NCBI RefSeq assembly: GCF_012939955.1
Contig: NZ_SPMY01000046.1
Coordinates: 1 to 32,968 of the forward strand
Source: Candidatus Accumulibacter phosphatis
GTDB lineage: Bacteria; Pseudomonadota; Gammaproteobacteria; Burkholderiales; Rhodocyclaceae
Direction of reading: 5' to 3'
Length of the DNA: 32,968 nt
Below, one piece after another: positions 1-32,968 of this stretch (within the stretch, counting starts at the first letter, position 1; each line of letters begins with the position of its first letter). The notes below the pieces were generated by a model. That model made no database searches. It saw nothing but the letters and a program-made list of their open reading frames with translations, and had not been told where the DNA came from. Position numbers and translations under genes: made by a program.

Positions 1-306
1 CCGCCGCTGAACAAAATGCTCTGTGATGCCGTGAAAATGGTCGCCTACCGGGCCGAAACCGCCATGGTGGCGCTATTGCGTCGCCACTTGAAGAAGGAGG
101 ACGACGCGCGTGCGCTCATTCGCGAATTGTTCGTTTCTTCCGCCGACATCGAACCGAACGCTCTGGCCAACACCCTGACCATCAAAATTCACCGGATGGC
201 CAGCCCAGCCCATGATCGCGCCATCGCCGCGCTCCTCGATGAACTCACCCTGCAAGATTTCCCGCATCCTGAAACTGGGGCAAAAATGATCTTCGCCCTC
301 GTCTAA
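1..306 (+). CDS. Transposase, C-terminal fragment (partial at window edge)
   Basis: The frame is open from the first base, so the start lies outside the window; the in-frame ATG at 16 is internal. The visible 101 residues contain a [11 protein letters not shown] segment, a charged [16 protein letters not shown] helix and an [19 protein letters not shown] segment. I recall this pattern from the C-termini of putative DDE-type transposases, but I cannot name the IS family. It reads towards a truncated parA gene on the opposite strand and its stop lies about 33 bp from the break in that gene, which fits an insertion sequence sitting inside parA. No terminal inverted repeat can be shown because only one end is present. 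Transposase identity is moderately likely; the family is unknown. Confidence 0.55.
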
Positions 307-339
307 AGTGCCAACCGGGTTTCCTCCGAGATCAGGAAG

Positions 340-681
340 TCTGAGCTTGTACATCTTGTAGCGCGATTCGAGCTTGAACTGCAGTTCCTCCAACCGCGGG
401 TCCGCAGGCAGGACATCGAGATTGGGAAATGGCGAAGGCACGACGTAGGCGCCAATCTCGTCGTGAAAAAGCTTCAAGCCGAGCAAATCGTCGAAGAAAT
501 GCGCTAGCGTCTTCTCCTGCGTATCCAGCGCCTGACCGAGCAGATAGCGGGAAGAATTGGCCTGTGCGTCGAGGTCAATGAGCAGGGTCCGCCGCCCGCG
601 CGCGGCGCCGACGGCGGCCAGATTGCAGGCGATCGTCGATTTCCCGACGCCACCCTTCTGATTGAAGACGACTCGGCGCAT
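340..681 (-). pseudogene. parA: ParA-family partition ATPase, truncated after about 114 residues
   Basis: The N-terminus ([16 protein letters not shown]) carries the deviant Walker A motif KGGVGKST of ParA/MinD ATPases, followed by a [12 protein letters not shown] segment (Walker A') and family-typical sequence up to [12 protein letters not shown]. Intact relatives run about 200-250 residues and continue with a Walker B segment (DTPP); that half is missing. From residue 115 the frame carries unrelated sequence antisense to the neighbouring transposase, although it stays open to position 73. The start is supported by a GGGGAAG ribosome-binding site about 7 bases upstream. ParA proteins use ATP to move DNA or protein cargo on the nucleoid; without Walker B this copy should be inactive. 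The break is read directly; attributing it to insertion is inference. Confidence 0.8.
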
Positions 682-838
682 GACACTTCCCCTGTGCTTG
701 AAATGGATTAGGCACGAGTTTAGTCCTTAGTCATCGGCGGGGAAAGCGCCGCGGTGCTTGCGGCGGGAAGCTAACGGTCATGACATGTCGAGACACCCCT
801 GATGATGAAAGCCATGACCGTCCCCCCTCTGCCCCTGA

Positions 839-862
839 CCCTTCTCCCGCGAGGGAGAAGGG
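839..862. repeat. Perfect extragenic palindrome (10-bp arms, GCGA loop)
   Basis: CCCTTCTCCC and GGGAGAAGGG flank a 4-base GCGA loop, in the 251-bp gap between the parA start and the 3' end of the ygjP-like gene. There is no T-run on either side, so it is more like the common proteobacterial extragenic palindromes than a rho-independent terminator. I see nothing else of note in 682-932. Confidence 0.7.
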
Positions 863-932
863 AGTTTCGTGAGTCGCTTGTGCGGCTTTCACAGTAAGGG
901 CTGCGGGCCGGCGTCACGGGCCTCCGATCAGG

Positions 933-1352
933 CTATCCGCCTGGCAAGCCAGTCAACTCGCGCTGCGTCAGATAGAGGCGTAAATCGAACTCGAGCTGGT
1001 GATAGGCCGGCTCCATATGGCTGCACAGCAGGTAGAAAGCGCGGTCGTGCTCACGCTCCTTGAGATGCGCGAGTTCGTGCACGACGATCATTTTCAGAAA
1101 CTCGGGTGGCGCTTCCTTGAACACGCTGGCGACGCGAATCTCGTGCTTGCGCTTGATCTTGCCGCCCTGCACCCGCGCCAGCTTGCCATTGCTTCCCAGG
1201 GCGTTGGCGGTGAGCTGCAGGCGACTGTCGAAAAGCACTTTCGCGGGCGAGTCGGCGTTGCGCAGAAAACGATTCTTGAGCGCCAGGGTGTAGTCGTACA
1301 AGGCGCCATCGCTGCGCACCTCATGCGTGCCCGGATATCTGGTGCGCAGCAT
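933..1352 (-). CDS. ygjP: YgjP-like zinc metallopeptidase domain protein (M48/DUF45), 5' end disrupted
   Basis: The 139-residue frame contains VVHELAHLKEREHDRAF, the HExxH zinc motif (His92, Glu93, His96) plus a downstream His, and LCSHMEPAYHQLEFDLRLYLT, closely resembling E. coli YgjP. The ancestral start is almost certainly the ATG at 1439, three bases after the upstream esterase stop, giving a YgjP-like LPLRYLAGYPDDLQ N-terminus. That frame hits a TAG at 1389-1391 (codon 17), where E. coli YgjP appears to have Gln, so CAG to TAG is the likely change. Translation could restart at the ATG at 1352 and keep the metal site. The gene forms a two-gene operon with the esterase. Domain assignment is firm; whether the product is functional is not known. 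Confidence 0.82.
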   Translation of the reverse strand: MLRTRYPGTHEVRSDGALYDYTLALKNRFLRNADSPAKVLFDSRLQLTANALGSNGKLARVQGGKIKRKHEIRVASVFKEAPPEFLKMIVVHELAHLKEREHDRAFYLLCSHMEPAYHQLEFDLRLYLTQRELTGLPGG

Positions 1353-1441
1353 CGCTGCCAGCTGGTCCTCGGCGATCGCCGCGCGTACCTACCGCTGCAG
1401 ATCGTCCGGATAGCCCGCCAGGTAGCGCAACGGCAGCATGC

Positions 1442-2146
1442 TCAGCAAACGTCGGCGAGGACCTTGTGCAGCCAGGCTTCGACGTCCTGCAGTTCTTCGT
1501 AACAGACCGAGTGCTCGGCGGCGTAGCTGTGCCACTCAACCGCGTATTTCTCCGCTTTAAGCAGTTTGCAGGAACGCTTTCCGAAATCGAAGGGAATGAC
1601 CGGATCGTTCTGCCCGTGCGCCATGAAGATCGGCACATCGCGATTCGCCTTGGAGGCCTCGCCAGCCAGCGTTTCGGTCATCGGCAGATAGCACGACAGC
1701 GCCAGGATTCCGGCCAGCCGCTGCGGATGGCGCAAGCCGGCATGCAGGGCAAGCACGCCGCCCTGCGAAAAACCGGCGAGAACGATGCGCGCGTCGGGAA
1801 TACCGCGTTCGTTCTCGCGCGCGATCAGCGCCTCAACCTGTCGCGCCGACTGAGCCAGGTCTTCGGCCTCTTCCCTGCCCGGCGCGAAATCGGGCGAAAT
1901 GATGTCGTACCAGGCGCGCATCACGAAACCGCCATTGATGGTCACCGCACGCATCGGTGCGTGCGGGAAGACGAAACGCAGCGCCGGCAACTGATCGAAA
2001 TCGAACTCGTCGACGATCGGCTCGAAGTCGTGCCCGTCGGCACCGAGACCGTGCAGCCAGATCACGGCACACTTGGGAGATTCACCGGTCTGGCGTTCAA
2101 CGCATGGCAGCAACAGGTCGTCGGCGTGGCTCACTTCTGAAGTCAT
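1442..2146 (-). CDS. Carboxylesterase/phospholipase-family alpha/beta hydrolase
   Basis: At 234 residues this is full length for the bacterial carboxylesterase (EstB/acyl-protein-thioesterase-like) family. It has the oxyanion segment VIWLHGLGADGHDF near residues 28-41, the nucleophile elbow GFSQGG with Ser127, an acid residue in HGQNDPVIP (Asp181) and the catalytic His in EHSV (His212), so the Ser-Asp-His triad is complete. There is no signal peptide, which suggests a cytoplasmic enzyme hydrolysing short-chain or acyl esters. Its stop is three bases before the ancestral ATG of the ygjP-like gene, so the two were probably translated from one message. The product class is secure; the natural substrate is not readable. 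Confidence 0.9.
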   Translation of the reverse strand: MTSEVSHADDLLLPCVERQTGESPKCAVIWLHGLGADGHDFEPIVDEFDFDQLPALRFVFPHAPMRAVTINGGFVMRAWYDIISPDFAPGREEAEDLAQSARQVEALIARENERGIPDARIVLAGFSQGGVLALHAGLRHPQRLAGILALSCYLPMTETLAGEASKANRDVPIFMAHGQNDPVIPFDFGKRSCKLLKAEKYAVEWHSYAAEHSVCYEELQDVEAWLHKVLADVC

Positions 2147-2277
2147 GGAATTGATCCTTGTGCGGAGAAACGGCCGTCATTCTAGCAGGCTGCCTGCCCG
2201 GCATCGTCGGCTCGGCAAAGGGACGGGCTCGCAGACGAAGCGGAGGAAGCGAGGCGGGCCGCGCGGCGCGCAGAAGA

Positions 2278-3367
2278 TCAGCCGCGTATGTTCGCGATGA
2301 TTGCGCGGGTGATTGCCGCCGTGCCGTCCTCGCCACCGAACTCGATCGGCCAGATGGCGGACATCGTCTTGTCCACGGCGCGCTCGAGAATGCGTGCGCC
2401 GTGCGCCAGGCGCGGCTCGGTATGCTGATCGGCGAGCCAGTCGAGCATCAGGGCCGCCGCGAGGACTTGGGCGACCGGGTTGGCGCGACCCTTGCCGGCA
2501 CAATCGTCTGCGCTACCATGGGCCGGTTGAAAGATTGCGTAGCGATCGCCAATGTCGGCCTTGGGCGCCAGACTCTGACTACCGGCAAGCGCCGCCGAGA
2601 AATCGGCAATGAGTCTGCCAAGAGCGTTCTCGGTGACCAGCACATCGAAATCCCAGGGGGCCTTGACGAGCTTGGCGGCGATCGCGTCGCCGTGCGCGTA
2701 TTCCACCTCGACCTCGGGATGCGTCGCGGCAACTTCGCTGAACACCTTGCGAAAAAGGGCCATCGACGCCAGCAAATTGGCCTGGTCCACACAGGTCACC
2801 TTGCCCGGCCGGCGTTTGCTCTTGGCACGTCGCCCGGCCAGTTCGAAGGCAAACTCGACCACCCGGCGGCTGCCGTGGCGTGAAACAACCATCGTTTCCC
2901 GCACCCGGTCGTCTTCGAGCGTTCCGCAACCGTGCGACGAGAGCAAGCCTTCGCTCTGCTCACGAACCACCACCAGATCGATCTCGGCCGCGCGCTTGTC
3001 GCCCAAAACCAGCGGCAAACGCGGATAGCCGCGGATGGGGCGCAGACCGGCGTAAATATCCATCGCCATGCGCAAATCAAAGTGGGCAGAAACTTCGGTT
3101 CCATCGGGGTAACAAACCCGCGGTAGACCCATGGCCCCCAGGAGTACGGCGTCGGCGTCGCGGCACTCGGCTAGGGTGTCGTCCGCGAAGACGGCGCCGG
3201 TCTTTTCATAATGTCCAGCCCCCCCCTTCGCGCTGCCGGAAGTCGAAACTGATGCCACCCAGGCGTTCGCAAAGCACCTCAAGGATGCTCAGGCAGGACT
3301 GGACGACTTCGGGGCCGATGCCGTCGCCGGGTAGAACGGCGATCCGGAAACGTGGATTGTTGTACAT
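2278..3367 (-). pseudogene. Isopropylmalate/tartrate dehydrogenase-family gene with a +1 frameshift
   Basis: The gene starts at the ATG at 3367 (MYNNPRFRIAVLPGDGIGPEVV, the nucleotide-binding start of beta-hydroxyacid oxidative decarboxylases). It shifts frame in an 8-base G run (C run at 3219-3226 on the plus strand) and stops at a TGA at 3206-3208. Removing one G joins it to AGHYEKTG and a long second frame ending at 2278, with LGAMGLPRVCYPDGTEVS, DLRMAMDIYAGLRP, the Lys/Tyr-region KVTCVDQANLLAS, DFDVLVTENALGRLIAD and AIFQPAHGSADDCAGKGRANP. The rejoined length of about 362 residues is normal for the family, which converts malate-type 2-hydroxyacids to 2-oxoacids with NAD and a divalent metal. 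It resembles the tartrate dehydrogenase branch more than LeuB. The shift could be real or a homopolymer sequencing error. Confidence 0.85.
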
Positions 3368-3598
3368 GTTCTTCTTCCCATTCGTTCAGAAGGCGCAGGG
3401 GCCTGGGGGCCTGCGCAGAGGGCCGTGCCAGCAAGCTGCGGACAAAGCGCCCAGTGTTTGCGCGTCGGCGATCATTGACGGGCAAAAGGCGCTGGCGGTC
3501 AAGTGCTTTTGTCGGCTGGGCTGCATTTCAACAAGCGGGCGAAGGATCGGACGCCGGCACTTCTCCATCCACGCCTGGCGTGCTACGTTTGCCTTTCC

Positions 3599-3616
3599 CA
3601 TCATCATCATCATCAT
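3599..3616 (+). repeat. (CAT)6 trinucleotide tract in the 5' leader of the PLP-enzyme gene
   Basis: Six consecutive CAT triplets end two bases before an AGGAGG ribosome-binding site. The tract lies in the 264-bp divergent gap (3368-3631) between the broken dehydrogenase gene and the PLP enzyme. I found no convincing sigma-70 promoter in the gap. Slipped-strand changes here would alter leader length, not reading frame. Confidence 0.75.
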
Positions 3617-3631
3617 CAGGAGGGTATCGAC

Positions 3632-4840
3632 ATGGCCTTCAATCCCGCATCGCGCGTCCAGGACTACCTCGTCTTCGGGGAATTCGGCGACGTCAATCCC
3701 TCGATCACCGACTCCTCGACCTATACCTTCCTGAGCCCGGAGCGAATGGAGGAGTTGTTCGAGCACGAGATCGAAGGCTGCTTCCTCTACTCGCGACACT
3801 TCAATCCAACCAACAAGTATCTCGCCAGCGCCCTGGAGCGCATGGAAGACGGCGAATCGGCGCAGGTCATGGCCTCGGGCATGGGCGCGATCAGTACCAC
3901 TCTGATGACCCTGTGTGGTGCCGGCGACGAGATCGTCTGCGGGCGCAGCATCTATGGCGGCACCTACGCCCTGCTCAAGAACCTGCTGCCGCGCTTCGGC
4001 GTCAACACCTGCTTCGTCGACCTCGGCGACCACGACGCCGTGCGCGCAGCGATGACGCCACAGACCCGCGTCCTCTACTGCGAGTCGCTCAGCAACCCGC
4101 TGCTCGAAGTCGCCGACCTGCCGGCGCTGGCCGCCATGGCCCACGAACACGGCGCACAGCTGGTGGTCGACAACACCTTCACGCCGATGATCCTGTCACC
4201 ATTGCGCCATGGCGCCGACATTGTCGTGCACAGCCTGACCAAGTTCGTCAATGGCACCAGCGACTGCGTCGCCGGCTGCGTCGTCGCTTCGCACGACTTC
4301 ATTTCCCGCCTCACCGACATCAACGCCGGCCCAAGCATGCTGCTCGGGCCGGTGCTCGACAGCACCCGCGCAGCGAGCATCCTGAAGAATCTGCACAGCC
4401 TGCACATCCGCCTGCGCCAGCACGGCGCCAACGCCCTGTATTTGTCCAACCGGCTCGAAGAGCTGGGATACGCAGTGCACTACCCGGGCCTGGCCAGCCA
4501 TCCGCACCATCAGCTGCTGACACAGCTGATGAACCCCGGTTACGGCTACGGCGGCATGCTGACTCTCGACGCCGGCGACCTCGCCGCCGCCAACCGCCTG
4601 ATGACGCTGATGCAACGCGACAAGGTCGGCTACCTGGCCGTCAGCCTCGGCTATTTCAAGACCCTGTTCAACACTCCTGGGCACAGCACCTCTTCCGAGA
4701 TCCCGCCCGCAGAACGCGAAGCGGCCGGCCTGCGCGAAGGCTTGATCCGCTTCTCGATCGGCCTCGACGAAGATATCGCCCAGACCACCGCGCGCATCGA
4801 AAACTGCCTCAGCGAAGCGAAAGTCCGCGGAAGTCTGTAG
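3632..4840 (+). CDS. Cys/Met-metabolism PLP-dependent enzyme (methionine gamma-lyase / O-acylhomoserine sulfhydrylase type)
   Basis: The start is the ATG at 3632, preceded by AGGAGG at a 9-base distance; an open extension upstream to 3503 passes through the CAT repeat and is not family-like. The 402-residue product has the family landmarks: YSRHFNPTNKYLASALERME (the YSR..NPT substrate/PLP-phosphate segment), ASGMGAIS, VVDNTFTP, and SLTKFVNG with the Schiff-base lysine at about residue 204, then a C-terminal LIRFSIGLDE segment. Such tetrameric cytoplasmic enzymes perform gamma-elimination or gamma-replacement on sulfur amino acids. Lyase versus sulfhydrylase cannot be decided from sequence alone. 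The tRNA gene begins 12 bp after the stop, so readthrough transcription is possible. Confidence 0.9.
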   Translation: MAFNPASRVQDYLVFGEFGDVNPSITDSSTYTFLSPERMEELFEHEIEGCFLYSRHFNPTNKYLASALERMEDGESAQVMASGMGAISTTLMTLCGAGDEIVCGRSIYGGTYALLKNLLPRFGVNTCFVDLGDHDAVRAAMTPQTRVLYCESLSNPLLEVADLPALAAMAHEHGAQLVVDNTFTPMILSPLRHGADIVVHSLTKFVNGTSDCVAGCVVASHDFISRLTDINAGPSMLLGPVLDSTRAASILKNLHSLHIRLRQHGANALYLSNRLEELGYAVHYPGLASHPHHQLLTQLMNPGYGYGGMLTLDAGDLAAANRLMTLMQRDKVGYLAVSLGYFKTLFNTPGHSTSSEIPPAEREAAGLREGLIRFSIGLDEDIAQTTARIENCLSEAKVRGSL

Positions 4841-4851
4841 AATCCCGTCCC

Positions 4852-5179
4852 GGGCCTGTAGCTCAGTTGGTTAGAGCAGAGGACTTAGCGAAGTCAGCCT
4901 GGACATCGTCAGATGAGTGGCTGGCTTCATGGGTTGCCCGTCGGCAGCGGCACGCTGGTGGCGGGTAGAACTGGTCAAATTCGGTGGAAGCTGGTGCCTG
5001 CGGGCGACGCCAATACCGAGCCAAGCCCCCACCACTAACGCGGGGGAAGGTGTAGAGACTAGACGGCCAGCCTGTAACGGGAAGGTATAGTCCAGACCAC
5101 AAACTCGCCAGAGGCGGCGAAAGCCGTAGTGGTAAGCATAATCCTTTGGTCCAGGGTTCAAGTCCCTGCGGGCCCACCA
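4852..5179 (+). tRNA. ileX: tRNA-Ile2 (anticodon CAU) interrupted by a group I intron
   Basis: Exon 1 (4852-4885) holds the 5' acceptor strand GGGCCTG, the D arm and the 5' anticodon strand GAGGA with loop bases CT. Exon 2 (5137-5179) holds CATAA, the 3' strand TCCTT, a CAGGG-TTCAAGT-CCCTG T arm, the 3' acceptor CGGGCCC and an encoded CCA. Joined, they give a 77-nt tRNA with a seven-base loop CTCATAA, the sequence context of tRNA-Ile2, whose C34 is normally modified to lysidine by TilS so that it reads AUA. A tRNA-Met identity is the alternative, but the GACTCATAATC loop matches Ile2. The gene starts 12 bp after the PLP-enzyme stop. It marks the boundary of the accessory region. Confidence 0.88.
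4886..5136 (+). ncRNA. Group I self-splicing intron (IC3-like) in tRNA-Ile(CAU)
   Basis: The 251-nt insert lies between U33 and C34 of the tRNA and ends in G, the conserved last base of group I introns. It carries recognisable core pieces: TCAAATTCGG (P3 region), CCGAGCCAAGC (P4/P6 region), GGTGTAGAGACTAGACGG (P7/P3' region) and AAGGTATAGTCCAGACC (J8/7 and P7'), in the order seen in the Azoarcus tRNA-Ile ribozyme as I recall it. No open frame fits an endonuclease, so mobility would need help. The likely P1 is GACTT-AGCG-AAGTC; it puts U-A at the splice site instead of the usual U-G, so the guide pairing is unsure. Boundaries are set by reconstructing the tRNA. Confidence 0.85.
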
Positions 5180-5185
5180 GACAAA

Positions 5186-5218
5186 AAGACCAACCCCTCA
5201 TCGGGTTGGTCTTTTTTT
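5186..5218 (+). terminator. Rho-independent terminator after tRNA-Ile
   Basis: AAGACCAACCC and GGGTTGGTCTT pair around a CTCATC loop and run into seven T residues. It starts within ten bases of the tRNA CCA end and should end the tRNA (and any PLP-enzyme readthrough) transcript. Confidence 0.92.
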
Positions 5219-5383
5219 GCGTACTGCCGCGTGTTTGCGGGGGGTCATGCGGGTTCTTGTGGACTTCGTCGTTTGGCTCGGGCGCCAGGAATTGGCCGTT
5301 TTCACTCTCTCCTGGCCATTTTTCTCTCCACGGTCGGTGTCCTCTAGAGGCTGAAGTCCACGAGCGCCACGAACTACCCCATT

Positions 5384-5428
5384 ACGAATCAACAGCTTAC
5401 ACGTGGTCCAATCAAGCGGTTGATTCGT
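5384..5428. repeat. 10-bp inverted repeat in a gene-poor stretch downstream of the tRNA
   Basis: ACGAATCAAC (5384-5393) and GTTGATTCGT (5419-5428) are exact inverted copies separated by 25 bp. The stretch 5219-5580 otherwise shows no credible gene. The repeat might be a recombination or attachment-site arm, an operator, or a relic of an element end; none of these can be shown here. Confidence 0.5.
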
Positions 5429-5579
5429 GGCATTGGTAGGCGGTGGAAATAGCGGTGCCAGTCCAGAGAGTGCGAAATGCCGTCAGGCGGCCAACTGGCG
5501 GACCGCACCCGGCCAGAAGTTGCCGCTCGCTTCGCTACTACGCTTCCCGCTTGCCGACCTTGGGGAATCGCCCCACGGG

Positions 5580-5719
5580 AAGGCGCAGAAAAAATCTACG
5601 TGGGCCGAATGGTCAGCGTGATTACCCTGGCGCCGGACATCGTGGCCGCCATCCTAGACGACACTTTACTGGCCCACGTCACGATGTTCGACCTAGCGGC
5701 GGATCCGCCAGCGCCGTGA
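5580..5719 (+). pseudogene. Remnant of a recombinase-associated HTH gene
   Basis: Translation gives EKIYVGRMVSVITLAPDIV followed by AAILDDTLL and FDLAADPP. This aligns with EKIDNSYMCRMLNLTTLAPD, AAILDESLP and HDLAISPP of the intact HTH protein encoded on the other strand at 8189-8644. The remnant ends at a TGA where the intact copy has the Trp of PPVLWEE; the next codons (GAA GAA) still match. The N-terminal half of the family protein is not recognisable upstream. It is the fossil of an earlier recombinase module at the same locus, in opposite orientation to the present one. Confidence 0.7.
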
Positions 5720-5804
5720 GAAGAACCACATCGAAGGCTGTATGGATTTGGCTCACTTCACAGTACACTTCACATCTGGTCATTTTGCGTTTATGGTACG
5801 TAGT

Positions 5805-6599
5805 ATGACTTCTATCGTGGATCCGTTCGTAGCTGCGTTGCCTGCGGAGGTGCCCCTCAAGGACGCCCCCCTCGTCCGCGTCATCGCACAATTCCGCTTC
5901 CCGGAAATCCTCTCGGTCGAGCAGCGAGACTTCGTGGCGCCTTTCCAAGAGGCGATCCGCAGGACGTATTCCGTGCTCCGGCAGGAGCAGACACAAGGGA
6001 TTCTCTTGAGCCCCAGCGGCGCGGCTCCAGCGAAGTCGCAAATAGCGTGGCGTTTCAGCGACACGGAGGGGTTCTGGCGCGTTTCGCTCACCCCCGAGTT
6101 CTTAGCGCTCGAGACCACGAAATATGTGAGCCGTTCTGATTTCTTTGGCAGACTCAAGTCGCTTGCAGAAGCCCTCGACGAACACATCGAACCAGGCCAG
6201 CTCGATCGTCTTGGCGTCCGCTATATCGATCGCATTACCGGCGATGCGGTCGATGACATCGCCAAGTTGGTCCGTCCGGAGGTTCGCGGCATCACCGGAA
6301 CGATCGCTGCCACGCACGCCGTGCATGCGCTTTCCGAGTCGATGTTCGAACTGCCGGAGGCGCGGGTGCTTGCTCGCTGGGGCTGCCTCCCCCCAGGTGC
6401 GACCGTCGATCCTGCCGCGATTGAGCCTGAGAACGAGAAGAGCTGGATTCTTGACCTCGACATGTTCAGCTCTGCTCCGATGCCGTTTATCGTCGAGGAT
6501 GTCGTTGCGGAGGCACAGCGCTACGCCGAGCGCATCTACACGGTCTTCCGCTGGGCGGTGACAGACGACTTCCTTGTACGCTACGGAGGCAAGCCATGA
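5805..6599 (+). CDS. TIGR04255-family-like protein (first gene of a three-gene cassette)
   Basis: The product (264 residues from the ATG at 5805; in-frame ATGs at 5742 and 5793 are alternatives, none with a clear ribosome-binding site) begins with PLKDAPLVRVIAQFRFPEI. It continues with WRVSLTPEFLALETTKYVSRSDFFGRL, LDRLGVRYIDRI and a C-terminal ERIYTVFRWAVTD segment. That order is what I know from TIGR04255, a sporadically distributed family of unknown function in accessory DNA. There are no membrane segments or catalytic motifs that I can name. Its stop overlaps the next start (ATGA), so the cassette is translationally coupled. It follows a mobile-element relic, which supports acquisition by transfer. 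Family assignment is good; molecular role is unknown. Confidence 0.78.
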   Translation: MTSIVDPFVAALPAEVPLKDAPLVRVIAQFRFPEILSVEQRDFVAPFQEAIRRTYSVLRQEQTQGILLSPSGAAPAKSQIAWRFSDTEGFWRVSLTPEFLALETTKYVSRSDFFGRLKSLAEALDEHIEPGQLDRLGVRYIDRITGDAVDDIAKLVRPEVRGITGTIAATHAVHALSESMFELPEARVLARWGCLPPGATVDPAAIEPENEKSWILDLDMFSSAPMPFIVEDVVAEAQRYAERIYTVFRWAVTDDFLVRYGGKP

Positions 6600-7264
6600 G
6601 CAGCCTTGAGATGCATCCTACTGTCAATGCCACTTCCGCCGCTGGCGCAATGCTCATGCGGCAAGCTCGTGGGCCGGTACTTCTCGGGGTCATGCTTGCT
6701 GGCATCGGAACCTCGACCGCATATACGCTTCCGGCCGACACGGTACTGCATTCGCGGCGCGTAGCAGTTCAAACGACAGCCGGCACATCAGTGTCCGCGG
6801 CGACACCCTCGGGTTCCGCGATCGGCGAACTGCGGCGTGTGAGCGGCCTTACTTGGGATCAACTCGCACGTCTGTTCAACGTTAGCCGCCGGTCACTTCA
6901 CTTTTGGGCGAGCGGCAAGTCGATGGCGCCAAGTAACGAGGAGCACCTCCAACGCCTCCTTACCGTGGTGCGGAAGGTTGACCGGGGTTCCGCGAGCGCC
7001 AACCGAGCGATATTGCTCGGTGTGCGCGAGGACGGAAACATGCCGTTCGATTTGTTGGCAGAGGGGGGCTACGAGCGCGTTCTCTCGCTGCTCGGGCCAG
7101 GCGAGGGACGCCGGGTTTCGCCGCTGAAGCTCTCGGAAGATGCGCGTACAGCACGTGCACCGCAATCGCCGGAGGAACTCGTCGGCGCGCTCCACGACCG
7201 CATTCATCGCGATGGCGGGACAACCCGTGCGGCGAAGAGTGTGAGGGTTCGGGGTGGCGGCTGA
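6596..7264 (+). CDS. Helix-turn-helix protein of the TIGR04255 cassette
   Basis: This 222-residue protein carries one recognisable domain near residues 77-110: IGELRRVSGLTWDQLARLFNVSRRSLHFWASGK, an XRE-like helix-turn-helix. The N-terminal 75 residues include a short hydrophobic stretch (GPVLLGVMLAGIG) but no convincing signal peptide. The C-terminus (RIHRDGGTTRAAKSVRVRGGG) is basic. It starts inside the preceding stop codon and its end overlaps the next gene by 11 bases, so all three are one translational unit. It may be the cassette's regulator or a DNA- or nucleotide-sensing subunit; the sequence does not say which. I see no other named domain. Confidence 0.78.
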   Translation: MSSLEMHPTVNATSAAGAMLMRQARGPVLLGVMLAGIGTSTAYTLPADTVLHSRRVAVQTTAGTSVSAATPSGSAIGELRRVSGLTWDQLARLFNVSRRSLHFWASGKSMAPSNEEHLQRLLTVVRKVDRGSASANRAILLGVREDGNMPFDLLAEGGYERVLSLLGPGEGRRVSPLKLSEDARTARAPQSPEELVGALHDRIHRDGGTTRAAKSVRVRGGG

Positions 7265-8132
7265 GAGTGAGCAGGACCCGCTGATTAGATCGATCGACCA
7301 CATTCTCGCGGCGTGGCGCCAGGGGGACTGCGCCCTGGGTGAGCATTGGTTCGTGCACCGGCTCGACAAGTCGATCGCTGTGACCGACGCTGGCCGAGTT
7401 GCTGCCGAGGCAGGTGCAGATCTGGCCGAGCAGGAAGTCCCGGGATTCGTCGTCGTCACTCAGACATGCGATGTTGTTCGTTCGTGCGCCGAGCGCCCCT
7501 TCGTCGAGATCTGCCCACTTGTCGAAGTCGATGATGATCGACTTCGCGAGATCCAACGGGGTCGGCGCCCCGCCTACGCGTTCGTGGTACTACTTTCAGC
7601 GCGCAGGCTCGTTGCCGACCTCGATCGTGTGATGACTGTTGAGAAGCCCCTCGTGGCAACGTGGGAGCGTACTCCAGGGTGGAGCACCGATGCCGAAGCC
7701 CGAGCCTTCGCGCTCGCGCTATCGCGAAAGCGCGTCCGCTTCGCTTTCCCGGACGACTTCACAGCGCTTGCGAGGAAGCTCCAAAGCCGTATGGCGAACA
7801 AGCACGAGAAGAACACCGACGAGGGCCACGGCCTTCGAGCGCTTCGCGAGATCCGTGTGCTCGCCTCGCCTTCGTGGGACGCACCTCAGGTTGACATCTT
7901 CTTCTGGTTCGTCCGCAATGAAAGTGACGCGGACGCCGAGGGAAAGAACTGGGCGGACCTCTTGAAGGAGTGGCTCAAGCTAGTACCGACGACGGGCCGG
8001 TTCAAGTCCATCGAAGGCCAAGTCCTCACGTTGCCGGACATGAATGCCGGGGAGTATGTCGACAGCGATCCACTCGATCTTGACCACCTGTCAGCTGGAT
8101 TGAGTTCCAACGACGGCTGTCCGCAAGCATGA
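7254..8132 (+). CDS. Unknown protein with VVVTQTCDVV motif (third gene of the cassette)
   Basis: The start is the GTG at 7254, within the end of the HTH gene. The 292-residue product opens with LIRSIDHILAAWRQGDCALG and then carries GFVVVTQTCDVVRSCAERPFVEICPLV (residues about 64-90). I recall this 'QTCD' signature from several uncharacterised accessory-genome proteins. Later parts include RKRVRFAFPDDFTALARKLQSRM and REIRVLASPSWDAPQVDIFFWFV. It is predicted soluble. No nuclease, ATPase or membrane motif is evident, though the conserved Thr-Cys-Asp could be functional. It is coupled to the HTH and TIGR04255-like genes and followed at once by the integration module. Function is not assigned. Confidence 0.75.
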   Translation: MAAESEQDPLIRSIDHILAAWRQGDCALGEHWFVHRLDKSIAVTDAGRVAAEAGADLAEQEVPGFVVVTQTCDVVRSCAERPFVEICPLVEVDDDRLREIQRGRRPAYAFVVLLSARRLVADLDRVMTVEKPLVATWERTPGWSTDAEARAFALALSRKRVRFAFPDDFTALARKLQSRMANKHEKNTDEGHGLRALREIRVLASPSWDAPQVDIFFWFVRNESDADAEGKNWADLLKEWLKLVPTTGRFKSIEGQVLTLPDMNAGEYVDSDPLDLDHLSAGLSSNDGCPQA

Positions 8133-8188
8133 TAGTCGCCTTTGGGTCGCCCTGCGGGCACCACCCCGGACGGCTCGCGACGAGTCTA

Positions 8189-8644
8189 TCACTCCGCCGG
8201 CAGGTTCTCGCCAACCACACCAATTCGCTTGCGCTGCTCCTCCCACAACACCGGCGGACTGATCGCCAGATCATGCACGCCAACCTGATGCGGCAAGGAC
8301 TCATCCAGGATGGCCGCGATGATATCGGGCGCCAGCGTGGTCAGGTTGAGCATTCGGCACATGTAGCTGTTGTCGATCTTCTCCCGGGCGGCGAGCTCGG
8401 TGATCGACTTGGCTTCGCCCGATTCGAGCATTGCCAACCAGTGATGGCCGCGTGCCAGTGCCAGTTGCATCGGCGTGGCGGCGACATCCCAGGGCCTGGG
8501 CTGGGCGGCTTCACCGTTCGGCAAGGTAACCAGTTTCCGCCCGCTGCGGTGCTTGATTTGTATCGGCACCGACAGGGTCAACCTGCCGTCGCTGGCGGCG
8601 ATGACATCTGACGCCCCGGTCCTGCGGATGCGAATCCCGTTCAC
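8189..8644 (-). CDS. Recombinase-associated HTH protein (ParB/KorB-like DNA-binding)
   Basis: The start is a GTG at 8644 whose GTGA overlaps the recombinase stop, so it is the last gene of the integration operon. The 151-residue protein has a helix-turn-helix resembling ParB/KorB DNA-binding segments at residues about 80-112 (SITELAAREKIDNSYMCRML followed by NLTTLAPDIIAAIL). The N-terminal strand (GRLTLSVPIQIKHRSGRKLV) and the C-terminal EEQRKRIG are also present. It may act as an accessory or directionality factor, or a regulator, for the serine recombinase; that is inference from position. A decayed homologue lies at 5580-5719 on the other strand. Confidence 0.8.
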   Translation of the reverse strand: MNGIRIRRTGASDVIAASDGRLTLSVPIQIKHRSGRKLVTLPNGEAAQPRPWDVAATPMQLALARGHHWLAMLESGEAKSITELAAREKIDNSYMCRMLNLTTLAPDIIAAILDESLPHQVGVHDLAISPPVLWEEQRKRIGVVGENLPAE

Positions 8645-9999
8645 GCGAGCACCTCCTGGCGCCGTTCGGCGGGTGCCGGGCGAAGATCCTGCACCAGACG
8701 TTCGATGCCATTGGCGCGCAGGCGTACTTCCAGATCGGTGGGCGAAACGATCACCTTCTCGACCAGGAGCCGGACGATCCGCGTCTGCTCGGCGGAAAAC
8801 AACTGGTCCCAGATCACGTCGAGCCGCGTCATGGCCACGGTCACCTTGGCTTCGTCCAGGGTCGGATCCAGTTTGCTCGCCTGCGACAGCATGTCACCGA
8901 CCATCGCCGGTGTGCGCAGGATGCCGCGTAGTTGTTCGAGCACTGCCGACTCCAGCTCTGCCGCCGGCAAGCGTGGCAGACCGGACGCTCCGGCCTGCTC
9001 CTTGGTATCGCGCATCGGGATGTAATACCGGTAGCGGCGTCCGTTACTCTTCTTCGTCGTGTGCCAGGGCGACAAGGCCCGCCCGTCATGGCCAAATACG
9101 ATGCCCTTGAGCAGGAAGGGCACGACCGCTCGCGTCGCGTTGCCGCGCATCCGGCAATTGGTGGCGAGAATCGCATGCACGCTGTCCCACAACTCGCGTT
9201 TGATGATTGGCGGGTGCGCCGCCGGAAACCACTCACTCTTGTGCCGCAGTTCGCCGAGGTAGGTGCGGCTGTGCAGCAACTTGTAGATCATCCCCTTGTC
9301 GATCGGCTTCCCCTCGCGGACCCTGCCGTCCTGAGTGGTCCAGGCCTTCGAGGTGACGCCGTCGAGCTTCAGTTCGTTGAACAGCGAGGTGCTGGAGCCG
9401 AGTTCGACGAAGCGCTGAAAGATGTGCCGGATGAGTTTCGCCTCGCGTTCGTTGGGGACCAGTCGCCGGTTCTCGACGTTGTAGCCCAGCGGCGGCACGC
9501 CCCCCATCCACATGCCCTTGCGCTTGCTGGCGGCGATCTTGTCGCGGATCCGCTCGCCGGTGACCTCACGCTCGAACTGCGCGAACGACAGCAGGATGTT
9601 GAGCATCAGGCGACCCATCGAGGTCGTGGTGTTGAACTGCTGGGTCACCGAGACGAAGGAAACACCGTAGCGTTCGAAGACTTCCACCATCTTGGAGAAG
9701 TCCGCCAGGCTGCGGGTCAGGCGATCGATCTTGTAGATCACGACCACGTCGATCTTGCCGGCCTCGATGTCGACGATCATGCGCCGGAGTGCCGGACGCT
9801 CCATGTTCCCACCCGAGAAAGCGGGGTCATCGTAGTCGTCTGCCACCGGAATCCAGCCCTCGGCGCGTTGGCTGGCGATATAGGCGTGACCGGCGTCGCG
9901 CTGTGCATCGATGGAGTTGTACTCCTGGTCCATCCCTTCGTCGGTGGACTTGCGTGTGTAGACGGCGCAGCGCACGCGCCGCTTAAGGGCTTCGCTCAT
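8641..9999 (-). CDS. Large serine recombinase (site-specific integrase)
   Basis: The 452-residue protein starts at the ATG at 9999 (MSEALKRR), whose ATGA overlaps the DUF2924 stop and which has an AGGA ribosome-binding site; the open frame further upstream is not family-like. The resolvase domain shows VYTRKSTDEG with the nucleophilic Ser at residue 18, VIYKIDRLTRSL and LMLNILLSFAQFEREVTGERI. A recombinase domain (PPLGYNVENRRLVPNEREAKLIRHIF), an insertion region and a C-terminal MTRLDVIWDQLF region follow. The enzyme cuts and exchanges DNA through a phosphoserine link, usually att x att without host factors. It is the likely integrase of the element. The target site is not identifiable. Confidence 0.93.
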   Translation of the reverse strand: MSEALKRRVRCAVYTRKSTDEGMDQEYNSIDAQRDAGHAYIASQRAEGWIPVADDYDDPAFSGGNMERPALRRMIVDIEAGKIDVVVIYKIDRLTRSLADFSKMVEVFERYGVSFVSVTQQFNTTTSMGRLMLNILLSFAQFEREVTGERIRDKIAASKRKGMWMGGVPPLGYNVENRRLVPNEREAKLIRHIFQRFVELGSSTSLFNELKLDGVTSKAWTTQDGRVREGKPIDKGMIYKLLHSRTYLGELRHKSEWFPAAHPPIIKRELWDSVHAILATNCRMRGNATRAVVPFLLKGIVFGHDGRALSPWHTTKKSNGRRYRYYIPMRDTKEQAGASGLPRLPAAELESAVLEQLRGILRTPAMVGDMLSQASKLDPTLDEAKVTVAMTRLDVIWDQLFSAEQTRIVRLLVEKVIVSPTDLEVRLRANGIERLVQDLRPAPAERRQEVLA

Positions 10000-10496
10000 C
10001 GCCGTAGTCCTTTCCTGGTGGACACTTCCGGCTTGGCCGGGCCTTTGAGTCCGAAGAAGAGCGGTCCCGACCATCGTGTTCCGGTGATCTCGCGCGCGAT
10101 CATCGAGAGGCTCGGGTACATCCGGCCGTTGAACTCGTACTGCCCGTCGGCGGTGGCGACCACACAGTATTCGACGTCGCGGTATTCACGCGTCAGCACG
10201 GTGCCTGCTGCCGGTCGGGTGTCGCGATCGCTTTTCTCGACCTTGCCCGTTTCGAGGAGCGCTGCAATTCGACGCTGGTTTCTCTCCAGCAGTTTGGCAT
10301 CGACCTTGCGAAACTCCACTTCCTGCAAGCGGTAGGCGATGCGGCGTTCCAGGAACGGCCGGTTATAGTTGGGCGTGTCGGCGCCGAACAGCTTCTGCCA
10401 GAGCGCCTTGATCTCTGGCATCTTGAGTTCGGGCAAACGGCCGATCTGCGCCACGACCGACGGCGGCGTAGCGGGAGTACGCGGGGAGATGTTCAT
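9996..10496 (-). CDS. DUF2924-family protein
   Basis: The 166-residue protein contains LPELKMPEIKALWQKLFG, RPFLERRIAYRLQEVEF, and the C-terminal SLSMIAREITGTRWSGPLFFGLK that I recognise as the DUF2924 signature, a family repeatedly found just upstream of serine recombinases in prophages and integrative elements. Its function is unknown. The start at 10496 has ACGGAG 7 bases upstream, and a copy of the repeated promoter element lies 37-65 bases upstream of the start. The stop overlaps the recombinase start, so recombinase translation is coupled to it. Confidence 0.88.
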   Translation of the reverse strand: MNISPRTPATPPSVVAQIGRLPELKMPEIKALWQKLFGADTPNYNRPFLERRIAYRLQEVEFRKVDAKLLERNQRRIAALLETGKVEKSDRDTRPAAGTVLTREYRDVEYCVVATADGQYEFNGRMYPSLSMIAREITGTRWSGPLFFGLKGPAKPEVSTRKGLRR

Positions 10497-10508
10497 TATG
10501 ACTCCGTT

Positions 10509-10757
10509 CTATTCCTTGTTGACGGGGTGTGAATGAACGCGCTGGTGGCCGGAGAAGGCAAGCTCAAACTCGTTCTCTCGGGCCGCAGGCTCTACGACGC
10601 CGCGAAGACGGGCCAGCCCATTGGCCAGCAATGATGCGATCTCGATCCGACGCTGCTCCGGCGTCATGCGCTCCGGGGGCAGGTGGCTGACCTGGCCGTC
10701 GCTTCGCGCCGCTTCGCTCTCGGCTCGTAACGAGGCACATCGTTTTATCTCACGCAT
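10509..10757 (-). CDS. Small protein upstream of the integration operon (hypothetical)
   Basis: The 82-residue frame (MREIKRCASLRAES) has a plausible helical core, LPPERMTPEQRRIEIASLLANGLARLRG, similar to small proteins I recall preceding DUF2924/recombinase pairs. Its last 15 codons coincide with the repeated promoter element, so the C-terminus GHQRVHSHPVNKE is probably a by-product of promoter sequence. The gap to the ImmA gene (10758-10886) shows only a short CGCTT-GA-AAGCG palindrome and nothing else clear. It is probably a real gene; function unknown. Confidence 0.6.
   Translation of the reverse strand: MREIKRCASLRAESEAARSDGQVSHLPPERMTPEQRRIEIASLLANGLARLRGVVEPAARENEFELAFSGHQRVHSHPVNKE
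10533..10561 (-). promoter_or_regulatory. Repeated promoter element, copy 0 (DUF2924-recombinase operon)
   Basis: On the minus strand: TTGCCT, 17 bp, GTTCAT, with CAGCGCGTTCAT at the -10 side and GTCAAC downstream. It matches the seven copies in the 28.6-32.5 kb array in sequence and spacing. It overlaps the 3' end of the small upstream ORF. Confidence 0.72.
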
Positions 10758-10886
10758 CGGTATCGGCCCTCTCCGTCAAAATCGCTTGAAAGCGTAATTG
10801 TCCGGATGAAGCGCCACCGACACCACGAGGGAACTGCGGGCGTTTGCGGAGCGCTGATGCGCCACGCGGGAAGGCCGGTCAGACGG

Positions 10887-11819
10887 CTACCGAATGATCG
10901 GCTGCCCGCAGCGCTCGAACCGGTCGATGGTGGATTCGAGCCCCTCGTCCTCCTCGTCGAGATCCTCCTGGCGCCGGTAACGCCGCTCGGCGTCCGGCAG
11001 CAACAGAATGCCCAGGGTGAGTCGATACTGGTCGGAGACGAAGCTCATTTCCGTCAGGGGCATCTCGGCCGGTTCGCGTGGAAACCAGCAGTTGGCCCGG
11101 ATCCCATTGACCTCGGCCTGGGCTACCCGATTGCGGTTGTCGAACACTGATCGCGTTGGCACCGCGATCGTCCGCTTACGTGTCGCCAGATACACGCCTG
11201 ACTTGAACGCGGCCTCATTCGCGCGCGCCCAAAGCACGAAGTCGTCACGAACTGCGAGCACGACGGCGCGCCTGGGAGCGAACTCGACCCACTTGAGCAT
11301 CGCCGCCATCAGGGACACTTCGTAACGTTCCGCGCAGTGACTCAACAGCCCAAACGATGCTGCTTCGCCGGCGACCTGATCGCGAAAATCGTCCGTCGGC
11401 ATCAAGAAGGTCGCCGCAAACTCGTCGGCCTCCTTTTCGATACCGGCTTCGACGGCGTCCCATTCGACCATGTCGGCATCACTGCACGAGAAGGCGTCGC
11501 GCTTCTGGCGATGGAGGAGATAGTGGCCAAACTCATGGGCCTGGGTGAAGCGGATCCGACCCGGCGATGCGTCGGCATCGTTGTAGAGGATCTGCCACCG
11601 GGTTCGCGCCTTGTTCGGCCGCAGCATCCCTTCAAATCCGGGTAGGTCAGCGCCTTTGATCTCGGTAATGGGATCCGCGGGAAAGCGCTGTCTCGTGTAG
11701 TCGGTGATGATTTCTGCGAGCGGGATGGGCAGCGGATAGACCCCGCCAAAGGCCGGCTTGATGACCTTGGCCAGGAGATCGTTGGCTGTCGCCTTGGGCG
11801 ATTTCGGTGCGTCACTCAT
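10887..11819 (-). CDS. immA: ImmA/IrrE-family zinc metallopeptidase
   Basis: The 310-residue protein has QAHEFGHYLLHR with the HExxH zinc motif (His95, Glu96, His99) and the downstream third ligand region IEKEADEFAATFLMP (about residues 127-141), the hallmark of ImmA/IrrE peptidases. These typically cleave a partner XRE repressor and so release element genes after a stress or cell-state signal. The partner is the XRE gene 10 bp upstream on the same strand. A C-terminal extension past residue 170 is longer than in minimal ImmA and may be a sensing region. Domain call is secure; cleavage of this particular repressor is inference. Confidence 0.92.
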   Translation of the reverse strand: MSDAPKSPKATANDLLAKVIKPAFGGVYPLPIPLAEIITDYTRQRFPADPITEIKGADLPGFEGMLRPNKARTRWQILYNDADASPGRIRFTQAHEFGHYLLHRQKRDAFSCSDADMVEWDAVEAGIEKEADEFAATFLMPTDDFRDQVAGEAASFGLLSHCAERYEVSLMAAMLKWVEFAPRRAVVLAVRDDFVLWARANEAAFKSGVYLATRKRTIAVPTRSVFDNRNRVAQAEVNGIRANCWFPREPAEMPLTEMSFVSDQYRLTLGILLLPDAERRYRRQEDLDEEDEGLESTIDRFERCGQPIIR

Positions 11820-11829
11820 TCTCGCAACG

Positions 11830-12153
11830 TTACTCGTCGTCGAAGGCGTCCATGATCTTGCGAATCTTCTTCTTCACGTCAGGTTCTAGCTTTCGGTACC
11901 GGCGGAAAAATGCTTCATCGACAATCTCCTCGTCCGGTGTCAGATCGTCGCGCTGATCCAGCAGGAATTCCGGCGTGACTTCCAGCGCCGCGGCAATCCG
12001 GCCGATCTTGTCGGCTGACGGCCTGGGGACATCCTTGTTCTCCAACTCCCAGATGTAACTCTTGCTGGAGTCGGTGAGTTCCGCCAGTTGTTCGAGGCTT
12101 AGCTTCTTTTCCTTGCGCAGGGCTCGCATCTTGTCACCCAGGGGTGATGGCAC
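11830..12153 (-). CDS. XRE-family repressor paired with ImmA
   Basis: The start is the GTG at 12153 (MPSPLGDKMRALRKEKKLSL), chosen because GAGGAG lies 6 bases upstream; the longer frame from 12237 runs into the promoter region and is not family-like. The 107-residue product has a Cro/C1 helix-turn-helix at residues about 9-63 (LRKEKKLSLEQLAELTDSSK, then SYIWELENKDVPRPSADKIG) and an acidic C-terminal tail (LEPDVKKKIRKIMDAFDDE) typical of ImmA-partner repressors. It sits between the immA gene and a divergent promoter region with two related palindromes, so it most likely represses both directions until ImmA cuts it. Confidence 0.9.
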   Translation of the reverse strand: MPSPLGDKMRALRKEKKLSLEQLAELTDSSKSYIWELENKDVPRPSADKIGRIAAALEVTPEFLLDQRDDLTPDEEIVDEAFFRRYRKLEPDVKKKIRKIMDAFDDE

Positions 12154-12187
12154 CGCTTTCTCCTCAGTGGTCCGTATCAGGCCAAAA

Positions 12188-12193
12188 ATCATA
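12188..12193 (-). promoter_or_regulatory. Putative -10 of the XRE repressor promoter
   Basis: TATGAT on the minus strand lies 35 bases upstream of the GTG start. The -35 region has no good hexamer and coincides with the imperfect palindrome at 12199-12218, which suits autoregulation. Confidence 0.5.
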
Positions 12194-12198
12194 CCATC

Positions 12199-12218
12199 GT
12201 ACCGAACGTTTGCGTACC
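12199..12218. promoter_or_regulatory. Operator site 1 (imperfect palindrome, shares ACCGAACGT)
   Basis: An imperfect palindrome with GTAC arms around AACGTT, containing ACCGAACGT at 12201-12209, the same 9-mer as in site 2. It overlaps the -35 zone of the repressor promoter and abuts the -35 of the forward promoter. Confidence 0.55.
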
Positions 12219-12221
12219 TGT

Positions 12222-12251
12222 TTGACAAGACACACAAGGCTCATGGATAAT
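12222..12251 (+). promoter_or_regulatory. Strong sigma-70 promoter facing the 12361 operon
   Basis: TTGACA (12222-12227), 18 bp, then GATAAT (12246-12251) preceded by TG. The start point would fall near 12258, at the edge of operator site 2, so repressor binding there would block transcription of the rightward operon. Confidence 0.78.
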
Positions 12252-12259
12252 CAAAAAAT

Positions 12260-12275
12260 GTTCGGCGCACCGAAC
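12260..12275. promoter_or_regulatory. Operator site 2 (GTTCGG-cgca-CCGAAC palindrome)
   Basis: A perfect 6-bp-arm palindrome just downstream of the forward -10, followed by GT to give the ACCGAACGT 9-mer also found in site 1. The best candidate binding site for the XRE repressor. Confidence 0.68.
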
Positions 12276-12360
12276 GTAATCGGTCTACACACCACAATGT
12301 CAAGAATGGGCTGCTCGGGCTGATAGTCACCTGATCAACACCTTGCAAAGGGGAATGTCG

Positions 12361-13590
12361 ATGAACGATGCAGAAAATCTCTCCAAACTGCTCGGCCACC
12401 TGCCGCCGGCGGTCTTTAGTGAATTCATGGCCGATGAGTTCGATCTGGCGATGCCGGAGTTACATGGGAAGCAGGCCAAGCGAGAACAGCGGGCCGGCAT
12501 GAACGAAGCCCTCTCGGCCCTCGCGGTCAGCGAGAGGCAGCCGATCGAAGAGGTGGCCGAACGTATCGTGCTGATGTCGGACGGTGCCGGGCAGGATGTC
12601 ATCGAGGGTTTTCGCGACGACATCTTTGACAATGCCGGCCGGGAGACCTTCGCCGCGATACGCAACCAGTATGAACGTGCCCTGTGGCTTTACCTTCATG
12701 AGCCCGCGGTCTTCAAGGAGGCACTGGATGCCCGGCAGGCCGACGTCTTCCGCCAAAGCCCGTCGTGCTACTCCGGTTTCATGGCCCCCAAGAGCCTCTC
12801 CATCAAAGACGATGAGGCCTCGAGGGTCGCTTTTCATCAGACCGTCGCCGAACATCTGGGCTGCGCGGTCGATGCGGTGGCCGTCCAGATTTTCAAGCGA
12901 CTGCGTCCCGACACGCAGACCGGCGAGGACGTCGCCCTGTATCAGGTCAGCATTCACCACAACCGCCCGCCGGAGATCATCGACTGCGTCCATGACAGCG
13001 AACTCGTCGCTCAAGAGGTGATCAGGGCTGTCTCTTCGCACATCACCTACGAACCTGCCCAGGGTCATCTGGAAGTGCTGTCCAAGGACAACGATGGCCG
13101 CGAGACGCTGGCCCGGATCGTGGCAGATGCCTTGCTGCAATCACCGATCTCCGGCGAGAAAATTCCGCTGAAGCAGTACGACTATCAGAGTCTCGCCGCG
13201 CCACGCAACTTCGACCTGGCCGGGGAGAACGTGGCATTCGTCAAGGTAGTCGAACTCGGGTACGCCGCGTTGAACCACCGCTCGCTGCTGGTGAAGATCT
13301 GGTCGACGGATGCCGACGACATTCACGCCGCTGCGCGGGAGCTGATCAGCCCCACGTTCGACTTTCGCCATCACCACCTGCACTACGCCAAGCTCTCCAT
13401 CCGCCTGAAAAAAGTCGGCAACGAACGCGCACGGACGATCACCATCATCTTGCGCGAGGACAACAAGTGCAGCATCAAGACCAAGCGTGAGAAGGACCGG
13501 GCATTGTGCGACCGCCTGCTCGCCAAGTGGCATCTGGTGAAGGAGATCGGCGATGTTACCAATGCCCCTGTCGACGCGGTCGCTGCTTGA
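12361..13590 (+). CDS. Unknown protein under XRE/ImmA control
   Basis: The start is the ATG with AAGGGG 6 bases upstream (MNDAENLSKLLGHLPPAVFSEFM). The 409-residue soluble protein shows no domain I can name. Visible segments include an N-terminal helical region, an FMAPKSLSIKDDEASRVAFHQTVAEHLG segment, YQVSIHHNRPPEIIDCVHDSELVAQEVIRAVSSHITYEP, and a basic C-terminal RTITIILREDNKCSIKTKREKDRALCDRLLAKWHLV that looks like a nucleic-acid-binding or HTH-like end. It is the first gene behind the repressed promoter and overlaps the next gene by 38 bases. Its role could be regulation of element activation or a defence/effector function; neither is shown by sequence. Confidence 0.8.
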   Translation: MNDAENLSKLLGHLPPAVFSEFMADEFDLAMPELHGKQAKREQRAGMNEALSALAVSERQPIEEVAERIVLMSDGAGQDVIEGFRDDIFDNAGRETFAAIRNQYERALWLYLHEPAVFKEALDARQADVFRQSPSCYSGFMAPKSLSIKDDEASRVAFHQTVAEHLGCAVDAVAVQIFKRLRPDTQTGEDVALYQVSIHHNRPPEIIDCVHDSELVAQEVIRAVSSHITYEPAQGHLEVLSKDNDGRETLARIVADALLQSPISGEKIPLKQYDYQSLAAPRNFDLAGENVAFVKVVELGYAALNHRSLLVKIWSTDADDIHAAARELISPTFDFRHHHLHYAKLSIRLKKVGNERARTITIILREDNKCSIKTKREKDRALCDRLLAKWHLVKEIGDVTNAPVDAVAA

Positions 13591-14182
13591 GTTGCTCGAC
13601 CTCTTCGAGCGATCCAGCCAGTCGATCAGCGATACGGCAGGCCAACGCCTGCGCGGCGTGCCCGGATGGGACGTCTTCCACAACACGCCCCTGTCCGCCC
13701 GGGAACTAGCAGACTGGACGGAGTGCGTCGGTTACGCCGGGTGCTATCCGGCGCCCTGCGGTGACGAGCGAGTGCCGGTCGAACTGCATGAGGACAGCGA
13801 TCCGACGCGCTACCGCTATCGGTGTCCGGAGACGTTTCGCAGGAAATCCGTCGCGGCGACAGAGGTGGCGGTCTACGCCGTTCACGTGCCGATGCTCCTC
13901 CATGTCATCGCCGACCTGCTCGACGTGCCGCAAGCCCTTCGCCGGGGCATCGAGTCGCCGTTACTGGGCGGCCATCTCTGGAAGGTTGGCAAGGCCCGAA
14001 TCGGACCGGCCCTTACCGACGTCTGGTTTGTGCGCAGCCTTGCGTCCTGCATCGATGAGCTGTTCCGCCATTTTACGAGCAGGCCCTGCCGGATCAGGGC
14101 CTCATCGTGTCCTCCGGCATGGGGCCGCCGGACTTCGTACGGCCGCCGCGAAGCTACCGTTTTGCTTCCCTGCACGACGTGA
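13553..14182 (+). CDS. Unknown protein, N-terminal part of a frameshifted gene
   Basis: The start at 13553 has GGAG 8 bases upstream. The first 174 residues read smoothly (STRSLLELLDLFERSSQSIS, LRGVPGWDVFHNTPLSARELADWTECVGYAGCYPAPCGDERVPVEL, ATEVAVYAVHVPMLLHVIADLLDVPQALRRGI, FVRSLASCIDELFRHF). After the T run at 14071-14074 the frame turns into SRPCRIRASSCPPAW, low-complexity sequence unlike the rest. Adding one T continues the protein as FYEQALPDQGLIVSSGMGPPDFVRPPRSYRF in the next frame. No domain is recognised. It is the second gene of the XRE-controlled operon. The shift is either a real mutation or a homopolymer sequencing error. Confidence 0.72.
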   Translation: MLPMPLSTRSLLELLDLFERSSQSISDTAGQRLRGVPGWDVFHNTPLSARELADWTECVGYAGCYPAPCGDERVPVELHEDSDPTRYRYRCPETFRRKSVAATEVAVYAVHVPMLLHVIADLLDVPQALRRGIESPLLGGHLWKVGKARIGPALTDVWFVRSLASCIDELFRHFTSRPCRIRASSCPPAWGRRTSYGRREATVLLPCTT

Positions 14183-14556
14183 TCGTCGACTACGTCCCGG
14201 AACCACGCATGGACGTCGACCTCCTTCATCGCATTCTGACCAGTCCGGCCGACGGCACGCTTCGTCCCGTGCTGCCGGTGCACTTCGACGAGTACACGAA
14301 CATGCTCACGATCCGCAGCAAGACGAGACCCTGGCACATCAAGGGCCAGCGCCAGGCTGCCGCGGTCAAGTACCTTTACCAGCAGGTGTGCAACGACCGG
14401 TGGCTCGTGGAAGCCAGGGAGATTCTCGCTGCTGCGTACCCGGACAAGGAAACCGGCAAGAGCACGCGGATGCAGAGCCTGTTCAGCGCCAATGGCGCAT
14501 GGAAGGACTACATCGTCAACCCTGAAAAGGGGCGGTACGGATTTCGACTGGATTGA
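14107..14556 (+). CDS. Unknown protein, C-terminal part of the same frameshifted gene
   Basis: The ATG at 14107 begins MSSGMGPPDFVRPP, but the same frame is open from 14074 and joins the upstream part if one T is restored, giving a single product of about 334 residues. The visible part includes SLHDVIVDYVPEPRMDVDLLHRIL, LPVHFDEYTNMLTIRSKTRPWHIKGQRQAAAVKYLYQQV, and a C-terminal STRMQSLFSANGAWKDYIVN segment that looks like a winged-helix or DNA-binding end. No ribosome-binding site is evident for a separate start. It is followed by a strong terminator, closing the XRE-controlled operon. Confidence 0.72.
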   Translation: MSSGMGPPDFVRPPRSYRFASLHDVIVDYVPEPRMDVDLLHRILTSPADGTLRPVLPVHFDEYTNMLTIRSKTRPWHIKGQRQAAAVKYLYQQVCNDRWLVEAREILAAAYPDKETGKSTRMQSLFSANGAWKDYIVNPEKGRYGFRLD

Positions 14557-14578
14557 CCCCGCCACAAGCAGTACGGAC

Positions 14579-14601
14579 AACCGCCTTCGGGCGGTTTTTT
14601 T
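14579..14601 (+). terminator. Rho-independent terminator closing the XRE-controlled operon
   Basis: AACCGCC-TTCG-GGCGGTT hairpin followed by a T run. It separates the regulatory block from the replication operon. Confidence 0.92.
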
Positions 14602-14635
14602 GCTTTCTAGGACACGAATTTCCCCATCCAGCCGC

Positions 14636-14679
14636 GCCCGTACACCAGCCCGTACATGGCGGCGCTAGATGCCCGTACA
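14636..14679. repeat. Three GCCCGTACA iteron-like repeats upstream of the replication operon
   Basis: Exact 9-mers at 14636-14644, 14648-14656 and 14671-14679, all in the same orientation. They lie between the terminator and the AlpA-like gene, in a 130-bp gap (14602-14733). They could be operators for that HTH protein or binding sites for a replication initiator. No clear -35/-10 pair was found among them. Confidence 0.65.
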
Positions 14680-14733
14680 CCTCGACCCAAAAAATGACGG
14701 CACGTTTTCGCAATCACCAGAAAGGAGAAAAAC

Positions 14734-14946
14734 GTGCCTGTCAAACACCTCAACCAAGGCCAACTGGCGGACCGATGGGACGTCAGCGAGGCCACCCTCG
14801 AACGCTGGCGAACCGCGGGCATCGGCCCCGTCTATCTGAAACTTCAAGGGCGCGTGCTGTACCGCGTCGAGGACGTCGAAGCGTTCGAAACCGCCAGTCT
14901 GCACCGTAGCACCAGCGAGCGCGTCGCCGCTGGAGGTGCCGCATGA
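14734..14946 (+). CDS. AlpA/MerR-like helix-turn-helix protein
   Basis: The start is the GTG at 14734 with AAAGGAG 7 bases upstream. The 70-residue protein has a winged-helix HTH at residues about 7-51 (QLADRWDVSEATLERWRTAGI, then GPVYLKLQGRVLYRVEDVEAF), the pattern of AlpA/excisionase-type 'HTH_17' proteins. These act as recombination directionality factors or as small regulators. As the first gene of the replication operon, next to three direct repeats, a regulatory role is plausible. It overlaps the next gene by four bases (ATGA). Confidence 0.88.
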   Translation: MPVKHLNQGQLADRWDVSEATLERWRTAGIGPVYLKLQGRVLYRVEDVEAFETASLHRSTSERVAAGGAA

Positions 14947-15422
14947 GTTCCGGCTCCCTCCATCACCTCCTGGCTACCCCAGCCAGCCAACTCGCCGAGC
15001 AGCCCAGCCAGGCGCTGTTTCAGATCAAGAGCGACGCCGCCGATCTGCTCGCAGCCGCCAAGACCATCGTCGAGCACGTCGACCGGGCCGTGGAGTTGAA
15101 GTACGTCCACCGCGCCCGGCAGCTGCGCCTCGCCGCCGGCAAGGACAGCGGCGTCGTGCACTTCGACGACGACCAGGTGCGCATCACCGCAGACCTACCG
15201 AAGAAAGTCGAGTGGGACCAGAAGCAACTGGCCGACATCACCCGCCGTATCGCCGCCAGTGGTGACGACCCGTCCCAATACGTCGAGGTCACCTACCGCG
15301 TCTCCGAAGCCAAATTCAACGCCTGGCCGGAGTCGCTCAAGAGCGCCGTCGCCCCGGCACGCGCCCTCAGAACCGGCAAGCCGGGATTCCGTCTCGCCCT
15401 GCTCAAAGGAGCAACCGAATGA
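14943..15422 (+). CDS. Unknown phage-type protein of the replication operon
   Basis: The 159-residue soluble protein has an N-terminal helical stretch (LFQIKSDAADLLAAAKTIVEHVDRAVELKY), then RQLRLAAGKDSGVVHFDDDQVRITADLPKKVEWDQKQLADITRRI, and a C-terminal YRVSEAKFNAWPESLKSAVAPARALRTGKPGF. I recall similar proteins of unknown function just upstream of the Sak4-like ATPase in phage and prophage replication modules. It overlaps both neighbours by four bases, so translation is coupled. A part in recombination or DNA handling is inference from position only. Confidence 0.78.
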   Translation: MSSGSLHHLLATPASQLAEQPSQALFQIKSDAADLLAAAKTIVEHVDRAVELKYVHRARQLRLAAGKDSGVVHFDDDQVRITADLPKKVEWDQKQLADITRRIAASGDDPSQYVEVTYRVSEAKFNAWPESLKSAVAPARALRTGKPGFRLALLKGATE

Positions 15423-16285
15423 GCCTCCCCATCATCAGCGCCGATCAGCGCCTCGCAGAAAAGCGCGGCGTCAAGGGCGTCCTCGTCGGCAAGAGCGGCA
15501 TCGGCAAGACGTCGCAACTGTGGACCCTCAATCCGACGGCGACGCTGTTCTTCGACCTCGAGGCCGGCGACCTGGCGGTCGAGGGCTGGGCCGGAGACAC
15601 CCTCCGCCCACGCACCTGGCAGGAATGCCGCGATTTCGCGGTGTACATCGGCGGACCGAATCCAGCTCTGCGCGAAGATCAACCGTACAGCCAGGCGCAC
15701 TTCGACGCGGTCTGCGCTCGCTTTGGCGAACCGTCGGTCCTCGACCGCTACGACACGGTGTTCGTCGACTCGATCACCGTCGCCGGCCGGCTCTGCCTGC
15801 AATGGTGCAAAGGCCAGCCGCAGGCTTTTTCGGACAAGACCGGCAAACCCTACAGCCGCGGCGCCTACGGTTTGATGGGCCAGGAAATGATCGCTTGGCT
15901 CACTCACCTCCAGCACACGCGTGGCAAGAACGTCTGGTTCGTCGGCATCCTCGACGAGAAGCTCGATGACTTCAATCGCCGTGTGTTCTCGCTGCAAATC
16001 GACGGTTCCAAGACCGGCCTCGAACTGCCCGGCATCGTCGATGAGGTCATCACTCTCGCCGAACTGAAAGCCGACGACGGCACGAGCTACCGCGCGCTCG
16101 TCTGCCACACGCTGAACGCCTGGGGCTACCCGGCCAAGGACCGCTCCGGGCGACTCGATCCGATCGAGGAACCTCATCTCGGCCGCCTGATGGCAAAGAT
16201 CGCCGGCCCGGCCAAGCCCGCAACCGAGCGACTCGACTTCGCTCGCCCCGCTGCCACTCCACCCCTTCCGACGCAGGAGTCCTGA
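15419..16285 (+). CDS. Sak4-like phage ATP-binding protein (RecA-fold, recombination)
   Basis: The 288-residue protein has a Walker A motif VGKSGIGKTS (about residues 22-31), a LFFDLEAGDLAVEGW segment and a Walker B-like TVFVDSITVAGRL (about residues 120-132), the layout of 'phage nucleotide-binding protein' ATPases of the Sak4 group. These work with an SSB-like partner in single-strand annealing and replication. The next gene is a candidate partner. The C-terminus is Pro/Ala rich (PAKPATERLDFARPAATPPLP). Coupled to the preceding gene by ATGA. ATPase fold is secure; Sak4 assignment is likely. Confidence 0.85.
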   Translation: MSLPIISADQRLAEKRGVKGVLVGKSGIGKTSQLWTLNPTATLFFDLEAGDLAVEGWAGDTLRPRTWQECRDFAVYIGGPNPALREDQPYSQAHFDAVCARFGEPSVLDRYDTVFVDSITVAGRLCLQWCKGQPQAFSDKTGKPYSRGAYGLMGQEMIAWLTHLQHTRGKNVWFVGILDEKLDDFNRRVFSLQIDGSKTGLELPGIVDEVITLAELKADDGTSYRALVCHTLNAWGYPAKDRSGRLDPIEEPHLGRLMAKIAGPAKPATERLDFARPAATPPLPTQES

Positions 16286-16287
16286 TC

Positions 16288-16914
16288 ATGAGCTATTTCG
16301 ATTTCAACTCGGCTTCCGAGCAAGCCAGCTTCGACCTGATTCCGAAGGGCACCCTCGTCCACGTCCGGATGACCGTTCGGCCCGGAGGCTTCGATGATCC
16401 CGCGCAGGGTTGGACCGGGGGCTACGCGACGCGCAACGCACAGACCGGATCGGTCTATCTCAACTGCGAGTTCGTCGTCCTGGAAGGTGAGTTCGCCCGG
16501 CGCAAGCTGTGGTCGCTGATCGGACTCTCCAGCCCCAAAGGTCCAGAGTGGGCGAACATGGGCCGCAGCTTCATGAAGGCGATCCTCAACTCGGCACGCG
16601 GCATTCATCCCGCCGACAACAGTCCCGCGGCGCAGAACGCCCGCCGCATCGCTGGATTCGCCGAACTCGACGGCATCGAGTTCCTGGGCAAGGTGGACTG
16701 GGAGAAGGATCAGCACGGGCAGGACAAGAGCGTCATCAAGTCGGCCGTCACGCCGGATCACAGGGACTATGCCGCGCTGATGGGTGCTGCCCCACGCGCA
16801 CCCGCGGCGTCGGGCGGCTTCGGCAGCGGTGCGCCGGCCACGCCGATGGCACCCGCAGCCTCCACCCCGCCAGCGGCGTTCCGCGTTCCCACGCGTCCCG
16901 CCTGGGCACAGTGA
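16288..16914 (+). CDS. Putative ssDNA-binding protein (DUF669-like)
   Basis: The 208-residue protein starts with SYFDFNSASEQASFDLIPKGTLVHVRMTVRPGG and has a beta-rich body (YLNCEFVVLEGEFARRKLWSLIGLSS, IEFLGKVDWEKDQHGQDKSVIKSAVTP), compatible with an OB fold. A low-complexity Ala/Pro/Gly tail runs from about residue 170 to the end, as in SSB-type proteins with a flexible C-terminus. It follows the Sak4-like ATPase directly. I recall this N-terminal pattern from phage proteins near DUF669. Family assignment is tentative and the ssDNA-binding role is inferred from context. Confidence 0.65.
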   Translation: MSYFDFNSASEQASFDLIPKGTLVHVRMTVRPGGFDDPAQGWTGGYATRNAQTGSVYLNCEFVVLEGEFARRKLWSLIGLSSPKGPEWANMGRSFMKAILNSARGIHPADNSPAAQNARRIAGFAELDGIEFLGKVDWEKDQHGQDKSVIKSAVTPDHRDYAALMGAAPRAPAASGGFGSGAPATPMAPAASTPPAAFRVPTRPAWAQ

Positions 16915-16926
16915 GGAGGCACGGCC

Positions 16927-18600
16927 ATGATGCTCCGACCGCGCCAGCGCGAATTCGTCACCCGTTCCATCGAAGCCCTGCGACTCCACGGCAACACCCT
17001 CGGGGTCGCTCCGACAGGCAGCGGCAAGACGATATGCCTCTCCGGCACCGCCGGTGAGTTCCTCACTCATCCCGACGCCAAGGCCTGCGTGCTGGCCCAC
17101 CGCGACGAACTCACCGCACAGAACCGGAGCAAGTTCTCGCGGGTAAATCCTGGCATCGCGACGTCGGTGTTCGATTCCCACCAAAAATCCTGGGCCGGCC
17201 AGGCCACCTTCGCGATGGTCCAGACGCTGGTGCGCAATCTGGATCAGATGCCGACCCTGGACCTGCTGGTCATCGACGAGGCCCACCATTGCGCCGCGCC
17301 GACCTATCGGCAGGTCATCGACAAGACGCTCGCCAGAAATCCCAAGGCGCTGATCTACGGCGTCACGGCAACGCCCAATCGCGGCGATGGCAAAGGCCTG
17401 CGCGAGGTGTTCTCGAACGTCGCTGACCAGATCCGCCTCGGAGAACTCATCCGTTCCGGCCACTTGGTGTCACCCCGCACCTTCGTCATCGACGTAGGCA
17501 CCCGCGAGGCACTCGACTGGGTGAAGAAACTCGCCGAGGACTACGACATGAACGCTGTGGCCTCGATCATGAACAACGCCCCGGTCAATGAAGCCGTCGT
17601 GCGGCACTGGAAGGACAAGGCCGCCGGTCGCAAGACCATCGCTTTCGGCGCCACCGTTGCCCATGCCGAAGCCGTTCGCGACGCCTTCCTCGCCGGCGGC
17701 GTGGCAGCGGCCGTCGTGCATGGCGAGATGTCCGAGGCAGATCGCAAGGCGACGCTCGCCGTCTTCGAGACCGGGACTACCACGGTCCTCGTCAATGTCG
17801 CGGTGTTGACCGAAGGCTACGACTACACACCAACCGCCTGCATCGTCCTCTTGCGCCCGAGTTCCTACAAATCGACGCTGATCCAGATGGTCGGACGCGG
17901 GCTGAGGGTTGTCGATCCCGCCGAGCATCCCGGCGTGGTCAAGACCGACTGCATCGTCCTCGACTTTGGGACGGCCTCGCTCAAGCACGGCAGCCTGGAG
18001 CAGGAAGTCGATCTCGATGGATTCGAGACCGGTGGCGAGGCCCCGACCAAGACCTGTCCCGCATGCGACGCCGAGATCCCGCAAGCGTCGCGCGAGTGTC
18101 CGCTGTGCGGGCACCTCTTCGAACGGGAAGAGACGGGCGACGAGAAAGCCGCTCTCGAAGACTTCGTGATGAGCGAGATCGATCTCCTGAAGCGCTCGAA
18201 CTTCTCGTGGTGCGATCTCTTCGGGGACGACTGTGCCCTGCTCGCCGCGGGTTTCAAGGCCTGGGCCGGAGTGTTCTTCCTCGAAGGCCGCTGGTACGCG
18301 ATCGGTGGCCACGGGACAGTGCCGGTTCGGCTCCTGGGTGTCGGCGAACGCACGGTGTGCCTGGCGCAGGCCAACGACTGGCTCAACGATCTGGAAACGG
18401 ATGACGCCGCCCACAAATCCCGGCGCTGGCTGAGCGAGGTGCCGACCGAGAACCAGTTGCGCTATCTGCCACCAGCGCTGCGCGGCGATTTCGGCCTGAC
18501 CCGCTACCAGGCGTCGGCACTGCTGACGTTCCGGTTCAACAAGCACGCGATTCAGCGGGTCGTTCATGCCGCCAATCAGCATCACCTGGAGGCCGCATGA
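16927..18600 (+). CDS. SF2 DEAD/DEAH-box helicase with zinc ribbon
   Basis: The 557-residue protein has the Q-like LRPRQREFV start, Walker A APTGSGKT (about residues 28-35), DEAHH box (about 117-121), motif III GVTATPNR, and the helicase C motifs VLTEGYDY and QMVGRGLR. A four-Cys zinc ribbon follows (CPACDAEIPQASRECPLCG, from about residue 377). It then has a C-terminal region of about 160 residues ending in YQASALLTFRFNKHAIQRVV. It would unwind or translocate on DNA during phage replication or recombination. It resembles prophage 'DEAD/DEAH box helicase' proteins and restriction-type SF2 enzymes but has no nuclease domain. It overlaps the next gene by four bases. Confidence 0.93.
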   Translation: MMLRPRQREFVTRSIEALRLHGNTLGVAPTGSGKTICLSGTAGEFLTHPDAKACVLAHRDELTAQNRSKFSRVNPGIATSVFDSHQKSWAGQATFAMVQTLVRNLDQMPTLDLLVIDEAHHCAAPTYRQVIDKTLARNPKALIYGVTATPNRGDGKGLREVFSNVADQIRLGELIRSGHLVSPRTFVIDVGTREALDWVKKLAEDYDMNAVASIMNNAPVNEAVVRHWKDKAAGRKTIAFGATVAHAEAVRDAFLAGGVAAAVVHGEMSEADRKATLAVFETGTTTVLVNVAVLTEGYDYTPTACIVLLRPSSYKSTLIQMVGRGLRVVDPAEHPGVVKTDCIVLDFGTASLKHGSLEQEVDLDGFETGGEAPTKTCPACDAEIPQASRECPLCGHLFEREETGDEKAALEDFVMSEIDLLKRSNFSWCDLFGDDCALLAAGFKAWAGVFFLEGRWYAIGGHGTVPVRLLGVGERTVCLAQANDWLNDLETDDAAHKSRRWLSEVPTENQLRYLPPALRGDFGLTRYQASALLTFRFNKHAIQRVVHAANQHHLEAA

Positions 18601-19040
18601 CATGTGCCCTCTGCTCTCGCGAAGCGCGCGGCTTCGGCATCTTCAACCCCGCGCTACAGCGCACCGATCCGCGGCGCTTCCTGGAGCGCTGGGTGTTCTG
18701 TTCGATGCGCTGCATGGAGGCGTTCTCCAAAGTCATGGAACGGCTGACCGGACTTCAGGAGGGCGCTGTGCTTGATCCCTCCGATCTGGAAATTGCCGCC
18801 ATGCGCGCCGCACTGGCGCCCCTCGGCGACTACGTCGCTTCCATCGGCATGGAGCGACCCCTGGCCGACTACGGCAAGGGGGAAGTCCTGCGTCTGGTCG
18901 AGGTCGTGATCGACGCCTATCAGGCGCACATGCTCATCGAGCACGAACGCCTGGCGGCGACCGATCGCGCCTTTCTCGAACAGCGCCTTGCTGCCCAACC
19001 CTTGCCGGTGTCCGGCGCCAATTCAAGGATCCCGTTCTGA
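18597..19040 (+). CDS. Cys-rich N-terminus protein (DUF6511-like)
   Basis: The 147-residue protein opens with MTCALCSREARGFGIF and WVFCSMRCMEAFSKVM; two CxxC-like pairs (Cys3/Cys6 and Cys34/Cys38) could bind one zinc ion. The remainder is helical (LEIAAMRAALAPLGDYVASIG, LVEVVIDAYQAHMLIEHERLAATD). I associate this with DUF6511, known from prophage replication modules, but that label is from memory. It is coupled to the helicase (ATGA) and to the nuclease gene (TGATG). Function unknown. Confidence 0.72.
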   Translation: MTCALCSREARGFGIFNPALQRTDPRRFLERWVFCSMRCMEAFSKVMERLTGLQEGAVLDPSDLEIAAMRAALAPLGDYVASIGMERPLADYGKGEVLRLVEVVIDAYQAHMLIEHERLAATDRAFLEQRLAAQPLPVSGANSRIPF

Positions 19041-19795
19041 TGATCGATCTGAACCATCAACCGAAGTTTCACGAGAAGGTCACCGCGCTCGTGGATGCCG
19101 CCCTGCAGGCGGAGAACGCCGCCCGAGAAAGGCGTCGCTACCTCGGCGCGTCCCGCTTGGGCATTGCCTGCGAGCGCGCCCTGCAGTTCGAGTATGCCGA
19201 TGCCCCGGTGGATGCGGGCGCCGAGTTTGCCGGCCGCACGCTGCGCATCTTCGACGTCGGGCATGCCCTCGAAGAACTCGCCATTCGCTGGCTGCGGCTG
19301 GCCGGATTTGAACTCCACACCCGACGCAAGGAGGGTGGGCAGTTCGGTTTCTCCGTGGCCAACGGTCGCATCCAGGGGCACGTCGACGGCATCTTCAGTG
19401 ACGGCCCGGCCGAGCTGGGCCTCTCGTATCCCATGTTGTTCGAGTGCAAGACGATGAACGATCGCAACTGGAAGGCGTGCGTCAAGTCCGGCGTGGCGGT
19501 CAGCAAGCCCGTCTATGCGGCGCAGATCGCCGTCTATCAGGCTTATCTGGAGTCGTCGATTCCCGGCATCTCTGCCCACCCGGCGCTGTTCACCGCGATC
19601 AACAAGGATACCCAGGAACTGTGGTGCGAGCTCGTGCCGTTCGATGGCGGCTTGGCACAGCGCATGTCAGACCGCGCGGTGCGGGTGATCCAGGCCACCG
19701 AAGCGGGAGAACAACTGCCACGTATCGCCATCGAGCCCGGCTACTACGAGTGCAAGTACTGCGCCTGGGCCCATCGCTGCTGGAGGTCGTCATGA
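19040..19795 (+). CDS. PD-(D/E)XK nuclease with putative Fe-S cluster (Cas4/RecB-like)
   Basis: The 251-residue protein has the nuclease core GHVDGIFSDG (Asp near residue 116) and FECKTMN (Glu/Lys near residues 134-136), with a conserved upstream His in DVGHALEELAIRW. One Cys near residue 43 (GIACERAL) and three C-terminal Cys (ECKYCAWAHRCW, near residues 238-247) match the four-Cys iron-sulfur arrangement of Cas4/AddB-type exonucleases. It would act on DNA ends, supplying single strands for the Sak4-like annealing pathway. It lies in the middle of the replication operon and overlaps the next start. Confidence 0.9.
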   Translation: MIDLNHQPKFHEKVTALVDAALQAENAARERRRYLGASRLGIACERALQFEYADAPVDAGAEFAGRTLRIFDVGHALEELAIRWLRLAGFELHTRRKEGGQFGFSVANGRIQGHVDGIFSDGPAELGLSYPMLFECKTMNDRNWKACVKSGVAVSKPVYAAQIAVYQAYLESSIPGISAHPALFTAINKDTQELWCELVPFDGGLAQRMSDRAVRVIQATEAGEQLPRIAIEPGYYECKYCAWAHRCWRSS

Positions 19796-20124
19796 ATACC
19801 GCGACCCCTGAGTTTGACGTGCGCTCGATCCATCGCCGCCAGAAACCTCTGGTCGGGACTCCATCCATCGAGCGTCTGCTGCTGCGCCAGGTGAGCCTCG
19901 TCTGTCCGGAATCACGCCTGTGCGTGAGCGTCATCAAGCAGGCCTTCGTCGACCTGTGCAGTTCATCCTGGGGCATCCGTCGTGACGCTCGGCGCTTCTT
20001 CCACGACGGTCGCCTGACGTTCTGGTGCGACCTGGTCGACCTCAACCCGGAATTCGTGCGCGAGATCGCCTTGAAGACCGGCTATCTCCCCGCACAAGAA
20101 ACGCTGAAGAAGGAAGCCTCATGA
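19792..20124 (+). CDS. Small phage-type protein of unknown function
   Basis: The start is the ATG at 19792 overlapping the nuclease stop. The 110-residue product contains SIERLLLRQVSLVCPESRLCVSVIKQAFVDLCSSSWGIRRDARRFFHDGRLTFWCDLVDLNPEFVREI. The last part suggests a host or phage DNA-binding or adaptor protein, but no domain is recognised. It overlaps the primase start by four bases. It is conserved in tone and codon use with the operon, so it is probably real. Confidence 0.75.
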   Translation: MNTATPEFDVRSIHRRQKPLVGTPSIERLLLRQVSLVCPESRLCVSVIKQAFVDLCSSSWGIRRDARRFFHDGRLTFWCDLVDLNPEFVREIALKTGYLPAQETLKKEAS

Positions 20125-22406
20125 TTGATCTGAACGACCCCCTCGACACCTGCGCCTCGCCCCAAAAGCTGCAGGAATCCGACCGCGACGAACTCCGCGC
20201 CGGCTTGCTGGCCCGCCTGGAGAGCGTGTTGTTGGTCCTGTTTCCGGCAGGCGTCGTGCGCCACGGCAGGTTTCTCATCGGCGACGTGTTCGGCAATCCC
20301 GGTGAGAGCCTGGAAGTCGTCCTTACCGGCGAGAAGGCAGGGCTCTGGACCGATCGTGCCACCGGCGACGGCGGCGACCTCTTTGCGTTGATTGCGGCCC
20401 ATCGTGGGATTGACGCCCGCACCCACTTTCCGAGGGTGCTCGAAACCGCCCGTGAATTGCTCGGGCGCGCGCCCGCCGCTCTGCCGACCAGGCGGCGGAA
20501 GGAAGCGCCGGTCGACGATCTCGGCCCGCACACGGCCAAGTGGGACTATTTCACGGCTGAGGGCCAACTCATCGCCTGTGTCTATCGCTACGACCCACCG
20601 GGCCGGAAGAAGGAGTTCCGGCCGTGGGACGCGCAGCGCCAGAAGATGGCCCCGCCCGATCCCAGGCCACTCTACAACCAGCCGGGCCTGGCCAAAGCCG
20701 ACAGCGTGGTGCTCGTCGAAGGCGAGAAATGCGCGCAGGCGCTGATCGACACCGGCGTCGTGGCGACGACCGCGATGCATGGCGCGAATGCTCCTGTGGA
20801 GAAGACTGACTGGACGCCGCTGAACTGCAAGCGTGTGCTGATCTGGCCCGACCTCGACAAAGCGGGGTGGGACTATGCCCTGGCCGCCGCCGATGCCGTG
20901 CTGATGGTCGGCGCACGGTCTTGCGAAGTCTTGATGCCGCCCGACGACAAAGCACAGGGCTGGGATGCGGCCGATGCGCTGGCGGACGGGTTCGATGTGC
21001 CGACCTTTCTGGCCAGTGGTCCCCGCATCACCATTCAACCACCGTTCCAGGAGTGCGCCGAGGAACCCGACGAGAATGCGGTCTGGGCAACCGACGATGC
21101 GCTGGCTCTGTCCTTCACCCGGCGTTATGCCAAGGACTGGCGCTACTGCGCCCAGTGGGGCAAGTGGCTGGTGTGGACGGGCAACCGCTGGCAGCCGGAC
21201 GACACACTGCTGGTCACGCACCTCATGCGGCACATCTGTCGCGAAGCGGCCATCAAGGCGAGTTCGCACCGGCTGGCCGCGAAGCTGGCTTCCAGTAGCA
21301 CGGTGAACGGCGTGGAGCGTCTCGCCCGCAGCGAACGTCGGCACGCCTCGACATCGGACGAATGGGACAGCGATCCCTGGCTCGCCAATGCACCCGGTGC
21401 TGTCATCGACCTGCGCACGGGCAAACTGCGGCCGCACGACCGTGCCGACCGGATGACCAAGATCACCACCGCCACGCCGAACGGCGCTTGTCCGCGGTGG
21501 CTCTCGTTCCTGTCCGACATCACCCGCGGCGACGCGGATCTGATGACCTATCTGCAACGGGTTGTCGGCTACTGTCTGACCGGCGTCACGTCCGCGCACG
21601 CCTTGTTCTTCCTCTACGGCACCGGGGCCAATGGCAAGTCGGTGTTCGTGAACGTGATCACCACCATCCTCGGGGACTACGCCGCCAACGCGCCGATGGA
21701 TACGTTCATGGAAGCACGCACTGACCGGCATCCGACCGACCTCGCGGGGCTTCGCGGCGCCCGTTTCGTCTCCTCAATCGAAACCGAGCAAGGGCGGCGC
21801 TGGAACGAGTCGAAGGTGAAAGCGATCACCGGCGGTGACAAGGTGTCCGCGCGCTTCATGCGGCAGGACTTCTTCGAGTATCTGCCGCAGTTCAAGCTGG
21901 TGATCGCGGGCAACCATAACCCGTCGATTCGCAACGTGGATGAGGCGATGAAGCGCCGGCTGCACCTGATCCCCTTCACCGTGACGATTCCGCCGGAACG
22001 TCGCGACGGACAGCTCACCGAGAAACTGCTCCGGGAGCGCGACGGCATTTTGGCGTGGGGCGTTGAGGGATGTCTCCTGTGGCAACAGCACGGGTTGAAG
22101 CCGCCAAAGGTCGTCGTCGACGCCACCGACGAGTATTTCGATGAAGAGGACGCCATCGGCGAATTCATTGAGGAGGAATGCCAGCGCTCCCGAGAAGCGC
22201 GCGTATCCGTCGCAGACATCTTTCGGCGCTGGCAGGAATGGGCCAATCGGCGCGGCGAATACATCGGCACCAGTCGCTGGTTGATGCAGCAACTCTGCAA
22301 TCGAGGCTTCGAGCGCAGGCGGCTGACTGGCGGAGTGAAGGGCGTCTCCGGCCTGTCGCTCAAGCCGAAAGACTATGGCGAGCGACTCCCTTACCGAGAC
22401 GATTGA
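20121..22406 (+). CDS. P4/D5-type primase-helicase
   Basis: The start is the ATG at 20121 in the upstream stop (ATGA); the open frame before it belongs to the previous gene's DNA. The 761-residue protein has an N-terminal zinc-less primase-like region (GEKAGLWTDRATGDGGDLFALI), a Toprim-like VVLVEGEKCAQAL (about residues 194-206) with WPDLDKAG, a D5_N region (about 290-450), and an SF3-type helicase with Walker A GTGANGKS (about 500-507) and IAGNHNPSIRNVDEAMKRRL. A winged-helix end follows. Such proteins prime and unwind phage or plasmid origins. It is the key replication protein of the element. Confidence 0.93.
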   Translation: MIDLNDPLDTCASPQKLQESDRDELRAGLLARLESVLLVLFPAGVVRHGRFLIGDVFGNPGESLEVVLTGEKAGLWTDRATGDGGDLFALIAAHRGIDARTHFPRVLETARELLGRAPAALPTRRRKEAPVDDLGPHTAKWDYFTAEGQLIACVYRYDPPGRKKEFRPWDAQRQKMAPPDPRPLYNQPGLAKADSVVLVEGEKCAQALIDTGVVATTAMHGANAPVEKTDWTPLNCKRVLIWPDLDKAGWDYALAAADAVLMVGARSCEVLMPPDDKAQGWDAADALADGFDVPTFLASGPRITIQPPFQECAEEPDENAVWATDDALALSFTRRYAKDWRYCAQWGKWLVWTGNRWQPDDTLLVTHLMRHICREAAIKASSHRLAAKLASSSTVNGVERLARSERRHASTSDEWDSDPWLANAPGAVIDLRTGKLRPHDRADRMTKITTATPNGACPRWLSFLSDITRGDADLMTYLQRVVGYCLTGVTSAHALFFLYGTGANGKSVFVNVITTILGDYAANAPMDTFMEARTDRHPTDLAGLRGARFVSSIETEQGRRWNESKVKAITGGDKVSARFMRQDFFEYLPQFKLVIAGNHNPSIRNVDEAMKRRLHLIPFTVTIPPERRDGQLTEKLLRERDGILAWGVEGCLLWQQHGLKPPKVVVDATDEYFDEEDAIGEFIEEECQRSREARVSVADIFRRWQEWANRRGEYIGTSRWLMQQLCNRGFERRRLTGGVKGVSGLSLKPKDYGERLPYRDD

Positions 22407-22536
22407 TGCCCCGGGTGACCAGAGGAGACCCTCCTGCACTATGACTCTGTTTACACATGCTGACGTGCAGTTTACAGGGTTAATGATTGAGAGGTCACCT
22501 TCGGTCACAACCATAATATTCAATGAGATACGTCAC

Positions 22537-23001
22537 ATGACCGAAACGATTCTGGCCCTGGATCTGGGCACACATACCGGGTGGGCACTGCACCACCGGG
22601 ACGGCACGATTACCAGCGGCACCGCGCATTTCCAGCCCCATCGCTTCGAGGGTGGCGGCATGCGCTACCTGCGATTCAAGCGCTGGCTCAGCGAATTGCT
22701 GACCAGCGGTGACATCAGCGAAGTCTACTTCGAGGAGGTGCGTCGTCACGCCGGGGTGGATGCGGCACACGCCTACGGTGGATTCCTGGCGCACCTGACC
22801 GCCTGGTGCGAACACCGCAACATTCCTTACCAGGGCGTACCGGTGGGGACGATCAAGAAGCACGCCACCGGCAAGGGCAACGCCGGCAAGGCCGAGATGA
22901 TCGCCGCTGCCAGAGCCCGCGGGCTTGATCCACAGGACGCCAACGAAGCCGATGCGCTGGCCCTGCTGGCGTGGGCGGTGGATCAGGAGGGTGTGACATG
23001 A
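22537..23001 (+). CDS. RuvC-like Holliday-junction endonuclease
   Basis: The start is the ATG at 22537 (MTETILALDLGTHTGWAL). The 154-residue protein has the RuvC fold pattern: first Asp in ALDLGTHTGW (residue 9), Glu in VYFEEV (about residue 67) and a C-terminal DANEADALALLAWA supplying the last acidic residues (Asp after Glu). It would resolve recombination or replication junctions of the element. It overlaps the next start by four bases. The 130-bp gap upstream (22407-22536) has direct repeats TTTACA and GGTCAC and only a weak promoter-like TTGAGA/CATAAT pair with 19-bp spacing. Confidence 0.88.
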   Translation: MTETILALDLGTHTGWALHHRDGTITSGTAHFQPHRFEGGGMRYLRFKRWLSELLTSGDISEVYFEEVRRHAGVDAAHAYGGFLAHLTAWCEHRNIPYQGVPVGTIKKHATGKGNAGKAEMIAAARARGLDPQDANEADALALLAWAVDQEGVT

Positions 23002-23207
23002 AGATTCCTCCGCAACGCTACCGCTGCCCGCTGGGGCGGCTGCAACCGGACGTCACCGATCTCGAAGCGGTGAAGGAAACCGGCTGGCGCGAGCAGCGCA
23101 TCCTGGTGGTGTCGGACGCCGACGAGCGGCTGGACTTCGTCGAACGCGAGTTCGTGCGGCGGCTGGGCGAACGGCTGTACGGTGCGGGAGGGCGACGTCG
23201 TGGCTGA
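22998..23207 (+). CDS. Small phage-type protein of unknown function
   Basis: The 69-residue product (MKIPPQRYRCPLGRLQPDVTDLEAVKETGWREQRILVVS) starts inside the RuvC-like stop (ATGA) and ends with a basic RRLGERLYGAGGRRRG. It resembles small proteins I recall in this position in prophage replication operons. Its end overlaps the DUF6362-like start by eight bases. No domain is named. Confidence 0.72.
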   Translation: MKIPPQRYRCPLGRLQPDVTDLEAVKETGWREQRILVVSDADERLDFVEREFVRRLGERLYGAGGRRRG

Positions 23208-23592
23208 CTGGACGATCGAAGACGTCGCGGCACGATTTGCTGAAGCGGCCGAGACGGGCCGGCGACTGCCCCGCGTTCGGGTGCAGGGCTACTTCAACGT
23301 CTGGCCAACCTTTGCCCGGGAGGCTTGGGAAGCCTATCCGGAGGAGGACCGCGACTACCGGCCGTTGCCGCCAAGCCCGCAGGCCATCGACCGGATGCTG
23401 GAGACGATGCGCTGGGTGCAGTGGCTGGAGGTCGACCAGCGCCATGTCGTCTGGATGCGCGCCAAGCGCTACGGTTGGCGGGACATCTCAATTCGCGCGG
23501 CCTGCTGCACCAGGACGGCGCAACGTCACTGGCAACGGGCGATTGAGACCGTCACCGATCGGCTCAACCAGGCGATGGCAGTCGCACCGTGA
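23200..23592 (+). CDS. DUF6362-like HTH protein
   Basis: The start is the GTG at 23200 with GGAGG 8 bases upstream (the open frame begins at 23182). The 130-residue protein has LPRVRVQGYFNVWPTF, SPQAIDRMLETMRWVQWLEVDQRHVVWMRAKRYGWRDISIRAACCTRTAQRHWQRAI, a helix-turn-helix-like end (residues about 80-115) as in DUF6362 proteins of phages. These sit at the end of the replication operon, so a regulator of later genes is plausible. Name from memory; function unknown. Confidence 0.8.
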   Translation: MADWTIEDVAARFAEAAETGRRLPRVRVQGYFNVWPTFAREAWEAYPEEDRDYRPLPPSPQAIDRMLETMRWVQWLEVDQRHVVWMRAKRYGWRDISIRAACCTRTAQRHWQRAIETVTDRLNQAMAVAP

Positions 23593-23787
23593 AAGAATTT
23601 TGATAGAGCTTTCGGACATGTGCGCGCTGCTGCAAAAACCTGCGGAGCGTTGCCAAATTCAGGACTCCGAGGGGGTGTCGCATCTCGGGCCGTTTTGACC
23701 TACAGTCACGGCTATGGTTGGGAAGGGTGCGAGAGCAGCGACGCGGCCCTCACACACGAGAATTCCTTCCTTCCAGCCGCACCAGCG

Positions 23788-23822
23788 ACCCGCCCCTGTG
23801 GCGGGTTTTTGCTTTCAGCGCC
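23788..23822 (+). repeat. 35-bp repeat with terminator, copy 1 (left of the GGDEF gene)
   Basis: The sequence holds a perfect hairpin CCCGCC-CCTGT-GGCGGG followed by TTTTT, then GCTTTCAGCGCC. An identical 35-bp copy lies at 25698-25732, and similar bases extend on both sides with small indels. It probably terminates the replication operon. The remainder of the gap 23593-23871 contains no gene I can support. Confidence 0.9.
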
Positions 23823-23871
23823 CCGTGATCCTTTACCTTGCCCACCACCGCCTTTGCGGAAGAGGCTGACG

Positions 23872-25581
23872 ATGCTCTGGACAATGCAATGGCGCGGCTG
23901 CAGAAAAGACCGCACAATGCCAAGAGTCGCGTCAACAACTACTGAAGACTCCTGCCTGACACCCTTTTGGCATCATTGCTGGCAACACTTGAAGAACCTT
24001 CGGTCATTCGGTTTTGCTTCCCGGTGGCGAATCGGCACAATGCTCCTGTGGCTGGTTCTCGCCTGCCTGCTGCCGGGAATACTGGGCGTGGTGGTTTTGT
24101 TCTCGCGGGAATATCTGAACGGCCGAGCCCAACTAGAAAGGGACATGATCGCAACGGCGCGTGCGATGGTTCAGTCGGTTGATAGCCAACTGTTCAGAGC
24201 CAAGACCGTTGGCCAAGTACTGGTCACGTCGAGTGCGCTTATCCCCCACGACTTGGCGGGATTCCATCGACGGGCGCGTGACGTCATCGCCACGGCAAAC
24301 GTGGGTATGAACGTCGTGCTCAGCGATGAGAACGGCCAGCAATTGGTCAACACGCTGCGGGAATTTGGCGAACCTCTGCCGCAGCACGGCCGTCCGGAAA
24401 TTCTCCGTCGTGTCTTCGAGACCGGACAACCGGTCATTTCTGAGATCTACGTCGGTGGGGTACTGCGTAAGCCCGTGCTGAGCATCGACCTACCGGTGAC
24501 TCTTGCCGGTAAGGTGGCCTATGTCCTGAGCATCGGCCTGTTGCCGAACGATTTCAACGCGATCCTCGCTGCGCAAAGCTTCCCACCCGGTTGGGTCTCA
24601 GCAATATTCGACCCCACGGGCACCATCGCCGCGCGCACTCACGCTTCGGAAGAGTTCGTCGGCCAGAAGGGAACGGCCGAGTACATCCAGCGCATCAGCG
24701 AATCCCCGGAAGGCTCAATGAAGACCATTACCCGTGAGGGAATTCCGACGTTGTCGGTCTGGAGCCGCTCATCGGTCACTGGCTGGAGTGTCGGTATCGG
24801 AATTCCTCGTGCAATCCTCGAACGCGATCTAATGCACACCATGACCTGGCTGGCTGCGGGCCTGGTCACCTTGCTCTTCGTTGGGCTCTGTTTGGCGTGG
24901 TTAGCCGGACGGAGAATCGCCGGCTCGGTCCGTGCACTGACCGCGCCGGCAATCGCCTTGGGACACGGGCAGTCCGTGCCAATTCCCGGTGTGTCTATCC
25001 ACGAAGCGGCTGAGGTCGCTGTCGCGCTTCGTCAGACCGGAGAATTGTTGGCTGCACGCACTGCCGCCTTGGAGGCTGCCAATCGGGAGCTTGAGCAACT
25101 TGCTCGGGTGGACACACTCACCGGGCTGCAAAACCGCAAGTCAGCCAACGAGAGGCTGCACCTGGAATTCCTACGCTTCAAGCGGTCAGGCCGCCCCTAT
25201 TGCGTGCTGTTCATGGATATTGATTGCTTCAAGGAGATTAACGATACCCTTGGCCACGAAGCAGGCGATCAAGTGCTGCGGCAAATGGCGACTGTGCTCA
25301 AAGATTCATTGCGGGAAACCGATTTCGTCGCGCGTTATGGCGGGGAGGAATTCCTCGCGATCCTCTCGGAGACGACTGTCCAAGGAGCCTTGGCGACTGC
25401 CGAGATCGTCAGACGCACGGTCGCCGAGCAATCTTTCCTCCTGGTAGGACAAGTGACAGTGAGTATTGGGGTCGCGACGGCGCTCGATGAGGACAAGAAT
25501 GAGGAGGGGGCGGTACGCCGGGCAGATACCGTCCTCTACCAGGCCAAGGCATGTGGCCGCAACGCGGTTCGCTCTTGCTGA
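23872..25581 (+). CDS. Membrane diguanylate cyclase (sensor-GGDEF) carried as cargo
   Basis: I take the ATG at 23872 (GAGG 7 bases upstream); 23917 is an alternative. The 569-residue protein has a first membrane helix (MLLWLVLACLLPGILGVVVLF, about residues 58-78), an extracytoplasmic sensor of about 260 residues, a second helix (WLAAGLVTLLFVGLCLAWLAG), a HAMP-like region and coiled coil, then a GGDEF domain with ARVDTLTGLQNRKSANERL, MDIDCFKEINDTLGHEAGD, and the active site YGGEEF preceded by the RETD inhibitory site. It should make cyclic di-GMP under product feedback. Its base composition is less GC-rich than its neighbours and it sits between two copies of a 35-bp repeat, so it looks like late-acquired cargo (a 'moron'). 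Confidence 0.93.
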   Translation: MLWTMQWRGCRKDRTMPRVASTTTEDSCLTPFWHHCWQHLKNLRSFGFASRWRIGTMLLWLVLACLLPGILGVVVLFSREYLNGRAQLERDMIATARAMVQSVDSQLFRAKTVGQVLVTSSALIPHDLAGFHRRARDVIATANVGMNVVLSDENGQQLVNTLREFGEPLPQHGRPEILRRVFETGQPVISEIYVGGVLRKPVLSIDLPVTLAGKVAYVLSIGLLPNDFNAILAAQSFPPGWVSAIFDPTGTIAARTHASEEFVGQKGTAEYIQRISESPEGSMKTITREGIPTLSVWSRSSVTGWSVGIGIPRAILERDLMHTMTWLAAGLVTLLFVGLCLAWLAGRRIAGSVRALTAPAIALGHGQSVPIPGVSIHEAAEVAVALRQTGELLAARTAALEAANRELEQLARVDTLTGLQNRKSANERLHLEFLRFKRSGRPYCVLFMDIDCFKEINDTLGHEAGDQVLRQMATVLKDSLRETDFVARYGGEEFLAILSETTVQGALATAEIVRRTVAEQSFLLVGQVTVSIGVATALDEDKNEEGAVRRADTVLYQAKACGRNAVRSC

Positions 25582-25697
25582 CCGCATTGGATATGCCCAC
25601 GAAATGAACAATCTGGCGTCAAGCCGCAAGACGGAACTCGCTTTGTTGACCGGTTAGCAGCGCAGTTTCCTCCGGTAGGCTTCACCCGCACCATCGA

Positions 25698-25732
25698 ACC
25701 CGCCCCTGTGGCGGGTTTTTGCTTTCAGCGCC
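25698..25732 (+). repeat. 35-bp repeat with terminator, copy 2 (right of the GGDEF gene)
   Basis: Identical to 23788-23822; the hairpin and T run terminate the diguanylate cyclase transcript. The repeat-to-repeat unit is 1,910 bp. Confidence 0.9.
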
Positions 25733-25787
25733 GCTACGGCCCGTGACCTCATCCGTCCGGGCCGTTCCCATTTGTCAGAGGTGAAAC

Positions 25788-27194
25788 GTGGCCCCATCCG
25801 ACTTGACGCTGGAGCAATGGCCGGTCGAGCGATTGATTGACTACGCCCGAAATCCACGCAAGAACGACCACGCCGTCGCGCAGATGGCGGCGGTGATCAC
25901 CGAGTTCGGGTTTCGGATTCCCGTGGTTGCCAGGAGCACAGGGGAAATTGTTGACGGTCATCTTCGGCTCAAGGCGGCGCGCAGGCTTGGTCTGACCTCG
26001 GTACCCGTGGTCCTGGCCGACGAACTGACGGATGCCCAGATCAAGGCGTTCCGCCTCCTGGCCAACCGCTCTGCCACCTGGGCGGAGTGGGACCAGGCCA
26101 TGCTGGCGCTGGAACTCGAAGACCTGAAGCTGGCCGACTTCGATCTGTCATTGACAGGTTTCGACGCCGACGAGATCGAGGCCTTGCTGGCCGACGATCA
26201 CACCGACGCAGAGCAGCCGGGCGATGGCAACCCGCCCGATGCCGGCGACGACGTACCCGATGTCCCGAGCAATCCCGTCTCTCGCACCGGCGATGTCTGG
26301 ACCTTGGGCCCTCACCGGCTGATCTGCGGTGACGCCGCTGACTCTGCCGTGATCACGCCGCTGATGGCCGGCGATCGGGCGCGGGTCTGCTTCACCTCAC
26401 CGCCCTACGGCAACCAGCGCGACTACACCAGCGGCGGCATCACCGATTGGGACGGATTGATGCGCGGCGTCTTCGTAGATCTCCCGATGACCGACGACGG
26501 CCAGGTGCTGGTCAACCTCGGCCTGATCCACCGCGACAGCGAAGTGATCCCGTACTGGGACAACTGGCTGGCATGGATGCGCACCCAGGGCTGGCGGCGG
26601 TTCGCGTGGTATATCTGGGACCAGGGGCCCGGGATGCCTGGCGACTGGGCCGGACGTTTCGCCCCGAGCTTCGAGTTCGTCTTCCACTTCAACCACCAGA
26701 GCCGCAAGCCGAACAAGATCGTTCGCTGCAAGCACGCTGGCCAGGACTCGCACCTGCGCGCCGACGGATCATCGACAGCGATGCGCGGCAGGAATGGCGA
26801 GGTCGGCGGCTGGACGGCAGCGGGCCAACCGACGCAGGACAACCGGATCCCCGACTCGGTGATCCGGGTGATGCGCCACAAGGGTAAGATCGGGCAGGAC
26901 ATCGACCACCCCGCCGTCTTCCCGATCGCCCTGCCGGAGTTCATCCTCGAGGCCTACTCCGACACCGGCGACCTCGTGTTCGAACCCTTCTGCGGTTCAG
27001 GAACGACGATGCTCGCGGCACAGCGTACCGGCCGCATCGCCCGCTCGGTCGAGATTGCCCCCGAGTACGTCGATGTGGCGATCAAGCGCTTCCAGCAGAA
27101 TTTTGCCGGCGTGCCGGTGACGCTCGTGGCCACCGGCCAGACGTTTGACGAGGTCGCCGACGAGCGCCTGGGGAGCGACGATGCTGACCGTTGA
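25788..27194 (+). CDS. ParB-domain DNA methyltransferase 1 (SPPY type)
   Basis: The start is the GTG at 25788 with AGAGGTG upstream. The 468-residue protein has an N-terminal ParB/sulfiredoxin-like domain (IDYARNPRKNDHAVAQMAAVITEFGF, VDGHLRLKAARRLGL; about residues 10-120), then a methyltransferase domain with catalytic TSPPYGNQRDY (about residue 203) and the AdoMet motif FEPFCGSGTTMLAA (about residue 398), a beta-class order. SPPY usually marks N4-cytosine methylation. It is the first of two tandem enzymes with near-identical ParB domains. It probably protects or marks phage DNA; no restriction gene is alongside. It overlaps the next gene by 14 bases. Confidence 0.92.
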   Translation: MAPSDLTLEQWPVERLIDYARNPRKNDHAVAQMAAVITEFGFRIPVVARSTGEIVDGHLRLKAARRLGLTSVPVVLADELTDAQIKAFRLLANRSATWAEWDQAMLALELEDLKLADFDLSLTGFDADEIEALLADDHTDAEQPGDGNPPDAGDDVPDVPSNPVSRTGDVWTLGPHRLICGDAADSAVITPLMAGDRARVCFTSPPYGNQRDYTSGGITDWDGLMRGVFVDLPMTDDGQVLVNLGLIHRDSEVIPYWDNWLAWMRTQGWRRFAWYIWDQGPGMPGDWAGRFAPSFEFVFHFNHQSRKPNKIVRCKHAGQDSHLRADGSSTAMRGRNGEVGGWTAAGQPTQDNRIPDSVIRVMRHKGKIGQDIDHPAVFPIALPEFILEAYSDTGDLVFEPFCGSGTTMLAAQRTGRIARSVEIAPEYVDVAIKRFQQNFAGVPVTLVATGQTFDEVADERLGSDDADR

Positions 27195-28443
27195 GCAGTG
27201 GCCGATCGACCGCCTGATCGAGTACGCGCGCAACCCGCGCAAGAACGATCATGCCGTCGACCAAATGGCCGCCGCGATCCAGGAGTTCGGTTTTCGGATC
27301 CCTTGTGTCGCCCAGTCCGATGGGCGCCTGGTCGACGGCCACCTGCGTCTGAAGGCGGCGCGCAAGCTCGGGCTCGACACGGTCCCGGTGATCCTGGCCG
27401 ACGACCTGACGCCGACGCAGATCAAAGCCTTTCGTCTGCTGGCCAACCGCTCGGCCACCTGGGCCGAATGGGATGATGATCTGCTGCGCCTCGAACTCGA
27501 TGAACTGAAGCTCGACGACTTCGATCTGGCACTGACCGGTTTCGATGCCGACCAGTTGCTGGAGATCATGGCCGGCGAGGAGAGCAGCACCGAAGGCCAG
27601 ACCGACGACGACGCCGTGCCGGACGTTCCGGAAACGCCGGTGTCGCGACTGGGCGACGTGTGGGTGCTCGGCAAGCACCGGCTGCTGTGCGGGGACGCTA
27701 CCCAAGAGGCCAGCTACCAAACGCTGCTCGGCACCGATCATGTGTCGATGCTCTGGCAAGACCCGCCGTACGGCGTGAACTACGCCAACAGCGCCAAGGA
27801 CAAGCTGCGCGGCAAGAACCGGCCAATCCTCAACGACAACCTGGGCGATGACTTCGGTCCCTTCCTGCAAGCGGCGCTCACCCCGGCACTGGCACGTTGC
27901 GATGGCGCGGTCTACATCGCCATGTCCTCCAGTGAACTCGACGTGCTGCAGTCCGCATTCCGCGCCGCCGGTGGCCACTGGTCGACGTTCATCATCTGGG
28001 CCAAAAACACCTTCACGCTCGGCCGCGCCGACTACCAGCGCCAGTACGAGCCGATGCTCTACGGCTGGCCCGAAGGCGGCAAGCGCCACTGGTGCGGCGA
28101 CCGTGACCAGGGCGACGTGTGGCAGATCAAGAAGCCGGTCAAAAACGATCTGCATCCGACGATGAAGCCAGTAGAACTGGTCGAGCGGGCGATCCGCAAT
28201 TCGAGTCGGCCGGGTGACTTGGTGCTCGATTGCTTCGGCGGCTCCGGTACCACGTTGATCGCCGCCGAGAAGTCGGGCCGGTTCGCAAGGTTGATGGAAC
28301 TGGATCCGAAGTACGTCGATACCATCGTTCGCCGCTGGCAGGAGTACACCGGCAACAACGCCACCCGAGAGTCGGATGGCGTTGAGTTTGATGCGATGTT
28401 CGGTCAGGCTGAGGTGGTTGGTGATGTCACTTGCGACCCGTAA
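27181..28443 (+). CDS. ParB-domain DNA methyltransferase 2 (DPPY type)
   Basis: The start is the ATG at 27181 (MLTVEQWPIDRL), inside the end of the first enzyme. The 420-residue protein repeats the ParB-like domain (YARNPRKNDHAVDQMAAAIQEFGF, IKAFRLLANRSATWAEWD) but its catalytic motif is DPPYGVNYANSAKDK (about residue 194), typical of N6-adenine enzymes, and its AdoMet motif is LDCFGGSGTTLIAAE (about residue 348), followed by the KPVELVERAI segment. Partnered with a cytosine-type relative, it would give the element two methylation marks. The stop overlaps the tail of the minus-strand small gene by 17 bases. Confidence 0.92.
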   Translation: MLTVEQWPIDRLIEYARNPRKNDHAVDQMAAAIQEFGFRIPCVAQSDGRLVDGHLRLKAARKLGLDTVPVILADDLTPTQIKAFRLLANRSATWAEWDDDLLRLELDELKLDDFDLALTGFDADQLLEIMAGEESSTEGQTDDDAVPDVPETPVSRLGDVWVLGKHRLLCGDATQEASYQTLLGTDHVSMLWQDPPYGVNYANSAKDKLRGKNRPILNDNLGDDFGPFLQAALTPALARCDGAVYIAMSSSELDVLQSAFRAAGGHWSTFIIWAKNTFTLGRADYQRQYEPMLYGWPEGGKRHWCGDRDQGDVWQIKKPVKNDLHPTMKPVELVERAIRNSSRPGDLVLDCFGGSGTTLIAAEKSGRFARLMELDPKYVDTIVRRWQEYTGNNATRESDGVEFDAMFGQAEVVGDVTCDP

Positions 28444-28618
28444 CTGCGGTCAGTTTGCTGCGCGCGGGCCCCGTCCAGAAGCAGGGGCCCTTGCCACTTT
28501 TGGCTTCGTCGTCCCAACGCTCAAGGATCTCGGCGTCGGTCCAGCCTTTGGCGGCGAGGTAGGCGTAGTCGTCGCTGTTGAAGTTGCTGTGCTTGCGGAG
28601 GGTCTCGTTGGTGGCCAT
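28427..28618 (-). CDS. Small acidic protein of the array (hypothetical, 63 aa)
   Basis: The product is MATNETLRKHSNFNSDDYAYL followed by AAKGWTDAEILERWDDEAKSGKGPCFWTG. It is preceded by GGGAGAAACACC as ribosome-binding site and by promoter copy 1. It overlaps the end of the second methyltransferase gene tail to tail. The helix-rich AKGWTDAEILERWDDEA segment is a small-domain pattern without a name I can give. It is the last gene of the minus-strand array. Confidence 0.75.
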   Translation of the reverse strand: MATNETLRKHSNFNSDDYAYLAAKGWTDAEILERWDDEAKSGKGPCFWTGPARSKLTAVTGRK

Positions 28619-28651
28619 GGTGTTTCTCCCGTTTGCGTTGATGACAGAGAC

Positions 28652-28680
28652 ATGATTGCTCTACCACGAACACAAGCCAA
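28652..28680 (-). promoter_or_regulatory. Repeated promoter element, copy 1
   Basis: TTGGCT, 17 bp, AATCAT, then TCATCAAC; the CAGCGCGTTCAT motif is replaced by TAGAGCAATCAT, making this the most diverged copy, yet with the best -10. ATTGAGAA lies upstream as in copies 2 and 6. Confidence 0.7.
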
Positions 28681-28709
28681 GTGCTTTCTCAATCATTTTG
28701 GCAACGCTT

Positions 28710-28961
28710 TCAGTCTTCCCAAATAGACGTTGCATCGCGCGCAATCCAGATGCGCGCCCGGTCGTCGTCGCTTGCTGCTTCGACCACCGCGCTGCCTGTT
28801 TTCGTGTTGACGCCCGCTTTGCCGGTGGCACAGAAAGTCTTGCCGTCGTGGATGATGATGCTCGGCGCCGCCTTGCTGAACTCGATCTGGATGCTCATCA
28901 TGCCGCGGTTGCGACCGTTGGTATCGGTCACGTTGGTCTGGAGGGTGGTCTTGGCGGTCAT
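28710..28961 (-). CDS. Array protein, 83 aa, unknown
   Basis: The start is the ATG at 28961 because GAGGAG lies 6 bases upstream; the longer frame passes through the promoter repeat. The product (MTAKTTLQTNVTDTNGRNRGMMSIQIEF, then APSIIIHDGKTFCATGKAG) looks like a small beta-strand protein. No domain recognised. Preceded by promoter copy 2. Confidence 0.75.
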   Translation of the reverse strand: MTAKTTLQTNVTDTNGRNRGMMSIQIEFSKAAPSIIIHDGKTFCATGKAGVNTKTGSAVVEAASDDDRARIWIARDATSIWED

Positions 28962-28997
28962 GGCATGCTCCTCGGGGTAGTTGGCTGCGACACCCGT

Positions 28998-29026
28998 ATG
29001 AACGCGCTGTTTGATTGACAAGGCAA
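28998..29026 (-). promoter_or_regulatory. Repeated promoter element, copy 2
   Basis: TTGCCT, 17 bp, GTTCAT with the full CAGCGCGTTCAT; ATTGAGAA upstream; downstream half differs (ACGGGTGTCGCAGCC in place of ACGATCGTCATCAAC). Confidence 0.75.
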
Positions 29027-29127
29027 GCGCGTTCTCAATCATTGTGGACGCATGGCGCCTTGGCTTGCACAGACGCGCCGTGTGGCGTCGTCGTGTCGCC
29101 GGCGAGTCCTTGCTTGGCGACGCCGAT

Positions 29128-29505
29128 TCAGCACCACGTCACGCCAGACCGCAGTTCGTGGGCAACCGCCAGCAGGTGAAAGACTTCCTTGAGGCGCCGG
29201 ACGACACCCTCCTGGTCGATGCCCGGGTCGATGACGCGAACGCCCCGCTGGATGGTCGGCTGGCCGTCGATCTCAACGATGCGGGTCGGCCCGCTCTCGT
29301 CGGTCGGTGCGACGGTCTGGATACCCCAGGCCTGATGCAACGCCCGGATGGCCCGTTGACGCAGGCGCGGTAGTTCGGCGAAGTCGATCTCGCCGTAACC
29401 CTCGGAGGTGTCGATGCCCAGCGCGCCCAGCACGATGGCCGCATTGCGATTGGAGTAGTTGACCTCCGTTTCGGGCTGCTGGTCGATGCGGATGGTAATG
29501 CTCAT
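29128..29505 (-). CDS. Array protein, 125 aa, unknown
   Basis: The start is the ATG at 29505 with AGGGAG 7 bases upstream. The product contains MSITIRIDQQPETEVNYSNR, AAIVLGALGI, FAELPRLRQRAIRALHQAWGI and GVVRRLKEVFHLLAVAHELRSG. It is soluble and helical in its second half. No domain recognised. Preceded by promoter copy 3. The stretch downstream (29043-29127) holds a GC-rich motif (CGCGCCGTGTGGCG) shared with 30315-30328. Confidence 0.75.
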   Translation of the reverse strand: MSITIRIDQQPETEVNYSNRNAAIVLGALGIDTSEGYGEIDFAELPRLRQRAIRALHQAWGIQTVAPTDESGPTRIVEIDGQPTIQRGVRVIDPGIDQEGVVRRLKEVFHLLAVAHELRSGVTWC

Positions 29506-29542
29506 GGTGTGGCTCCCTGGCGTGGTTGGTGGCGACACCCCG

Positions 29543-29571
29543 ATGAACGCGCTGTTTGATTGAGAAGCCAA
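29543..29571 (-). promoter_or_regulatory. Repeated promoter element, copy 3
   Basis: TTGGCT, 17 bp, GTTCAT within CAGCGCGTTCAT. The region between is CTCAATCAAA, shared with copy 2 and unlike the others. Confidence 0.78.
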
Positions 29572-29619
29572 GCGCCACGACGATCATTCGCGTGACCCGA
29601 CGTCTCGTTCGAGATGGCC

Positions 29620-29847
29620 TCAACCCTGGCTGTCGAGTTGGAAACTTCCCGGGCCGTTGCCTTCGTCGTCGGCGAGGAAGATGAGGGTTCGCTTCTGCCC
29701 GTTGGGCAAGGTAATGACCAGACCGAAGAATTCGTCGCCGTACTCGTCGACGCCGGTCCGGGCAAGGTTGGTGATGGTGCCGCCCAACAGCGGGCGCAGT
29801 TGCTGGAGATGGAAGTCGACGACGGAGGGTGGGGTGCTGGTGGTCAT
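29620..29847 (-). CDS. Array protein, 75 aa, unknown
   Basis: The product (MTTSTPPSVVDFHLQQLRPL, then GGTITNLARTGVDEYGDEFFGLVITLPNGQKRTLIFLADDEGNGPG) is a small beta-rich protein with an AAAGGAG ribosome-binding site. It is the only array gene without the promoter repeat, 49 bp after the preceding gene's stop, so the two are probably co-transcribed. Confidence 0.75.
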   Translation of the reverse strand: MTTSTPPSVVDFHLQQLRPLLGGTITNLARTGVDEYGDEFFGLVITLPNGQKRTLIFLADDEGNGPGSFQLDSQG

Positions 29848-29896
29848 GACAGACTCCTTTGGTGTACTAGTGGACGACGGGTGCTGGTCATCGGTT

Positions 29897-30169
29897 CTAA
29901 ACGTCCCGCAGGACAGTGATGCCGGCCTGCGCCAGGGTCAACGCGGCGCTGGCGAAGATCGCCTCGGCCATCCCCGGACACGCCTGGGTGTCGTCGAGTA
30001 ATTCGTCGACGACTTCGCGAGACCGAGCGCGCATCGCCACGAGTGCCGCCTCGCGCAGTTCGTGGCTGGCGGTCCTGATCTCCGGGCAGAGCCGGATCAG
30101 CGTGGTGAGGGCGGCGGTGGCGAGTTGGTTGCCGAGGGTATCCAGGTTGCTGGTTTGGGTCGGGGTCAT
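29897..30169 (-). CDS. Array protein, 90 aa, unknown
   Basis: The start is the ATG at 30169 with CAGGAG 7 bases upstream. The product (MTPTQTSNLDTLGNQLATAA, then LTTLIRLCPEIRTASHELREAALVAMRARSREVVDELLDDTQ) is all-helical and soluble. No domain recognised. Preceded by promoter copy 4; leads the two-gene unit with the 75-aa protein. Confidence 0.75.
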   Translation of the reverse strand: MTPTQTSNLDTLGNQLATAALTTLIRLCPEIRTASHELREAALVAMRARSREVVDELLDDTQACPGMAEAIFASAALTLAQAGITVLRDV

Positions 30170-30201
30170 GGCGGGCTCCTGCGGTGGTTGATGACGATCG
30201 T

Positions 30202-30230
30202 ATGAACGCGCTGTTCGCTGCTGAAGCCAA
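30202..30230 (-). promoter_or_regulatory. Repeated promoter element, copy 4
   Basis: TTGGCT, 17 bp, GTTCAT in CAGCGCGTTCAT, then ACGATCGTCATCAACC; the downstream part is identical to copy 6 over this stretch. A typical full-consensus copy. Confidence 0.8.
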
Positions 30231-30383
30231 GCGGAATCACAATCTTCGTCGGCTGGCCCCTGGCGTCGTGACGCTCGCCACCTCCTCGGCGTTGGCCCTG
30301 CGGGTTGCACGGCCGCGCCGTGTGGCGCTTCGACGCCGCCGGTTGACTACTTGGTGCACCGCGCCAGTTACGGCGCCCAGACG

Positions 30384-30410
30384 CCAAAACGCCCGGTGGC
30401 CCGGGCGTCT
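30384..30410 (-). terminator. Hairpin terminator after the DUF932 gene
   Basis: ACGCCCGG-GCCA-CCGGGCGT followed by TTT on the minus strand, starting about 18 bases after the DUF932 stop. The same hairpin recurs at 31536-31555. The rest of 30247-30427 shows no gene. Confidence 0.72.
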
Positions 30411-30427
30411 GGCGAGATGGTTGGCGG

Positions 30428-31417
30428 CTAGGCCACCAATTTCTCCGCCAGCTGGTACGCGTGATCCTTGAACCGGGCGCCCGAGCCAAACCAGGCGGCG
30501 TTCAACCGGTTGTCCTGGAGGCGGCCCTTCTCGTGGTCGATGTACTCGGTGGTGGCGTTGAGCAGACCCCACAGGGTCTGGTCGGTCGCGTCCTGGTGGC
30601 CGCCGATCATCTCGCCGGCAAAGAGTTCGACGATGCGGCGGTAGCCCTTGGACTTCCTGACCTGCTCAGGCGTGTAACTCTGCCCGTAGGGCATGAAGGG
30701 CTGGAACAAGTCCTGCAGCCAGCCATCGGTTTCGAGATCGGTCAGTTTCCGGCCGGCCATCAGCCCGGCCTTCTGCTGGAACTCGTCCCAGGCGTCCAGC
30801 GCGATGCCCAGGTCCGCCCGGACCGCTTTGGCATCGAAGATCGCCTGGTGCGAGATCGTCACCTGACGCTGCGCATCCCGGTTGCGCAGGGAGGCCTGCA
30901 GCGTGTTGTTGCACACGACCCGGATCGTCGTGAACCGCGCCACGGTCGCCATCGTGCCGTCGTAGGAGGTCGCCAGCAGCAGGTAGGGGGCGACTTCGTC
31001 GTCCAGGATGCGGGCGTTCTTGCCAACGCGCCCCAGTGCCCAGATGCGCCGGCCATTCATCAGCGCGCCGACGGTCTCGATGCGGAACTGCTTGGCCTCG
31101 GCCAACGCACCGAAGAAGTTGAGAATGTCCGCCGGCTGGACCACCTGGTAGTCGGACGAGACGACCGACAAGGGTGCGCCACAGTCGCTGCGGTACAGCA
31201 CGTGCTTGTCGGCAAAGGACTCGCGCTGGTTCGTGACGGTGCTGTCGAACTGGACCTCGGCCTTGAGGGCGCGCCATTCGAGCTGCGCGGCCTTCTGCCA
31301 GACCTCGACGCTGGCCTCGGGATCGACCGTTTGCCCGAGCCCGTGCCAGGGGACATCGGTGTCCGTGGCGTAGGCGATGGCGGCTTGGCCGGTGGTGAAG
31401 TCGATCTGGTGTGCCAT
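30428..31417 (-). CDS. DUF932 / TIGR03299 phage/plasmid-like protein
   Basis: The 329-residue protein starts MAHQIDFTTGQAAIAYATDT and contains DVPWHGLGQTVDPEAS, ALNGRRIWALGRV-like MNGRRIWALGRVGKNARI, LLATSYDGTMATVARFTTIRVVCNNTLQASL and a C-terminal YIDHEKGRLQDNRLNAAWFGSGARFKDHAYQLA, the layout of the DUF932 family. These occur on phages and plasmids and have no agreed function. GGAG ribosome-binding site and promoter copy 5 are upstream, a hairpin terminator downstream. The longest gene of the array. Confidence 0.93.
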   Translation of the reverse strand: MAHQIDFTTGQAAIAYATDTDVPWHGLGQTVDPEASVEVWQKAAQLEWRALKAEVQFDSTVTNQRESFADKHVLYRSDCGAPLSVVSSDYQVVQPADILNFFGALAEAKQFRIETVGALMNGRRIWALGRVGKNARILDDEVAPYLLLATSYDGTMATVARFTTIRVVCNNTLQASLRNRDAQRQVTISHQAIFDAKAVRADLGIALDAWDEFQQKAGLMAGRKLTDLETDGWLQDLFQPFMPYGQSYTPEQVRKSKGYRRIVELFAGEMIGGHQDATDQTLWGLLNATTEYIDHEKGRLQDNRLNAAWFGSGARFKDHAYQLAEKLVA

Positions 31418-31454
31418 GGTGTTTCTCCTTCGTGGTGTGGTTGATGACGATCAT

Positions 31455-31483
31455 ATGAACGCGCTGTGCCCAACACAAGCCAA
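31455..31483 (-). promoter_or_regulatory. Repeated promoter element, copy 5
   Basis: TTGGCT, 17 bp, GTTCAT in CAGCGCGTTCAT, then ATGATCGTCATCAACC. Upstream is an A-rich stretch (CTAAAAAATCG) in place of ATTGAGAA. Confidence 0.8.
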
Positions 31484-31535
31484 GCGATTTTTTAGTCCTC
31501 TGTCGTTTATCTTCGCCGTGGCTCCAAACGCAAGA

Positions 31536-31555
31536 ACGCCCGGTGGCCCGGGCGT
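31536..31555 (-). terminator. Hairpin downstream of the 63-aa HTH-like gene
   Basis: Same ACGCCCGG-GCCA-CCGGGCGT stem-loop as at 30389-30408, followed on the minus strand by TCTTG, a weak T run. It lies 20-40 bases after the stop of the 31575-31766 gene. Confidence 0.6.
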
Positions 31556-31574
31556 CTGGTGATGCTGTGGCGAC

Positions 31575-31766
31575 TCACACCATGTGGCGTGGGTCGCCGG
31601 TCAGGATTTCGAGCCAGTCCATGACGTAGTGCTCGCCGGAGACGCCTTGGGTGCGCACCTGGCGCACGCGCTTCATGGTGAGATTCCACTCCTCGGCAAT
31701 GCCGCGGATCGTCTTGTGATGCTTGCGCATCAGGTGCTGGATGGTTTGGGCGCTGAGGGTGTTCAT
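31575..31766 (-). CDS. Array protein, 63 aa, HTH-like
   Basis: The product (MNTLSAQTIQHLMRKHHKTI, then RGIAEEWNLTMKRVRQVRTQGVSGEHYVMDWLEILTGDP) has a plausible small helix-turn-helix: TIRGIAEEWNLTMKRVRQVR. It could be the array's own DNA-binding regulator, which is inference. GGAG at the usual distance, promoter copy 6 upstream. Confidence 0.78.
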   Translation of the reverse strand: MNTLSAQTIQHLMRKHHKTIRGIAEEWNLTMKRVRQVRTQGVSGEHYVMDWLEILTGDPRHMV

Positions 31767-31798
31767 GGTGGTCTCCTGCTGGCGTTGATGACGATCGT

Positions 31799-31827
31799 AT
31801 GAACGCGCTGTCTGGCGCCGAAGCCAA
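31799..31827 (-). promoter_or_regulatory. Repeated promoter element, copy 6
   Basis: TTGGCT, 17 bp, GTTCAT in CAGCGCGTTCAT, then ACGATCGTCATCAAC; preceded by ATTGAGAAGGCGC. Together with copy 4 it is closest to the consensus. Confidence 0.8.
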
Positions 31828-31883
31828 GCGCCTTCTCAATCTTTTTCGGGGCGGCTGGATGTTTCCAACCACCCCTTCGGTGA

Positions 31884-32405
31884 CTACCCAATGTGGTAGA
31901 TGCGCTCACCACCCTGGGGTTTCTCCGAGGTGATGGTCAGCCCGAGTTTCTTCTTGAACGCGCCGGCAAACGCGCCTCGCACGGTGTGCGACTGCCAGCC
32001 GGTGGATGCGCAAATTTGCGCAATTGTCGCGCCCTCGGGCCGCTTGAGCAGGGCGATCACCGCCGCCTGCTTGCTGTTCGCGCGGGTGCGGGGCTTCGCC
32101 GTCGTCGCTTGCTTCTCGGCCACCCATTGCGCCTCGGTGACCACCAGGGCGGCTTCCACCTCCGGGTCGGGATGCGTGGTCGGCAGTGCCGGCGGGGTGC
32201 GCCCCAGTGCGTCGTAGCCACCCGGCGAGATGAACCAGTCAGCGTCGCTGCCGGTGATCAGGGCTTTGTTGCAGAGGCCCTCGATCACCTTCTTGCGGGC
32301 GCCGCCCTTGACGTTGTCGGGGAACCAATTGACACGGCCATCGGGTTGCTCGGCAGCCTGTTCGAGGACCAGGCGCTGGGTGTCGGTGAGTGCGGTGCGG
32401 GTCAT
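31884..32405 (-). CDS. DUF3489-family protein
   Basis: The start is the ATG at 32405 (MTRTALTDTQRLVLEQAAEQ) with AAGGAG 6 bases upstream. The 173-residue protein ends with the DUF3489 signature: SKQAAVIALLKRPEGATIAQICASTGWQSHTVRGAFAGAFKKKLGLTITSEK, a winged-helix DNA-binding type domain (about residues 105-165). The N-terminal half contains a second helical segment (LEQAAEQPDGRVNWFPDNVKGG). A transcription-factor-like or DNA-binding role is likely. Preceded by promoter copy 7; it is the first gene of the array. Confidence 0.9.
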   Translation of the reverse strand: MTRTALTDTQRLVLEQAAEQPDGRVNWFPDNVKGGARKKVIEGLCNKALITGSDADWFISPGGYDALGRTPPALPTTHPDPEVEAALVVTEAQWVAEKQATTAKPRTRANSKQAAVIALLKRPEGATIAQICASTGWQSHTVRGAFAGAFKKKLGLTITSEKPQGGERIYHIG

Positions 32406-32439
32406 GGCGATCTCCTTGATCGGGGTTGATGACGAGCAC

Positions 32440-32468
32440 ATGAACGCGCTGTTCAATCACGAAGCCAA
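32440..32468 (-). promoter_or_regulatory. Repeated promoter element, copy 7
   Basis: TTGGCT, 17 bp, GTTCAT in CAGCGCGTTCAT, then GTGCTCGTCATCAACC. It is divergent from the HNH gene, which begins 25 bases beyond. Confidence 0.8.
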
Positions 32469-32492
32469 GTCCTGCCAACCAGAAAGACGCGA

Positions 32493-32891
32493 ATGCCCTT
32501 GCGTGCCCCGACTCCCTGCCGACACCCGGGTTGCGGTGCGGTGCTGACCACACCCGGCTATTGCGACGCGCACCGTGCCGATCACCGGCAGTGGGACAGC
32601 AATACGGGGAAGAGGCAGCGACAAGAGAAACGTGCCCTGCCCACAAACAGCGCCGCGTGGCGAGGCCTGCGCGCTCGGCTTCTGCGTGAGGCACCGCTAT
32701 GTCAGGAGTGCCTGCGGCTCGGTGTCTTGTGCGCCGCCAGCGTCGTCGATCACATCGATGGCGATAGCCACAATAACGACCGATCGAATCTGCAGTCGCT
32801 CTGCAGTCGCTGCCACGCCAGAGTCACGGCGAGGCACGACGGCGGCTTTGGCAACCCGAACCGGCGTCGCCAAGCGGACCGAGACTGCTGA
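32493..32891 (+). CDS. HNH endonuclease (phage packaging-type)
   Basis: The 132-residue protein has two N-terminal Cys-rich parts (PCRHPGCGAVLTTPGYCDAH), then SAAWRGLRARLLREAPLCQECL, and the HNH core VVDHIDGDSHNNDRSNLQSLC followed by SRCHARVTARHDGGFG, with the His of DHIDG and the Asn/His pair in place. In phages such HNH proteins sit beside the terminase and aid DNA packaging. It starts a plus-strand transcription unit after the minus-strand array. The remaining 77 bases to the window end show no further gene. Confidence 0.92.
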   Translation: MPLRAPTPCRHPGCGAVLTTPGYCDAHRADHRQWDSNTGKRQRQEKRALPTNSAAWRGLRARLLREAPLCQECLRLGVLCAASVVDHIDGDSHNNDRSNLQSLCSRCHARVTARHDGGFGNPNRRRQADRDC

Positions 32892-32968
32892 GCGGTGTCA
32901 GCGTCGGTCGATGGCCACTCGATGTCCGGCTGCGCACGCACGAAGCAAGGCCAGATCATTCGCTCATC

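Follow-up and report, generated by a model that had tools for sequence, protein, structure and literature searches.

In the moron loci of prophages, cargo genes have their own promoter and sometimes their own terminator, and in phage regulons of the lambda CII type one activator turns on the integrase along with other promoters. Stoperators are asymmetric, oriented repressor sites scattered over the phage genome. In cluster A mycobacteriophages, these repeated 13-bp sites are tied to transcription regulation (PMC3203893). The ESAS of cluster K mycobacteriophages are repeated intergenic elements that lie before many small genes, mostly on one strand, and contain putative -35 and -10 hexamers at a spacing of 17-18 bp (PMC3203893, PMC11373665). 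Here we analyzed a window of 32,968 nucleotides, positions 1-32,968 of contig NZ_SPMY01000046.1 of Candidatus Accumulibacter phosphatis, in which a promoter-like element of 31 letters stands before most of the small genes in a phage's cargo array and before its integration genes.

A scan of the window with the pattern TTGSCT-N17-GTTCAT gave seven exact matches, all on the minus strand, compared with a mean of 0.0025 and a maximum of 1 in 400 Markov-1 simulations of the window. Together with one degenerate copy, the elements are:

32440-32468, minus strand: copy 1, upstream of the DUF3489 gene; exact match, with an identical copy in C36
31799-31827, minus strand: copy 2, upstream of gene 31575-31766; exact match
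31455-31483, minus strand: copy 3, upstream of the DUF932 gene; exact match
30202-30230, minus strand: copy 4, upstream of gene 29897-30169; exact match
29543-29571, minus strand: copy 5, upstream of gene 29128-29505; exact match
28998-29026, minus strand: copy 6 (TTGCCT), upstream of gene 28710-28961; exact match
28652-28680, minus strand: copy 7, degenerate (AATCAT), upstream of gene 28427-28618; same degenerate copy in C36
10533-10561, minus strand: copy 8 (TTGCCT), upstream of the DUF2924-recombinase operon; exact match

The first-pass annotation had described eight sites sharing TTGGCT or TTGCCT, a 17-bp gap and GTTCAT. This proved right for seven of them but not for 28652-28680, which has TTGGCT, ends in AATCAT, lacks CAGCGC, and carries two mismatches to the two hexamers. 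The 12-mer of that annotation, CAGCGCGTTCAT, was recovered in 7/8 copies as claimed, and CATCAAC, which the annotation called usual downstream, lies 3' of the element in five of the eight (28652, 30202, 31455, 31799, and 32440). All eight copies have a hexamer spacing of 17 bp and a gap of 31-37 nt between CAT and the start codon. Copy 10533-10561 stands 36 nt upstream of the DUF2924 gene and shares bases with the 3' end of the small ORF 10509-10757. The array and the recombinase operon comprise the following features:

31884-32408, minus strand: DUF3489 protein (PF11994, E 1e-32), candidate reader of the element, with two predicted winged-helix-like domains (AlphaFold2; Foldseek, weak E-values)
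31575-31766, minus strand: array gene, 63 aa, no family found
31535-31556, minus strand: terminator-like hairpin between array genes, with a similar repeat at 30377-30415 (repeat family D8)
30428-31417, minus strand: array gene, DUF932 (PF06067)
29897-30169, minus strand: array gene, 90 aa, phrog_36268 (unknown function)
29620-29847, minus strand: array gene, 75 aa, the sole one of eight array genes without its own element copy
29128-29505, minus strand: array gene, 125 aa, no family found; judged by eye, L343 has a protein resembling it behind the element
28710-28961, minus strand: array gene, 83 aa, no family found; 93% relative in C36
28427-28618, minus strand: array gene, 63 aa, no family found; 97% relative in C36
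9996-10496, minus strand: DUF2924 protein (PF11149, E 8e-42)
8641-10074, minus strand: serine recombinase, the integrase (phrog_95, E 1e-103)

Terminator-like sites were not above chance in number, two being found in the region against 3.9 expected from shuffles.

The home genome (5.04 Mb) was then scanned with TTGSCTT-N10-CAGCGCGTTCAT, allowing 0-3 mismatches. With at most one mismatch, the element occurred only on this contig (seven copies) and at 90.5-91.2 kb of C36 (two copies), and two or three mismatches added five further places, on C14, C36, C2, C16, and C38. The reversed pattern gave no match in the home genome, and the control patterns gave none in the genome scans. The 90.5-91.2 kb stretch of C36 is a second prophage and DUF3489 region of this genome. 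At up to one mismatch the element is limited to mobile DNA in this genome, and the case that the first-pass annotation named as a refutation, equal frequency in unrelated host DNA, did not arise. Among phages and prophages of Beta- and Gammaproteobacteria, Acidithiobacillus, and Nitrospira, GCTTGGCTTC-N6-GAACAGCGCGTTCAT is near-invariant, and AcaML1, a named phage, carries the element. In 80 loci selected by DUF3489, 193 exact copies lay on the gene strand and none on the opposite strand, with none for the reversed control. An ORF with a ribosome-binding-site-like stretch followed the element at 385/408, 132/147, and 130/136 sites in three site sets, and the distance from CAT to this ORF was most often 34-36 nt among the sites of relatives. 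By eye, no clear copy was seen in the arrays of Roseicitreum (L315) and Shinella (L314). A search of open-licence PMC papers found no match for the promoter itself.

A regulon joining the array to the recombinase operon had been proposed from the copy at 10533-10561, and the relatives bear it out. A recombinase was found in eight of ten relatives compared, and all eight carry the element at both places, the array and the recombinase operon. A variant also stands at a second DUF2924 gene of the home genome, and on a distant Agarilytica plasmid the same geometry, in other letters, is found at array genes and at DUF2924. Further genes behind the element are an AlpA-like gene, a 96-aa gene, and a DUF499 defence-like operon; judged by its sequence, the regulon is wider than had been foreseen. 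Among 16 motif-selected viral contigs of at least 30 kb, DUF3489 was present in 14, an AlpA-like gene in 11, and DUF2924 in 10.

A profile built from 211 distinct cores showed a Y(-1)R(+1) signature 7 nt after GTTCAT, with a pyrimidine at -1 in 96% and a purine at +1 in 78%. With the 17-bp spacing and a start-site signature at the right distance, the promoter geometry suggested beforehand is upheld. We further compared 12 versions of the promoter, chosen by the analyst. The spacer was 17 bp in all 12; TTG of the -35 hexamer was kept in ten, its last three letters varying from TTGACA, and two distant DUF2924 versions read TGGATA. T at -7 was present in 12/12 versions, and T(-12) and A(-11) of sigma70 were missing from 12/12, position -11 being T or C. 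A plain sigma70 consensus scan reported none of the array copies. Compared by eye, sigma54, sigma32, sigma28, ECF, and LexA box patterns did not fit either. We infer that the element is a promoter with sigma70 spacing and a non-sigma70 -10, on the grounds of its sequence, position, strand bias, DNA-level conservation, co-occurrence at both loci, and lack of detectable RNA pairing.

Our main reading, to which we give a probability of about 0.7, is that of a temperate-phage promoter of sigma70 geometry that is shared by cargo and integration genes and whose repeats are also cassette homologies. The promoter would be directional, composed of a -35 TTGGCTT, a 17-bp spacer with the fixed AACAGCGC block, and a -10 GTTCAT, and transcription would start at the element, about 7 nt further on. 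Such a promoter class would belong to a family of temperate phages, each copy driving one small cargo gene or a short gene run, and the copy at the DUF2924-recombinase operon would switch cargo and integration functions together. The non-consensus -10 probably needs the help of an element-encoded protein, and the genes may act at an early stage, upon entry or when the integration decision is taken. These promoter repeats could double as short homologies for the gain or loss of promoter-gene units.

This last part touches on a rival reading, which takes the element as a recombination site of gene cassettes and no promoter. A block of about 2.8 kb sets the C36 array apart from that of the window, its junction lying inside the element region, and 34 of 67 indel junctions, only partly de-duplicated and non-independent, overlapped the element (25 nt before to 5 nt after), against 8.3 expected. 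Element copies act as joints at which the array gains or loses genes, a role that the first-pass annotation had not foreseen. However, homologous repeats recombine regardless of function, and a recombination site would not account for the near-constant start-codon distance and the start-site signature, the single orientation in DUF3489-selected loci, or the copies at lone genes outside arrays; we regard this reading as quite unlikely. Less probable still is that the element encodes a leader or C-terminal peptide (LGFxxxQRVHT) or works as RNA. One frame of the copies does read LGF..QRVH, and the 10533 copy forms the last part of a small ORF whose relatives lie upstream of other DUF2924 genes. 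This coding frame was rejected, since the third codon positions of CAG CGC GTT CAT are at least as conserved as the first and second, an in-frame stop lies close by in 67/408 copies, and the distant DUF2924 promoter L289 has, by eye, a stop in that frame. RNA structure was rejected on the lack of detected covariation, six fold z-scores near 0 (-0.44 to 0.90), and Rfam, in which no family passed its cut-off and four listed matches lay below their families' gathering scores.

Two other readings share the promoter and differ in what reads it. Host RNA polymerase alone might suffice, the fixed spacer setting only strength or open-complex rate as in optimised early phage promoters. This is possible, if on the unlikely side: the element is nearly letter-identical across phages with differing regulators (an XRE repressor at 24-38% identity, AlpA-like helix residues), and TTG and the spacer are kept as given above in the analyst-chosen versions, but -12 and -11 never match sigma70 there, and the letters vary by element lineage and not by host in the few cases at hand (Agarilytica versus Nitrospira and Acidithiobacillus). 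A promoter-operator silenced in lysogeny by an element-encoded repressor reading the AACAGCGC block likewise has a minor chance. One fixed spacer block across many promoters is what a shared repressor would need, and the ESAS elements of mycobacteriophage Adephagia pair putative SigA-like promoters with inverted repeats (PMC11373665). Against this, the site lacks the symmetry of most dimer operators, and the immunity-type XRE/ImmA pair is not conserved alongside it. With the window's own repressor as the only query, an XRE repressor was found in 10/25 records, the quoted identities applying to eight of those; in most relatives it was divergent or not found although the element stays the same, and it was rejected as the reader, and a classical immunity-repressor operator is unlikely on sequence grounds.

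The dedicated reader of the GCGC block suggested by the first-pass annotation may be an activator, a repressor or a sigma factor. Other candidates fared differently. An AlpA-like protein is a less likely reader, as phages that share the element differ in this protein's recognition helix, and DUF6362 was rejected, not being found at E 1e-4 in AcaML1 or C36, both of which bear the element. DUF2924 is a possible reader. DUF3489 is the best single candidate, though a tentative and somewhat improbable one. It was not found in 5/13 genomes with an exact element (G032, G061, G161, G225, and G287), from which the phage core ATPase is also missing, nor in 2/16 motif-selected contigs, which may be fragments. 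G061 looks like a chance match with no gene behind the element, G032 and G287 look like remnants, and G225 is an incomplete genome. G161 is a complete genome without DUF3489 in which the element is kept at DUF2924. Residue conservation in DUF3489 is weak evidence, since it may have other reasons. A more extensive proposal, which we consider unlikely, is a private, element-wide promoter class co-evolving with DUF3489 as its element-encoded reader, each predicted winged helix reading one half of a bipartite site. It would switch integration, in some elements the AlpA-like gene, and the promoter-gene cassettes as one regulon, with the promoter as the joint of cargo swaps, and the class would also have moved into defence-like islands in cellular genomes.

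With the promoter reading, GCTTGGCTTC-N6-GAACAGCGCGTTCAT becomes a searchable signature for the cargo genes of a phage family that is widespread and little studied, and small genes without a known function fall into one regulon with the integrase. It raises the question of what reads a promoter with sigma70 spacing and a non-sigma70 -10 across Burkholderiales, Acidithiobacillus, and Nitrospira, for which AcaML1, as a carrier, offers a defined system. Compared with the ESAS, the window element likewise lies before many genes, mostly on one strand, and has promoter-like hexamers. However, the ESAS combine 17-bp imperfect inverted repeats, of which the element profile contains none, with SigA-like hexamers, whereas the window element is asymmetric with a non-consensus -10, and here one copy stands at the integrase operon. 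Unlike the genome-scattered stoperators, the window copies sit at the promoter position. In contrast to moron loci, a near-identical promoter-like sequence is common to the whole array and to the integration genes, and in this joining of the integrase and other promoters into one set the locus would resemble the lambda CII regulon.

Judged from its sequence, the element TTGSCT-N17-GTTCAT is real, promoter-like and common to a whole phage family, and its reader, the protein that would recognise it, is only putative. A pattern scan found seven exact copies in the window, all on the minus strand, where 400 simulated windows (Markov-1) gave 0.0025 on average. The first-pass annotation had let eight sites share this pattern; seven do so exactly and the remaining one is degenerate. 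The conserved block that it placed in seven of the eight, CAGCGCGTTCAT, is indeed present in seven. In all eight copies 31-37 nt separate the CAT from the start codon, and seven of the eight small genes of the array (28427-32408) have a copy of their own, the degenerate one included. The features concerned, with their neighbours, are as follows.

28652-28680, minus strand: degenerate copy, TTGGCT ... AATCAT
29620-29847: array gene without a copy of the element
Before 9996-10496: eighth site, in front of the DUF2924 gene, which is followed by a serine recombinase gene
10509-10757, minus strand: small ORF preceding the DUF2924 gene, its last codons overlapping the element; similar ORFs precede other DUF2924 genes
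30377-30415 and 31524-31562: two 39-nt stretches between array genes, 90% alike, each with an inverted repeat; one of them scored terminator-like
25788-28443, plus strand: two DNA methyltransferase genes adjoining the array, with relatives in 10 of the 10 elements compared; the first matches PADLOC MTase_II models and has, by reading of the sequence, a ParB-like N-terminus
23620-25581, plus strand: 653-aa ORF within the phage, DUF6362 on one side and the methyltransferases on the other; by reading of its translation, a putative membrane-bound diguanylate cyclase

In the 5.04-Mb home genome, TTGSCTT-N10-CAGCGCGTTCAT with at most one mismatch occurred only on the window's contig (seven) and at 90.5-91.2 kb of C36, a contig with a second prophage region (two), where the copies adjoin a second DUF3489 gene; the reversed control pattern had no matches there. 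Allowing two or three mismatches added five further places, including the site at 111 kb on C36. A second DUF2924 gene (C36, 73.4-73.8 kb) has a promoter version with TTGATA at -35 and CAGCGCGTTCAT unchanged. Of the 369 genomes in a class sample, 13 contained the exact element and none the reversed pattern; DUF3489 was present in nine over the curated cut-off (12 at E 0.001). A DUF3489-based search of IMG/VR gave 430 stretches matching a pattern, 425 of them encoding a relative; the best 80 of the 425 held 193 exact copies on the DUF3489 strand, none on the opposite strand and no match to the reversed control.

Scans for the exact element returned at least 118 stretches in genomes and at least 120 in viral contigs, and counts derived from them are lower bounds. 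Among the matches listed, hosts were mostly Beta- and Gammaproteobacteria, together with Nitrospira defluvii, one alphaproteobacterial bin (two loci) and one archaeal bin. An ORF with a ribosome-binding-site-like stretch lay close downstream of 132 of the 147 distinct genome sites and 130 of the 136 distinct viral sites among the matches listed; a few genome matches with no plausible gene downstream (e.g. loci L159 and L201) may be chance. With both sets pooled, the leading downstream families among the matches listed were DUF2924 (at least 76), DUF3489 (at least 49) and a 65-aa array protein (at least 43).

The proposal of a regulon linking the array to integration genes was upheld by comparison of ten elements: eight IMG/VR phages drawn from the 10 of 25 records matching the window's XRE repressor (for G002, G003, G009, G014 and G020 the first 40 kb alone), the C36 region and phage AcaML1. 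A recombinase was detectable in eight, and not found in the stretches fetched for G002 and C36. All eight recombinase-bearing elements carry the element at the DUF2924 promoter, with 0-3 mismatches of 21 fixed letters, and three to five array copies besides. The -10 varied among the ten as GTTCAT, GTTACT, GTTTAT and GTGAAT. Copies also lie upstream of an AlpA-like gene (L166, L143, G161, G150), of a 96-aa gene in other loci, and of long ORFs at the head of a DUF499 operon (by Pfam in L093 and in L202, which also has DUF3780 and DUF1156; by eye, from translation similarity only, in L117 and L180); therefore the regulon is wider than array and integration. In these ORFs the DUF499 match starts far from the beginning of the translation (Pfam, residue 249; PADLOC for L202, 122), so their true start and distance to the element are uncertain. 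These four operons resemble an Hma-like defence system, DUF499 also matching HmaC. In AcaML1 (L221), an exact copy (5564) lies within 5359-5820 together with an array-type ORF that lacks annotation; the gene annotated opposite them as terminase small subunit may be a wrong call.

The element also marks joints between cassettes. The C36 and window arrays are 95.8% identical either side of a ~2.8-kb window-only block, and the flanking alignments share 25 bases that start 15 nt ahead of the element and reach into its first ten letters. Over the 80 DUF3489-fetched loci, 34 of 67 large-indel junctions touched the element region against 8.3 expected, the other 33 lying elsewhere; these were de-duplicated from 181 pairwise events and are not mutually independent.

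More distant versions keep part of the pattern. Agarilytica plasmid pSU2 matches the window phage in gene content, and its gene order is similar (array with DUF3489, methyltransferase, DUF6362, primase-like ATPase, helicase, HTH protein, DUF2924, recombinase). CTTGATG ... GAGC-GTTAAT stands at several of the array genes and TTGCTT ... GAGC-GTACAT at the DUF2924 promoter, each with 17 bp between its hexamers. Four array copies scored above noise (25-34 of 34 letters) and two further ones, at 20 letters or fewer, fell within the control range (17 control hits of at least 19). Distant DUF2924 promoters read CTGGATAA ..., and a loose core lay upstream in 9 of 30 loci. In 12 hand-chosen versions, GC at -14/-13 and T at -7 were present in all and TTG in ten.

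A profile of 211 distinct cores (window and L009-L206, at most four mismatches) gave the consensus GCTTGGCTT(C)-N6-GAACAGCGCGTTCAT, with the majority of fixed letters above 90%. With -35 set at the opening T of TTGGCT, it has an A-rich stretch at -44 to -40, a pyrimidine at -1 (96%) and a purine at +1 (78%). One frame of the element would translate as LGF..QRVH, and a small ORF ends in the copy that precedes DUF2924; but third codon positions in this block are no freer than others, an in-frame stop stands nearby in 67 of 408 copies, and a distant DUF2924 promoter (L289) has, by eye, a stop in that frame. For RNA, candidate pairs showed no covariation in the 211-core set, six copies gave fold z-scores of -0.44 to 0.90, and Rfam returned nothing over cut-offs for the window and eight relatives; the four matches obtained with cut-offs removed were each under their family's gathering score. 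We take the element to be conserved as DNA, rather than as peptide or RNA.

As DNA, it may be a promoter read by host RNA polymerase alone, or a promoter-operator held off by an element-encoded repressor; both share the promoter part with the main reading, so the odds of these readings are not exclusive. The immunity-type XRE repressor is hardly the reader, because 10 of 25 phages had a match to it and eight of these ten matches share 24-38% identity. For the AlpA-like protein, recognition-helix letters vary among phages sharing the same element. After exclusion of three already seen via DUF3489 from 19 motif-selected viral contigs of at least 30 kb, 16 remained among the matches listed: DUF3489 was present in 14, the AlpA-like protein in 11 and DUF2924 in 10.

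We give DUF3489 (array gene 31884-32408) about one chance in four of being the reader. Its AlphaFold2 model (mean pLDDT 79.4, pTM 0.42, low-confidence linker) folds residues 9-67 and 113-173 into two units, with helices preceding a strand hairpin in each, and its top Foldseek matches in the PDB were mostly winged-helix proteins, with some unrelated enzymes (best E 0.024, none below 0.001). In alignment A1 the C-terminal helix hardly varies among the window protein, its 26 IMG/VR relatives and that of AcaML1. It departs from this form in Eleftheria and Agarilytica, where promoter letters also differ, and in Roseicitreum, where no clear element copy was seen; reasons other than reading the element may account for the conservation of these residues. 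DUF3489 was not found in five of 13 element-bearing genomes. The phage core ATPase is likewise missing from these five, as would be expected of remnants or of other elements; but one of them, G161, is complete and carries the element at DUF2924.

Oligonucleotide-string and phrase searches of the open literature gave nothing relevant to the element among the matches listed, and none of the open papers naming DUF2924 or DUF3489 concerns it, as judged by titles and the beginnings of abstracts; PMC4520260 mentions DUF3489. Repeated phage promoters are a known theme, of which the element is a new variant; the comparison system is ESAS, the repeated promoter-like elements of cluster K mycobacteriophages, treated in PMC3203893 and PMC11373665.
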